A DNA stretch of 64,000 nt, from the NCBI GenBank assembly GCA_015061945.1, contig SUVP01000007.1, positions 1 through 64,000 on the forward strand, given 5' to 3'. Positions 1-64,000 of this stretch are shown in pieces. The notes under the pieces were generated by a model. The model did no database searches. It was not told where the DNA came from and worked only from the letters and a program-made list of their open reading frames with translations. The stretch is from Opitutales bacterium (GTDB lineage: Bacteria > Verrucomicrobiota > Verrucomicrobiia > Opitutales > Intestinicryptomonadaceae). The translations under genes were made by a program, and so were the position numbers. Within the stretch, counting starts at the first letter, position 1. The number at the start of each line of letters is the position of its first letter.

Positions 1-524
1 TTTTTATCTTTTTTTATTTTTTTCAAAAAAAGTTTTTTCAAGGAACTTTCTTCCCAAACTTAAAAAGCTAACCTTTCAAATTTGAAAAGACCTCCCATTA
101 AGCCGACTCACATCTCGCTTGTCAACTCTTTTTTTTATTTTTTTTGAAAAAAATTTTAAAAAAGTAAAAAGTCTTTCAAAGAACGATTTTCAAATAGCGG
201 ATAGAATCCCATTTTGAAAATTGTGATTTTCATCGTGCATTATTTTTTTTCAATTGCAAGCACTTTTTTTAAAAAAATTTTACATCATATATTAACTTTT
301 TAGTAATCAATGAAATAAAAATTAAAATTTTTTTATATTTTTCACAAAAAAAACCGCAATCAATAGAACGATTAACGGTTTTATGTTTATTTTTTACGAT
401 AATTTTTAATCTAAAACAACTGTATTTTTCCTTATGTAAAACCCCTCGAATACCTTATTTTTTCGGCGATTACAAAGATTCCACTTAGATAAATAATTCT
501 ATTTTACAGTCATTGCAGTACTAC

Positions 525-2456
525 TTATTTTACAAGTTTTACATCATCGATACCGACAAAATATGTTATACCTGCTCTGGCTACAAAGCTTAATATACCG
601 TCGTTTGCGGAGTATTTTGCGTTTTCACCCAAGAATGTTTTTGCATCTTTTACTTCGCCTTTATATTCAAGTTTTACTTTCTCCTTATACATCGATTTCC
701 ACACAGCACAAACAGGTGTTCCATCTGATTTTTTCCATGTTGCGATGTGAATATGCCCTTCTCTTTTGTAGGTTGGAATGGATTTTCCGAGCATAGAAGT
801 AAGAGTTTTGTATGAGTAATATGCTGGTTTCTTTTCGAGATTTTTTCTGACAATCCCAAAGTGTGATTCTCTTGTGAAGTCGATTTCAGAACTTCTAAAG
901 CAATATTTAAATATTTTCTGAATACGCATTGACCTCGACAATATATATTCGCGGGGGAGCATCTGTGCTTGCAATTTTTCCGAGAAAACGACGCCTCCGC
1001 TTGTAAACATAGCAATAAACGCACCTTTCATATCCCCGCCGTATTTATAGATTGCACCGACTGGCAATTTTTTTTCTCCGAAATCAGCCCATAAAAATGG
1101 TATAAATTTATCTTCGGGCTTGAGCAAAGAATCGTTCAGATAAACACGTCCATTGAAATATCCGTTTGGATTGATATCTTCAAATCCTTCGCCAGAGAAA
1201 AGCTTTGCGATTGTGTTTTGATAACCTCTTTTTTGCGAAAGTTTAGGTTTGATAAACTCCATTCCTTTATCGTTAAAAGTGTTTATCGCAATACGGAATG
1301 GACGAAGTGCCTTTACACCGACAGCCTTGCGTACAGGTTTTCCGTTTTCGTCTAAATTCAGCAAGAAATAGAATGGAACGCCATTATCGCTAACGACAAT
1401 TCCACCTTCTCTGACATATCGGACAATCTCGACTTTCGCAAAGTGTGGAATGCCCTCAAATCCCCCAATATACAAGACTCTATGCGTACTTGGCTTGAGA
1501 TTTTTGAAAGAGTCGTAATCGATACGTTTGATTTTTTTTGCTGTTGGGAAAGCTTGATACACGGCACCTTTAAATGCGTTTACATACGCACCATATTTTT
1601 CATCACCGAGAAAATATACAGTCGTTTCGGCGAGGTCTACACCAAGCATTTCGAGTGCTCGAGCATAGTATTTTGGCGTGCAAGGATTGATGAACGACGA
1701 CGTATGCCCGATTTCAGAAAACCAAATTTCTTTATCACCCACGCCATATTTTTTCATCAATTTTCGGATATTATTTATTTTGTCGATAAGTTTTTCTTCT
1801 GGAATTGCTCGCCAATCGTATGGATGAATATTCATCACGTCGAAACAATTCGCGGCACCAGCCTTAAAAACATCTTCGATATATGGCAATGCCACACCCG
1901 CTATACCACCAAAAACCGCAGTAGTATTGGGATCGCCACGTTTTATTGCTGGATAAATTTTCTTTAGAAGTTCTGCATATTCTTTTGCATTTGGTTTTAG
2001 TCCGCCCCAAAAACTCAAGTGATTTGGTTCATTGACCATTTCCCAATACTTGATTTTCCCTTTATATCGAGATGCAAATTTTTCGAGGGCTTCTGCCATT
2101 TCATCTGCGTGATGCGGGAAAGGACGTGCGTATTTTGGCACTCCAGACGGGAAGTTTGCACTGATTGTAATACCATTTTCTTCGGCGTATTTCATCAAAT
2201 TATCCCAACGGGTATAATCGAACACGCCTCGCTTTGACTCTATTCTCGACCACGGGAAACCTGTGCGAACAAAACCGATTCCCGCTTCATTCATTATCTT
2301 CATCGATACTTCTGCTTCTGGATATTCTCTATGCGAAAGGTGTGCACAAATGCCAAATGGACTATCTACATCCGCTGGTTTTACTTGCTTTTGTTCGTCT
2401 GCTTTTGCAAAAAAAGCTACACTCAATAACGATGATAAAATAATATACTTTCTCAT
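525..2456 (-). CDS. Secreted GH-A clan glycoside hydrolase (GH39/GH5-like TIM barrel) with C-terminal extension
   Basis: 643-aa ORF with N-terminal signal peptide; YWEMVNEPNHLSFWGG acid/base-type motif and WFSEIGHTS nucleophile-type motif; paralogous to the next ORF. Confidence 0.65.
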   Translation of the reverse strand: MRKYIILSSLLSVAFFAKADEQKQVKPADVDSPFGICAHLSHREYPEAEVSMKIMNEAGIGFVRTGFPWSRIESKRGVFDYTRWDNLMKYAEENGITISANFPSGVPKYARPFPHHADEMAEALEKFASRYKGKIKYWEMVNEPNHLSFWGGLKPNAKEYAELLKKIYPAIKRGDPNTTAVFGGIAGVALPYIEDVFKAGAANCFDVMNIHPYDWRAIPEEKLIDKINNIRKLMKKYGVGDKEIWFSEIGHTSSFINPCTPKYYARALEMLGVDLAETTVYFLGDEKYGAYVNAFKGAVYQAFPTAKKIKRIDYDSFKNLKPSTHRVLYIGGFEGIPHFAKVEIVRYVREGGIVVSDNGVPFYFLLNLDENGKPVRKAVGVKALRPFRIAINTFNDKGMEFIKPKLSQKRGYQNTIAKLFSGEGFEDINPNGYFNGRVYLNDSLLKPEDKFIPFLWADFGEKKLPVGAIYKYGGDMKGAFIAMFTSGGVVFSEKLQAQMLPREYILSRSMRIQKIFKYCFRSSEIDFTRESHFGIVRKNLEKKPAYYSYKTLTSMLGKSIPTYKREGHIHIATWKKSDGTPVCAVWKSMYKEKVKLEYKGEVKDAKTFLGENAKYSANDGILSFVARAGITYFVGIDDVKLVK

Positions 2457-2469
2457 AAAATATTTCTTG

Positions 2470-4446
2470 TTATTTTTTAATAATTTTCAAATTTTTTGCT
2501 CCAACAATATATGAAACGCCACCCGATGCGGTCATATTGATTTTATTTTCGCTTATTTTATACGATTTTTCCTTGCCCAAATAATTTATTACTTCCTTTA
2601 CATCGCCCTGAAATTCGAGACAAACACGCCTGCCGTACATTCCAGTCCAGACAGCACTCACTGGCGTACCGTCTTCTTTTGTCCATTCTGCGATATAAAA
2701 ACCTGTAAAATTTTTATATTTTGGAATAGCCTTGCCGAGCATTTTTGTCAGCGTTTTGTATGCATGATATGCTGGCTTTGGCTCAAGATTTCTACGGATA
2801 ATACCGAAATGTGATTCTCGAGAAAAATTCCATTCATTACTTCTGAAATTATATTTGAAAATACGCTCTACGCCTTCCGAACGAGCCAAGATATATTCGC
2901 GTGGGAGCATTTGTGCCTGCAACTTTTCAGACGCATATTCACGACCTTTTGAGAACATCGCAATAAACGCACCATTCATATCTCCGCCGTATTTATAGAT
3001 TGCACCGAGCGGAATTTTCTTATCACCAAAAACTGCGTTAAGAATTGGGATAAACTTGTCCTCTGGGGCTTTTGCATGAGCTGATGCGTAAAGCCTACCA
3101 GAGTAATTGCCAACCGGCTTTATATCGACAAAACCTTCGCCCGATTCTTTTTTCACGACATCTCCACGCTCGCCTCTTTTATTTGACAAATAAGGAACGA
3201 TAAACTGCATATCGGCATCGTTTCGACTCTTCACACCGATTCTAAAATATTCCATTGTTTTGCGACCACCTACAATGCGTTTTGCACTGCCATCTTTGTC
3301 AATTTTCACATCAAAATAAAACGGCACATCACCACTTGAAACGACAACTCCGCCCTTTGCCAAATATGAACGCAAGTCATCAAGATAATCGTATGGGAAC
3401 GCTTCGTTTTCGCCCATAAACAAGACCGGACATTTTTCAACCGACAATGTTTTGAGTTTATCAAATGTAATACGACGATATTTTTTTGCGTTTGGAATCA
3501 TCGCTTTTACATCGCCTGTAAATGCGTCGGAAAAGATTCCATATTTCTCATCGCTGAGGTGTCCGACAGTTATTTCTTTCACATCATGACCACAAATTTT
3601 TATCGCTCTTTCGATATAATTTTTTGTGCAAGGGTTTGGATACGCCGACGTATATCCTATCTCGGTAATCCAAATTGGTTTGTCGCCTACACCGTATTTT
3701 TCCATCATTTTGCGAGTACCACGGAGTCGTTCAATCAACGTCAATTCAGGCGGAGCCCCCCAACAATACGGATGAACATTCATAACATCAAAACAATTCG
3801 CACCACCATCTTTGAATGTTTCTTCCATATATTTAAATGGAGTTCCTGCTAAACCACCATAGAGAATTACTGCATCAGGATTTACTTTTTTCAATGCTGG
3901 ATAAACTTTTTTTATCAACGCACGATACTCGATAGGATTAGGTTGCAAACCGCCCCAAAAGCTCAAATGGTCGGGCTCGTTTACCATTTCCCAATACTTG
4001 ATTTTACCTTTAAAATGTTCGACAAATTTCGCACTTGACTCCGCTAATTCATCGAGATGATGCGGGAATGGACGTGCAAATTTTGGAGTCGCACCAGGAA
4101 TAATCGTCAATACTTCAACACCTGCTGACTGTGCCTTTGCGACTAAAGTGTCCCATTTTGAATAATTGAATTTCCCTTTTTCTTTTTCGACCCCCCCCCA
4201 ATCGAAGTCTGTTCTGAACGCAGATATGCCTGCTTCTCTCATAAGTTTTAATTGTGCGTCGGCACAATCAAATTCCCAGCGAGACAAGTGTGAACAAACT
4301 CCGTATGGATTTATTACTTCAGATTGCTTCTCATTTTTTTCAGCCGAAAAAAGTTCGGCACAAAAAAATACAATACCCACTATGACAAGAAAAAACACAT
4401 CTTTCATAGATAAGCATTCTAAAAATAGGATGATGAAATTCAACAA
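2470..4446 (-). CDS. Secreted GH-A clan glycoside hydrolase, tandem paralog of the 525-2456 gene
   Basis: 658-aa ORF; YWEMVNEPDHLSFWGG and WITEIGYTS motifs; true start probably the internal MKDVFFLVIVG signal peptide at about 4407. Confidence 0.65.
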   Translation of the reverse strand: MLNFIILFLECLSMKDVFFLVIVGIVFFCAELFSAEKNEKQSEVINPYGVCSHLSRWEFDCADAQLKLMREAGISAFRTDFDWGGVEKEKGKFNYSKWDTLVAKAQSAGVEVLTIIPGATPKFARPFPHHLDELAESSAKFVEHFKGKIKYWEMVNEPDHLSFWGGLQPNPIEYRALIKKVYPALKKVNPDAVILYGGLAGTPFKYMEETFKDGGANCFDVMNVHPYCWGAPPELTLIERLRGTRKMMEKYGVGDKPIWITEIGYTSAYPNPCTKNYIERAIKICGHDVKEITVGHLSDEKYGIFSDAFTGDVKAMIPNAKKYRRITFDKLKTLSVEKCPVLFMGENEAFPYDYLDDLRSYLAKGGVVVSSGDVPFYFDVKIDKDGSAKRIVGGRKTMEYFRIGVKSRNDADMQFIVPYLSNKRGERGDVVKKESGEGFVDIKPVGNYSGRLYASAHAKAPEDKFIPILNAVFGDKKIPLGAIYKYGGDMNGAFIAMFSKGREYASEKLQAQMLPREYILARSEGVERIFKYNFRSNEWNFSRESHFGIIRRNLEPKPAYHAYKTLTKMLGKAIPKYKNFTGFYIAEWTKEDGTPVSAVWTGMYGRRVCLEFQGDVKEVINYLGKEKSYKISENKINMTASGGVSYIVGAKNLKIIKK

Positions 4447-4455
4447 AATTTAGCA

Positions 4456-4553
4456 CAAAAAAATCCGCACAGAAAGACTCCATAACTTCGACATCGTCCG
4501 CCATATTGGCGATTACTTTTGCCAGTAATTGCGGGAGCTCTCACTTGCGGATT
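4456..4553 (-). ncRNA. Candidate structured RNA or elaborate terminator, multibranched, with U-tract
   Basis: Minus strand: closing stem AATCCGCA(4553-4546)/TGCGGATT(4469-4462) followed by T7; internal hairpins ATTACT-ggcaaa-AGTAAT and CGCCA-ata-TGGCG; partial GAGAG-CTCC/GGAGTCTTTC pairing. Confidence 0.45.
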
Positions 4554-4565
4554 AAAGAAAATCGA

Positions 4566-6983
4566 TTACGATTCTTTTGTAGCTGTTTCGTCAAGCCCAC
4601 TTGGCTCTACATCACCTTTTGGCTGAACTTCCGGTGGTGTTGTGTAATAATTTTGGTAGCTCTTATCGTAATAATTCAAGCTGTATGACGATGAAAGCGA
4701 TGATGTAACCATATTCATTACCGCACCAAATACAGGAACATTTGTTTCCATCATTCTGCGGACATAATTTCTTACAGCTTTACGCTTTGCCACGTTAAAC
4801 TTGATGACGTAAATGATACCATCTGTATTTGGCAAGAGAGAAATAGCGTCGCTAACAGCTCCGATTGGCGGAGAGTCGATAAAGATTCTATCGTACTTTT
4901 CACGCAATGCCAAAATGAATGAAATGAACTCTTCCGAATTGAGCATTTGTGTTGGGTTCGACGCACGCTTTTCGCAAACGAGAACGTCGAGATTCGGGAA
5001 GTAATCCTTAACGATTGCACTTTCGAGTGGCTTACCTTCTTCAATGCAACTTACGATACCTTCAGTTGTGTTGATATCGAGAATCTTTGCCAACGCTGGC
5101 AAACGCAAGTCTGCGTCGATAACAATAACTTTTTCACCGTTGAGTGCACATGTAAATGCGAGATTCGATACAACGAACGATTTACCTTCAGATGGTGTCG
5201 TACTTGTAAAGAGAATAACCTTTGCATTTTTGCTCAAAGAATTTACCTTCAAAGTAGAATGCAATGAACGGAAAGCTTCTGTTGTTGCACGGTCTGCATT
5301 TGATGCTGCAACTTGTGCTTTTTCTGATGAACTCAATCTCTTGATTCGTGGAATTACGCCCAAGAGAGGGAGTCCGATTACCGATTCCACGTCATACGAG
5401 CTCTTTGTTCTATCGTCGAAGAATGCGACGAGGAATGCCATACCGATACCACCAGCTATGCCAGCAAAGAGACCGAGAATAATGTTCAACACATAATTCG
5501 GGCTCGATGGACGTGGAGAGATACCAGCTCTGTCAACGATATTTGCACCTTCATTGATAAGGCTGACTTGTGCAGTTCTTACACTCAACGATTGAATGAG
5601 CGATTGGTGCATAAGTTCTGCAACCTGACGTTCACGTTCAATCGATTTATAAATGATAGCTTTTTGAGCCAAGCCCAAAATTTCTTCTTTCTTTACGCTC
5701 AAACGTTTTTGCGATTGCTCGTAATTTTGCTTTGCATTTTCGTATGATGCACGGATTTTCGAGCAAGCAGTTTCAAGAGCAACTTGAAGTTCCTTCTCGA
5801 TTTGGTCGAGAGTTTTGCGAGCTTCAATCATTTTTGGGTGCTTTTCTTTATAACGCTTTTCCAAACCTGCAACGATAACTTGTTGTGTAGATTTATCTGT
5901 TACCAATTTTGCGACACCTGGAAGTTCTGCGATAAATGGCAATGTGCACAAGTCTTTTTTCAAGCGATTATATTCTTGAACTAAGTCCCACTGAGTTGAC
6001 ATCGCATCAAAAACACGTTTATCGTTTGTGAGGATAGAATTGATATCACGCAATTCGTTGCGGTCAACGTCATCGAGTTGGTCGAGCGATACACCGCCTT
6101 GTTCTTTTCTGTATTCAACGAGTTTCTTATCGAGTTCTTTTACCTTTGCTTCTTGTTGCGATACTTTTGTACGCAACTCATCGATAGAATTCATCAACTT
6201 TTGAACTTTAACTTGGTGCGTGTATGAAATGTATTCAGTTGCGAACAAGTTTGTGATTCTTGCAGCCATTTGAGCATCTGGGTGCTCAAACATAATACGA
6301 ACGATAAGAGAAAGTCTTTCTGGAATAATCCTTCTGTATTCAGCCAAAATTTCTTCTTCAGTCTTTTTTGGTCCGAAAGTAATCATATCGTTAAATGGGT
6401 TCATCAACGATTTTATTTCGTCTTCTTTCAAGCGTGATTTTACCGCAGAAACAACTTCCATACTTTCCATCAATTTGACTTGTGTATTGAAGTCTTCCGT
6501 TGACAAAATAATTTCGTTTCTGCTTTGTTGAACTCCACCAGGACCGTTAATCGGCACGTCAGAATCACGTAATACTTGGACTGTTGCAACCGATGTATAA
6601 ATTGGAGTCATACGGAAAGTGTAAAGCAACACGCCTGCAAAAATAACGAAGAATGTAACAATGATATACCAAATTCTTTCGCGAAGAATCATCATATAGT
6701 CACGGAAAGTTCTGTTTGGCATACCATTTGCAACACCATTATCAACTGGCTTTGCACCATAACCACCGCCATAATACGAAGCACCGTATCCGCCATAGTT
6801 TGCACCATAACCACTGCCATAGCCATAGCCACCACTTCCGTAGCCGTAGCCACCGCCACCATAACCGTAGCCACCATAGCCCCCGCCGTAGCCATAACCG
6901 CCACCGACGATTACTTTTTTCTTCTTAACAACCTTTTGTGCAGGCTGTGCTTGTGGTTGAGTATTGTTATCAGAATTTTCCAT
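4566..6983 (-). CDS. Polysaccharide biosynthesis tyrosine autokinase (Wzc/BY-kinase) with Gly/Tyr-rich N-terminal extension
   Basis: Wzz-like domain, coiled coil, P-loop FTSTTPSEGKSFVVSNLA, Walker A' VIVIDADLRLP, C-terminal Tyr cluster YSLNYYDKSYQNYYTT. Confidence 0.9.
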   Translation of the reverse strand: MENSDNNTQPQAQPAQKVVKKKKVIVGGGYGYGGGYGGYGYGGGGYGYGSGGYGYGSGYGANYGGYGASYYGGGYGAKPVDNGVANGMPNRTFRDYMMILRERIWYIIVTFFVIFAGVLLYTFRMTPIYTSVATVQVLRDSDVPINGPGGVQQSRNEIILSTEDFNTQVKLMESMEVVSAVKSRLKEDEIKSLMNPFNDMITFGPKKTEEEILAEYRRIIPERLSLIVRIMFEHPDAQMAARITNLFATEYISYTHQVKVQKLMNSIDELRTKVSQQEAKVKELDKKLVEYRKEQGGVSLDQLDDVDRNELRDINSILTNDKRVFDAMSTQWDLVQEYNRLKKDLCTLPFIAELPGVAKLVTDKSTQQVIVAGLEKRYKEKHPKMIEARKTLDQIEKELQVALETACSKIRASYENAKQNYEQSQKRLSVKKEEILGLAQKAIIYKSIERERQVAELMHQSLIQSLSVRTAQVSLINEGANIVDRAGISPRPSSPNYVLNIILGLFAGIAGGIGMAFLVAFFDDRTKSSYDVESVIGLPLLGVIPRIKRLSSSEKAQVAASNADRATTEAFRSLHSTLKVNSLSKNAKVILFTSTTPSEGKSFVVSNLAFTCALNGEKVIVIDADLRLPALAKILDINTTEGIVSCIEEGKPLESAIVKDYFPNLDVLVCEKRASNPTQMLNSEEFISFILALREKYDRIFIDSPPIGAVSDAISLLPNTDGIIYVIKFNVAKRKAVRNYVRRMMETNVPVFGAVMNMVTSSLSSSYSLNYYDKSYQNYYTTPPEVQPKGDVEPSGLDETATKES
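6756..6905 (-). repeat. DNA encoding Gly/Tyr low-complexity tract in the autokinase N-terminus
   Basis: Degenerate GGYGYG repeats, about 15 Tyr in about 50 residues. Confidence 0.85.
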
Positions 6984-7023
6984 TGTGAAAAGATGTTAGT
7001 AAATTTTAGGAATGTTAAATGTA

Positions 7024-7614
7024 TTAGAACATTGCTTCTTGAACTTCGATAGTATCGCCATCGAGAACTGGAAAGTCTTTCGCACCTTCTTTATTCAAGA
7101 TTGCACGGAAATCGATTTCAAATACTTTGACTTCGCCACCGGGAAGAGTTCTCTTGATATTGATAGCACGGAGGTTTGCCAAACGTGTTGTACCCATTGC
7201 ACCAGCAATTGCTTTCGAGAGAGTCATATTTTCTTCAGGTGGGAACATAACTTCACCCGGGCGATTTACCTGACCAATCACATATACGCGACGTGGTGAA
7301 TATTCAGAAATAAAGATAGAAACATCAGCCTTTACCAAATAATCTTTTTCATAAAGAGCTTTTATTTGTTTTTGTGCTTCTTGGACTGTAAGCCCCGAAA
7401 CTTTTACAGCATTAATAAGAGGCATCACAATCATTCCATTTTGGCTCACCTTATAAATAGTATCCAAATCTGGCTCTTGGAAGACCCTCACTGTAAGCAC
7501 GTCGAGTGGGCGAAGCTTATATTGCGACATACCAGTTGCTGAATCCGTCGCAAATGAATGTACAGATGCAAATAAAGTTGCTATTACTAAAAATCTCTTA
7601 AAAAATTTAATCAT
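7024..7614 (-). CDS. Polysaccharide export protein (Wza-like, SLBB)
   Basis: YKLRPLDVLTVRVFQEPDLDTIYKVSQNGMIVMPLI and VYVIGQVNRPGEV motifs; upstream of the autokinase. Confidence 0.88.
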   Translation of the reverse strand: MIKFFKRFLVIATLFASVHSFATDSATGMSQYKLRPLDVLTVRVFQEPDLDTIYKVSQNGMIVMPLINAVKVSGLTVQEAQKQIKALYEKDYLVKADVSIFISEYSPRRVYVIGQVNRPGEVMFPPEENMTLSKAIAGAMGTTRLANLRAINIKRTLPGGEVKVFEIDFRAILNKEGAKDFPVLDGDTIEVQEAMF

Positions 7615-7776
7615 ATTTACACGTTATGGCAGATTGTCTTTTATTTTTCAACAATATTTTAGTAAAATTATTCATACTACAGAAATTTTCTTTTCTGATA
7701 CGAAAATGGTTGAAAAAATTTAATGATTCGCCATAGATAACGGAAAGAATTTAAAAACAAACATAGATAGAATAAA

Positions 7777-9741
7777 ATGGATAATAAAACACTTCAAAAC
7801 GCAGCAAACCAAGCGAGAGGTCTGGCAATAGACGCAATCGAAAAATGCTCTTCAGGGCACCTTGGTTTACCATTGGGATGTGCTGAAATCGGTGCAGTTC
7901 TCTTTGGAGAAATATTGAAAGTTAACCCGAAAAAGCCATCATGGCTCAATCGCGACAAATTCGTATTGAGTGCCGGACATGGTAGTATGTTTATCTATTC
8001 ATGGTTGCATATTGCAGGCTACAACCTCTCGATAGACGATATTAAAAATTTCCGTCAAAAAGGTTCAAAAACTCCAGGACACCCAGAGTTTGGCGAAACA
8101 GAAGGTGTTGAAGCAACAAGCGGTCCGCTCGGACAAGGCATTGGCAACGCTGTCGGTATGGCAATCTCGGCAAAAATGGCAGGTGCTACATTCAATACCG
8201 ACGACGCTAAAATTTTCGATTCTAAAGTATGGTGCTTGGCTGGCGATGGTTGTATTCAAGAAGGTATTTCGTCTGAAGCATCGGCAATCGCTGGAGTACT
8301 CAAGCTCGGCAACCTCGTATTGTTGTACGATTCTAACGACGTAACGCTCGACGCTATGGCAGATAAGACAATGACAGAAGATACTGCAAAGCGATATGAA
8401 TCGTACGGATGGGAAGTATGCACTTGCAATGGACACGATATCGACGCTGTACGCTCTGCCCTTCTCTCTGCAAAGAATTCAACATCGGACAAGCCAAAGT
8501 TGATAATCTTCAAGACTATCATCGGTAAAGGTATCGCTGAAATTGAAAACTCTGCAAAAGGACACGGCGAAGGCGGTGCAAAATTTGCAGATTCTGCAAG
8601 AAAATCTCTCGGCTTGCCTGAAGAAAAATTCTACGTTTCACAAGAAACTTACGACGCATATGCTGACGCATTTAAAGCACGTGAACAAGAATGTGAACAA
8701 TGGGAAAATCTCTTTGCAAAATGGCAAGAAGCAAATCCGGAACTCGCTAAAAAACTCGATATTTGTTTGAACAAAAAATCGAAGGGAATGTCCGCCGAAG
8801 AATTGCTCAAACTCATTCCAGAATTCCCTGCTGACGATAAGAGTGCAACTCGTGCATCAGGCGGTAAGATTATGAACGAGCTCGCAAAACACCTGCCATA
8901 TATGATTACAGGTGCGGCAGACCTCTTTGGCTCGACAAAAAATTACCTCAAGGATATGGGCGACTTCTCTGCTGAAAATCCACAAGGTAGAAATCTTTGG
9001 TATGGTATCCGTGAACACGCAATGGGAGCAATCACAAATGGTATTGCATACTCTGGAATTTTTGAACCATCGTGTGCAACATTCTTGACATTTGCAGGCT
9101 ATATGCTCGGGTCAATCCGTGTATCAGCACTTTCACGCTTGCCAGTACAATATGTGTTCACACACGATTCTGTCGGCGTAGGTATGGATGGACCAACACA
9201 CCAACCAGTAGAAATGGTTTCAATCTTGCGTTGTATTCCACGTCTCGACGTAATTCGTCCTGCAGATTCAGAAGAATGTGCGTCAGCTTGGGCAATGGCA
9301 CTCGCAAAGAAAGACGGTCCAACTGCATTGATTCTTTCACGTCAAAACATTCCACTTCAAACATCTGTTTCGGCAGAGACAAAGAGAATGGGAACACTCA
9401 AGGGTGCATACATCGCAAAGAAAGAAAGTGGCGAACTCAAAAAGATTATCATCGCATCGGGTTCAGAACTTCAATATGCGTTGAAAGCTGGCGAGCAAGA
9501 AGAAAGCACTCGTGTTGTATCAATGCCAAGTATGGAAGTTTTCGACAGACAAACTGATTCCTACAAAGAAGAAGTATTGCCAGCGTCATGCCAAAATAGA
9601 ATTGCTATCGAAGCTGGTATATCGCAAATGTGGTATAAATACGCATCAAAGGTTGTAGCGACCGACGATTTCGGTTTTTCAGCCGATGCTCCATATTTGT
9701 TTGAAGCATTCAATATCAGCGAGAAAGCACTTTTGGATTAA
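7777..9741 (+). CDS. tkt: Transketolase
   Basis: [40 protein letters not shown] ThDP motif, [19 protein letters not shown]. Confidence 0.95.
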
Positions 9742-9754
9742 TTCAATCAACCAC

Positions 9755-9787
9755 AAAAAAGGTAGGATAAAACCTGCCTTTTTTTTG
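9755..9787 (+). terminator. Intrinsic terminator after transketolase
   Basis: AAAAAAGGTAGG-ataaaa-CCTGCCTTTTTTTT. Confidence 0.8.
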
Positions 9788-9849
9788 TTATATTTTTATT
9801 TTAAAAGCTTGATTTTTTGTAAAAAATATTAAATATATACAGAAAATGG

Positions 9850-9901
9850 GCGACGTATTTAATATGTTTCTAAAAAAAGCAACGTATTTAACACGTTTCT
9901 A
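9850..9901. promoter_or_regulatory. Tandem operator-like direct repeat upstream of porin
   Basis: GCGACGTATTTAATATGTTTCTA and GCAACGTATTTAACACGTTTCTA (20/23 identical) 29 bp apart; each core is an imperfect palindrome. Confidence 0.5.
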
Positions 9902-9929
9902 TAAACTAACCAAACAAACTATATAAAAT

Positions 9930-11159
9930 ATGAAAAAAGTAATCATTAGCTTACTCGTTGCGGGTGCAGCTTTGGCAGCAAACGCACAGGATAAGGCTCT
10001 TCTTGAAACACTCGTAAAGAAGGGTATGCTCACTCAGCAAGAAGCTGCACAGATTGCAAAAGAATCTGTAGCAGTAACACCTGCAGCTAAAAGCACAAAG
10101 TCGATTAAGATTTTTGGTGGTGCTCAAGGTTGGTATAGCTGGAGCGATGCAAGCCTCAAGGCTGGCACAGGTTCAATCGATGGTCAATCAAGTGGTTTCA
10201 CACTTCGCTATGTAAAGCTCGGTGTTGAAGCTGACGTTGGTGGCGGTTGGACAGCAACTGTTGTTACAGACTTCGGTACAGAAGGTTCAAGCAAGAACTA
10301 CCTCGACAAAGTTGTAGCATCAAAGAAAATCGACTACGATTACCTCAATGGTACACTCCAACTCGGTCTCCGCAAGTCGAATATGGGTTACGAACAAAAT
10401 ATGTGCGACTTCTCACAACTCGCAATCGAACGTTCAGTAGCTACATACTTCTTCACACGCGACCAAAACAAAAACTTTGGTAGCCGTACAGTTGGCGTAT
10501 TCTGGGATGGCAATATCATCCAAGTTGAAGGCATGTACTACAACCTCGCAGTAACATCTGGTGTATCAGAAGGTGGCACAGATGACTTCATCACAAACGC
10601 ACAAGACAGTAGCTCACTCAGCTTCTGGGCAGGTATGGGCTATAAGAATGTTGCAGAAATCAAGGGCGAATCACTCGCATACGATTTCGGTCTCAACTTC
10701 GGTTATGCTCCACAAGGTGCAACATACAACCCAACACAAAAGGGTAGCGTATGGGGTATCAATCCTTATGCAACAGCTAACTGGCGTGGCTTTACTGTAA
10801 TCGCTGAATACTTCCTCCAACAAGTTGAAGACTATGCAACACGCAATGGTTGCGTACGCACACCAATGGGTGCTAACCTCACAGTTGCATACAAGATGGA
10901 CATCGGCGAATGGGGTGCAATCGAACCAGTTGTTCGTGGTTCATACGTTTCAACAAATGGTCTCGGTGCATCAGCATACTTCGACACAGCAATCGATTTC
11001 AACCAAGCAACAACACTCTATGTTGGTGCAAACTGGTACCCAACACAAGCAATCAAGACATCTCTTGGTTATGAATTTGGTTACTATGACCAAGGTTCAG
11101 ACGCTGTTAACCGTGTATACGGCAACACAGTTTGGGCACAAGTTCAAGTTCTCTTCTAA
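9930..11159 (+). CDS. Outer-membrane porin (phosphate-selective/OprO-P-like)
   Basis: Signal peptide MKKVIISLLVAGAALAANAQ; alternating beta-barrel pattern; C-terminal TVWAQVQVLF ending in Phe. Confidence 0.75.
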   Translation: MKKVIISLLVAGAALAANAQDKALLETLVKKGMLTQQEAAQIAKESVAVTPAAKSTKSIKIFGGAQGWYSWSDASLKAGTGSIDGQSSGFTLRYVKLGVEADVGGGWTATVVTDFGTEGSSKNYLDKVVASKKIDYDYLNGTLQLGLRKSNMGYEQNMCDFSQLAIERSVATYFFTRDQNKNFGSRTVGVFWDGNIIQVEGMYYNLAVTSGVSEGGTDDFITNAQDSSSLSFWAGMGYKNVAEIKGESLAYDFGLNFGYAPQGATYNPTQKGSVWGINPYATANWRGFTVIAEYFLQQVEDYATRNGCVRTPMGANLTVAYKMDIGEWGAIEPVVRGSYVSTNGLGASAYFDTAIDFNQATTLYVGANWYPTQAIKTSLGYEFGYYDQGSDAVNRVYGNTVWAQVQVLF

Positions 11160-11181
11160 TTTTAGAAGATTATCTTAAAAC

Positions 11182-11213
11182 AAAAAAACCGCAGAGCAAT
11201 CTGCGGTTTTTTT
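11182..11213 (+). terminator. Intrinsic terminator
   Basis: AAAAAAACCGCAG-agcaat-CTGCGGTTTTTTT, usable on both strands. Confidence 0.85.
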
Positions 11214-11242
11214 GTGTTTGTATAAAATCGGAAAACTAAAAC

Positions 11243-12811
11243 TTATTGGAATTTTTCGGGAAGCTCAATTCCATAATCTGCCATAAATTTTTTGAAATCG
11301 TCTTGTAATGGAGCACGGAATTTTAAACCATTAAATACCTTTGAAAAATCCATTTCAAATGCGTGCAAGGCTTGACGTTTCATAGGCAGAACTTTCGCCA
11401 TTTCATCGGTTATACCCTTTTCGATAAAGTCGAGATAAAGAGTCTCGTCATGACCATAAATTTTATCAGCAACAACACAGTGATTTATCCATTGTGCGTG
11501 AGCTCTAATTTGATGCTTTCGCCCAGTAATAATTTTAACTTCAGCAAGAGTATAATCGCCTTTTGATGAATATGCGACAGGCGTAAACATAGTAACGGCA
11601 GTTTTTGCAGAAAGCTTTTGGATAGCACAACAAGTTTTAATTGCCACGAGCGATTTTTTGTCATCCGCAAGTGGTTGCGACACCGTGTAAGACCCGACCA
11701 ATTTTCCCTCTAAAAGTGCCAGATACGTCTTGCCGACATCATTGTGAACCTCAAGGGCTTTCTGTGCCATACTCGCAGTCTTTTTATTTTTTGCGAGCAA
11801 AACAATACCACTTGTCTCTCGATCGAGACGACTGACCAAATGTAAAATATCCGCACCTAAATACTCACGTGCCGCACCAACAAGGCTCGAAAGTGGACCA
11901 TTTTTAGACGGATGGCAGACGAGCCAACCAGGTTTGTTCAACGCCAAAAAATTTTCGTCTTCATAAATTATCCACGACGGGAACTCATCCATATCGACGA
12001 GTCCAGCGACCTCTCCAAACTCCGAACCATGCGGAAGATTTTTTGCCAACGCACGCTTGTCTGCTTTATTTCCCGAAGTGATAGAGACCAACCCGAACGC
12101 CATTTTTTTTGTCGATACATTCTCAAAGCCAGCATCAACAAACATCTGCTCAACCTCCGAAGGACTCGGATATTCGAGCGTTGTCTTTGCTAAATATTCG
12201 TAGTCGGCACGAACGCCACCACAAACTGACGCAATAGTTGGCACAATTTTGCCCATAAAAATTTTTTGAGCAAAACGAAAAAAACCTTCTGCACGAGAAA
12301 CCTCCAAGATACAAAGGCGACCATTTGTTTTCAACACTCGTGCAATTTCTTTTAAACACTTTTGTCTGTTGCGAAAATTTCTAAACCCAAAAGAGATTGT
12401 CGCACCGTCGAACAGTCCATTTTTAAAGGGCAAATGCTCGCAATCAGCTTCTTTGAACTCCGCCCTGTTGGGATATTTTTTTGCAAACTTTGCTTCGGCA
12501 ATTTCGAGCATAGGCACACAAAAATCGGAACAAACAATTTTCGCATTTGGATTTTGTTTTGCAATTTCAATAGCAACATCGCCACTTCCGCAAGCGATAT
12601 CAATCACACGGACATCGCCATTTGACAATTCAAGCAAACGCACCAAACGCTTACGCCAGACAATATCGAGACCAAAAGTCATCGCTCGATTTATAAAATC
12701 GTAAAATGGTGCGACACGTGAAAACATCTGCTTTACCGACGATGCTTCACGAACTTTTGAATCAGCTGGACACTTAATTTTTTCCGACATTCCCGTTTTA
12801 TTTTCTATCAA
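11243..12811 (-). CDS. Fused UbiE/MenG-type methyltransferase plus RluA-family pseudouridine synthase
   Basis: N-term: [42 protein letters not shown]-term: [43 protein letters not shown]; one uninterrupted 522-aa ORF. Confidence 0.85.
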
Positions 12812-14402
12812 AAGATTTCACAACTTTATCTGAAAGCCACTTGTCAGAATCGGCGATGCAATCGGCTGAAATTTCAAAAGTTTTTTCGCCCGAATTTCTG
12901 GAAACAATCGCCAATCCATGCTCGTAATCCTTGAATAATTCGGAGCAAACCGACACTGCCGATTTATCGGCTTCCACTGCCTTTGCGATTATCGCACGCC
13001 TTGCAGACAAATCGAAGACGAGCTTAAAGCCTGTATTTTTTTCGTAATCAGACGCAAACTTTGATATATCTGCCGACATCACTTCATTCATCAAATCGCC
13101 ATTTTCAACGAGTAGATTTTTCAACGATTCTTTTGGATTTTCGACAGTATTTGTATCGAGCTCAAAATGCGTTATCCCCGAGGACGGCAACTCAAATTTG
13201 TAATCTCGTAAAGTGCGTTCCAAAACGGTCATCAGCCCACGAGCCCCTGTTTTTTCTTGGTATGCGAGCTTTGAGACAGCTTCAACGGCTTCAGGAGTAA
13301 TAGTAAAATCAATACCATAACCCGCAAAATCTTCTTTGTATTGACGCAAAATCGAGCCTTCAGAAGACACCAAAATTTCGGCAATATCGCGTGGTTTGAG
13401 AGACTCGCACGCAACACGAACAGGCAATCTACCCACAAATTCTGCTTCAAAACCATACTTAATAAAATCGCTTGTTTCGGCAAATTTCAAGTAATCAGAA
13501 TTGTCTGAATCCTTTGAAAAATCGACATCTACATCAAAACCAATTGTCCCTTTATTCAGACGTTTTGCGATATTTTCGCCGAGCTTGTCAAACGCTCCAC
13601 TGACGATAAATAGAATATGACGAGTGCTAATTGTTCGCTTTGGTTTTTTTCCACCACGAGCACTCATCGCCATTTGCATTTGCCCCATCATATCTTGTGG
13701 GCTTACCACATTCACGTTTGAATCTTCCATCAATTTGAGAAGATTTATTTGAACACCACGCCCCGAAACATCCTTACCACCGACTTCCGAACGCCCTGCG
13801 ATTTTGTCGATTTCGTCGATATAGACAATACCGTATTGTGCTACATCAACGTTGCCATTTGCAGTTTTCACTAAATCACGAACGAGGTCTTCGACATCTG
13901 CACCCACATATCCTGTTTCGGAAAATTTTGTCGCATCAGCCTTGACAAACGGGACACCGATAAGCTTTGCGATTGTTCGCATCAAATAAGTTTTGCCGAC
14001 CCCAGTTGGACCCAAAATCAGAATGTTCTGCTTTGCATACTCTAAATCTTTTGCTTCGGGATTTTCCAAACATCTGCGGACGTGATTGTAGTGGTCGCAA
14101 ATTGCAACCGACAAAACTTTTTTAGCTTCGTCTTGTTTGATAACAAAGCGATTGAGATAATCTCGAATCTCACGTGGTTTCATCGAAAACTCACGGATAC
14201 GTTTCAGCACTTCATCAGAATCGTCCTGCACTTCTTGCGATTCTTCTTGTTGCGGTTCGTGCATTGCACCAAACGGAGGCGGGACAAAATCGACATGCAC
14301 AGGCTTGCCACCGAAAAGCCCCTCGAGTTGTTTTTTCAACTCATCGAGCGGATTTTCATTTTGTTTGTTATCGTCGTTATCGTGCGTTTTATCTTTATCC
14401 AT
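12798..14402 (-). CDS. ClpX-like AAA+ unfoldase lacking the N-terminal zinc-binding domain
   Basis: [47 protein letters not shown] loop, EFVGRLPV; no N-terminal Cys4 domain. Confidence 0.85.
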
Positions 14403-14458
14403 CGAAAATACTTTCTAAATCTACAAATTAAGATTCGGCAAAAAACGCAAATACATCG

Positions 14459-15484
14459 TTAAAATTTTGTCGTCTTTTCGATAATCAATTTTGCGAGCGA
14501 ACGGAAAATTTCACGAGATGCTTCCGACGGCTCATCGGTATGCAAAGTCTTATCGAGTGGAATGCGTGCAACAACATCAGTATTGAGTAGAGACGCCGCA
14601 CCGTCTGCAAAACCTTCGCCAAAGATATATTCTTTTGTTCCGTCTGGCATCTGGAAATACGCCATATTTTCGACTAATCCGAAAATTTCTACATTGCTTT
14701 TTTGGAAAACCATTGCACCACGTGCTGCCGTTGTCGCCGCAAGATTATTTGCCGTTGTAACAATCAACGCACCGTCGAGTGGGATGAGTTGCACAACGCT
14801 CAAGACTGCGTCGCCTGTCCCTGGTGGAAGGTCGATAACCATTGCGTCAAGCTCGCCCCAAACCATATCTTCGGCAAATTGTTTAATTGCACTTGTCACC
14901 ATTGGACCTCTCCAAAGCAACGGCTGTTCGTCATCGACGAGCATACCCATCGACATCACTTTTATTCCGTTCATTTCTGGCGGAACAATTTTTTCATCAG
15001 GCGTTACAGTTGGGAAAACTTTTTTACCAAAAAGAATCGATGCACTTGGACCGTGAATATCGCAATCCATAAGTCCAACTTTTGCCTCTCCGTCTTTCGA
15101 GAAAATTTCTGCAAACGCCCTTGCGAGATTCACAGCAATCGTACTCTTACCTACACCGCCCTTGCCCGACGATACTGCGACTTTTATCTTGACGCCTGCA
15201 AGCGTTTCTTTTTTGGGTGTCGGAGCCGATGGAATAGTTTTGTTTGGATCTTCTGCGAGCAACCCGATATTAAATTCGCCATCAGGAAAAGTCTTTTTCA
15301 GAACTTCAGCCGACTCACGAGAAATTTGTTCAGCGAGCTTTTCATTTCCACCTGTGAAAATGCGGATTTCAGCCTTGTTGCCTTCAACCTTAACATATTT
15401 CACCATTCCAAAAGACACAATATCTTTTGAATATGGCGGATATTTTACGTTTCTTAATGCGTTTAAAATTTCTTCTTTTGTCAT
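14459..15484 (-). CDS. mrp: Mrp/NBP35 (ApbC) Fe-S carrier P-loop ATPase with N-terminal MIP18 domain
   Basis: VAVSSGKGGVGKSTIAVNLA; MVIDLPPGTGDAVLS; MGMLVDDEQPLLWRGPMV. Confidence 0.92.
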   Translation of the reverse strand: MTKEEILNALRNVKYPPYSKDIVSFGMVKYVKVEGNKAEIRIFTGGNEKLAEQISRESAEVLKKTFPDGEFNIGLLAEDPNKTIPSAPTPKKETLAGVKIKVAVSSGKGGVGKSTIAVNLARAFAEIFSKDGEAKVGLMDCDIHGPSASILFGKKVFPTVTPDEKIVPPEMNGIKVMSMGMLVDDEQPLLWRGPMVTSAIKQFAEDMVWGELDAMVIDLPPGTGDAVLSVVQLIPLDGALIVTTANNLAATTAARGAMVFQKSNVEIFGLVENMAYFQMPDGTKEYIFGEGFADGAASLLNTDVVARIPLDKTLHTDEPSEASREIFRSLAKLIIEKTTKF

Positions 15485-15490
15485 AATTTT

Positions 15491-16093
15491 TTATTTTGAA
15501 AGTGCAAATTTTACGAGCGATTCTGTCGATGCGTCGTCGCCCAATTTTTGTACTGCCGTGCGAACATATTTGTCAGCATCGGCAAGTTTTAAACCGAGTG
15601 CAACAAGTGCCGAAATAGCGTCGGCAACATTTGTGTTTATCGATTCTCCAACGTTAGACATTGCAACCGCACTCGATGTTCCCGTTGAACCTGTCAGCGT
15701 GCCTTTTAATTCGAGAACTAATCGTTCAGCCGTTTTTTTGCCGATTCCTGGACACTTTGAAAGCGTCGCAACATCGCCCATTGCGATTGAATCGCGTAAA
15801 GTTGCAACCGACATTCTGCTCATCATATTAAGTGCAGTTTTCGGACCAATCCCCGAAACTTTTTCGATAATCGTCTTGAAAAAATCTCTATCCGATTTTG
15901 TTGCAAACCCGTAAAGAGATTGGGAGTCTTCGCGATAAACTGCTTCGGTATAAAGCATAACTTCTTCACCCAATTTTGGCAAACGTTCTGCCGTTGTAAG
16001 CGGAATATTCACTTCATAAAAAAGTCCCCCTGCTTCAACTACTGCCGAAAAAAGCGTTGAAGATTCGAGCCTACCTTTGATTGCAACTATCAT
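15491..16093 (-). CDS. ruvA: Holliday junction branch migration protein RuvA
   Basis: MIVAIKGRLESS; helix-hairpin-helix VSGIGPKTALNMMS and CPGIGKKTAERLVLELK. Confidence 0.93.
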   Translation of the reverse strand: MIVAIKGRLESSTLFSAVVEAGGLFYEVNIPLTTAERLPKLGEEVMLYTEAVYREDSQSLYGFATKSDRDFFKTIIEKVSGIGPKTALNMMSRMSVATLRDSIAMGDVATLSKCPGIGKKTAERLVLELKGTLTGSTGTSSAVAMSNVGESINTNVADAISALVALGLKLADADKYVRTAVQKLGDDASTESLVKFALSK

Positions 16094-16146
16094 TGAATTG
16101 TCCCCTACCTTAATGAGAATTTTGATATTGTCTTATTTGTAAAAAA

Positions 16147-16181
16147 CCGACCTCGTCAATTTTGCGTTGACGAAAAGTCGG
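16147..16181. terminator. Hairpin between ruvA and dapB
   Basis: CCGAC-ct-CGTCAA-ttttgcg-TTGACG-aaaa-GTCGG. Confidence 0.45.
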
Positions 16182-16212
16182 ATTGTAAAATTCAAATAGT
16201 TTGAAAAAAATT

Positions 16213-16941
16213 CTATTTAAAATTCAGCACGTCTTCCATTCCGTAAAGACCTGCTGGCTTGTCGCCGACCCACATCGCCGCACGGACAGCACCAGTTGCG
16301 AAAACTTTTCTATCCGATGCTTTGTGGACAAGCTCCACACGTTCGCCGTCTGTTGCGAACATCACAGTGTGGTCGCCAACAACGCTTCCGCCACGCAACG
16401 CATGTACGCCAATTTCGCCCTTCGGACGTTCTCCGACAAGACCTTTGCGACCATAACAAACCGATTCCTCGCCGACTTTGCGTTCTTCGCAAACAATAGC
16501 CTTGAGCTTTTCAGCCGTACCGCTTGGTGCGTCTTTCTTAAGTCTGTGGTGCATTTCCACGATTTCCACATCGTAAGAATCGTTGAGAATTCTCGAGGCG
16601 ATGCGTGTCAAATAATTCAAAAGATTTACACCAACAGAATAATTGCCTGCCCAAACAATCGGGATTTTCTTTGTGCATTCGAGAATCTCTGCACGTTGTT
16701 CCGGCGTATGACCTGTTGTACCGATAATCAAAGGCTTTCCGTTTTCGGCACAAAGTTTAGCCAAAGGTGGAGTTACATCACGAAAAGAAAAGTCGATAAC
16801 TACGTCGCAATCTTTGATAAAATCTTCTGGCTTATCGCCGATATCGCAACCGACAAATTCGGCACCTACATTTTCGCAAGCACTTGCAATTGCTTGCCCC
16901 ATTCTGCCTTTAAAGCCGTTGATAAGAACTTTGAATGCCAT
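16213..16941 (-). CDS. dapB: 4-hydroxy-tetrahydrodipicolinate reductase
   Basis: INGFKGRMGQAI, VVIDFSF, EMHHRLKKDAPSGTA, GRKGLVGERPKGEIGVHALRGGSVVGDHTV. Confidence 0.95.
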   Translation of the reverse strand: MAFKVLINGFKGRMGQAIASACENVGAEFVGCDIGDKPEDFIKDCDVVIDFSFRDVTPPLAKLCAENGKPLIIGTTGHTPEQRAEILECTKKIPIVWAGNYSVGVNLLNYLTRIASRILNDSYDVEIVEMHHRLKKDAPSGTAEKLKAIVCEERKVGEESVCYGRKGLVGERPKGEIGVHALRGGSVVGDHTVMFATDGERVELVHKASDRKVFATGAVRAAMWVGDKPAGLYGMEDVLNFK

Positions 16942-16943
16942 AA

Positions 16944-17864
16944 TTAGACCCCTGCCTTTCTCATTTCTTCCTTGAGATAATCGAGGTGTTCAGCGGTCAT
17001 TTGGCACAATGGCAAGCGTACATAAGGGCTTGAAATCATACCCTTAAGGAACATTACATTCTTTGCTGGAACTGGATTTGGTTCAACAAACAATGCTTTA
17101 AAGAATCCAGCCAAAGAGTCTGAAATAGCTTGTGCTTTTTCAACTTCGCCAGCAAGCATAAGGTCGACCAATTCAACCATACGTTCTGGAATGATATTTG
17201 AAGCCACGCTGATAACGCCCTTTGCACCGACTTTCATAAAATCAACCGTCAAGCCGTCATCGCCACTTAGGATACAAATTTTATCGCCAGCTTTATTGTG
17301 CAAGTCCACAACTTTTTCAGCTTTGCCACCAGCTTCTTTCATAACGCAAACGTGCGGGAATTTTTCACGCAAACGCACAGCAACGTCGTTAGAAATTTCG
17401 ATTCCGCAACGACCTGGAATTGAGTACAAGAAAATCGGTTTAGTTGTGCATTTTGCAATTTCCGACATATGCAAGAACACGCCTTCTTGTGATGGCTTGT
17501 TGTAATAAGGTGCAACAATCAAGAAACCGTCAGCACCAGCTTCATCGGCTTCTCGAGTCAAATGCACGGCTTCGCGAGTACAATTTGCACCAGTGCCTGC
17601 AATGACAGGAACTCTACCTTTTGCGTATTCGATTACTTTCTTAATAACAACTATGTGTTCGACAGGGTCAAGAGTCGGCGACTCCCCTGTTGTTCCGACG
17701 GCGATAAGACCTTTTACGCCACCTTTAATTTGTGCTTCTACGAGCTTTTCGAGTGCATCGTAATCAACACCGACTTCAGTCATCGGTGTAATTAAAGCTG
17801 TCCATACTCCTGAAAAATTTTCCATAGCGATTAATTCAATCAAAACCGACTTTTCTTGCAACAC
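16944..17864 (-). CDS. dapA: 4-hydroxy-tetrahydrodipicolinate synthase; likely true start MENFSGVW at 17825
   Basis: GTTGESPTLDPVEH, YYNKPSQEG, LYSIPGRCG, CVMKEAGG. Confidence 0.93.
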   Translation of the reverse strand: MLQEKSVLIELIAMENFSGVWTALITPMTEVGVDYDALEKLVEAQIKGGVKGLIAVGTTGESPTLDPVEHIVVIKKVIEYAKGRVPVIAGTGANCTREAVHLTREADEAGADGFLIVAPYYNKPSQEGVFLHMSEIAKCTTKPIFLYSIPGRCGIEISNDVAVRLREKFPHVCVMKEAGGKAEKVVDLHNKAGDKICILSGDDGLTVDFMKVGAKGVISVASNIIPERMVELVDLMLAGEVEKAQAISDSLAGFFKALFVEPNPVPAKNVMFLKGMISSPYVRLPLCQMTAEHLDYLKEEMRKAGV

Positions 17865-17878
17865 TTTTTTTCACAAGT

Positions 17879-17907
17879 AAGCCGATATTTACAACAAATA
17901 TCGGCTT
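17879..17907. promoter_or_regulatory. Perfect 12-bp inverted repeat in the rpsU-dapA intergenic region
   Basis: AAGCCGATATTT-acaac-AAATATCGGCTT, no adjacent T-tract. Confidence 0.6.
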
Positions 17908-17917
17908 AAACAAAAAC

Positions 17918-17944
17918 AAAAAAACCCGCTTATGCGGGTTTTTT
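17918..17944 (-). terminator. Intrinsic terminator after rpsU
   Basis: AAAAAAACCCGC-ttat-GCGGGTTTTTT. Confidence 0.85.
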
Positions 17945-17947
17945 GTT

Positions 17948-18148
17948 TTAGCGATTTTCGTAACGTTGGCGGAGCATATTATTGAATGCTGCAACCTTAT
18001 TCTTGCGACGTTTGATTTCGCTTGGTTTTTCAAAATAGCGTTTTTGGCGAACATCACGGATTACACCTTCGCGATCAAGCTTCTTCTTGAGTCTGCGGAG
18101 AGCCTTTTCCATTGCTTCACCTTTGCGTAATTTAACTTCTACTGGCAT
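17948..18148 (-). CDS. rpsU: 30S ribosomal protein S21
   Basis: [49 protein letters not shown]. Confidence 0.95.
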
Positions 18149-18238
18149 TTCAATTCACCTCCTTCTTAGTATGACCTTTTTACGAAAGATCTAAAACAAT
18201 TAATGTTTGCCACTTCATTGCGACAAACATCAAATTCG

Positions 18239-18311
<73 letters not shown>

Positions 18312-18453
18312 AAAAATCAATAAGCTAAGCATCGTGCATTTTTCTAATCGCAATGCAAGAAAAAAATTCAATTTTTTTTATTTTCTTAAAAATCCTTGTG
18401 TTTTCGATGTTTAAAATTGACTGTTTTACGCACAAGTAGAATACTCTACAAAT

Positions 18454-19395
18454 ATGAAACATCTTATCACTTCAATACTGACGATTGCATTCGCAACAAT
18501 TACAACTACACTTTTCGCCGACGAAACAAAAAAAGAAAATGTGTATATGATATGGCCTTCTGGCAAAATGCCTGGAACATCAGCACCAGAATATAAACTA
18601 AACGAACGCAAAATGGTGTCGGCAATTAAGACTCCAACACTCGAACTTTTCCTCGTTAAATCGGATGTCCCCACGCCATTTGTCATCGTTTTCCCAGGCG
18701 GTGGGTACAATATTTTAGCACATGACCACGAAGGCGTACAAATTGCAGAATGGCTCAACTCGATTGGAGTTTCGGCTGGAATTTTGCGATACCGCGTTCC
18801 ACAAAATCCCGAAGGTGCGTTGCAAGATGCACAACGTGCGATAAAAGTCGTCCGCCAAAATGCAGACAAAGTTTATTGGAACATAGACCCACAAAAAATC
18901 GGCGTTATCGGCTTTTCAGCTGGAGCAAACCTCTGTGCCAGACTTTCCACTAACTACAAAAAATTGGCTTACGATAGAATCGATAATATTGATGTAACAA
19001 GGTCTAATTCTGCTCGTCCAGATTTCACAATGCTTATCTATCCAGCATACTGCGACGAACAAGGCAATGAAAGACGTTGGAATAAAACTAAAGTTGATTT
19101 CAAAGCCGACTACAACAAGCTCTACAAAATTGCAAAAAATCTGCCAATCGACAAAAAGACTCCACCTGTCTTCATCGCACAATCGCTCGACGATAAAAAT
19201 TACATCAATGCGGGTATTGCATATTTCTTAGAAGCCAAACGCGTTGGCGTTCCTGCGAACTTGCACATCTTTGAAAAAGGTGGACACGGATATGGTCTTG
19301 CCGACGGCAGATACTCGGGAAAAGGCATCCAATCGGCTTGGACAAAACTCGCTGAAGACTGGTTAAAATCAAAAGGCTTTGCTCCATCAAAATAA
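18454..19395 (+). CDS. Secreted alpha/beta-hydrolase (BD-FAE/acetyl-xylan esterase-like)
   Basis: Signal peptide; IVFPGGGYNIL, GFSAGANLCAR nucleophile elbow, GGHGYGL His. Confidence 0.8.
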   Translation: MKHLITSILTIAFATITTTLFADETKKENVYMIWPSGKMPGTSAPEYKLNERKMVSAIKTPTLELFLVKSDVPTPFVIVFPGGGYNILAHDHEGVQIAEWLNSIGVSAGILRYRVPQNPEGALQDAQRAIKVVRQNADKVYWNIDPQKIGVIGFSAGANLCARLSTNYKKLAYDRIDNIDVTRSNSARPDFTMLIYPAYCDEQGNERRWNKTKVDFKADYNKLYKIAKNLPIDKKTPPVFIAQSLDDKNYINAGIAYFLEAKRVGVPANLHIFEKGGHGYGLADGRYSGKGIQSAWTKLAEDWLKSKGFAPSK

Positions 19396-19400
19396 AATTT

Positions 19401-20333
19401 ATGAAAAGAAATTCCATAATAACTTTAATTTTGACACTCGCATTTGCCCCGATTTTCGCTGGACAAACAGACAATATGCAAGTTATCGAAGGTGCGTTTC
19501 CAGTCAAAAAATACGATAAATCGCAATGCGAAATTATTTACATTTGGGACGGTGTGAAGATGGCTGGAAAAATCACCGAACCATCTAAGCTTGCAAAGAA
19601 AAAAAATCTCCCGTGTGTTTCTGTAAAAAAACCATCGATTGAATTGCACTTGCTTAAATCTGATAAGCCGATGCCAATCGTCCTAATTTGCCCAGGAGGT
19701 GCATATAACTGGCTTTCGATAAACCACGAAGGCAAAAAAATTGTAGACTTTTTTAAGTCGCACAACATATCATCGGCAATATTGCGATATCGTGTGCCGA
19801 ATAATATGGACGGTGCACTAATGGACGCTCAACGTGCAATTCGCATACTTCGTGCTAACGCAAAAAAATGGAATCTCGACCCAGATAAAATCTGTATTAT
19901 GGGCTTTTCCGCTGGTGCGAGTTTGTCGGCGAGAACTTCCACAAACTTTGCGACAAATTCGTACGAGCCATTGGACGATACCGACAAACTCTCGTCTCGC
20001 CCAAATTTAACATGTCTGATTTATCCAGCATATTGCTCGCAACCTGAAAAAGATAGACGCATAAAAAATACAAAACTCGCAAAAGAAGGAGTCGATTATA
20101 ATACCCGATACAAAATTGCCGATTGGAATATCGTATCAAAAGAAACTCCACCTGCATTCATCACGCAAACACAATTCGACCCGTATGTCGATGCGTCGTT
20201 GGCATATTATCTTGCACTCAAAGACGCTGGTGTTCCAGCCGAACTGCATATGCTCCCCAAAGGTGCACACGGACATCAAAACCCAAAAGTTTTTGAAATG
20301 CTCATACACTGGCTAAAATCGCACAAATTTTAA
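19401..20333 (+). CDS. Secreted alpha/beta-hydrolase, tandem paralog of the 18454 gene
   Basis: LICPGGAYNWL, GFSAGASLSAR, GAHGHQ. Confidence 0.8.
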   Translation: MKRNSIITLILTLAFAPIFAGQTDNMQVIEGAFPVKKYDKSQCEIIYIWDGVKMAGKITEPSKLAKKKNLPCVSVKKPSIELHLLKSDKPMPIVLICPGGAYNWLSINHEGKKIVDFFKSHNISSAILRYRVPNNMDGALMDAQRAIRILRANAKKWNLDPDKICIMGFSAGASLSARTSTNFATNSYEPLDDTDKLSSRPNLTCLIYPAYCSQPEKDRRIKNTKLAKEGVDYNTRYKIADWNIVSKETPPAFITQTQFDPYVDASLAYYLALKDAGVPAELHMLPKGAHGHQNPKVFEMLIHWLKSHKF

Positions 20334-20335
20334 TT

Positions 20336-20977
20336 ATGAAAATTAGTTTATACGAACTCGGACAACTTGGCACAAACGCCTACTTGCTCTATCCCGATAA
20401 CTCCAACAAAGCAATTCTTATCGACGCTCCGCTCGAGTCGGCTGAAGAAATCCCCGTACATCTCAAAGACGACAGCAAAACACTCGAAGCTATCCTTATG
20501 ACTCACGGACACTGGGATCACACCTGGGATGCAGGTCTTCTCCAAAAAAAGACTGGTGCAAAACTTTACGCTGGCGAAAAAGGTCGTATGCTTATCGAAG
20601 ACCCGAGCTTCCAGAAAAAAAATCTTTTCGCACAATCTGAATACGAAGGTGCAAAAGTTGATGTCGTCGCAAAAGACGCAATGGAATTTGAAGTTGCGGG
20701 CGTAAAAATCAAGAGTTTTGAAGCCGAAGGACACTGTCCTGGTAGCGTGATTTATTACATCGAAGACGGCGATAAAAAATACCTCTTTGCCGGCGATGTG
20801 ATATTCCAAGGTAGCGTCGGACGCTCTGATTTATGGGGTGGCGATTACGCTGTTTTGGAAAAATCAATCAAAGAAAAAATCTATACCCTCCCCGACGACA
20901 CCATTATTTTACCAGGGCATGGTGAGCCAACAACGGTAGAGTTTGAAAAACGCTCAAACCCATTTGTGCGTGCATAA
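20336..20977 (+). CDS. MBL-fold metallo-hydrolase (glyoxalase II-like)
   Basis: MTHGHWDHTWD, GHCPGSVIY, LFAGDVIF, ILPGHGEPT. Confidence 0.88.
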   Translation: MKISLYELGQLGTNAYLLYPDNSNKAILIDAPLESAEEIPVHLKDDSKTLEAILMTHGHWDHTWDAGLLQKKTGAKLYAGEKGRMLIEDPSFQKKNLFAQSEYEGAKVDVVAKDAMEFEVAGVKIKSFEAEGHCPGSVIYYIEDGDKKYLFAGDVIFQGSVGRSDLWGGDYAVLEKSIKEKIYTLPDDTIILPGHGEPTTVEFEKRSNPFVRA

Positions 20978-20980
20978 AAA

Positions 20981-22111
20981 ATGGAGTCTACACAACACAA
21001 CGCAACCGACGAGAAATTTATGCGTCGAGCAATCGAGCTTGCAAAAAAAGCTTGGGGCGATACGTCGCCTAATCCAATGGTTGGTGCCGTACTTGTAAAA
21101 GGCGGAAAAATCATTTCTGAAGGATACCACACAAGAGATGGTTTTCCACACGCTGAAATAGAATGTTTGCGTGCCTCTACTGAATCGCCCGAAGGTGCTA
21201 CGCTTTATGTTACACTCGAACCTTGTTCTACTCGTGGTCGGACAGGTGCTTGTTGCGATGCAATCAAACAAGCAAAAATTGCCGAAGTAAAAATAGGTAC
21301 ACTCGACCCAAACCCAGCACATGCAGGGCGTGCGTTGCCAATTTTTAATGACGCTAATATAAAATATCAGTACGGAATTTTAGAAAAAGAATGCTCTGAT
21401 TTAAATTTTATTTTCAATTTTGCAATCACGCAAAATAAACCGCTTGTAGCGTTAAAATACGCAATCTCTGCCGATGGGAAAATAGCTGAAGCACGTGGAA
21501 AACAAACACGTATAACAGGCAATGAAGCCTACGCCGATGTTATGAAATGGCGTCGACTTTTTTCTGCAATAGCTGTCGGACGTGGTACGCTCGAAACCGA
21601 TAATCCCGCCCTAACATCTCGTGGATTTAAAGAAGATGAATTTTCGCAAACAAGATTAGTTTTTGATTCTGCACTCAACATCGCAAAAAACAAAGAAGTC
21701 AAAAAATTTAAAATCTTTTCTGATAAATTTTCTGAAAAAACATTTGTAGTTTGCGATGTTAATGCCCCGATAGAAAATGAAAAAAAACTTGCCGATTTAG
21801 GCATAAAAATTTTGAGAATTTTAACGCCTGCATCGGATAATAAAAAATTTTGGGACGAAGTAAAAAATCAACTACACGCAATGCGTATAAACTCGCTTTA
21901 TATCGAAGGTGGGGCTGGTTTGATAAAATCGGTGTGCGATGCAAAAGCAGTTGATTTTGCCTTTGAATACAAAGCACCACACTCGTTGGGCGAAAATGCC
22001 CTATCGGCATTTGAAAATAATACTCGCCCATTTGAAATTCAAGGCGATAAAATCGAGTTGGGCAAAGACACCCTTACTTTTGGAAAAGTCAAATGGATTC
22101 AAATACAGTAA
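20981..22111 (+). CDS. ribD: Bifunctional diaminohydroxyphosphoribosylaminopyrimidine deaminase/reductase
   Basis: FPHAEIECLRA, TLEPCSTRGRTGACCDAI, SADGKIA, IEGGAGLI. Confidence 0.92.
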   Translation: MESTQHNATDEKFMRRAIELAKKAWGDTSPNPMVGAVLVKGGKIISEGYHTRDGFPHAEIECLRASTESPEGATLYVTLEPCSTRGRTGACCDAIKQAKIAEVKIGTLDPNPAHAGRALPIFNDANIKYQYGILEKECSDLNFIFNFAITQNKPLVALKYAISADGKIAEARGKQTRITGNEAYADVMKWRRLFSAIAVGRGTLETDNPALTSRGFKEDEFSQTRLVFDSALNIAKNKEVKKFKIFSDKFSEKTFVVCDVNAPIENEKKLADLGIKILRILTPASDNKKFWDEVKNQLHAMRINSLYIEGGAGLIKSVCDAKAVDFAFEYKAPHSLGENALSAFENNTRPFEIQGDKIELGKDTLTFGKVKWIQIQ

Positions 22112-22839
22112 AATCATATTTTGAAAATTTAAATGTCGTTGCCGACTACGCAAAAGCTGTCGACCAAGTTAAACTTTGGAATTCAGAAGCGATTATTTTT
22201 TCAAAATACATCAAGACAACCGACACAATTCTCGAGCTTGGTTGTGGGGCTGGTCGTATCGGCATAAACCTTGCTCGCAACGGATACACAAACATCAAAA
22301 TAACCGACTTCTCCGAAAATATGGTAGCAATCGCAAAAATGATTGCCGAACGCGACGCACTCAATATTTCAGCCGAAGTTTGCGATGCCACAAAAATCCC
22401 ATACCTCGAAAACACTTTTGATGCCGTTATTTTCGGTTTCAACGGGCTGATGCAAATTCCACGCAAAGATTGTAGAATCACCGCACTAAAGCATATCAGA
22501 AGAATTCTCAAAGATGACGGTATTTTTATTTTTACTACTCACGATAGAGATGTTTCTGAACACAAAGATTACTGGAGTTCCGAAAAAAAACAATGGGAAC
22601 ATGGCGTGCAAGACCCACGTCTCGACGAGTTTGGCGACATCTTTTACAAGGGCGACCATGGGAACATTTTTATACATTCGCCGTCTAAAGATGAGATAGT
22701 TCAATCCTTATCAGAAGCAAATCTTGAATTGATTTATTCAGAACGAAGGAGTGCTATTGCCGACGAACCCGCTTGCGTAAGCGATTTTTCAGACGATTGT
22801 ATATTTTGGATAACAAAAAAAGCAATTCGCACAACTTAA
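22093..22839 (+). CDS. Class I SAM-dependent methyltransferase
   Basis: ILELGCGAGRIGINLARNG; ITDFSENMVAIA; overlaps the ribD 3' end. Confidence 0.85.
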   Translation: MDSNTVKSYFENLNVVADYAKAVDQVKLWNSEAIIFSKYIKTTDTILELGCGAGRIGINLARNGYTNIKITDFSENMVAIAKMIAERDALNISAEVCDATKIPYLENTFDAVIFGFNGLMQIPRKDCRITALKHIRRILKDDGIFIFTTHDRDVSEHKDYWSSEKKQWEHGVQDPRLDEFGDIFYKGDHGNIFIHSPSKDEIVQSLSEANLELIYSERRSAIADEPACVSDFSDDCIFWITKKAIRTT

Positions 22840-22852
22840 AATCAGACAAACA

Positions 22853-25675
22853 ATGAACCTCAAAAAAATCTTTTTATTTTTAATGATGACAACATCGCAA
22901 CTAATTTTCGCAACCCCAAAACTCGAACAAGATTCACGTCTGTTCGTAGAAAAGCTCGACAACAATATGACTGTTGTCGTCTGTAAAAATTCTGAACCGC
23001 CAAACAGAGTGTCGATGCGTCTGCTTGTAAAGCGTGGCTCAGCCTACGAAACAGAAGCAGAAAAAGGCATTGCACACTTTATAGAACATATGGCGTTCAA
23101 CGGCACAACACACTTCCCAAGCGGAGATATGGTCGAGTATTTTCAAAGGCTCGGAATGGCTTTTGGTGCCGACACAAACGCACATACGGGTTTCACCGAA
23201 ACCGTCTATAAAATCGATATGCCCGAAGTTTCCGATAAACTCATCAACGACGGTTTGATGCTTTTGAGAGACTACTGCGACGGCATAATGTTTGCTCCCG
23301 AAGCAATCGAAAAAGAACGTGGTGTGATTATCGCTGAAAAAAATTCACGAGACACCCAAGATTATCGCAAGGCTGTCAAAGAGATTGAACACACTTTCAA
23401 AGGCTCAATTTTTGCCGATAGAATGCCGATTGGCGAAGAAGATGTGATTAAAAAAGTAAAACACGAAGACTTCAAAAAATTCTACGACGCAACATATCGC
23501 CCCGAAAACACAGTGTTGGTTGTCGTTGGGGATGTCAATCCGCAAGAAATAATCGAAAAAGCAAAAAAATATTTTTCCGATTTTAAATCGCCGACCGAAC
23601 CAGCACGCACAGTTGAATTTGGCACACTCGAACAAACTGATGTAAAGTTCGATTTCAACGCACAGAAAATCGACATCGATACTGTTTACGATTCCACGCC
23701 AAACTCACCTCGTTCGTACGCATCAATAGCAGTTTCAAAGACAGGCAAAACACGTATCGATTCACTCGAAAAACGTGTTGAATACATTAAGACAAAAACG
23801 CTCGCAACCGCCTTAACTTCACGTTTCTTGCGTGTTGCCGATTTGCCCGATTCAAAAATCTCACAAGGCTCGGCTTACAATTTTGAATTTGATACATTCT
23901 GCGATTCATTTATTATCAACGCCGAAGCCCCAGTAGGAAAGGCATTTGACGCACTCGAAGAATGTTTACGACAACTTTTGAGCATAGAAAATTTACAAGA
24001 TTCAGAAATAGAAAATGCGAAAAAGAAAATTTTTGAAGCAATAGAAAGCGATATAAAGTCGTCGAAAACACGCAAGAATAACGCCCTTGCAAACGAGATT
24101 GTATCGGCATTTTCAGAGAACGCTGTTTTTAACTCTGCAGAAAATGATTTGGAAATAGCAAAATATGCACTCAAAGATTTTGACGCAAAAAAAGCAGTTG
24201 TTTTATTGAAACAAATTTTTGACTTTGCAAAAATAAAAGCATTCGTCTCAGATGTCGAAAAATTGGACGATTCCCAACTGACATCAAGAGTCGAACTCGC
24301 ATATCAAAATGCAATTAAATCAAAATATTCTGCCGACACGTTTGCATCGTCAAGTTTGATTTTCTCAAACTTTGGCAACGTTGGAAAAATCGCCGAACGC
24401 AAAGAAATTACCGACCTTTCAATCACTCAAATTCGCTTTGAAAATGGCGTGCGTTTAAATCTTAAAAAAACAGATTTCTCAAAAGATGAAGCTTTGATGA
24501 GAATATCGTTTGGGCGTGGAATTCTCGACATTCCAGCCGACAAACCCGAGTATTTCAACGCACCAATGGCATTAGTTATCGGTGGAACAAAATTCCAAAA
24601 TATCGGCGAAATAAACTCGGCAAAATATTTGATGAAAATGGCGATAAGTGCGTCGATAAACGGCAACGTATTTACAGTCTCGGCACGCTCTACGCAAAAG
24701 GATTTACCAAGCACAATCAAACTATCGGCGACAATGTTTGCCGATGCTGGATTCCGTGAAGACGCACGCCCTGCAATGATGAAACAAGCCGAAGCTTTTT
24801 ATCTCGACTACCGTACCGACCCAATGGCACGCTTGCGTTTTCTCTCGATGAATATGATGAATTCGCCTGCGTCAAAAATACCAGGTACATTTGAAAATTT
24901 CGAGAAAATCACAATGAAAGAACTCGAGCAATGGTTCACGCCAATTCTCAAAAATTCATATATGGAAATATCGATTGTAGGCGATATTGACATCGAAAAA
25001 ACAATTAAAATTTTTGCAGAAACATTTGGTGCTATGCCTGCAAGATGCTCGGAAAATTCGGAGCCATACGCCGAGATTAAGTTCATTAGCCCCGACAAAA
25101 AAATATCCCTCACTTACGAAACGACAGATGAACCACGATCGGTTGCACTTAAAATTTGGTTGAGTGCTGGTAGAAAAAATATCGATGATATGCGTGCCGA
25201 CAACGTACTCGGTGCTGTACTCGACGATATTCTTCGCAAAGACGTTCGTGAAGCTGAAGGTAAAGTGTACAGTCCATTTGCATACAACAATTCGAGTACT
25301 TGGATTGATAACATCGGCTTTATGACGGCTGCGACATTTGTAGTTCCCAACTACAATGCTGAAATGCTCCAAACCCTCGAAAAATGCGGACAAAAAACGA
25401 TAAAAGATATATCGAAAGATGAATTTGAGCGTGCAAAAATTCCACTGATAAAAGGTGTAGAAGCGAATAAACGTCGCAACAATTATTGGCTCGACGCTGT
25501 TCTCGATTTGTCGCAATGCAAGCCAATAAATATCGAGCTTGCCAAGACTATCGACACAGGCTACGCAAACGTTTCGTTAGAGCAAGTTCGCGAACGTGCA
25601 AAAGTAATATTTAGTAAAAAACCATATACTATTGATGTAATGCCTACAATGCTGAAAAAAGAGTTGAAAAAGTAA
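22853..25675 (+). CDS. Secreted M16 family zinc metallopeptidase (two-lobed)
   Basis: [15 protein letters not shown] inverted zinc motif; [12 protein letters not shown]; 940 aa with signal peptide. Confidence 0.92.
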
Positions 25676-25704
25676 GAGAATTTCAAGATATTATAAAATT
25701 CAGA

Positions 25705-26418
25705 ATGAATCCGAAATATAAAAGAATTGTACTTAAACTTAGCGGCGAAGCGTTGAAAGATGTAAAAAACGGCGACGCACTCGATCCTGCTATCCTCACA
25801 AACCTCGCTCTCGAGCTTAAAGAAGTTTACGAAATGGGCGTTCAAGTCTGCCTTGTTGTCGGCGGTGGAAATATCTTCCGTGGGCTGACAGGCTCAAAGT
25901 CAGGCGTCGACCGCACTACTGGCGACTACATGGGAATGCTCGCAACCGTTATCAATGGAATGGCATTGATGAATGCGTTGGAAAAAGTTGGCGTTCCTGT
26001 TCGTGTGCAAACAGCAATCCCGATGGAAAAAGTTGCCGAACCATTTATCTTGCGTCGTGCAGTTCGCCATCTTGAAAAAGGTCGCATCGTTATTTTTGTT
26101 GCAGGCACAGGCAACCCATATTTTTCAACCGATACAACTGCCGCATTGCGTGCAAGCGAAATCGGCGCCGACTGTATCCTCAAAGCTACAAAAGTTGACG
26201 GCATTTACGATAAAGATCCAAACAAATTTGAAGACGCTGTTAAATACGAAAGTATAGATTATCTCGAAGCAATCGAAAAGCGTCTCGCTGTTATGGACTC
26301 AACCGCATTCTCTCTCTGTATGGATAACAAAATCCCGATTATCGTATTCAATATGAACGAACGTGGAAACATCCAAAAAGCAGTAGCGGGCGAACAAATT
26401 GGCACATTGGTAAAATAA
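25705..26418 (+). CDS. pyrH: UMP kinase
   Basis: [51 protein letters not shown]. Confidence 0.96.
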
Positions 26419-26446
26419 TTTAACAAATAAAAATAAGGAATCAAAA

Positions 26447-27007
26447 ATGGATATATCAGCAGAAATCAAGAAAACATCTGAAGCAATGACAAAGGCGACG
26501 CAACACGTCGACCACGAGTTTGAAAGCGTACATACCGGTAAAGCAAATCCAGGAATGGTTGAAAACGTTATGGTAGAAGCTTACGGAACAATGTCGCGTC
26601 TTCGTGATGTCGCAGCAATCACAACTCCAGATAGCTCGACAATTCGCATTCAACCATGGGATAAGGGAATCCTCAAGGATGTTGAGAAAGCAATTTTGGC
26701 AGCAAACATCGGCTTTACTCCAGCAGTAATGGGCGATGCAGTACGTTGCCCAATCCCTGCTCTTTCAGGTGAACGCCGTGCAGAGCTTGCGAAGATTTGT
26801 CATGAAATGGCAGAATCTGGCAGAGTTCGCATTCGCACAATTCGTCGTGAAGCACTCGATGCTGCAAAGAAAATGAAAGCAGCAAACGAAGCTACTGAAG
26901 ATGACCTCAAGAAATTTGAAAAAGAAGTTCAAAACATTACCGATAAATTTATCGCTGTAATTAACAAGAGCCTCGAAGCAAAAGAAGCAGACCTTAAACA
27001 AATATAA
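26447..27007 (+). CDS. frr: Ribosome recycling factor
   Basis: SVHTGKANPGMVENVMVEAYG, PWDKGILKDVEKAI, RIRTIRREALDAAKKMK. Confidence 0.95.
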   Translation: MDISAEIKKTSEAMTKATQHVDHEFESVHTGKANPGMVENVMVEAYGTMSRLRDVAAITTPDSSTIRIQPWDKGILKDVEKAILAANIGFTPAVMGDAVRCPIPALSGERRAELAKICHEMAESGRVRIRTIRREALDAAKKMKAANEATEDDLKKFEKEVQNITDKFIAVINKSLEAKEADLKQI

Positions 27008-27009
27008 TT

Positions 27010-28107
27010 ATGGCAACCGACCGCCAAAAGCGTGTCGTCGTCAAACTCGGCACAGGGGTGTTGACCTCTGGAGTCGGGCAACTCGACACACGTAAGATGA
27101 AATCAATCTGCAAACAAGTAGCCGATGCGAAAAAGCTCGGCTACCAAATTATTCTTGTCAGCTCCGGTGCAGTTGGCTTAGGGATGGGTAAACTCAAGCT
27201 CAAGGCCCGACCTAAACACATCAGTGCAGTACAAGAATGTGCGGCAGTCGGACAAGGTATACTTATTCAAACTTGGGCAGAATTGTTTGCACCTTTCGGA
27301 ATAACAGTCGCCCAAATTCTCCTCACACGCGACGATGTCGACGTACATACTCGACACAAAGCTATGCGTGATTTGCTCGATAGACTCCTCGCCGACGGAA
27401 TCGTCCCAATCATCAACGAAAACGATTGCATCAGTGCATCTGAATTAAACATAAAATTCGGCGATAACGACGTTTTGAGTGCACTCGTTGCAACACTTTC
27501 AAAATCGGATATGCTTCTGATTTTATCGACGGCTATCGGCTTGATTGATATGAAAGGCACAGGGGAAGTCGTTGCAGTTGTCGAAAAAATCACACCTGAA
27601 ATTCGAGCAATGGCGTGCGGTACAAGTAGTGCTACTGCAGTCGGTGGAATGATAACAAAAATTAAAGCTGGCGAAATTGCGACAAGTGCTGGTTGCGATA
27701 TGTATATCGCAGACGGCAGTGCAAAAGATATCGTAAAGAAAATTCTCAATGGCGAACAAGTCGGCACACGCTTCTGTGCGTCGAGCGATTCAATCAGCTC
27801 GAAGAAACGTTGGCTCGCACACTTTGGCAAGACAATCGGCAAGATAAATGTCGACGCTGGAGCTGCCAACGCCCTACGCAATAAAGGCAGTTCACTTTTA
27901 CCAGCTGGCGTAAAAAGTATATCTGGAAAATTCAAAAAAGGCGACTTAGTTGAAATAGTAGATATAGAAAATAATTATGTTGTCGCACGCGGTTTGGCTG
28001 AAGAAAGTTCGGTAAAAATCAAACGTATAATTTCTGAAAAACGCACAGATAAAAAGTGTGGGCACAAAGATGTAGTCGTACACCGCGACAATCTCGCTAT
28101 CGTATAA
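27010..28107 (+). CDS. proB: Glutamate 5-kinase with PUA domain
   Basis: VVVKLGTGVLT, ILVSSGAVGLGMG, NENDCIS, FGDNDVLSALVA, C-terminal PUA. Confidence 0.94.
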   Translation: MATDRQKRVVVKLGTGVLTSGVGQLDTRKMKSICKQVADAKKLGYQIILVSSGAVGLGMGKLKLKARPKHISAVQECAAVGQGILIQTWAELFAPFGITVAQILLTRDDVDVHTRHKAMRDLLDRLLADGIVPIINENDCISASELNIKFGDNDVLSALVATLSKSDMLLILSTAIGLIDMKGTGEVVAVVEKITPEIRAMACGTSSATAVGGMITKIKAGEIATSAGCDMYIADGSAKDIVKKILNGEQVGTRFCASSDSISSKKRWLAHFGKTIGKINVDAGAANALRNKGSSLLPAGVKSISGKFKKGDLVEIVDIENNYVVARGLAEESSVKIKRIISEKRTDKKCGHKDVVVHRDNLAIV

Positions 28108-28110
28108 GAG

Positions 28111-28713
28111 ATGGAAAAATTAGATTTAAAAAATATAAAACTTTTGCGTGAATGCTCCGCAATGCTAATCCCAGCAGGCGTAAAAGTGTTGTTGGCAAAA
28201 GATAATATTGTTGAAGTTACACATCGGCTCGGTGGGAATTATACCGTCCGTGGAATCTTCGGAATGGCGAGAATAGAAGGCAAAGATGCCGACGCATTGG
28301 GTCTTCAACCAGAAGATTCTAACAGAGATTCTTGCTCAACTGCGACAGAAATTTCAAACGAACGCCAAGCAAAAACGTCAGATGCCCCAACGCAATCTAC
28401 GCTTGAAGAAAGCGATATTTGGGAAGCCGCAAAAACTGTGTACGACCCTGAAATCCCTGTAAATATCGTGGATTTGGGGCTTGTATATCGTCTGCAAATA
28501 TTCGACGAAGAAAACGGCACAAAACGAGTTGAAGCCGATATGACTCTCACAGCACCAGGTTGCTCGATGGGACCAATGATTGCTGAAGACTTGCGTATGC
28601 GTATAGAATCGTTGCCGTCAGTCAGCCAAGCAAGCGTAAACATCGTGTGGGATCCGCCGTGGAATAAAGATATGATGAGCGAAGAAGCGAGAATGATTTT
28701 AGGCTTGGCATAA
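28111..28713 (+). CDS. MIP18-family Fe-S assembly protein (SufT-like)
   Basis: VYDPEIPVNIVDLGLVY, MTLTAPGCSMGPMIAEDL, VWDPPWNKDMMSEEAR. Confidence 0.85.
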   Translation: MEKLDLKNIKLLRECSAMLIPAGVKVLLAKDNIVEVTHRLGGNYTVRGIFGMARIEGKDADALGLQPEDSNRDSCSTATEISNERQAKTSDAPTQSTLEESDIWEAAKTVYDPEIPVNIVDLGLVYRLQIFDEENGTKRVEADMTLTAPGCSMGPMIAEDLRMRIESLPSVSQASVNIVWDPPWNKDMMSEEARMILGLA

Positions 28714-28765
28714 CACTCACATTTGTAATATCATTTGAATAAATAAACCCCGAAATTATATCGAT

Positions 28766-29659
28766 ATGAAAAGCAGAAAAACATTTATAGTTGCAACATT
28801 GTTGAGTTTGTTTGCGTCGACAATTTTTGCCGACAATAAAATTACCCTCGCCGGTAGCGACCTTCTCAAGCCAGTTGTTGCAGACGCCGTGCAAAGCATC
28901 GCAAAGAAAAATGGTGCGATTGTCGAAGTGGATATGGAAGGCACATATTCGGCGTACGACAAACTTGCAAAAGGTACGGCAGACATCGCTATCATCGCAT
29001 TGCCAAGAACACATAAATTGCCCGAAGGATTAGTTGCACTTCCCTTCGCATATCAAGCAGCAGTGGTAGTTGTAAACTCGGCAAATCCAATCGAAGAAAT
29101 TTCAACAAAACAGTTGTCTGACATCTATTCTATTGCGACAAAAACTCGTGCAGAATCGTGGGCACAACTCGGAATAAAAAATGTCGGCTTGCGAAACATT
29201 ATGCCTATCACAACAAGCCTTTCCGATAACGTTGTAGTAGAGCTTTTCAAATACACCGCAATAGGTGGTGTAAATTTGGGACAATGGGTAAATATTGCTG
29301 AAGGAAAAAGTTCAATCTATAATCTCATCAAGGCAAATAATTCTGCGATTGCAATCATCGGTAAATTGTCTGGGATTGATAGCCACTTGTTGAAAGTTGT
29401 ATCAGTTGCAAAGACAGGCGATGACGGAAAAAAATCATATGCATTTAAACCTGATCGTGAAAACATTTTTAACGGCGATTATCCACTCTCATTGCCATTT
29501 TATATCGTCTACAAGAAAGAAAATGCAGAAAAAATAAAACAAATTGCAAGAATTTTACTTAGCAATGATATTGCTAATAAGGTAGATAGAACAGATTTCT
29601 TTGCCGCACCAGAAAGTTCTCGAAAAAAATCAATTTTTGAGCTTGACATTCCAAGATAA
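28766..29659 (+). CDS. PstS-like periplasmic phosphate-binding protein
   Basis: ITLAGSDLLKPVV, YDKLAKGTADIAI, VNSANPIEEISTKQLSDIY; no pstCAB adjacent. Confidence 0.75.
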   Translation: MKSRKTFIVATLLSLFASTIFADNKITLAGSDLLKPVVADAVQSIAKKNGAIVEVDMEGTYSAYDKLAKGTADIAIIALPRTHKLPEGLVALPFAYQAAVVVVNSANPIEEISTKQLSDIYSIATKTRAESWAQLGIKNVGLRNIMPITTSLSDNVVVELFKYTAIGGVNLGQWVNIAEGKSSIYNLIKANNSAIAIIGKLSGIDSHLLKVVSVAKTGDDGKKSYAFKPDRENIFNGDYPLSLPFYIVYKKENAEKIKQIARILLSNDIANKVDRTDFFAAPESSRKKSIFELDIPR

Positions 29660-29693
29660 TTTGGCACGATGTGAAACATAATAATTTTTTATT

Positions 29694-29766
29694 GCGGGCG
29701 TAGCTCAATTGGCAGAGCGCGACCTTGCCAAGGTTGAGGTTGTCGGTTCGAACCCGATCGCCCGCT
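29694..29766 (+). tRNA. tRNA-Gly (anticodon GCC)
   Basis: Cloverleaf GCGGGCGTAGCTCAATTGGCAGAGCGCGACCTTGCCAAGGTTGAGGTTGTCGGTTCGAACCCGATCGCCCGCT. Confidence 0.95.
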
Positions 29767-29767
29767 T

Positions 29768-29804
29768 TAAAAAAAACGACACTTTCAAAAGTGTCGTTTT
29801 TTTT
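29768..29804 (+). terminator. Intrinsic terminator after tRNA-Gly
   Basis: ACGACACTTT-ca-AAAGTGTCGTTTTTTTT. Confidence 0.85.
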
Positions 29805-29937
29805 GTTTACGTTTTTCCGAATAGAGTTTTTTTCAAATATATTTTCCGAAGACCCAAGCATCAGGAGGAGAAACAAAAAAAATCCATTGTAATTTTCAAT
29901 AAATCCAAAATAGGAAAGAAAAAAACAAAAATAACAC

Positions 29938-29967
29938 TTGACAAATGTGGTTTTTTCTGTGTTTATT
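29938..29967 (+). promoter_or_regulatory. Sigma70-like promoter of candidate sRNA
   Basis: TTGACA, 18 bp, TTTATT. Confidence 0.55.
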
Positions 29968-29972
29968 AGAGA

Positions 29973-30107
29973 AAAGATGAGAAATATATTGCTGCGATAA
30001 CATATATCTTCTCAATCTCCGAGTAATCGGAGACCCCATTTCTTCTCATAATAATCCCATAAAAGAGGCACACGAAGTATGAGTATTTCGTGTGCCTTCT
30101 CTTTTTC
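29973..30107 (+). ncRNA. Candidate free-standing structured small RNA ending at an intrinsic terminator
   Basis: Stem GAGAAATATAT/ATATATCTTCTC, CTCCGA-GTAA-TCGGAG GNRA hairpin, terminator GGCACACGAA/TTCGTGTGCC plus T-tract; no coding ORF. Confidence 0.55.
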
Positions 30108-30203
30108 TGTAATACGTTATTTTATATATCAAAAACCACTTTTTAGAGTCGACGACGACATTTGTAATTGTCTTGAAAATTTTATTTAATAATTAAAATT
30201 ACT

Positions 30204-31352
30204 TTGAGACGTGTACTCGATTTTCAACTGAAAAAACAAAAGATAAAATATATGAAAAAAATTTTCGCACTTATCAATATACTATCAGTTCTCTTTTTTA
30301 ATTGTTATGCCGAAAACAGCTCGCAATTAGACGCAACATATATTTGCAAAAAGAATGTTCTCGTCATCACTGACTATGTGAAAAACGACGGCAAAACAGA
30401 TGTTTCTGACGCAATACAAAAAGTCATAGATAACAATCCCAACAGAACAATATATTTCCCTGATGGTATTTATTTGTTGTCGAAACCGATAAAGACACCA
30501 GCAAACCCGCAGTTGAGTGTATCGCTCGAGCTTAGCAATTATGCGATTTTAAAGGCATCTGAAAATTGGTCCGATAGCGAAGCAATGGTTCGCTTGGGAG
30601 CAATACATCCAGCAAACAATATATTTTTAAATGGGAGTGTATACGGAATATCCGGCGGTATAATAGACTGTAGCGGAAAAGCAAAAGCTATTTCTGTCGA
30701 TGGTGGACGAGAAACCTATATCCGCAATTTGTCTATAAAATCTACTAAACTTGGCATTCATATAAAGCGAGGTGCAAACAGTGGTTCATCAGATTGCGAT
30801 ATAATAAGCGTAAATATCGTCGGCGATAAAAGCCCAGAATCAATTGGTGTGTTAGTAGAAGGATACGACAATACATTTACCAATATGCGTATTTACGCAA
30901 CAAGTACAGGTGTTATTTTGAAATCGAGTGGAAACAATTTAAGAAATATACATCCGTTGTATGCCTACTCCGCCCAGAGCGACTACACAAAAGGCGTAGC
31001 ATTTCTCGACGAGAAAGGTTCTAATTGGTACGATTATTGTTATAGCGATAATTTTGCAACAGGTTTTGTAGTTCCGAACACTCCAAATATCTACAAAAAT
31101 TGTTTTATATTTTGGTACACTGACAAAGGAGGAACTCAAACTGCTTTTGAAGTAGCAAAGAATGGAAAACTAAATTCTATTATTTCAGATATTCGCGTAG
31201 GGTTCCACAGGAAGTCGACAAACAATACGTTTTTAAAAGCACAAGCAGGAGGAAAAGGTGTTGTAGAAAACGTGATAATTTCGGCACGCTCAAAAATCCC
31301 TGAAAATGATATTGTGAAGTCTTATCTAAAAGGAATGTACATTGTTTATTAA
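30204..31352 (+). CDS. Secreted pectate-lyase-like right-handed beta-helix protein
   Basis: VITDYVKNDGKTDVSDAIQKVIDNNPNRTIYFPDGIYLL motif; likely start MKKIFALIN at 30252. Confidence 0.78.
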   Translation: MRRVLDFQLKKQKIKYMKKIFALINILSVLFFNCYAENSSQLDATYICKKNVLVITDYVKNDGKTDVSDAIQKVIDNNPNRTIYFPDGIYLLSKPIKTPANPQLSVSLELSNYAILKASENWSDSEAMVRLGAIHPANNIFLNGSVYGISGGIIDCSGKAKAISVDGGRETYIRNLSIKSTKLGIHIKRGANSGSSDCDIISVNIVGDKSPESIGVLVEGYDNTFTNMRIYATSTGVILKSSGNNLRNIHPLYAYSAQSDYTKGVAFLDEKGSNWYDYCYSDNFATGFVVPNTPNIYKNCFIFWYTDKGGTQTAFEVAKNGKLNSIISDIRVGFHRKSTNNTFLKAQAGGKGVVENVIISARSKIPENDIVKSYLKGMYIVY

Positions 31353-31575
31353 GGATTGCACATATCCAACATTGTTTGCATAAAACGCAAAAAGAAGATG
31401 CCGCCGCAACATACGCCACGACGACACCCAACACACATGAGAAATTCGATTTTTTTCAAATCGACCTACATAACAATAAATTTTTTGAGTAAAGTCAATA
31501 TATTTTTGAGAAAAAACTTTTAGCCTCGCAACTTATTTATATTTCGGAATAAGTCAAAATAGTGCAAAAATCATC

Positions 31576-31863
31576 TTACATATCTTTTTTGGATTTTTTA
31601 CCTAATTTTCCCGATAAAAAAGGTAGCTCAATTCCGAAGTAAGATAGCGAAGATATAAAGAGCATCGTAAAAAATGCTTCGTCAAGATTCCCGATAAATG
31701 GGATATTGTCGGGTATCTCAAAAAGTAGTCCAAACTGGATATTTAAAATCCAAATAGTCGAAATAATTAGACCTAAAAAAGCAAAAACTGAACCGACGCA
31801 CGACCCTCTATTTTTGCGTACATTCCGATTCACCGGTGTTTTGCTTAAACTATTTTCGCTCAC
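31576..31863 (-). CDS. Small membrane protein of unknown function
   Basis: 95 aa, about two hydrophobic helices; 4-bp overlap with the upstream ORF. Confidence 0.55.
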   Translation of the reverse strand: MSENSLSKTPVNRNVRKNRGSCVGSVFAFLGLIISTIWILNIQFGLLFEIPDNIPFIGNLDEAFFTMLFISSLSYFGIELPFLSGKLGKKSKKDM

Positions 31864-32783
31864 TTAGAGTCTCCTTTTCTCTCTTTCACCCCATCTTTAA
31901 AGGAATCAAAATCAAACGTATTAAAAATTATAGAAATCTTGCCGACATCGTCTTTGTGAATTCCCGCACAATCGAGAATATTTTTCATAACGTAATCTTC
32001 CACTGCAATGCGAGCTTGCATCGATGCCGACATCATATTTTGCGGATTTTTTCCACGAGCCACAAGATACGCTGGGAACGCTGTTTTTTGATAATTTTCA
32101 AGTGCCTTATTTACATCATCAGAAAAATCACTTGGGTTAGCACGACGTGTAAATTCAGTGTATTTCACAGGCGTATCACACGACAAAGAATCAAAATAAA
32201 ACGTGAAATGGAACTTGCCATCATCTCTTGATTTTCTGACATCAAATTTCACTCCACGAAGTGGAATATAATATTGGTAATGTGCTTCGATAGTCAGACG
32301 CAACGACGCTTTCAAAATTGCGTATTTTGAGAACTCTGGGCTGACGTCAATTTTCTCATCAACTTGTGCGACGATAAATTTATTTTCAGGTTTTGAACAT
32401 AAAAATTGTGCACCATAGACAACATCAACACTCGGCTTTTTATTCACAATTTTTTCGACCGTTTCAAGAGCTCTTTTTACTCCACTCGATATTGTGTTTG
32501 CTCCCACACCTGCGACTTTTTCAGCAGTCGAAAAAGTCATATAAACGGGATACATCGCAACAATCGCCAACACAACAATGATGCCAAAAAGGCAACCACA
32601 CAACGTTCGCAAATTCTTGCTTCGAGCAGTTATTTCAGCAATATCAGCGTCGCTAAATTCTTCTTTTTCTGTTTCAGATTCAACATCGACTTTAATATCA
32701 TCATCGTTTGAATCGGCAAGTGGGATATTTTCTTTTTCGTTCATTGGATTAAATTTTGTACGATATATTTTGACATCGTACAA
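31860..32783 (-). CDS. Single-pass membrane protein of unknown function
   Basis: 307 aa; acidic N-terminus, TM CLFGIIVVLAIVAMYPVYM, extracytoplasmic domain. Confidence 0.65.
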   Translation of the reverse strand: MYDVKIYRTKFNPMNEKENIPLADSNDDDIKVDVESETEKEEFSDADIAEITARSKNLRTLCGCLFGIIVVLAIVAMYPVYMTFSTAEKVAGVGANTISSGVKRALETVEKIVNKKPSVDVVYGAQFLCSKPENKFIVAQVDEKIDVSPEFSKYAILKASLRLTIEAHYQYYIPLRGVKFDVRKSRDDGKFHFTFYFDSLSCDTPVKYTEFTRRANPSDFSDDVNKALENYQKTAFPAYLVARGKNPQNMMSASMQARIAVEDYVMKNILDCAGIHKDDVGKISIIFNTFDFDSFKDGVKERKGDSK

Positions 32784-32804
32784 AGTTTTTTGTTCACAAA
32801 AATT

Positions 32805-33464
32805 TTATTTTATCGCCGAGTTTGCCGCCGAAATAAGAGCTTCACCATTCTTAAAAAATTCGGTGCCAGCTACGACAGTATCGCAACCACGAGATATACA
32901 TTCTGCGACGTTTTCAGCAGTAATTCCGCCATCAACTTCAATCCGATATGAGAGTTTTAATTCATCGCGTAATTTTGCCAAACGCTCGATTTTCTCGAGT
33001 GCTACTGGATTAAATTTCTGTCCGCCAAATCCTGGTTGAACGCTCATCACCAAGACTAAATCTACTCGAGGCAAATAAGGAATAACCGCACCTATTTCAG
33101 TTTTTGGATTAAACACAATACCGAGTTTTTTCCCAGCAGAATGAATATTGTCGAGTGTTGATGCAATCGGATAATCAGGTTCTGCGTGAATTGCGATAAG
33201 GTCAGCACCAGCATCAGCAAAAGCGTCGATATACAGATGTGGATTATCGAGCATCAAGTGGACATCGTAAAACATATCTGGAAATTTCTTTTTAAGTGCT
33301 TTCAAAAGCCCAGGACCAAAAGAGAGGTTGGGAACAAAATGCCCGTCCATTACATCAAAGTGAACCCACTTAAGCCCAGCATTTTTGATTTGTGCGACCG
33401 ACTCTCCGAGAGCCGAGTGATCACCACCGAGAATCGATGGTGCAATTTCCAATGAATTTACCAT
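32805..33464 (-). CDS. rpe: Ribulose-phosphate 3-epimerase
   Basis: APSILGGDHSALG, HFDVMDGHFVPNLSFGP, VMSVQPGFGGQKF, EVDGGI. Confidence 0.95.
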   Translation of the reverse strand: MVNSLEIAPSILGGDHSALGESVAQIKNAGLKWVHFDVMDGHFVPNLSFGPGLLKALKKKFPDMFYDVHLMLDNPHLYIDAFADAGADLIAIHAEPDYPIASTLDNIHSAGKKLGIVFNPKTEIGAVIPYLPRVDLVLVMSVQPGFGGQKFNPVALEKIERLAKLRDELKLSYRIEVDGGITAENVAECISRGCDTVVAGTEFFKNGEALISAANSAIK

Positions 33465-33973
33465 ATTCCGATTACAGCGTCTTTAATTTTTCCACCAAGT
33501 TCACGCATTAGCACAGGCATATTTTGATATTCGTTTCCGATAACATCGTTATTTCCGCCCATATAGAGCATTGCACGAGCTTTTACTTTTCTGTTCTTAA
33601 AAACTACATCACCATTTGAACGAGTAAGCGTGCAAACTGCGACAGCTTCCATTGCGTACGACGCTGCAAGTGCGGTATCGTCGGCACGCGTTGCGATAGG
33701 CACTCTGCGATAATCGATAAGCGTTGTCGAAAGTGTTGCTTGTGCGTCGCCTTCATAGGCAGTTTTCAACTGCGGAGTTTGGTTGATTGCGTTCGAGATT
33801 GCGTTTGTCAAAAGATTAGTTGCTTGTGGAGCGTAAGAATCGTTGCGAACGGGCTTAACATAAACCGACGAAAACGGCAAGTCTGTCGGAGTCCCTGCCA
33901 AGCGATAATTCGAGCAACCGCTCATAAAAATTGCCGATACCAAAATTACCAAAAATACGTTTAGAATTTTCAT
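33458..33973 (-). CDS. LptE-like LPS-assembly lipoprotein
   Basis: Lipobox FMSGCSNYRL; VYVKPVRNDSYAPQ; overlaps rpe start. Confidence 0.75.
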   Translation of the reverse strand: MKILNVFLVILVSAIFMSGCSNYRLAGTPTDLPFSSVYVKPVRNDSYAPQATNLLTNAISNAINQTPQLKTAYEGDAQATLSTTLIDYRRVPIATRADDTALAASYAMEAVAVCTLTRSNGDVVFKNRKVKARAMLYMGGNNDVIGNEYQNMPVLMRELGGKIKDAVIGIW

Positions 33974-33975
33974 TT

Positions 33976-35304
33976 TTACTGGATTGATTGAATTTCGTCA
34001 GAAGTCCATTGATAGAAACCGTCGTCAAACAAATATTCGTCGAGCGGTTCGCCGTAAATTGGAGCCAAACCTTCGTACGCTTGAACAGATCCATCAGCAT
34101 TGATTTTTTCGCCCAACGATGCCCCTGGAGTCTGCAAGAAATCTTCAAGCGACATAATTTGGAATTGTTCGTTTGCAAGATTAGAAACTTGTGTTTGGTC
34201 GTCAAATTGGTCGATAGTTGGCTTTTCATATCTGCCCCAGAACCAATCGTAAGGTGTCATTGGAGGAAGTACACCATCTTTAATTTTTTGCAACTGCACA
34301 CGGGCTTCGTCTGCGGCAGGGCTATTTGGAGCAAGTGTAATTGTTTCGTTATAGAAGATAGATGCCGCAATGTTATTGTTGCGATAGTAGTAGTAAAAAT
34401 CGCCCATAACCAAACGACTTCTCGCATAAGTATCACGCATTTTATCTAAACCTTCTTCAGCGTTTGCAACGCCAGCTTCTTGAGGGAAAAGAATCAAATA
34501 ATCTTGATAAAAACTAATTGCATTGCGAGTTGGCGTTTGGTCGTATTCAGGACCTGAAACCATATTGTTATAAACCTTCGCCATTTGCATATAAGCGTCG
34601 GGAGCGAACATACTTTTTGGATAGTTGTTGATAAGTCTATCGAGGGCGTCGATAGCTTCTTCAGGTTTATCTTCGCCTTCTGCGATGATAGAAATATTCA
34701 TCAATGCGATTGGTGCATAGTCGCTATAAGGAGCATTTTTTATAACAGATTCGTAGATTTTTATAGCGTCGTTATAATTCGAGAACCATGGGAACCAGCC
34801 CCACAAATACGGAGTTTTTCCACTTTGGATTATCGACGCAACGTTGTATTCTTCGCCGATAATCATATTGAATTTTGGATAATCTGGATAACGCTTAATA
34901 ACTTCTTCGAGCGATTGATAAGCGTCCATAAATTGTCCACGATTAGTATAAACAATCGCCATTTGGTAATATGCTTCGGGAGCGAAAATCGAGTCGGGAT
35001 ATTCTCTTACGACAGTATTGTAGTATGAGAGTGCTACTCTATTACTACCGTCCTCTTGAGCTTTTTTGCCCTCATTCATAGCTTCGAGAGCATTCTTTAC
35101 ATTTTTAGCTTCACCCAAAACACTGCCGACAACACCGCCTTGAACTTGCCATCCTTTATCAGCAGTCCAGACCAAGTCGGCATACAATGAACTGCATCCC
35201 AAAAGGGCGACTGCCAGCAAAGCCGATTTTATTTGATTACTAATTCTCATTATCGATGTTAATACAATATTATATTCGTAAAAATGGCAAATAAAATTTA
35301 ACAA
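33976..35304 (-). CDS. BamD/YfiO-like TPR outer-membrane assembly protein
   Basis: Repeated YPxSxFAPEAYYQMAxVY TPR units; signal sequence MRISNQIKSALLAVALLGCSS. Confidence 0.75.
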   Translation of the reverse strand: MLNFICHFYEYNIVLTSIMRISNQIKSALLAVALLGCSSLYADLVWTADKGWQVQGGVVGSVLGEAKNVKNALEAMNEGKKAQEDGSNRVALSYYNTVVREYPDSIFAPEAYYQMAIVYTNRGQFMDAYQSLEEVIKRYPDYPKFNMIIGEEYNVASIIQSGKTPYLWGWFPWFSNYNDAIKIYESVIKNAPYSDYAPIALMNISIIAEGEDKPEEAIDALDRLINNYPKSMFAPDAYMQMAKVYNNMVSGPEYDQTPTRNAISFYQDYLILFPQEAGVANAEEGLDKMRDTYARSRLVMGDFYYYYRNNNIAASIFYNETITLAPNSPAADEARVQLQKIKDGVLPPMTPYDWFWGRYEKPTIDQFDDQTQVSNLANEQFQIMSLEDFLQTPGASLGEKINADGSVQAYEGLAPIYGEPLDEYLFDDGFYQWTSDEIQSIQ

Positions 35305-35363
35305 AGCTTACACGATTACTTCTTTTTACGATTTTCCTAAGTTGAAGAATATTTATGGTAGCT

Positions 35364-35389
35364 TTTTACTTTACATTTAAGAAGTAAAA
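35364..35389. promoter_or_regulatory. Inverted repeat upstream of thrS
   Basis: TTTTACTT-tacatttaag-AAGTAAAA. Confidence 0.35.
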
Positions 35390-35405
35390 TACAGTATTTG
35401 TAAGA

Positions 35406-37232
35406 ATGAACGAAGAACTATTGAAAATCAGACACAGTGCTTCACACGTTTTGGCAACAGCAGTATTACGCTTGTTTCCAAACGCTAAACTCGATATCGG
35501 ACCTGCAACAGACACAGGTTTCTACTACGATTTCGACCTCGATCACAAATTTACCGCTGAAGACCTCGCAAATATCGAAGCAGAAATGAAGAAAATCATT
35601 TCTGAAAATCAGAAGTTTGAAATGTTTGAACTTTCGCGAGACGAAGCAAAAGCAAAAATCGAAGAAATTGGTCAAGCAGAGTTCAAGCTCGGCAGACTCG
35701 AAGACGTTCCAGAAGGTGAAAAAATCACATTCTATAAGAACGGAGAATTTTGCGATTTGTGTGCTGGTCCACACGTCGATTATTCGAAGCGTATCAAGGC
35801 ATTTAAACTTTTGTCAATCGCTGGTGCATACCATCGTGGAGACGAAAATAACAAGCAACTCCAACGTATCTATGGTACCGCATTTGCATCAAAAGATGAG
35901 CTTGAAAATTATCTCAAGCAAATGGAAGAAGCAAAATTACGCGACCACCGAAAACTCGGCAAAGAACTTGGGCTTTTCACAATTATCGACAGAGTTGGTC
36001 AAGGTATGATTCTTTGGAAACCAAAGGGAGCAATCCTCCGCCAAAGCTTGCAAAACTTTATCTTGGAACTTCTCAACGAACAAGGCTACCAACAAGTCTT
36101 TACGCCACACATCGGCAAGCTCGGACTCTTCCGTACAAGCGGACACTTCCCTTACTATAAGGAATCGCAATTTGTGCCGATTGTCGAACGCGATGCTCTC
36201 ACAAAAATGGCAGAAGAACATCTCGACATTGCAAAGTTTGAAGAAAAAATCGAGTCGGGCGAAGCTGAAGGTTTCTTGCTCAAGCCTATGAATTGCCCAT
36301 TCCACGTTGAAATTTACAAGTCAGACCCACACTCATACCGCGACTTGCCCGTTCGCTTGGCTGAATTTGGCAACGTGTATCGCTGGGAACAATCTGGCGA
36401 ACTCAACGGTATGACACGTGTTCGTGGATTCACTCAAGACGATGCTCACATCTTCTGCACACCTGAACAGCTCGACGAAGAAATTCAAGGCTGTCTCGAT
36501 CTCGTAAAAGAAGTGTTCGCAAAAATCGGTATGAAAGAATATCGTGTCAGAATTTCTTTGCGAGACCCTGCAAGCGACAAGTATGTCGGAGCAGAAGAAA
36601 ACTGGGTAAAGAGCGAAGAAGCAATCCGCAAAGCAGCAAAAACTTTGGGCGTTCCATTTACCGAAGAAATCGGCGAAGCAGCATTCTACGGACCAAAAAT
36701 CGACTTCGTTGTGAAAGACGTTATCGGACGTGAATGGCAACTCGGCACAGTTCAAGTTGACTATAACTTGCCTGAACGTTTCGACCTTTCATATATTGGA
36801 CAAGACAACAAAGCACATCGCCCAATTATGATTCACCGTGCACCATTTGGATCGCTCGAACGTTTCACAGGCGTGCTTATCGAACACTTTGGAGGCAACT
36901 TCCCAACATGGCTCGCACCTGAACAAGTCAGAATACTCACACTCAACGATGACGTTATTCCATTCGCTGACGAAGTATTCAAAATGCTCAAGAAAGCAGG
37001 AGTCCGTGTTTCAATCGACACAACTGCAGAAAAACTCGGTGCAAAAATTCGCAAAGCAGAAACAGAAAAGATTCCACATATGTTCGTTATCGGACGTAAA
37101 GAAGCTGAGTCAAAACAAGTGTCTGTTCGCTCACGTATTCGCAAAGCCTTTGAAGGTGTCAAGAGTGCCGAAGACGCAGTTGCAGAAATTGTCGAAGACA
37201 TCAAGCAACGCAATCTTCCAGACGGTTTCTAA
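35406..37232 (+). CDS. thrS: Threonyl-tRNA synthetase lacking the N-terminal TGS domain
   Basis: RHSASHVLATAVLRLFPNAKLDIGP editing domain begins at the N-terminus; MNCPFHVEIYKSDPHSYRDLPVRLAEFG; RVRGFTQDDAHIF; in-frame stop upstream at 35385. Confidence 0.95.
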   Translation: MNEELLKIRHSASHVLATAVLRLFPNAKLDIGPATDTGFYYDFDLDHKFTAEDLANIEAEMKKIISENQKFEMFELSRDEAKAKIEEIGQAEFKLGRLEDVPEGEKITFYKNGEFCDLCAGPHVDYSKRIKAFKLLSIAGAYHRGDENNKQLQRIYGTAFASKDELENYLKQMEEAKLRDHRKLGKELGLFTIIDRVGQGMILWKPKGAILRQSLQNFILELLNEQGYQQVFTPHIGKLGLFRTSGHFPYYKESQFVPIVERDALTKMAEEHLDIAKFEEKIESGEAEGFLLKPMNCPFHVEIYKSDPHSYRDLPVRLAEFGNVYRWEQSGELNGMTRVRGFTQDDAHIFCTPEQLDEEIQGCLDLVKEVFAKIGMKEYRVRISLRDPASDKYVGAEENWVKSEEAIRKAAKTLGVPFTEEIGEAAFYGPKIDFVVKDVIGREWQLGTVQVDYNLPERFDLSYIGQDNKAHRPIMIHRAPFGSLERFTGVLIEHFGGNFPTWLAPEQVRILTLNDDVIPFADEVFKMLKKAGVRVSIDTTAEKLGAKIRKAETEKIPHMFVIGRKEAESKQVSVRSRIRKAFEGVKSAEDAVAEIVEDIKQRNLPDGF

Positions 37233-37257
37233 ATCGGAAAAATCAAATTTAAACAAT

Positions 37258-37291
37258 CAAAAATACGTCAAGGTCTTGGCGTATTTTTTTT
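37258..37291 (+). terminator. Intrinsic terminator after thrS
   Basis: AAAAATACGTCAAG-gt-CTTGGCGTATTTTTTT. Confidence 0.75.
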
Positions 37292-37349
37292 GTCTGTACA
37301 TCAAATTCACTTTTGATAAAAATTTATATTTTTAAAAGATTATATCGAG

Positions 37350-39512
37350 ATGAAAAAAATCACATACATTTTAATTGTACTTCAAATTTGTTGTTTGGCA
37401 TTGTCGAGTTTTGCAGACATCAAACCAATTTTCAAACATACCTTTAATACGCTAAAAGGCTGGGATATTCGCAACGGAATTACATATCAACAACAAGGCG
37501 ATAGCGTCATTCTTTCAAAAGGCGAAGGCTTGTTTTTTAAACGTATTCCAGTCGACCCTGGTCGAAAATATGAGCTGAAGTTAACAGGTAGTGGCAATGG
37601 GATTGTACATATCGGTTGGGCTGAAATTGTCTTCGATAATCCCTTTAAACAATCAAATGAATTTAAGACATCATTCAAAGTTCCAAACGCATCAAACCCA
37701 AGAATGATGTTGCGATTTATACCACACAAAAATAGCGAATTTAAAATAACAACAGTAGAATTAACACCACTTCCAGAACCAAAAGATTGGGTACGCCATA
37801 ATCGCAAAGAGATTGAAAACAGCAAGCCCGAACCAAAAGTTGTGCGAGGCATAGCAATAAATAATTTCGACAATAAAAAAGCAAAAATAATAAAAAAAAC
37901 TTTCGCAAAAACAGTAATTATCGGCTTCAAAAATAAATCCGATTTAAAGAAGTTGAATACGCAAATTGATATCGCTTTGCAAAATGATTTTCTCCCGATT
38001 GTATCATTAAACAATTCAAAAAATCTTTTTGAAACTTGGCTTGAAGCAAAAAAATCGTTGGGCGATAGACTCGAAAAAATCTATGCGTTCGTCTTATCTA
38101 CGCCAGACGTCCCACGCAACGACATCAACAATTTGGTAAAAAAGTTGCGTCCAGAATTCCCGAACTCGTGGTTTATTTTCAACACATCTATTCAGAATTA
38201 TCCGGAACTAAACCCTATCGACGATAAAAAAATTATCTACTCTGCATACATCACAAAATCGGCGGAAATGAAAAAGGTCGCCGAGTTTAAAAATATGCTC
38301 CCTGCTCCATTTATGGCTTTCGGCAACGCTGATTTAGCACACGCTTTTGAAGCGTACGCAGTAAGTTGGATTATCGGAACATCGAGCCAAAACTTGATTG
38401 CAACTTTGCAAAAAGTCGCACGCCCGATGCACAAAGGTGGAAACACAGAAGAACAAATGCAAAGCCTCGTGAATTCGTTTAACAGAATTCGCAAACAAGG
38501 CACACTTGAATTTGCATACGCAACCGATACGCACTATCATTCATCTGAAAAAATCACAGCAAATTCTTGCACGCCAATGCATATGCGAGAAATGGCAAAA
38601 GTTGCAAAATATTTGAAGCTCGATTTTGTCGCAAATGGTGGCGATATGGTACAAGGTGCAAAACCTCGACAAGAAAATGTAAAAGATATGCGTGAAGTTA
38701 TCGAAGCAATGGCGACTTCAGATCTGCCTGTCTTTGCGACAATCGGCAACCACGACGACGGCGTTTTCTGGTGCTTGCACAAATACCCAAAGTCAGACAT
38801 CTCACTCATCACAACTGGCGAAGATTGGCATAACGCTTGCGTTAAAGATGTCGCATTAGGCAGGGGTGCAGTAGGCGACAAAAATTTCGACAAAGCAAAT
38901 TATTTTTATATGGATTTTCCTGAATCGAAAATTCGTGTAATCACAATGGCGATGAGCGAAAATCCAATGACAATCGGCAAGAATGGAAGATTTGTAATTG
39001 ACTCGTGCGGATTGCTGGGCGTAAGCCCACGACAACTCGATTGGCTCGCACATCAAGCACTGAATTTTTCAGACAAGCCCGATGCGAAAGAATGGGGCGT
39101 GATATTTATCAGCCACACTGAACTTTCAAAAAATATGCCAAACGGAAAACTCACAATGGGCGTTATAGACGCTTTCATTAACGGAAAAAAATTTGAGGGC
39201 GAAACAAAGAAAGTTTTGTTTGCTTCAAAAGTATCGTGCGATTTCTCACAGCAAGGGAAAATCCCTGTACTAATGAATATCTGTGGGCATATGCACGACG
39301 ACCATATCGCATATTCTCCACTCGGCTATTTGCAAGTTAGAACTTTGCAAGATAGAGCTAAACGCGAAGAACCAAATCACCCCGACCGCATAATGAATAC
39401 ACCAAGCGAGTCGTCGTGGTCGCTCGTAAGTGTAGACCGAAAAAATAACGAAGTAATCCTTTTGCGATACGGTGCTGGCATCGATATGAAAGCACCTCTT
39501 TTGAAAAAATAA
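37350..39512 (+). CDS. Secreted multidomain metallophosphoesterase
   Basis: ATDTHYH, NGGDMV, ATIGNHDDG, SHTEL, CGHMHDDH calcineurin-like motifs; N-terminal jelly-roll-like module. Confidence 0.78.
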   Translation: MKKITYILIVLQICCLALSSFADIKPIFKHTFNTLKGWDIRNGITYQQQGDSVILSKGEGLFFKRIPVDPGRKYELKLTGSGNGIVHIGWAEIVFDNPFKQSNEFKTSFKVPNASNPRMMLRFIPHKNSEFKITTVELTPLPEPKDWVRHNRKEIENSKPEPKVVRGIAINNFDNKKAKIIKKTFAKTVIIGFKNKSDLKKLNTQIDIALQNDFLPIVSLNNSKNLFETWLEAKKSLGDRLEKIYAFVLSTPDVPRNDINNLVKKLRPEFPNSWFIFNTSIQNYPELNPIDDKKIIYSAYITKSAEMKKVAEFKNMLPAPFMAFGNADLAHAFEAYAVSWIIGTSSQNLIATLQKVARPMHKGGNTEEQMQSLVNSFNRIRKQGTLEFAYATDTHYHSSEKITANSCTPMHMREMAKVAKYLKLDFVANGGDMVQGAKPRQENVKDMREVIEAMATSDLPVFATIGNHDDGVFWCLHKYPKSDISLITTGEDWHNACVKDVALGRGAVGDKNFDKANYFYMDFPESKIRVITMAMSENPMTIGKNGRFVIDSCGLLGVSPRQLDWLAHQALNFSDKPDAKEWGVIFISHTELSKNMPNGKLTMGVIDAFINGKKFEGETKKVLFASKVSCDFSQQGKIPVLMNICGHMHDDHIAYSPLGYLQVRTLQDRAKREEPNHPDRIMNTPSESSWSLVSVDRKNNEVILLRYGAGIDMKAPLLKK

Positions 39513-39593
39513 AATTCTTTTTTACTTCACAAATACAACAGATTTTTTTACTCTCTAAAACACACATAAACATAACCTAATTAAATACGACAA

Positions 39594-41771
39594 ATGAAAA
39601 AAATTACAAAATTACTACTCTTCATTTCGGCATTGATACTCTCATTGCCGACTTTTGGAGCACTCGCCAAGCCATTCAAACACACCTTCTCAACAGTAAA
39701 AGGTTGGGATATTCGCAACGGGAACGTCTATCATATCGAAGGCGATACTGTTGTTATCACAAAAGGAAATGGACTTTTCTTTAAGCGTATTCCTGGCGAT
39801 CCTGGCCGCGAGTACGAAATCAAATTAACAGGTAGTGGAAACGGTAAAGTATCTATCGGTTGGGATGAAGTTGTCTTTGACGATCCATTTAAAGAATCAA
39901 ACCAATACCACAAAAAATTTAGAGTTCCAGAAGACACAAGAGATAGAATTATGCTACGTTTTCAGCCGAAAAACGATGGCACACCATTTAAAATCACAAC
40001 TGTTGAATTCAATCCACTTCCAGATCCAGATGGTTGGGTTCGCCACGATAGAAAAGACTTGTTAAAGAATCGTCCTAATCCGCAAATAGTACGCGGTATG
40101 ACAAGCGGAACACTCGACGCCGACAAAGCGAAAATGATGAAAGACGCATATGCGAAAGTCGTTATGATTAAATTTCAAAATGTCGACGAACTCGCATCTG
40201 TCAACGAACAAGTCGACATCGCTTTGAAAACTGGACTTATCCCGATTGTCGCATTAAATTCAAATAAAGATCTCGAAACAACTTGGTTGAAAGCAAAAGA
40301 AACACTTGGTGCAAGACTCGAAAAAATCTACGCTTTAGTTTTGTCAAACGACAAAGTATCAAGAGACAATTTTAACGCATTAGTTAAAAAGCTCCGTCCG
40401 CAATTCCCAAATTCGTGGTTCGTCTTCAACGCTAATCAAAAACTTTATCCAAGACTCAATCCGATTGATGACCTGAAAATCATCTATGCGGGAACTTTCA
40501 CAAAGCCTGAAACAAGCAATAATATCAAAAAGTTCCGCAATATGACACCAGCTCCAATAATGGCATTCGGTAGCTCAAAAATGGTAAATACTTTTGAAGG
40601 GCTTGGCGTAAGCTGGATAATTAGTAGTTTGCCAAAAAACCTCAAGCGAAACATCGCAAAGATTTCTCGCCCAATGCACAAAGGCGGAACAGCCGAAGAA
40701 CAAATGCAAAGCCTTATCAAGACTTTCAAAAAGAATCGCAAACAAGGAACTCTTGAATTTGCATTTGCAACCGACACGCACTACCACTCATCGAAGAAAA
40801 TTACCCCTGCTTCGCGTACTCCAGAACATATGCGAGAAATGGCAAAAGTCGCTAAAGAATTAAAGCTCGACTTTGTCGCAAATGGTGGCGATATGGTCAA
40901 TGGAGCAAGACCTCGTGAAGAAAATGTAAAGGATATGCGTGAAGTTATCGAAGCAATGGCGACATCGGGTCTGCCCGTATTTGCTACAATCGGTAACCAC
41001 GACGACGGTGTTTTCTGGGTATTAAAGAAGTTCAAGAAGTCAGATATTGCACTCATCGCAACAGGCGAAGATTGGCACAACACTTGCGTTAAAGATGTCG
41101 CATTAGGCAAAGGTGCAATCGGCGACAAAAATTTTGAGAAGGCAAATTATTTCTATATGGATTTCCCAGAATCGAAAATCCGCTTCATCAACACTTGCGT
41201 AAGCGAAAACCCAATGACAATCGGCAAGAACGGCAAGTTTGTAATAGACTCGTGTGGTCTTTACGATATCAGTGCAAGGCAACTCGATTGGTTGATTACA
41301 CAAGCTCTGAATTTCTCCGATAAGCCCGACGCAAAAGAATGGAGCGTTGTGTTGCTCAGCCATACAATCCTCAATGGTGGTATGCCAAACGGGAACTTGA
41401 TTATGGGCGTATTCAAAGCATTTATCAATGGTGAAAAATTCCAAGGTAAGTCTAAAAAAGGCGTACCATTCCCAGCAAATATTGCTTGCGATTTCTCAAA
41501 ACAAGGACCTATCCCGATTCTTATGAATATCGCAGGGCACAAACACGTTGATAAAATATCGTACTCGCCGTTGGGATACCTCAATGTTATTACACTCAAC
41601 GATAGAACAACAAATAAAACTATCGAACGCAAGATTGGTACACCGTCAGAATCGTCATGGTCGCTCGTAACAATCGATAGACAAAAAGGCGAAGCAACTA
41701 TCTTGCGATACGGTGCTGGTGTCGATATGCAAGCTCCTCTATTCAACCCAAATTTGAAAAAGAAAAACTAA
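39594..41771 (+). CDS. Secreted multidomain metallophosphoesterase, tandem paralog
   Basis: Same architecture; ATDTHYH, NGGDMV, ATIGNHDDG, SHTIL, AGHKHVDK. Confidence 0.78.
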   Translation: MKKITKLLLFISALILSLPTFGALAKPFKHTFSTVKGWDIRNGNVYHIEGDTVVITKGNGLFFKRIPGDPGREYEIKLTGSGNGKVSIGWDEVVFDDPFKESNQYHKKFRVPEDTRDRIMLRFQPKNDGTPFKITTVEFNPLPDPDGWVRHDRKDLLKNRPNPQIVRGMTSGTLDADKAKMMKDAYAKVVMIKFQNVDELASVNEQVDIALKTGLIPIVALNSNKDLETTWLKAKETLGARLEKIYALVLSNDKVSRDNFNALVKKLRPQFPNSWFVFNANQKLYPRLNPIDDLKIIYAGTFTKPETSNNIKKFRNMTPAPIMAFGSSKMVNTFEGLGVSWIISSLPKNLKRNIAKISRPMHKGGTAEEQMQSLIKTFKKNRKQGTLEFAFATDTHYHSSKKITPASRTPEHMREMAKVAKELKLDFVANGGDMVNGARPREENVKDMREVIEAMATSGLPVFATIGNHDDGVFWVLKKFKKSDIALIATGEDWHNTCVKDVALGKGAIGDKNFEKANYFYMDFPESKIRFINTCVSENPMTIGKNGKFVIDSCGLYDISARQLDWLITQALNFSDKPDAKEWSVVLLSHTILNGGMPNGNLIMGVFKAFINGEKFQGKSKKGVPFPANIACDFSKQGPIPILMNIAGHKHVDKISYSPLGYLNVITLNDRTTNKTIERKIGTPSESSWSLVTIDRQKGEATILRYGAGVDMQAPLFNPNLKKKN

Positions 41772-41791
41772 GTAAATTTCATTCACCTCAC

Positions 41792-41823
41792 AAAACGCAG
41801 AGCCACAAACTCTGCGTTTTTTT
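41792..41823 (+). terminator. Intrinsic terminator
   Basis: AAAACGCAGAG-ccacaaa-CTCTGCGTTTTTTT. Confidence 0.85.
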
Positions 41824-41855
41824 ATTTTCACACAACTTATGCCGATTCTTCTTTT

Positions 41856-43082
41856 ATGCGAACACTCCTGTTTAAACTCATTCCTTCAAACGAAATTTTA
41901 GGTATCAGCAAAGAAACACTCATAACTTTAATTATGTTGTTTGCGGTAGTCGCAATCACAATTTGTGCAACACACTTCGTGCGACTCGGCTTGATTGCTC
42001 TTTTCAAACGCATAAAAATTCATCGATACGAACAGCAAACCGAAATACTCAAAGGTCATAAAGTTTTTGCTAAAGCTTCGGCGACACTTATCCCGATATG
42101 CTTGCTTTTGTGTATACCAACAATCTTCCCTCAAGAAGATATTGGCGACCTTCTCTTTTCAACAACAAAAAAAGCACTTCTAATCTACCTATTCGCATCG
42201 CTTTGGAACTTTCTTATATCGACACTTTCAGCAATCAACGACGTCCTTTCAATTCGCACAAGAAAATCTGTACACGGCTTCATTCAAACAATTCAACTGC
42301 TCGTATCGATAATTTTTTTCGTACTGGCAATATCCACACTTTTAGATAAATCGCCACTGAATATACTCGCAGGGATTGGTGCATCAACTGCCGTATTGAT
42401 GTTCGTCTTCAAAGACACTTTGCTCGGGTTTGTCGCATCACTCCAACTATCGCTTAACGATATGCTACAAATCGGAGACTGGATTGTAATGGAAAAATAC
42501 GGAGCCGATGGTGTCGTGATTGAAATCGGGCTAACTGTCGTGAAAATTCGCAACTGGGACAACACCATAACAAACATCCCAACATACGCCCTCGTTAGCG
42601 ACGCATACCAAAATTGGCGTGGGATGAGCGAATCAGGCGGACGACGTATCAAACGCTACATCCTTATCGATATGCAATCAGTGAAATTTTGCGACGACTC
42701 TATGCTCGAACAATTCAAAAAAATTAACCTCCTTAAACCATACCTTGAACGGAAATCTCACGAGCTCGAACTTTACAACCAATCACACAATATCGACAAC
42801 TCCGTAATCGTAAACGGCAGACGCTTAACCAACCTTGGCGTGTTCCGTGCTTACATAGAACTATACCTCCAAAACAATCCAAATGTTATACAAACAATGA
42901 CTCACTTTGTCCGACAACTTCAACCAACCTCAACTGGCCTCCCCCTCGAACTATACTTCTTCACCACAACCGACTGGATTCCATACGAAAATATCCAATC
43001 CGATATCTTCGACCACATCATCGCCACCATACCTCACTTTAACCTCCGTATCTACCAACAAGAATCCGATTTTTTTACATGA
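41856..43082 (+). CDS. MscS-family mechanosensitive channel (YbdG-like)
   Basis: ILAGIGASTAVLMFVFKDTLLGFVASLQLSLNDMLQIGDWIVMEKYGADGVVIEIGLTVVKIRNWDNTITNIPTYAL. Confidence 0.92.
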   Translation: MRTLLFKLIPSNEILGISKETLITLIMLFAVVAITICATHFVRLGLIALFKRIKIHRYEQQTEILKGHKVFAKASATLIPICLLLCIPTIFPQEDIGDLLFSTTKKALLIYLFASLWNFLISTLSAINDVLSIRTRKSVHGFIQTIQLLVSIIFFVLAISTLLDKSPLNILAGIGASTAVLMFVFKDTLLGFVASLQLSLNDMLQIGDWIVMEKYGADGVVIEIGLTVVKIRNWDNTITNIPTYALVSDAYQNWRGMSESGGRRIKRYILIDMQSVKFCDDSMLEQFKKINLLKPYLERKSHELELYNQSHNIDNSVIVNGRRLTNLGVFRAYIELYLQNNPNVIQTMTHFVRQLQPTSTGLPLELYFFTTTDWIPYENIQSDIFDHIIATIPHFNLRIYQQESDFFT

Positions 43083-43185
43083 AGGGCACCGGCAGGCGAT
43101 TGCTGAAAGCAATATCGCCTGCTGATTTCGGGTTGCACAATTATACAGAAAACTCTCCAAGGCGTTGGAGAGTTTTCGTTTTAGT
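43079..43185 (+). repeat. Copy A of 3'-end hairpin-linker-terminator element
   Basis: GGGCACCGGCAGGCGATTGC-TGAAA-GCAATATCGCCTGCTGATTTCGGG...AAAACTCTCCAA-ggcg-TTGGAGAGTTTT; overlaps the TGA stop of the mscS-like gene. Confidence 0.85.
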
Positions 43186-43276
43186 TTTTTAAATGGTGTG
43201 TTTTTTGACAAAAAAGAAAAGCGTGGAAACTTGTGATTCATCGCATTCTACTCCGTCAACATCGACTGGAAGCGTA

Positions 43277-43387
43277 GGTGCCATTCCCCCGATATTCTAT
43301 TGTAAAAATGTGCAACATTTTTAGTTATTGCCAAATTACACTGGCAATAACGGCAATAGAATATCAAAGAGGTAGAATAAAAGCACC
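43277..43387. other. Three-way-junction inverted-repeat structure
   Basis: 12-bp closing stem GATATTCTATTG(43291-43302)/CAATAGAATATC(43354-43365) enclosing TAAAAATGT-gca-ACATTTTTA and GTTATTGCC-aaattacact-GGCAATAAC; outer GGTGC/GCACC. Confidence 0.8.
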
Positions 43388-43468
43388 GGTTCATCCTCAC
43401 TTTATTATTCTAAAAAAATAAATCATTAAAATAGCAACACACACAAAATAAAAATCCGAACAGGGATA

Positions 43469-43576
43469 GGAGCATTGCAAAGCAATCTCCGTAAGGGGCG
43501 ACGCCCCTTCTACGATGTGCAGGTGGCTCACCTGCTTGCAGTGGGGTTTGGGGAGGGTGCAACCAACCCTCCCCAA
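43469..43576. repeat. GC-rich array of four consecutive hairpins
   Basis: GGAG(c)ATTGC/GCAATCTCC; AAGGGGC-gac-GCCCCTT; GCAGGTG-gct-CACCTGC; TTGGGGAGGGT-gcaacca-ACCCTCCCCAA. Confidence 0.8.
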
Positions 43577-43589
43577 CATCTATTAACTC

Positions 43590-43693
43590 CTAAAACGAAA
43601 AACTGCCAACGCTTTGGCAGTTTTTCTGTAAAATCCGGCAACCCGAAATCAACAGGCGATATTGCTTTCAGCAATCGCCTGTCGGTGCCCGTC
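43590..43693 (-). repeat. Copy B of 3'-end hairpin-linker-terminator element
   Basis: Minus strand GACGGGCACCGACAGGCGATTGC-TGAAA-GCAATATCGCCTGTTGATTTCGGGTTGCC...AAAAACTGCCAA-agcg-TTGGCAGTTTTT; abuts the glgP TAG. Confidence 0.85.
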
Positions 43694-46198
43694 CTATAAA
43701 AGATGCCAAATATCTTCGGCATATTCTTTGATTGTGCGGTCGGACGAGAATTTGCCCATTCTTGCGGTATTCAAGATAGCCATTTTCGCCCATTTAGCTT
43801 TATCGAGGAATGTTTCTCCTACTTTGCGGTGCATATCGCAATATGCTTTATAATCGGCGCAGACGAGGAAGTTGTCGCCCCAATCGAGAATAGATTTTCT
43901 CATTGGCATAAATGCGTTTGGATTTTCTGGCATAAAGTAGTCAGAGACGAGCCAATCGAGAACATCTTTAAGATTTTTATCTTTTGCGTAATATTCCCAA
44001 GGGTTGTATCCACTTGCTTTGAGTTGTTGAACTTCGTCGACATTCAAGCCGAAGATGAAGATATTTTCGTCGCCGACGCATTCTTTAATTTCGACATTTG
44101 CACCGTCGAGAGTACCGATTGTGAGAGCACCGTTGAGTGCGAGCTTCATATTACCAGTGCCAGAAGCTTCTTTACCAGCTGTTGAAATTTGTTCAGAAAT
44201 ATCTGCGGCTGGAATAATTTTCATTGCTGCCGACACGCTATAATTCGGTATGAACACTACCTTAAGCATATTGTTTATGCGAGGGTCGTTATTGATTTTT
44301 TCAGCGACCTTATTGATAGCGTAGATAATATTTTTTGCGATATCATAACCTGGTGCTGCTTTTGCACCGAAGATAAATACACGTGGTGGAACTTTCATAT
44401 CGGGGTTATGGAGCAACTCGCGATAGAGAGTGAGGATATGCAACAGATTCAAATGTTGACGTTTATATTCGTGCAGACGTTTAATTTGCACGTCGAAGAG
44501 TGCATTAGGGTTAACATCAACACCGCAAGTTTCCTTGATAAATTTTGCGAGACGCTTTTTGTTTTCAAGTTTAACGTCCATAAATTTCTTTTGGAATGCG
44601 GGGTCGTCGGCATATTTTTCGAGGTCACGCAAGTTGTCGAGGTTTGTCACCCAATTTTTACCTTTAAGTTTTGAATCGATGAGATCCGACAAGCCTTGAT
44701 TGCAAACCTTGAGCCAACGGCGAGGAGTTACGCCGTTTGTCTTGTTGTTGAATTTTTCTGGCGAGACTTCGTAGAAATCTCGTAAGACAGAGCTTTTGAG
44801 CAATTCGGTATGGAGAGCTGCAACACCGTTTACGCTGAAACTTGCAACGACAGCCAAGTATGCCATACGAACCATTTTAGGATTACCTTCTTCGATAATC
44901 GACAAACACTCACGTTTGTGTGGGTCAGTCGGATAGAGTTTATTAACTTTATCCATCCAGCGAGCGTTGATTTCGTAAATAATTTGCAAGTGGCGTGGCA
45001 AAAGTTTTTCAAAGAATTTAACCGACCATTTTTCGAGTGCTTCTGGGAGCAATGTATGGTTTGTATATGCAAAAACTTTTTCGCACATCGCCCAAGCTTC
45101 GTCCCAAGGCAAACCATGGACATCCATAAGTTGACGCATAAGTTCTGGGACTGCGACAGCTGGGTGGGTATCATTCAACTGAATAACAACCTTGCTTGTG
45201 AATTTCGACCAATCCTTGTGTTCAGCCAAATATCTGCGAACAATATCTTGGAGCGAGCAAGACACAAAGAAGTATTGTTGAATCAGACGCAAATATTTTC
45301 CGTTTTCTGTTTTATCGTTTGGATACAAAACTTTTGATACAGTTTCACTCATCGCTTTTTCGTGAACGGCTTGAGTATATCCACCTTCATTGAATGCGTT
45401 GAGATCAAATTCATTTGATGCTCTTGATTCCCACAGACGCAAGAAGTTCACAGTTTCGGCACCATAACCGACAACTGGGATATCCCACGGAACACCGATA
45501 ATATCGTTAACTGGTTTCCAAACAGGTTTCCAATCGCCTTTGTCATTCATCGTGCCTTCGACTGTTCCGCCGACGGGTACTCTTACAATTCTTTGCGGAC
45601 GTACGATTTCCCATGGGCAACCAAATTTCAACCAATTATCAGGCGATTCAACTTGTCTGCCTTTGTCGAATGATTGAGTAAACAAGCCAAATTCGTATCT
45701 GATACCATAGCCGATAGCTGGATAATTGAGTGTTGCGAGCGAGTCTTGGAAACACGCTGCCAAACGTCCCAAACCGCCATTACCCAAGCCCATATCGACT
45801 TCTTGAGCGATAACTTCGTCAGGGTCTACATCGAGTTCTTCAAGGGCTTTGCGAGTTGGCTCGAGAAGATTTGTGTTCACCATCATATCTTCAGTCAATC
45901 GACCGACCAAATATTCGAGCGAGAAATAATAGACTCTGCGAGCGTCAGAATTATATTGTTTATTCATCGTTGCGATGAATCTTGGCATAACGTGGTCTCT
46001 GATAGCCAGAGCTGTAGCGACCCACCAGTCGCGTTTTGTAGCCGATGTACGAACACGTGCAAGCGATGTTTCGAGGTGCCACAAGATAGCTTTTTTCATA
46101 CCTTCCGATGTTTCGCTAATTTGGAATGGGCAAGGTTTTGCTTCTTTTAAGATTTTTTCTTTCGATACTTTTTTTACGGGAGTTTTTACTTTTTTCAT
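43694..46198 (-). CDS. glgP: Glycogen/starch phosphorylase
   Basis: [86 protein letters not shown]. Confidence 0.97.
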
Positions 46199-46369
46199 AA
46201 TTTGATAAAAAAATATTAGCTACGAATTTATCTACACATAAACGCATTACAAGCATTTTATAAATAAATGCAAGAATCGCCAAATAATATAATCGTCAAA
46301 AAATAGTAAAGTCTTGAACATTTCATTCTTGAATTTTCAACATCCCTACCCCAATATAATTATAAATTT

Positions 46370-46441
46370 GCTCTCATCGTTCAATGGATAGGACTATGGT
46401 TTCCGGTACCATCAATCTGGGTTCGACTCCCAGTGGGAGTG
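46370..46441 (+). tRNA. tRNA-Arg (anticodon CCG)
   Basis: Cloverleaf GCTCTCATCGTTCAATGGATAGGACTATGGTTTCCGGTACCATCAATCTGGGTTCGACTCCCAGTGGGAGTG. Confidence 0.93.
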
Positions 46442-46588
46442 TTTTGTATGGCGTATCTCAACACGTATTTTGTATACGCAATTATTCTAAAAAAACATCG
46501 CCCAATAAATGAGAAAATCACGCAAGACGTTGCAGAATTTTGGGTATAGAAGTTTTAAATTATTTTGAGGATTTCCGATACAATTTTT

Positions 46589-46843
46589 ATGTTAAAAGTG
46601 TATTATTGGGATAAGTGTCCGCATTGTCGCAAGACTATTGAATTTCTCAAGGCTCGCAATATACCGTTTGTTGCCTACGATATCGAAAAGCAATCGCCTG
46701 ATGTTATTCAGAAAATTATCGATGTAAATGGTGGCGATGATTGGGTTGTGCCTACTCTTGAATATAAAAATCAATGGCGGGCTGGAGAAGTTTTTGACGC
46801 CTCAAAATTGACTTCTCAACTTAAACAATGGGGCTTAATTTAG
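46589..46843 (+). CDS. Glutaredoxin-like protein
   Basis: MLKVYYWDKCPHCRKTIEFLKARNIPF with CPHC active site; VPTLEY cis-Pro. Confidence 0.85.
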   Translation: MLKVYYWDKCPHCRKTIEFLKARNIPFVAYDIEKQSPDVIQKIIDVNGGDDWVVPTLEYKNQWRAGEVFDASKLTSQLKQWGLI

Positions 46844-46853
46844 TTTTCTTTAG

Positions 46854-46883
46854 TTGACACTAACACGTTGTTTTTAGTATATT
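46854..46883 (+). promoter_or_regulatory. Sigma70-like promoter
   Basis: TTGACA, 18 bp, TATATT. Confidence 0.6.
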
Positions 46884-46908
46884 CCTTTGGCAATTTTAAA
46901 AGGAATAT
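46879..46908. promoter_or_regulatory. 10-bp inverted repeat overlapping the -10 and the ribosome-binding region
   Basis: ATATTCCTTT-ggcaatttta-AAAGGAATAT. Confidence 0.55.
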
Positions 46909-46911
46909 TCT

Positions 46912-48594
46912 ATGACAAAAACATTATCTAAATTAGTATCGTTGGGGATGGCAATTTTGGCAATCGTTGGTTGCTCGTCTGTCCCACAAGTTCAAGTTAA
47001 GAACGTATATCAAGGAGATGTTATCATTTATGGTGGTACATCGGGGGCGGTTGTTGCTGCAATTCGTGCGGCAAAGTCGGGCAAAAAAGTGTTCCTTGTC
47101 TCGCCTGAAGAAAATCTCGGTGCTATGAGTTCATCGGGCTTGGGTATGACAGACTCTGGTAAGACACATGCAATCGGTGGTCTTTCGAGAGAATTTTATA
47201 AACGCGTATATCAAGAATACAAAGACCCAAAACATTGGTATGCAGAAAAGCGTTCTGAATTTGGCGGACAAGGTCAAGGCACGAAAGCTATCAATGAAAA
47301 AGAAAAAACAATGTGGATTTTTGAACCACGCATTGCGTCGATTGTCTACAAGAAGTGGCTTGCAGAATATCCAAATATCACAATCCACAAGGGACAATAT
47401 CTCGACAGAGACAACGGTGTTGAGATGAAAGACAAACGCATTTTGTCTATCACAACACTCGCTGGCAACAAGTATATCGGCAAGATGTTTATCGACGCTG
47501 GCTTTGAAGGCGACCTTATGGCAAGTGCTGGTTGCGAATACACAACAGGTCGCGAAGGCAACGCAAAGTATAATGAAGATTTCAATGGCTATCGTGATTC
47601 ACTCCGCCACAATTACCACAACTTTGGCGGTTTAAAAGTTGACCCATATAAAATCAAGGGCGACCCATCAAGTGGTTTGCTTAAATATATCTCGGCAGAA
47701 AAGCCACTCAAAAATGGTGCACCTGACAAGAAAATCCAAGCATACAACTATCGTATGTGCTTAACAAGCTACGAACCAAACAAGATTCCGATTACAAAGC
47801 CAGAAAATTATAATCCAGAAGATTATGAACTTTGCGGACGTTGGTTTGAAGCCGATCCAAACGCACATCCGCTTATTATCTCGCGTATGCCAAATCACAA
47901 GACGGATATGAACAATAAGCAAGCTTTCTCGACCGACTTCATCGGTGAAAACTACGCATATCCTGACGCATCGTACGAAGAACGTGCACGCATCGCAAAA
48001 GCTCACAAAGATTATCAGTTGGGCTTGCTCTACTTCTTCTTGACAGATCCACGCACCCCAAAAGCATTCAAAGACAAAATCAGTAAATATGGTTTGCCGA
48101 AGGATGAATTCACAAACACAGGCAACTGGCCTTTCTATATGTATATCCGCGAAGCTCGTCGCTTGGTTGGCGAATACGTTATGACACAACACGATTGCCA
48201 AAATACAAAAGCAACACCTGAGCCAATCGGTATGGGTTCGTATACGCTCGACTCGCACAATACTTCACGTTTTGTAACTGAAGAAGGCTATGTACAAAAC
48301 GAAGGCGATGTTGAAGTAACGATTGGTGCAAGCGGTCCATACAAGATTTCTTATGGCTCGATTATCCCAAAGCGTAAAGATTGCCGAAATCTCTATGTTG
48401 TATGTGCTGTATCTTCATCACACATCGCATATGGTTCAATCAGAATGGAACCTGTATTTATGATTCTCGGACACTCTGCAGCAGCAGCAGCGGTTCAATC
48501 AATCGACGACAATCTTGATGTACAAGATATCGACTACATCAAGTTGGCAAAGACACTTCGCAGAGAAGGTCAAATCTTGAACGTCAGAAAATAA
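46912..48594 (+). CDS. FAD-dependent oxidoreductase, putative lipoprotein
   Basis: Lipobox IVGCSS; VIIYGGTSGAVVAAIRAAKSGKKVFLVSPEENLGAMSSSGLG; C-terminal IRMEPVFMILGHSAAAAA. Confidence 0.82.
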   Translation: MTKTLSKLVSLGMAILAIVGCSSVPQVQVKNVYQGDVIIYGGTSGAVVAAIRAAKSGKKVFLVSPEENLGAMSSSGLGMTDSGKTHAIGGLSREFYKRVYQEYKDPKHWYAEKRSEFGGQGQGTKAINEKEKTMWIFEPRIASIVYKKWLAEYPNITIHKGQYLDRDNGVEMKDKRILSITTLAGNKYIGKMFIDAGFEGDLMASAGCEYTTGREGNAKYNEDFNGYRDSLRHNYHNFGGLKVDPYKIKGDPSSGLLKYISAEKPLKNGAPDKKIQAYNYRMCLTSYEPNKIPITKPENYNPEDYELCGRWFEADPNAHPLIISRMPNHKTDMNNKQAFSTDFIGENYAYPDASYEERARIAKAHKDYQLGLLYFFLTDPRTPKAFKDKISKYGLPKDEFTNTGNWPFYMYIREARRLVGEYVMTQHDCQNTKATPEPIGMGSYTLDSHNTSRFVTEEGYVQNEGDVEVTIGASGPYKISYGSIIPKRKDCRNLYVVCAVSSSHIAYGSIRMEPVFMILGHSAAAAAVQSIDDNLDVQDIDYIKLAKTLRREGQILNVRK

Positions 48595-48712
48595 TCTGAT
48601 AAATACAAACTCAAAAGAAGGGGCTGCAAAACAATTTGCGTACTCTGATTTTACACCGTCTGGATAAATACAAACTCAAAAAAAAGGGACTGCAAAACGC
48701 AGTTCCTTTTTT
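48595..48712 (+). repeat. Duplicated terminator region: decayed copy 48595-48639, intact copy 48659-48712
   Basis: Both contain ATAAATACAAACTCAAAA..GG.CTGCAAAAC; only the second completes GGGACTGC/GCAGTTCC plus T-tract. Confidence 0.75.
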
Positions 48713-48780
48713 ATGGTATGACAAATCGCTTTTTGGCGATTTCCTTGACAATAACTCACAACAAAAATAATCTAATTTCT

Positions 48781-49911
48781 ATGAAAAGAAGAACATTTTT
48801 TAAAAATTTATCGTTAGCTGGAACATCGGCTTTAGCAGGCGGTTGTGCCACAGTTGAGAAAAAATCTAAAGGCGTAAAACCTGTCAAAAGAGTAGATGGC
48901 AAAGGAGACCCAAGAATGCGTGGACCTTTCCCTATTCTATCCACCCCATTCACAGAATCTGGTGAAGTAGATTACAACACACTCGCATGCGAGGCTAAAT
49001 TTGTTAGCGATTGTGGATGCAATATGATTTGGCCACAATCAAACGCAGCAATCGACTTGCTGTCGACAGAAGAAAAGTTCAAGGGTATGCAAGTTATCGC
49101 CGAGGCATTGCAAGGCTCAAAGTCGACTGTCGCCTTTGGTTGCAACGGCAAAAATATTGAGCATATGGTAGAACATGTTAAGCACGTTGAATCGCTCGCA
49201 GATAAATATAAGAATACAAACATTGCTTTAATATCTCGACCTGCCGACAACACACAAAATCAGGAAGACGCAAAAAAATATTTTCTCGAATTAGAAAAGC
49301 ACACATCACGTCCGACAATAATTCAGACTGTCGGAGGAAACTCGTGCAAGATAAAGGCGATTGATGTAGATATTCTCATCGATTTAGCAAAACGCAATCC
49401 CAAGGTATTTGGCTACATCAAAGAAGAAACAGGTAATGCCGAAGAGTGTAATTTGCGTATGAGAAAAGAAATCTCTGCAAAACCGATAATCCACACAGTA
49501 TATAGTGCGTGGGGTGGTTGGCAATGGTTGTACCAAATGCGTAGAATTGGCTCCGAAGGTCTTGTATCCGAACGTGCAGTTTACGCCGACTTGCTCGCAT
49601 ATATTTGGGAACAAGTAGAAAATGGCGACATCAACGGAACATTATCAGACGCATTTTCTAAACTTTTGCTCGCATACAATTTTTCATATTATGCGAAAGG
49701 TGGAACATCGGGAGACTTGCGTGGAGCACATCTTTACGTCTTCCAAAAACGTGGAGTATTCAAGAACAGACTCTCGAGAGAATACATCAAAAAGAATCGC
49801 AAGTTGATTGTTCCTCAAACGCCAATAATAAAAGATTGCAAACTGACACAACAACAAATCGACGAAATAGACACTTGCTTGGAAACTATTTCAAAATATT
49901 TCAAAGTATAA
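48781..49911 (+). CDS. DapA/NAL-superfamily aldolase with Tat-like/lipoprotein export signal
   Basis: MKRRTFFKNLSLAGTSALAGGCATVE; MRGPFPILSTPFTESGEVDYNTLACEAKFVSDCGC; FGYIKEETG; the ORF track starts at 48718. Confidence 0.75.
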   Translation: MKRRTFFKNLSLAGTSALAGGCATVEKKSKGVKPVKRVDGKGDPRMRGPFPILSTPFTESGEVDYNTLACEAKFVSDCGCNMIWPQSNAAIDLLSTEEKFKGMQVIAEALQGSKSTVAFGCNGKNIEHMVEHVKHVESLADKYKNTNIALISRPADNTQNQEDAKKYFLELEKHTSRPTIIQTVGGNSCKIKAIDVDILIDLAKRNPKVFGYIKEETGNAEECNLRMRKEISAKPIIHTVYSAWGGWQWLYQMRRIGSEGLVSERAVYADLLAYIWEQVENGDINGTLSDAFSKLLLAYNFSYYAKGGTSGDLRGAHLYVFQKRGVFKNRLSREYIKKNRKLIVPQTPIIKDCKLTQQQIDEIDTCLETISKYFKV

Positions 49912-49918
49912 TTCTTGC

Positions 49919-49957
49919 AAAAAGTGCTGTTCGCAAATGGCAAACAGCACTTTTTTT
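49919..49957. terminator. Bidirectional intrinsic terminator
   Basis: AAAAAGTGCTGTT-cgcaaatggca-AACAGCACTTTTTTT. Confidence 0.8.
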
Positions 49958-49990
49958 CGATGCGAGTAATCGCTCTGTTTCGAAAACTTC

Positions 49991-52753
49991 TTATTGCAAT
50001 TTCAAGAACAAGCAATCGCCTTTTTTCATATCGAGTTTAAGGTTTGGAGCTTTGCCAATTTTCTCCCATGATACCGCATTATAGACATCTTTTGTCGACG
50101 GGATATTTAAGTTCACAATGCCATCGCCAAGTGCTACAACCGAGATGTAATTGCCATTAGCATATACACTCGCATTATCATTTGTATAAACATGCACACC
50201 TGCAAGTTTTATCATATGCTTATAAAGAACGGGTGGGACACTTGGCACAGCGACAAACAACTGCGAACATTTTCCGTTCGGACGCAAAACAATCGCAGGA
50301 GCGTCGTTTGAGAACTTTGCAAGCACAATATCTTTTTCTTGCGGAACTATTGAAAGCAATGGATTTATCTTTTTGTTAAAGCCGATAAATTCAGGCAATC
50401 CGAGCTTTTTACCTTCTGGAGTTGCCATTGCTTGTGCATCGACATCACCAGCATATTTAACTTCAAAACCTGTTGCACGCTTCACCGATTTCAACGAGAA
50501 TTTATTTTTATCTGAATTGATAAGACCAGTCGAAAGCACATAAATACAAGCCGATGTTTTTGCTACTTCTGCCATTTGCTTGCGTTGCTTTGCAGTCAAA
50601 CTATAAGCACCTAAAAATACATTGAGCCTTGGAGACACTTTTTTCTCGAGAATATCGTCGAGCAAATAATGTCCGAATGGAGCTCCACAACGATTAAATA
50701 CTGCTCTTGCTGGAGAAAGTAGTACGCCTGTCGACGCATATGGAGCTGTGCCTCCATAAATTGAACATATCGATTCTTCGTTGAATGCGAGTGCAATATC
50801 GGGACGATACGGAGTTGGATTTGCGATAATATCTTTTTCAGCCTTATCAAAAAGTTTCATTTGTTCCCAAAGTACTGGGTCGTTGAACCAGCCGTCGCCA
50901 AACAAGTCCATCCACCACGACGCCTGATTACGAATTGCCTCTTGTGCGAGATTTCTTCGCAATACTTGGATTGTCTTTTCTTGAGTATCGAGAAGTGGGT
51001 CTGTCGCAGGGCATCTGCCCATAATTTTCACGTCGAGATATGTACTTGTATCGTCTTCGTCGAGCCAAATTTTTCCCGCCTCTGCGATGGATTCCGCAGC
51101 TCCCATAACTGTTTTTGCGTCTCCAAATTTTCTATCTTGATACGAGATTGGACCACAGATAACGTCGATTTGCGGAAGGGCGATAAGTTTTTTCAAACCA
51201 TAGTGCCCAGACACCGCTGGAGAATTGCGTGCTCCAGAAAATTCAAAACCATAACCATAGAAGAAAATCGAGAGTCGGCGAGGTGCGTATTTTCGGATTA
51301 CATCGCCAAAGCCTGCCAAAATATCGACCATTTCATCTTGTAAGAAAGTATTAAAATCTATCACGTTTTGATTTTTTTGCGGATTGATAAGATAATTTAC
51401 TTCTTTCAAATTTTTATGTAAATCGACCTCACCATTGCCACTGCGTTCGCTTGCAGTTGGTACTTCGACATTATTGAACGACACGTTCTGTCGATTCCAT
51501 GCTTTGCGAAGGTTTGCAGTTGTTGTATATTTTTTCTTCAACCATTTACGCCAAGCTTTGAGTGTTGAAGTATCGTATCCATTCAGTGGTTTTAGCCATG
51601 TTCCGCCATAGAACCACTCGCCTGTATTTTGACCAGTTGGCATATAGCCAGCCATATTTTCTGGATAATTTTTTTCGCAGTGTTCGATAAAAAGTTGAAG
51701 TGCTTTGTAAGCTTCTTTGCGATATTTTTCCGACGATACCGACGCGAACGCTTGGTTTACAACGCCGTCGCTACTTTTCATCATTTCATCTGGATTAGCC
51801 ATTCTCCACCAACGTGGAGCATCGACCACCACACGAGGCCAAATTTTCGCATTCGGATTAGCTTCGATAATAGTTTTTATCACGTTGTCGATATGTGCAT
51901 AATTTGGTTGTTCATTTTCTTTTGTCCAAACACCGCTGATAATGCACGACACATAATCTACACCACCATTTTTTGCACAAATTATTTGTGGAACAAATGT
52001 CGATTTTCCATTTGACGCCAAGCGAGTAAATCCGCCCTTGGTATTATACAACGCAAGCCCTAAATTTCTTTGCGGGGTTGCTTTTACCTCAACTTCGACT
52101 TTGTAATCTACGCCTTTCTTTAATTTCAGACCATTCATATAAAGATGAAACCCGAGTGTCTTTGGATTTCTATCTTTGAGATGAAGTGCGAGCACTTGCT
52201 TGCCGTCAATTTTCTCTGTCGTCAAGGACACTGGTGGATTATCTTTAATCCCATTGCAAAAATATCTGACCACACAAGCCTTTGGGGATTTTTTTTCAAA
52301 ATCTCCGTGTGCGACAATCTCGCCTGTTTTCTTCTCGATAAGTTGTATTTTTGAAAAATACACTTTCCCACGAGCTTCCCCTGTACGCAGTTGCAAACTC
52401 ACCGATTGATAATCTTTATCGGGCGTATATTCAAATGATAGCAACGACCATTTGTCATCAATTTTTGGAAGAATTGCTCCGCCGAAACCGCCCCAAAATA
52501 CACGACCACGAACGGGCTTGCCGTTTTCGGTCATAAACGGAACGCCATTGAACTTTTCCACTTTATAAAGAATATCTCGGCTTTTCTGCTCCGACTTAAT
52601 CTCAACTTTTTCACATCGCTTTTCTTGTTGTTGAGTTTGCATAGCGACTGATTTTGGCGATACTGCCGACAATTTCTCCGATTGATTTTTCTCGAAACAC
52701 CCTGTCGAAAAAATTGTAAATAACGATAGTAATAGTAGTGTAGCTTTTTTCAT
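49991..52753 (-). CDS. Secreted GH42-like beta-galactosidase-type glycoside hydrolase
   Basis: 920 aa; lipobox FSTGCFEK; NAKIWPRVVVDAPRWW, TGQNTGEWFYGG, AWRKWLKKKYTTTANLRKAW, WMDLFGDGW. Confidence 0.7.
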   Translation of the reverse strand: MKKATLLLLSLFTIFSTGCFEKNQSEKLSAVSPKSVAMQTQQQEKRCEKVEIKSEQKSRDILYKVEKFNGVPFMTENGKPVRGRVFWGGFGGAILPKIDDKWSLLSFEYTPDKDYQSVSLQLRTGEARGKVYFSKIQLIEKKTGEIVAHGDFEKKSPKACVVRYFCNGIKDNPPVSLTTEKIDGKQVLALHLKDRNPKTLGFHLYMNGLKLKKGVDYKVEVEVKATPQRNLGLALYNTKGGFTRLASNGKSTFVPQIICAKNGGVDYVSCIISGVWTKENEQPNYAHIDNVIKTIIEANPNAKIWPRVVVDAPRWWRMANPDEMMKSSDGVVNQAFASVSSEKYRKEAYKALQLFIEHCEKNYPENMAGYMPTGQNTGEWFYGGTWLKPLNGYDTSTLKAWRKWLKKKYTTTANLRKAWNRQNVSFNNVEVPTASERSGNGEVDLHKNLKEVNYLINPQKNQNVIDFNTFLQDEMVDILAGFGDVIRKYAPRRLSIFFYGYGFEFSGARNSPAVSGHYGLKKLIALPQIDVICGPISYQDRKFGDAKTVMGAAESIAEAGKIWLDEDDTSTYLDVKIMGRCPATDPLLDTQEKTIQVLRRNLAQEAIRNQASWWMDLFGDGWFNDPVLWEQMKLFDKAEKDIIANPTPYRPDIALAFNEESICSIYGGTAPYASTGVLLSPARAVFNRCGAPFGHYLLDDILEKKVSPRLNVFLGAYSLTAKQRKQMAEVAKTSACIYVLSTGLINSDKNKFSLKSVKRATGFEVKYAGDVDAQAMATPEGKKLGLPEFIGFNKKINPLLSIVPQEKDIVLAKFSNDAPAIVLRPNGKCSQLFVAVPSVPPVLYKHMIKLAGVHVYTNDNASVYANGNYISVVALGDGIVNLNIPSTKDVYNAVSWEKIGKAPNLKLDMKKGDCLFLKLQ

Positions 52754-52917
52754 AATGTTTAAATTATCTTTGAGTTTGTTGAAAATTGTAAATTATTAGG
52801 CGATTTTTTTACTTACCAAACTTTACCAATCAATGCACTTATATCAACAAAAAACATCTTGACGCAATTTTCGGGAATTTGTAGGTTTTATTTGGAACAT
52901 TTATATATATTCAATTT

Positions 52918-54804
52918 ATGAAAAAATTATTGTATCTATCATCACTTGTTATTGCGTCGTCAGCTTTTTGTGCAGACGCACCAAACGTAAATCCAAAGGT
53001 AAAAGATAAGTTGGCATATCCAACTTGTGGTGCTGTTGAAATGAAAGGCGTCATTGGCGACTCACTCCAAACCGCCCTCAAAGGCAACATTCTCGTTTGG
53101 GATATTGACGATTTAGTTCGCCCATTCAAAACTCGACAAGAAGAAAAACTTTGGCAGATAGAATTTTGGGGCAAGTGGTACACTTCGGCAGAATTAGCTT
53201 ACGATTTCTCACCAAGCCCTGCCCTCGATGCACGCCTAAAATACGGTGCAAATGAGCTTATCAAAACTCAAGATAAAGAAGGGTCTATCACCACCTACAA
53301 AAAAGATCACGAGTTCAAATTTAACGAAACTGGAGCTGTTGGCAACTTCCACGGCTCTTGGGATATTTGGGGCAGAAAGTATGTATTGCTTGGTTTGATG
53401 GGTGAGTTTGCACGCACAAACAATCCGAAAATTCTTGAATCGGCTTGCAGACACGCCGACTACATTCTCAAGCACATCGGTAGTAGTAAAGAAGGTAAAC
53501 GTGAGATTGTGCAAGTAGGCTGTTGGGAAGGCTTGGCATCGTCAAGTATCCTCGAACCTATGGTGCTTTTGTATCGTGCTTCGGGCGACAAACGATACCT
53601 CGATTTCTGCGAGTGGGTCGTTAAATCGTGGGAAACAAATGTCGTAAAACCTGATATTCTCAACAAGGCACTTAAGGGCGTTACTGTTTTTGATATGTTC
53701 GCTCATCCTATCGCCAACCCGAAAAAATACATCGATTATGGTCGCTCAAAAGCATATGAAATGATGTCGTGCTTCGAAGGTTTGACAGAACTCTACCGCA
53801 TAACTGGCAACCCTATTTATAAAAAAGCAGTCGACAATGTTATCAACTGCATTCGCAACAGAGAAATTACTGTTCTCGGCTCGGCAGCAATGCACGAACG
53901 CTGGAGCGACGGTGCTTTTGAACAACAACGTACCACACCATATTGGCAAGAAACTTGCGTAACTGTAACATGGATTAAATTTGCAGCTCAACTTTTGCGT
54001 CTGACTGGCGACGTAAAATATGCTAACGATATCGAAGTTTCAACTTACAATTCGATGATTGCATCGCAAGGCAAAGATGGCTCGTGGTGGTCGCACTACA
54101 ACAATATGAGCGGTATTCGCAAGCCTGCACCTGAACACTGCAAAATGCATATGAATTGCTGTGTAGCAAGTGGTCCACGTGGGCTTTTCCTCCTCCCAAA
54201 ACTCGCCTATATGACTGGCGACAACAGTGTAGTTGTCAACCTCTACGAAAACGGTGGAGCATCTCTTAAACTCGCAAACGGTAATGTCGATATAGCAATG
54301 TCTGCCCCCGACTACATCCGCAACAACACTGCCATTATGACAATTAACGGACTCACAAACGGCTCACAAAAATTCGACCTCAAGCTTCGCATCCCTGAAT
54401 GGAGCGAAAACACTCTCGTTTTTGTCAATGGCGAAAAAGTCGAAAATGTCAAATCCGGACAATATCTCTCGCTCAATCGACAATTCAAAGATGGCGACGA
54501 AATATCTATCACCTTTGACGCACGCACAAAAGTTCTTCGAGACCCCAAGAACAAAAACTTCTTTGTTCTCAAGCACGGACCTTATGTTCTCGCACAAGAT
54601 CGTCGTTTCACAAAAGATTTCGACAAGCCTGCAAGAGTTAAAATCGTCGACGGTACTGTCAACGCAACACCGACTTATCTCAAAGATACAAATGTTGCAG
54701 TTGACGTAGAAATGCAAGACGGCACAAAGCGTCGCTTTATCGACTACGCTTCAGCTGGTGCCACATGGGACAAATCCTCTGAATTCAAAATTTGGCTTTT
54801 TTAA
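52918..54804 (+). CDS. GH127-like beta-L-arabinofuranosidase (DUF1680)
   Basis: WQIEFWGKWYTSAELAYDF; QETCVTVTWIKFAAQLLRLTGD; CCVASGPRGLFLLPKLAYM. Confidence 0.82.
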   Translation: MKKLLYLSSLVIASSAFCADAPNVNPKVKDKLAYPTCGAVEMKGVIGDSLQTALKGNILVWDIDDLVRPFKTRQEEKLWQIEFWGKWYTSAELAYDFSPSPALDARLKYGANELIKTQDKEGSITTYKKDHEFKFNETGAVGNFHGSWDIWGRKYVLLGLMGEFARTNNPKILESACRHADYILKHIGSSKEGKREIVQVGCWEGLASSSILEPMVLLYRASGDKRYLDFCEWVVKSWETNVVKPDILNKALKGVTVFDMFAHPIANPKKYIDYGRSKAYEMMSCFEGLTELYRITGNPIYKKAVDNVINCIRNREITVLGSAAMHERWSDGAFEQQRTTPYWQETCVTVTWIKFAAQLLRLTGDVKYANDIEVSTYNSMIASQGKDGSWWSHYNNMSGIRKPAPEHCKMHMNCCVASGPRGLFLLPKLAYMTGDNSVVVNLYENGGASLKLANGNVDIAMSAPDYIRNNTAIMTINGLTNGSQKFDLKLRIPEWSENTLVFVNGEKVENVKSGQYLSLNRQFKDGDEISITFDARTKVLRDPKNKNFFVLKHGPYVLAQDRRFTKDFDKPARVKIVDGTVNATPTYLKDTNVAVDVEMQDGTKRRFIDYASAGATWDKSSEFKIWLF

Positions 54805-54909
54805 ATGACGGGCACCGACAAGCGATTGCCGTAGGCAATATCGCTTGTTGATTTCGGGTTGCCGATTTTACAGAAAACTCTCCAAAGCATTGGAGAGTTT
54901 TCGTTTTAG
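54805..54909 (+). repeat. Copy C of 3'-end hairpin-linker-terminator element
   Basis: ATGACGGGCACCGACAAGCGATTGCC-gta-GGCAATATCGCTTGTTGATTTCGGGTTGCCGATTTTACAGAAAACTCTCCAA-agca-TTGGAGAGTTTTCGTTTTAG; starts after the TAA of the GH127-like gene. Confidence 0.88.
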
Positions 54910-54917
54910 TATTTTAT

Positions 54918-55019
54918 ATGACGGGCACCGACAAGCGATTGACAAAGTCAATATCGCTTGTTGATTTCGGATTGCCGATTTCACAAAAAAACTCTCCAAA
55001 AATCTTGGAGAGTTTTTTT
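54918..55019 (+). repeat. Copy D of 3'-end hairpin-linker-terminator element, tandem to copy C
   Basis: ATGACGGGCACCGACAAGCGATTGAC-aaa-GTCAATATCGCTTGTTGATTTCGGATTGCCGATTTCACAAAAAAACTCTCCAA-aaatc-TTGGAGAGTTTTTTT; 113 bp from copy C. Confidence 0.88.
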
Positions 55020-55032
55020 GTTTTCTTTGCGG

Positions 55033-57087
55033 TTATTTACCCATTCGTGTTTTGTACATTTTGTAACCGATTTCACGAATCTTTTTGATTGTTTCTTCGT
55101 ATGGTTGGTCTGCTACATCTGTAAAACCTACTTGGAAGTTTTCGCCATCAAAACGTCCTGTCGTGCATTGGTCGGAGAACTGGTGCCAGTGTGTCCCGAT
55201 TACATTTGGATGTTTCAATGCCGATTCAACATAATCATAGTAATGTTGTGCTCTATCCTTTTGATTTTTTGTCAAGATTAGCGACGCATGGAACAAACCT
55301 CTATCGAGCGAGCCAAAGTGGAATTCGCCAATCATAATCGGCTTATCCACACCTGTTGGGAGGCGAAGCTCATCGAGGACATCAGCATAAATATTATAGC
55401 TGATAATATCGCAATATTTTGAAGCTTGGCGAACAACAAGTTCGTTTGGATAATGTCCTGCAAAACGGCAACCCATATAGAGCATATGCGGTGCTCGAGC
55501 TTTTATACCCTTGCGGATATTTTCAAAATATTTTCCGATAAATTTATTTGAGAATGTTGCGAGAACTTTTTTATCAGCATTCTTGGGATCTTCTTGTTTT
55601 GCGAGCATATCGTCCCAATTCTTATACGATGTTTTCCACGACTTATTAAGCGTTGCGATATCGCCATATTGAGCTTTCAAATCTTTTAGCAACTCGATTT
55701 TTGCACAGAGATCTGCTGGCGACATCAACACGCGACGTGCGATTGTATCGGGCTTACCCCAACTATGTTCGTTATCGACAAAGTAGCCGATGCAGAATGG
55801 GTCGTCGAGCTGTTCTTTACGCTTATCGAGATTATCATTTATCGCTTTCATAAACGATGGATCCCATGGGTCTGCGATTGGCCACCACCAACCAAATGAG
55901 CCGGAGATTGCACGAGAGTGAATTTCAAATCGTTCTGCGTATGGTGTTTTCTTTTGCAAGAATATGAACGAGTCGGAACTGTTTGCGATTGTGTTCAAGC
56001 CCCAGCTTTTCAAACGTCTATGAGCAGAGTCTGCGAATTTTTCACGCCATAGTTTTCCGTATTTGCGATAGAGGTTTGATGCAGAGAAGTCGTATGTTTT
56101 TGTCCAACCACGCACTGGATAGTATGGTGCAAGAATTTCGTCTTTTGTTGTGTAGAAAAGAGCGAACGGACTATCTTTCGATGGCAAATCTTCAAAATAT
56201 TTTTCACGTTTATCAAGTGGTGTAATTGCACTCGATGGCGTTACACGAACGACACCATGCGACCAAAACAAATATCCTTCTGGATCGATAAGCCACCATT
56301 TACCGTTGTGCTTTTGTACACGGAAGTGTCCAGTTGCTTCAAATTTTGGACCACCTTTCCAACCGCCATATTTACTCCATTGTTCAGGCGATTGTGGGTT
56401 TGCCAACAAATCTTTTTCTTCTTTTGCAACCATTGCTTTGATATCTTCGTCAGACTTAATTTTGCCTTTCCAATCCTTAAATTTGAATTGTCCGTATTTG
56501 TCGACGAATGGGAAGAATTGTTCTTTAGTATAAGAAAAATATTCTGGATATTTTTTCTTTGATGTATCGAGTGCAACAACACGTTTGATTGCAACTTTGC
56601 TATTTGCAATGTTTCTACGTTCGATAAGAATTGTTTTTATTTTTGTGTAATCTTTTGCGATTTTAGAACGGTCGCCACGCAACATTGGGTTGGTACGCAT
56701 AACTGGCATATCGTCGATAATTTCAGGATGTGCTGGCAATGGAGGATATTCTATTATAATTTCGCCCTTTTCGCCTTTTGCTAATCTATACCCTGCTATT
56801 GATGAGTTAGAGTCGCGTTCGATTGCGTCATCCCCTTCGCTTATACGCAACTTCAAGACAGTTGCACGTCCGCCGATTTCTTCGACATCAATCAAGAAAT
56901 CGAGATTTTTTGAAAGGTCCCAATTCCCTTTAATCACAAATGGAGTTTTATCTGTGATGATGAACGGTTTTTTATCGGGTGTATTTTCTGCATCGAAAAT
57001 AACAATATTATTTTTTTTGCACGCCGACATCGAGAGCATCATGCAAACGATACCCGATACAACAATTAATTTTTTTAGTAGTCTCAT
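55033..57087 (-). CDS. Secreted GH50/agarase-like glycoside hydrolase
   Basis: Lipobox MLSMSACKKN; ATGHFRVQKHNGKWWLIDPEGYLFWSHGVVRV, SWGLNTIANSSD, GYFVDNEHSWG, IMIGEFHFG. Confidence 0.68.
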   Translation of the reverse strand: MRLLKKLIVVSGIVCMMLSMSACKKNNIVIFDAENTPDKKPFIITDKTPFVIKGNWDLSKNLDFLIDVEEIGGRATVLKLRISEGDDAIERDSNSSIAGYRLAKGEKGEIIIEYPPLPAHPEIIDDMPVMRTNPMLRGDRSKIAKDYTKIKTILIERRNIANSKVAIKRVVALDTSKKKYPEYFSYTKEQFFPFVDKYGQFKFKDWKGKIKSDEDIKAMVAKEEKDLLANPQSPEQWSKYGGWKGGPKFEATGHFRVQKHNGKWWLIDPEGYLFWSHGVVRVTPSSAITPLDKREKYFEDLPSKDSPFALFYTTKDEILAPYYPVRGWTKTYDFSASNLYRKYGKLWREKFADSAHRRLKSWGLNTIANSSDSFIFLQKKTPYAERFEIHSRAISGSFGWWWPIADPWDPSFMKAINDNLDKRKEQLDDPFCIGYFVDNEHSWGKPDTIARRVLMSPADLCAKIELLKDLKAQYGDIATLNKSWKTSYKNWDDMLAKQEDPKNADKKVLATFSNKFIGKYFENIRKGIKARAPHMLYMGCRFAGHYPNELVVRQASKYCDIISYNIYADVLDELRLPTGVDKPIMIGEFHFGSLDRGLFHASLILTKNQKDRAQHYYDYVESALKHPNVIGTHWHQFSDQCTTGRFDGENFQVGFTDVADQPYEETIKKIREIGYKMYKTRMGK

Positions 57088-57161
57088 AATCGCAATATTT
57101 TTACAGAGTTAAAAATTTTTGTCTAACATAAAAAATAGGTATGAAAAGAAAAAACGGGTAT

Positions 57162-57200
57162 AAAAAAAGCTTCGAGCAAATCGCCCGAAGCTTATTTTTT
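57162..57200. terminator. Intrinsic terminator
   Basis: AAAAAAAGCTTCG-agcaaatcgcc-CGAAGCTTATTTTTT. Confidence 0.75.
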
Positions 57201-57211
57201 AGAAATTCAAA

Positions 57212-57556
57212 TTAGTATTCTTTTTCGATTTTATCGCCAAACGGATTATCTACTACGATTTTTCCACCAGCGTTTTCAATCCTGATTGCATCGTACGATT
57301 CTCCACCAACCGACTTACATTCTTTAATATATTTTGATTCCACAAGTGTTTTGTAATCGACCGACTTTGTATCTTTTTCGATATTATAACGTTTACCTGC
57401 ACTGATAATATCTTTCACATTCATTTCGATTGCGTTTTCGCGAGCAATCTTGCGTATTTTAACCATCGTCGGAACACAAACTGCACCGACTAATCCGACA
57501 ATTATGACGATTAAAATTAATTCAATAAGAGAAAATGCTTTCCTAAAATTTTTCAT
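57212..57556 (-). CDS. Type II pseudopilin/prepilin-like protein
   Basis: N-terminal methylation motif KAFSLIELILIVIIVGLVGAVCVPTMVKIRKIA. Confidence 0.82.
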   Translation of the reverse strand: MKNFRKAFSLIELILIVIIVGLVGAVCVPTMVKIRKIARENAIEMNVKDIISAGKRYNIEKDTKSVDYKTLVESKYIKECKSVGGESYDAIRIENAGGKIVVDNPFGDKIEKEY

Positions 57557-57675
57557 ATCTATATTCTCTTTATTTAAATTGAAAAATCAAGCAATTTACA
57601 GTTCTACAAAAAAAATTGAATTAAATAGTTTTTTTTGTTTGAAGGTATCCGATAAAAAAAACAAAGTCAGAAAAT

Positions 57676-58092
57676 ATGAAAGAAAGAACATTTGTAATAT
57701 TGAAACCAGACTGCATTGAAAAACATCTCGTTGCAGATGTTATCGCACGTTTGACAAAACCAGGTTTTGAAATTGTAGCGTTGAAAATGACGCAACTTAA
57801 CGAGTCGATTTTGCAAGAGCATTACGCACATATCGTCGGCAAGCCATACTATCCACCGCTTGTAGAGTTTATGCAACGCAAACCAATAATTATGTTGGTA
57901 CTCGAAGGTGTTGATGTTGTCGCAAAAGTACGCAAACTTTTAGGACCTACAAATTCTCAAGAAGCTCCAGCTGGAACTATTCGTGGCGACTTTGGCGAAA
58001 ACACACGCGAAAATATTTGCCACGCATCAGACTCGGTTGAAAACGCACAAATAGAAATTGCACGATTCTTTAAGAGCGAAGAAGTATTCTAA
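57676..58092 (+). CDS. ndk: Nucleoside diphosphate kinase
   Basis: ERTFVILKPDCIEK; GTIRGDFGENTRENICHASDS. Confidence 0.93.
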   Translation: MKERTFVILKPDCIEKHLVADVIARLTKPGFEIVALKMTQLNESILQEHYAHIVGKPYYPPLVEFMQRKPIIMLVLEGVDVVAKVRKLLGPTNSQEAPAGTIRGDFGENTRENICHASDSVENAQIEIARFFKSEEVF

Positions 58093-58730
58093 TGAATCCT
58101 TTTGAAAAGCTTTCAGATTTGTCGCCCGACACGCTCGCAAAACTCAGTCGCTTTGGCGAACTTTTGCGAGAAGTAAACCAGAAAGTAAATTTGCTTTCGA
58201 GAAAAGATATGGACGATGTCGAATATCGACATATCGCTTTCTGTGCGTCGATATCGCAATTTTTCAAACCTGCCGACGATGCGAGGATTGCCGATGTCGG
58301 CACTGGTGGCGGTCTACCGGGGATTGTGCTTGCAATTCTTTACCCCAATACAACAGTTGAAATGTTCGATGGCGTCGGAAAAAAAATCGCTATGATTAAC
58401 GAGATGCTTGTCGATTTAAAACTGCCAAACGCATACGCACACAATGCGAGAATTGAAGAATACAAAGATAGTTTTGATTACATTACTGGTCGCTCCGTTT
58501 GTGCATTGCCGATGTTCTTTGGGTTTGTCCGCAAGCGTTTAAACAAGGGCAAAAAGGGTAATTTGAAAAACGGTGTAATATATTTCAAAGGTGGCGAGCT
58601 TGAACCAGAACTTGTGAAGAAAAAGATTCTGCCGTCTGCCGAATTTGATATCGAAAAATTTTTTGGCGATTCACGTTTTGAGGGCAAGCGAATATCGCAC
58701 TTCCCGACTGAACTCGTTATAAAAGCTTAA
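58092..58730 (+). CDS. rsmG: 16S rRNA (guanine-N7) methyltransferase RsmG
   Basis: KVNLLSRKDMDDVEYRHIAF; IADVGTGGGLPGIVLAILYP; ITGRSVC. Confidence 0.88.
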   Translation: MNPFEKLSDLSPDTLAKLSRFGELLREVNQKVNLLSRKDMDDVEYRHIAFCASISQFFKPADDARIADVGTGGGLPGIVLAILYPNTTVEMFDGVGKKIAMINEMLVDLKLPNAYAHNARIEEYKDSFDYITGRSVCALPMFFGFVRKRLNKGKKGNLKNGVIYFKGGELEPELVKKKILPSAEFDIEKFFGDSRFEGKRISHFPTELVIKA

Positions 58731-58743
58731 TAATTTTTTCGAC

Positions 58744-58782
58744 AAAAAAATCCCACGCTCATTTTGAACGTGGGATTTTCTT
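58744..58782. terminator. Intrinsic terminator (convergent rsmG/folD)
   Basis: AAAAAAATCCCACG-ctcattttgaa-CGTGGGATTTTC. Confidence 0.8.
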
Positions 58783-58793
58783 TTTGCAAAAAC

Positions 58794-59669
58794 TTACTTT
58801 GCCATATGGCGTTTGTATGCCGACACTGTGTTTTTCATAAGCATCGCAACAGTCATCGGACCTACACCACCAGGGACTGGTGTTATCTTTGAACACTTTG
58901 GTGCAACGTTCGCAAAATCGACATCGCCAACTAATCGGTATCCCGATTTTGTTTCGCTCGACGGTACACGATTTATACCTACGTCAATCACGCAAGCACC
59001 GTCTTTTACCATATCAGCACTAACTGTATTTGGTCTGCCAACTGCTACGATAAGAATATCGGCTTGCGAGCAAATTTCTTTCATATTTTCGCTACGGGAG
59101 TGGCAAACAGTTACAGTTGCGTCCATACCTTTTTGCATCAAAAGCAATGCCATTGGTTTGCCAACGATAAGACTGCGTCCAATTACAACAGCTTTCTTAC
59201 CTTTTGTTTCTACATTTGAACGCTTCAAAAGCTCGATAATCCCAGCTGGCGTACATGCAACAAATGCACGCGAATCTTCTTGACAAAGAAAGCCGAGGTT
59301 TGCATTGCTGAAGCCGTCAACATCCTTATCTGCACGCACACGGTTGAATGTATCTCGTTCATTGAGTTGCTTTGGCAATGGTGCTTGGATAAGAACTGCG
59401 TCGACAGAATCGTCAGCATTGAGAGAATCTATAAGTGCGTTTAGCTCATCCTGAGGTGTCGATTCTGGAAGGATATGCAAACGACTTGTGATACCGATTT
59501 CGCCAGCAACTTTTTCCTTTTTCTTCACATATGAAACTGATGCTGGGTCTTCACCAACACGAATAAATGCCACACATGGAGGACGATCGTATTTCAACGA
59601 TGCGAGCTCTGCTGTCAATTCTTGATGAATACTTTTTGCAACTGCGTTGCCGTCTATAATTTCGCTCAT
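58794..59669 (-). CDS. folD: Methylenetetrahydrofolate dehydrogenase/cyclohydrolase
   Basis: [74 protein letters not shown]. Confidence 0.96.
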
Positions 59670-59676
59670 AAAAAAA

Positions 59677-60018
59677 CTATTTTTTTAATTTTATTGATTC
59701 AGCGCGGAAAACGTTATCACCATTTTCTTTCACAAGCGAACCACGAATATCAACGACATTATCGATGAGTGCGTTTGTCGACGAAAGAACAATTCTTGTT
59801 GTATCGACATATGCGATAAACTTGCCGTCTAAATCGTTGATAGCATATCTGTATCGGGCATTAAAATGGATTGGCGAGTATGTTGCACCAGTGTACTTAA
59901 ACACGCCTGTTATCTCGCGTGGGCTTGGATCGAGAGTATCAGTTGAATTACAACCGAACAAAGTGAGGATTGGCAACAATGCAATAAGAATCAATTTTTT
60001 AATTTTCATACCTTCCAC
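59677..60018 (-). CDS. Small lipoprotein of unknown function
   Basis: Lipobox ILTLFGCNS; 113 aa. Confidence 0.65.
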
Positions 60019-60080
60019 AATATTTTTTTTAATTTAATTTGCAATAAAATCTTGAAGGCAAATTAACATAATTTATTCTA

Positions 60081-62285
60081 ATGTTTATGAAGAAAAATAT
60101 ATTTACCATTTTATCGATATTATCAGCATTCACCCTCTTCGCTGGCGGGTACAAAACAACTGGAGTCGTCGATGTTTCTACGAACGACACTTCTATGATT
60201 TTTTCGTACACGAAAAATAAAACCCCACACTTTGAGTATTACGGAAAAAAGATTTCAAACCCGAAAGATTTTATCGGATTGCGAACACTCACACCATCAG
60301 AAATGGGCGAGGAAAATCCGCTTTATTCGGCTCGTGGCGGTAAAAATTATATCGAACCTGCCTTGTCTGTCATCCACTTCGATGGCGATTTAAACACAGA
60401 ATTGCGATTTGTCGATGTGAAGAAATCGACTTCCGACAATGGCAATATCGAGACAACCACAATCTCGCTTAAAGACACAAAGTATAACTTTTTGGTCGAT
60501 TTAATTTACACTGCACACAAAAAAGAAAATGTTATCACTCAACGTGCAGAAATTACAAATAACGAAGATGGCGATATTACATTGCAAAACTTTGCGTCGT
60601 CATATGTATCGTTGCGTGCAAAGAAATATTTTCTAACGCACATCAACGGACAATGGGCGTACGAAGCCAATGTGTCGGAAGACGAGCTTACCCGTGGTAC
60701 AAAATCTATCGTATCTCGCAAGCTTGTGCGTACTACACTTTCGGAAAATCCTGCGTTTATGCTCGCATTAAATACGCCACGCAACGAAAGATTAGGCGAA
60801 GTCATCGCTGGTGCTCTCGTTTGGAACGGAAACTATAAAATCGATTTCGATTATGACGATTTCATGCAACTGAATATCATAAGTGGAATCGCTCCTACAA
60901 ATTATAAGCTCAAAAAAGGTGAAAAATTTATCACTCCAGAAATGGTTTTGACATACTCTGCCAACGGGTCTGGACAAGCTTCGAGAAACCTTCACGACTG
61001 GGCAAGAAACTACGGAATTTACAAGGGCAATCAACAACGCCCGATTATCCTCAACTGCTGGGAAGGCACTGGCTTCGATGTGAACGAGTCTATTATGTAT
61101 GAAATTATCGACGACGCCGCCGAACTCGGTGCAGAAATTTATGTTATGGACGACGGCTGGTTTGGTTCAGAAAAATTCCCACGCGACAACGCAAAAGCTG
61201 GCTTGGGCGATTGGCAAATCAACAAGAGAAAATTTCCGAATGGTATTGCTCCTATCGCCGATTACACGGTCAAAAAGGGTATGCGATTCGGTATCTGGAT
61301 TGAACCAGAAATGGCAAACCCCAATAGCGAAATCGCTCAAAAACATCCCGACTGGATTGTCGGTGCAAAAGGCAGAGAAAAGCCAACAATCAGATACCAA
61401 TGGCTTCTCGACCTCTCAAATCCAGAAGTTCAAGATTTCGTATTCGGCGTGTTCGACTCAGTCTTGAAGATGTCTAAAAATATCACTTACATTAAGTGGG
61501 ACGCCAACCGACACCTCGAACAAATCGGCTCAAACTTTATGCCAGCCGACGAACAAGAACGCTTCTATATAAAATACGTCGAAGGTTTGAACAATGTCTA
61601 TAAACGCATTCGTGCAAAATATCCAGACATTCTCGTTCAAGCGTGTGCCAGTGGCGGTGGACGTATCGACTACGCATCACTCAAATACTGCGAAGAAGTT
61701 TGGGGTAGCGACAACACAAACCCATTCTGCCGTCTCTTTATTCAATACGGAGAATCGCTTTTCTACCCTATGAAAGCGATTGGCGCACACGTCCCAAAAT
61801 CAGGAAGTAGAGGAATTGAAACATCAATGAAGTTCCGTACTGACGTCGCAATGATGGGTCGCTTTGGTATCGAGATGCGACCAAAAAATCTACCTCCTGA
61901 CGAATACAAAGAATTGAAACGTGCTGTCGGTATTTACAAAAGAATTCGCAATATCGTACAAGACGGCGATATGTATCGCCTTATCTCGCCTTTTGAAGAT
62001 AAGAATTTTGCGGCAAATATGTTCGTATCTAAAGACAAGAGCAAAGCTGTTGCGTTCATCTTCCAACACACATTCGCATCGGTTTACTACCGACCTTTTA
62101 TAAAGCTTGAAGGGCTTGACCCAAACAAGAAGTACAAAGTTGTTGAATCAAACATCTCGGGTAAATCGAATGCACCAATACACAACAGAATTGTGTCGGG
62201 AGAATATTTGATGAACCAAGGTATCAATAATCGCTTCAACAAATCTTTTATGAGCGTAATGTACGAAATTACCGAAGTAAAATAG
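60081..62285 (+). CDS. Secreted GH36 alpha-galactosidase
   Basis: MDDGWFG, LGDWQINKRKFPNGIAPIADYTVKKGMRFGIWIEPEMANPNSE, YIKWDANRHLEQIGS, QACASGGGRIDYASLKYCEEVWGSDNTNP. Confidence 0.92.
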   Translation: MFMKKNIFTILSILSAFTLFAGGYKTTGVVDVSTNDTSMIFSYTKNKTPHFEYYGKKISNPKDFIGLRTLTPSEMGEENPLYSARGGKNYIEPALSVIHFDGDLNTELRFVDVKKSTSDNGNIETTTISLKDTKYNFLVDLIYTAHKKENVITQRAEITNNEDGDITLQNFASSYVSLRAKKYFLTHINGQWAYEANVSEDELTRGTKSIVSRKLVRTTLSENPAFMLALNTPRNERLGEVIAGALVWNGNYKIDFDYDDFMQLNIISGIAPTNYKLKKGEKFITPEMVLTYSANGSGQASRNLHDWARNYGIYKGNQQRPIILNCWEGTGFDVNESIMYEIIDDAAELGAEIYVMDDGWFGSEKFPRDNAKAGLGDWQINKRKFPNGIAPIADYTVKKGMRFGIWIEPEMANPNSEIAQKHPDWIVGAKGREKPTIRYQWLLDLSNPEVQDFVFGVFDSVLKMSKNITYIKWDANRHLEQIGSNFMPADEQERFYIKYVEGLNNVYKRIRAKYPDILVQACASGGGRIDYASLKYCEEVWGSDNTNPFCRLFIQYGESLFYPMKAIGAHVPKSGSRGIETSMKFRTDVAMMGRFGIEMRPKNLPPDEYKELKRAVGIYKRIRNIVQDGDMYRLISPFEDKNFAANMFVSKDKSKAVAFIFQHTFASVYYRPFIKLEGLDPNKKYKVVESNISGKSNAPIHNRIVSGEYLMNQGINNRFNKSFMSVMYEITEVK

Positions 62286-62320
62286 TAAAATTTTTCTGAC
62301 AATTCGCACAAACATCGCAA

Positions 62321-62358
62321 AAAAAAATGGAAGTCTTTTTCAAGACTTCCATTTTTTT
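62321..62358. terminator. Bidirectional intrinsic terminator
   Basis: AAAAAAATGGAAGTCTT-tttc-AAGACTTCCATTTTTTT. Confidence 0.88.
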
Positions 62359-63409
62359 ATTTTCCCCATTTTACCAAAGTTGCACCCCACGTCATCCCTG
62401 CTCCAAAGGCGACAAACAAAACATAATCGCCCGCAGAGATTTTGCCCGCTCGCACAGCTTCATCAAGTGCAATAGGAATCGATGCCGAAGATGTATTTGC
62501 GTATCTTTCAACATTCACATAAACTTTTTCAGCTGGAATTTTTATACGCTTTGCAACGCTTTCTATAATGCGTGCGTTAGCTTGGTGCGGAATCAAAAGT
62601 GCGATTTTTTCGGCTGGCACACCTGTACGCTCCAAAACTTCAAGAGCCTTTTCTTGCATCGTTTTTACTGCGTGTTTGAAAACCGACTTGCCGTCCATTT
62701 GTACGCTATGAAGTTTTTTTGCGACTGTTTCAGCCGAAGCTGGCATCATCGAGCCCCCTGCTGGCATACGGAGCATCGCAGTGTCTGAACCATCTGCACC
62801 CAGCACAGTATCGATAATCCCAACGCCCTCTTGGTCTGACGCACTCAGTACGACCGCACCGGCACCATCACCAAAAAGCACGCAAGTTGCACGATCTTCC
62901 CAATTCAAAATTGAACTTAATTTTTCGGAACTTACAACGAGTGCATTTTTATAAAATCCACTTTGCATCATGCGTGTTGCGACCTCAACACCATAGACAA
63001 AACCAGAACACGCCGCCTCTAAATCGAAGCAAGGAATGTTATTACGAATACCAAGTTTTGCTTGCAAAATACACGCTGTCGACGGGAACATCATATCGGG
63101 ATTGACAGTTGTTACAATCACCAAATCGATTTCAGATGCGTCCATTCCAGCCGATGCGAGAGCCTCACGAGAGGCATTCAACGCCATATCTGAAGTTGTC
63201 TCATTCTCGCCAGCGATATGTCTTTGGCGGATACCCGAGCGTTCATAAATCCACTCATCCGAAGTGTCGACAAACTTCATAAGGTCGAGATTAGTCAAGA
63301 CCTTTTCAGGAACATACCTACCTGTTCCACTTATAATAATAGATTTTGGTTTTTTTATTTCCATAATTTCAGATAAAACATTTCTTCTGATTAACATTTT
63401 GTACCGCAA
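62357..63409 (-). CDS. fabH: Beta-ketoacyl-ACP synthase III
   Basis: GTGRYVPEKVLTN, DTSDEWIYERSGIRQRHIA, DLEAACSGFVYGVEVA, LIPHQANARIIESVAKR; start probably MEIKKPKSI. Confidence 0.95.
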   Translation of the reverse strand: MRYKMLIRRNVLSEIMEIKKPKSIIISGTGRYVPEKVLTNLDLMKFVDTSDEWIYERSGIRQRHIAGENETTSDMALNASREALASAGMDASEIDLVIVTTVNPDMMFPSTACILQAKLGIRNNIPCFDLEAACSGFVYGVEVATRMMQSGFYKNALVVSSEKLSSILNWEDRATCVLFGDGAGAVVLSASDQEGVGIIDTVLGADGSDTAMLRMPAGGSMMPASAETVAKKLHSVQMDGKSVFKHAVKTMQEKALEVLERTGVPAEKIALLIPHQANARIIESVAKRIKIPAEKVYVNVERYANTSSASIPIALDEAVRAGKISAGDYVLFVAFGAGMTWGATLVKWGK

Positions 63410-63443
63410 AAAAGCATCGGTACATTAAATTAAAGAACAATTT

Positions 63444-64000
63444 TTATGCGTCGCCCTTTTCGGCAAGTTTGCGTTCACGTTCGAGAGCAATAGCCTTATT
63501 TTGTGCGACAATTTCACGAAGCTTAAATACGTCGTTTTTAATTTGCTCTTGCATCTTATTTCTCAAACAACGAAGCGTGATTTCAATCGCCCCAGCAATT
63601 TGTTTTCGATTGCTCGATCCATGTGCCTTTACGACCAAACCATTTAAGCCCAAAAGTGGTGCACCCGAAAATTTTTCGATAGGCATACGCTTTTTCATAT
63701 TTCTAAATGCTCCACTTGCGATAAGCATACCAATCTTATAAATCCACGAACGCATAATCTCTTCCTTGAGAATATCCTTAAACATTCTCGCACAACTTTC
63801 GAGAGATTTTAGCACGACATTTCCAGTGAAACCATCGCACACAACAACATCACACTCGCCATCAAAAAGATTGAAACCTTCGATGAGTCCGCCGTAATTT
63901 ATCACGCCTTCTTGAGCTTTAAAAAGACGATGTGCAGTTTGAACAAGCATATTGCCCTTGCTATCTTCGGTACCATTGCTCAAAAGACCAACACGAGGAT
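63444..64000 (-). CDS. plsX: Phosphate acyltransferase PlsX (3' part; 5' part lies outside the window)
   Basis: LLSNGTEDSKGN, VVCDGFTGNVVLKSLE, APLLGLNGLVVKAHGSSN; frame runs off the window edge. Confidence 0.92.
   Translation of the reverse strand, partial: PRVGLLSNGTEDSKGNMLVQTAHRLFKAQEGVINYGGLIEGFNLFDGECDVVVCDGFTGNVVLKSLESCARMFKDILKEEIMRSWIYKIGMLIASGAFRNMKKRMPIEKFSGAPLLGLNGLVVKAHGSSNRKQIAGAIEITLRCLRNKMQEQIKNDVFKLREIVAQNKAIALERERKLAEKGDA

Follow-up and report, generated by a model that had tools for sequence, protein, structure and literature searches.

The kinds of bacterial repeat closest to the one described here are the BIME/REP/REPIN elements and the bacterial MITEs. BIME and REP elements consist of palindromic units in opposite orientation, arranged in mosaic order and in tandem clusters, and they lie after stop codons and in the gaps between convergent genes and show compensatory stem changes (PMC2817692, PMC3733652, PMC12306157); a REP carries an unpaired GTAG or CGTC tag directly at the foot of its stem (PMC3733652). 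REPINs are inverted doublets around a spacer, whose singlets look like decayed remnants (PMC3116915). Bacterial MITEs, such as ERIC, Correia/NEMIS, RUP and BrickBuilt of Porphyromonas gingivalis, are non-coding, dispersed and highly base-paired with inverted ends, and BrickBuilt has tandem internal repeats between a leader and a tail (PMC2229807, PMC4596501). The repeat studied here resembles all of these in the properties listed other than the tag, and was found in a window of 64,000 nucleotides (the whole stretch of DNA that was analysed) from an Opitutales bacterium.

A previous sequence-only reading had described nested inverted repeats at 43277-43387, forming a three-way junction (3WJ), and all of them were found in the sequence as described. 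Alignment of the copies with their flanks showed that the 3WJ is the middle part of a 613-bp non-coding repeat island (43081-43693), which lies between convergent genes for an MscS-type channel and a glycogen phosphorylase-like protein. The ends of the island are inverted copies of one module of ~115 bp, which we named T, and the ~385-bp core between them has a 5′ part that varies, followed by the 3WJ and by four GC-rich hairpins, among them those of a REP-like block (GGGATAGGAG.ATTGC..GCAATCTCCGTAAGGGGC..GCCCCTT). The features are as follows.

43080-43082: stop codon of the MscS-type channel gene
43081-43693, + strand: whole composite island (left T, core, right T inverted)
43069-43187, + strand: left T module with T-rich leader (TTTTTTTACATGAAGGGCACCGGC...)
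43092-43122, + strand: T hairpin 1, REP-like, with an exchangeable outer stem
43148-43177, + strand: T hairpin 2, predicted intrinsic terminator hairpin, 5′ side A-rich and 3′ side T-rich
43188-43276, + strand: 5′ part of the core, more variable among copies
43277-43387, + strand: 3WJ including the outer pair of GGTGC (43277-43281) with GCACC (43383-43387)
43291-43365, + strand: strict 3WJ, a 12-bp closing stem and two 9-bp hairpins with GG unpaired
43291-43302: closing stem, 5′ arm, GATATTCTATTG
43303-43323: first hairpin, 9 bp perfect, TAAAAATGT-gca-ACATTTTTA
43324-43351: second hairpin, 9 bp perfect, GTTATTGCC-aaattacact-GGCAATAAC
43352-43353: unpaired junction bases gg
43354-43365: closing stem, 3′ arm, CAATAGAATATC
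43463-43509, + strand: REP-like hairpin pair (GGAG..CTCC, 43469-43490; AAGGGGC..GCCCCTT, 43493-43509)
43519-43574, + strand: two further GC-rich core hairpins (GCAGGTG..CACCTGC; GGGGAGGGT..ACCCTCCCC)
43587-43705, − strand: right T module, inverted, its leader end abutting the phosphorylase stop codon
43694-46198, − strand: convergent glycogen phosphorylase-like gene, stop at 43694

The RNA fold of 43260-43410 reaches -44 kcal/mol compared to -25.8 ± 3.2 in 200 dinucleotide shuffles (z = -5.72), none of which was as low as the real sequence, and the minimum free energy and centroid folds have the same 3WJ topology. Searching the organism's own 2.52-Mb genome with the 126-bp 3WJ region returned 12 copies at 94-98% identity, 10 of them whole at the junction and two cut by contig ends, so that the structure is a structured intergenic repeat, as had been proposed, and is not single-copy. 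Few parts of the island are as conserved as the 3WJ, and the whole core folds well, with z about -7 on both strands. There is no open reading frame of note in the 3WJ region and none common to the repeat copies, which bears out the earlier statement that no ORF explains the structure; across the island no ORF is conserved either, and the longest open stretches are not the same from copy to copy or from frame to frame. Seven islands are intact at both ends and carry the inverted T modules. At three of the sites (C2, C5 and C12c), one of the two T modules points towards the beginning of the neighbouring gene rather than a gene end, indicating that both T modules belong to the island and are not merely the terminator of each gene. 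Core copies stand in tandem at the start of contig C8, which is a contig end, and the 3′ half of the core is duplicated at C4 and C11.

The T module consists of a T-rich leader (TTTTTTATATGACGGGCACCGGC), the REP-like hairpin and the terminator hairpin (AGAAAACTCTCC..GGAGAGTTTTCGTTTTAG). With a covariance model, about 49 T places are picked up in the genome; some are nearly identical and others badly decayed. Of the 44-49 T modules, many have no core. In 44 aligned copies, 98.2% of the stem pair cells are standard, and 142 cells are doubly changed compared to 42.6 in shuffles, with 0 of 500 shuffles as high; slid controls collapse far below the real alignment. One-sided changes that keep the pair are absent from the 29 better T copies. 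The stems instead exist as discrete alleles (CTCTCC, ACTGCC, ACTGGC and GACCACC), which combine freely with the hairpin-1 alleles.

In position, 27 of the 49 T modules begin no more than 20 bp after a stop codon on their own strand, whereas 4.6% of intergenic points drawn at random do so. The MscS gene ends at a TGA that the left T leader provides, and the protein ends in ..ESDFFT* here versus ..ESDKT* in the relative G007, which has no T at this place; the reading frames of a MiaB-like gene and of QueC likewise run into T and take their stop codons from it. Hairpin 2, a G+C stem followed by a T tail directly after genes, has the form of an intrinsic (Rho-independent) terminator, and this form, the position and the covariation together suggest that T terminates transcription. 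The genes flanking the islands are ordinary genes of the chromosome (NusA, EF-Ts, QueC, YbaB, pyruvate formate-lyase-like, MscS and one tyrosine recombinase). The last of these, a gene of 331 aa (L015 4726-5721), directly adjoins the C11 island, which may be a coincidence. A second T site in the window (54795-55027) has two T modules in direct tandem without a core; the pair begins 2 bp beyond the stop codon of a gene of 628 aa and faces a convergent 684-aa gene.

The core copies differ from each other in a mosaic manner: 370 of the 528 pairs of informative core sites (70%) fail the four-gamete test, showing that the copies exchange sequence, provided that the assembly has resolved the repeats correctly. 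The repeats also show the dispersal of the family to many places in the genome. Variable sites avoid the predicted stems in the 3WJ (p = 0.012), in 43277-43390 (p = 0.0026) and in the REP block (p = 0.001), and the 3WJ stems have a single variable base among the copies, at 43315, where a T-G pair is kept. No compensatory pair changes occur within the 3WJ among the copies of this genome, which are too alike to show them. The avoidance of stems thus supports a constraint on folding and is not independent covariation, and the bias towards loops could partly come from a DNA process that homogenises palindromes.

Searches of 18 further genomes of the family and of ~290 genomes of the order did not find the 3WJ. 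Two apparent matches in one order genome (G024) are plain long hairpins and do not extend its distribution; that genome has long hairpin repeats of its own (GATAGCGATTTTT..AAAATGCGCAGCATTTT..), which match the 3WJ model weakly (L159 1501-1610 and L160 1501-1608). The sole 20-mer match among 85,488 species is a chance hit without a model match, and a phage or plasmid origin was rejected, with no 3WJ match in viral contigs or in phage or plasmid records. For T, the covariance model gave one weak match, in one of the relatives' genomes.

Hairpins related to the core REP block are frequent in the sister genomes G001 and G009, and G001 has a 72-bp tandem array of about nine units of the REP-like hairpin GGGGATAGGAGCATTGCGAATGCAATCTCCG (G001:C2, about 703116-703786; L158 2617-3287). 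In G009, the closest sister species, the T leader (TTTATATGNNGGGCACC; TTTATATGTTGGGCACC) is present at nine sites (a control gave zero in this genome), where it heads quite different mosaic islands built of other long palindromes, including ACGTGCGAG..., terminator hairpins inside long stems, and TTTTGCGAGC-hairpin-GTGAGTCGATGCAAAA units. Some of these islands start 2-3 bp after stop codons, and several are at contig ends (L186-L190). The occurrence of one leader in such different islands indicates that the architecture is common to the sister species and that the modules turn over fast. At one G009 site, the T leader is joined to the REP-like hairpin TTTTTTTATATGTTGGGCACCGAAGGAGATTGCTTTGCAATACTCC (G009:C21:100655-100751, − strand; L169 about 2655-2751), which suggests that T hairpin 1 and the core REP block are related. 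The MscS locus offered no clean empty site in the relatives, where the surrounding gene order is not conserved.

Several explanations can be set against these data. Base composition alone would favour chance palindromes in an A+T-rich intergenic gap, but the fold score (z = -5.7) and the 12 near-identical 3WJ copies, the number of which refutes chance, leave this explanation a negligible one; the structure is real, as the sequence-only reading had held on the improbability of the nested repeats. It is also unlikely that the core is a multi-copy non-coding RNA gene with its own promoter and the 3WJ fold, and with T or the GC-rich hairpins as its terminator. The conservation of the 3WJ, the avoidance of stems by variable sites, the fold of the whole core and the terminator-like modules on both sides would all suit an RNA gene. 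However, a promoter scan of the island found one candidate compared to 1.2 expected in shuffles and thus none above chance, Rfam gave no match at the gathering score, the element was not found in other species, the 3WJ is without covariation, and the antisense strand folds equally strongly, as expected of a DNA palindrome. With the core between inward-facing terminators and no promoter above chance, it is likelier that the core acts as DNA or is a passenger.

As to how the family moves, mobility is something we infer only from the dispersal of the copies. The sequence-only reading had offered an IS200/IS605-type substrate or a MITE relic, with target-site duplications as a check. A REPIN-like single-strand substrate of an IS200/IS605-type (Y1, RAYT) enzyme would account for inverted hairpin doublets by stop codons, compensatory stem changes, and clusters or tandem arrays, as in REPINs and BIMEs (PMC3116915, PMC2817692). 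The Y1 transposase domain (PF01797) is absent from this genome (G000) and from 13 other genomes of the genus, in which the positive controls were found, and this largely refutes the idea and makes such a substrate very unlikely. As to an attC-type site, which the same reading had offered and which would be an integrase-bound core site in a cassette array next to intI, gene cassettes or an integron context were not seen at the islands, where the neighbours are scattered housekeeping genes. A MITE, relic or active, of a cut-and-paste (DDE) or other transposon is possible but doubtful; T would then be its terminal inverted repeat, with the transposase lost or encoded in the missing 3% of the assembly, which is 97% complete. 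The inverted ~115-bp ends, their occurrence both solo and double, the A+T-rich leader and the dispersal to chromosomal housekeeping loci speak for it, and with 12 copies bearing inverted ends a MITE-like origin is plausible. Target-site duplications did not appear: there is no direct repeat outside the ends of the seven islands, although the A/T-rich leaders limit this test. In addition, all 27 GGGCACCGGC sites are within T modules, no matching autonomous transposon with T ends was present among the sites examined, the flanking genes scanned in this 97% complete assembly include no transposase, solo T modules are common, and compensatory stem change at the ends is unusual for terminal inverted repeats read by a protein. 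Finally, a genus-level system without Y1 may place species-specific structured modules, including the multi-branched 3WJ, precisely after stop codons, with the folded module as the substrate of a putative recombination or copying enzyme; we consider this improbable.

We favour a non-coding, BIME/MITE-like composite repeat that settles at the 3′ ends of genes and carries a terminator of its own, and we give this reading a probability of about 0.7. The island is built of two inverted T modules around the structured core of ~385 bp. T would act as a gene-end cap, landing at or just after the stop codon and able to give the stop itself, and its two-hairpin intrinsic terminator would end the transcript of the gene. 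The core, with the 3WJ and the REP-like hairpins, would be a structured passenger between inward-facing terminators, and is more likely to act as DNA (a cruciform or single-stranded hairpin serving as a recombination or protein-binding site) than as a read-through RNA. If this composite-repeat reading is true, the island is a mosaic repeat whose ends are terminators with exchangeable stems and whose spread remodels the 3′ ends of genes together with their stop codons. Its turnover would be fast, as only the leader and the REP-like hairpins are common with the sister species. It would also be a tractable case of REP-like spread without RAYT, a question which is open for CGTC-tagged REPs too (PMC3733652).

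Compared to the described systems, the family has many palindromic extragenic units, the 44-49 T modules, with inverted pairs around the core, as in BIME and REP elements. Each unit is, however, a predicted terminator of ~115 bp with two hairpins and a long T-rich leader, where BIME/REP units have 20-40 bp; there are ~45 copies and a 3WJ core, and no RAYT in the genus. A GTAG tag is also lacking, and no stem follows immediately on a CGTC-like end: T begins with ..TATATGACGGGCACCGGC, whose GACG reads CGTC on the opposite strand but stands apart from the stem. Where a REPIN doublet is similar in outline, the spacer here is ~385 bp with structured modules of its own, again without RAYT. Like MITEs, the island has terminal inverted repeats and no coding capacity, but it exceeds the 100-200 bp that is usual for them, no target-site duplication was seen, a partner IS was not found, and its ends are predicted terminators at stop codons. 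From ordinary intrinsic terminators, T differs in that it belongs to a dispersed family of homologous repeats whose members share a leader and carry a second hairpin. Without the tag and RAYT of the one kind, and without the target-site duplications and known partner of the other, the island is BIME-like in its working and MITE-like in its looks.
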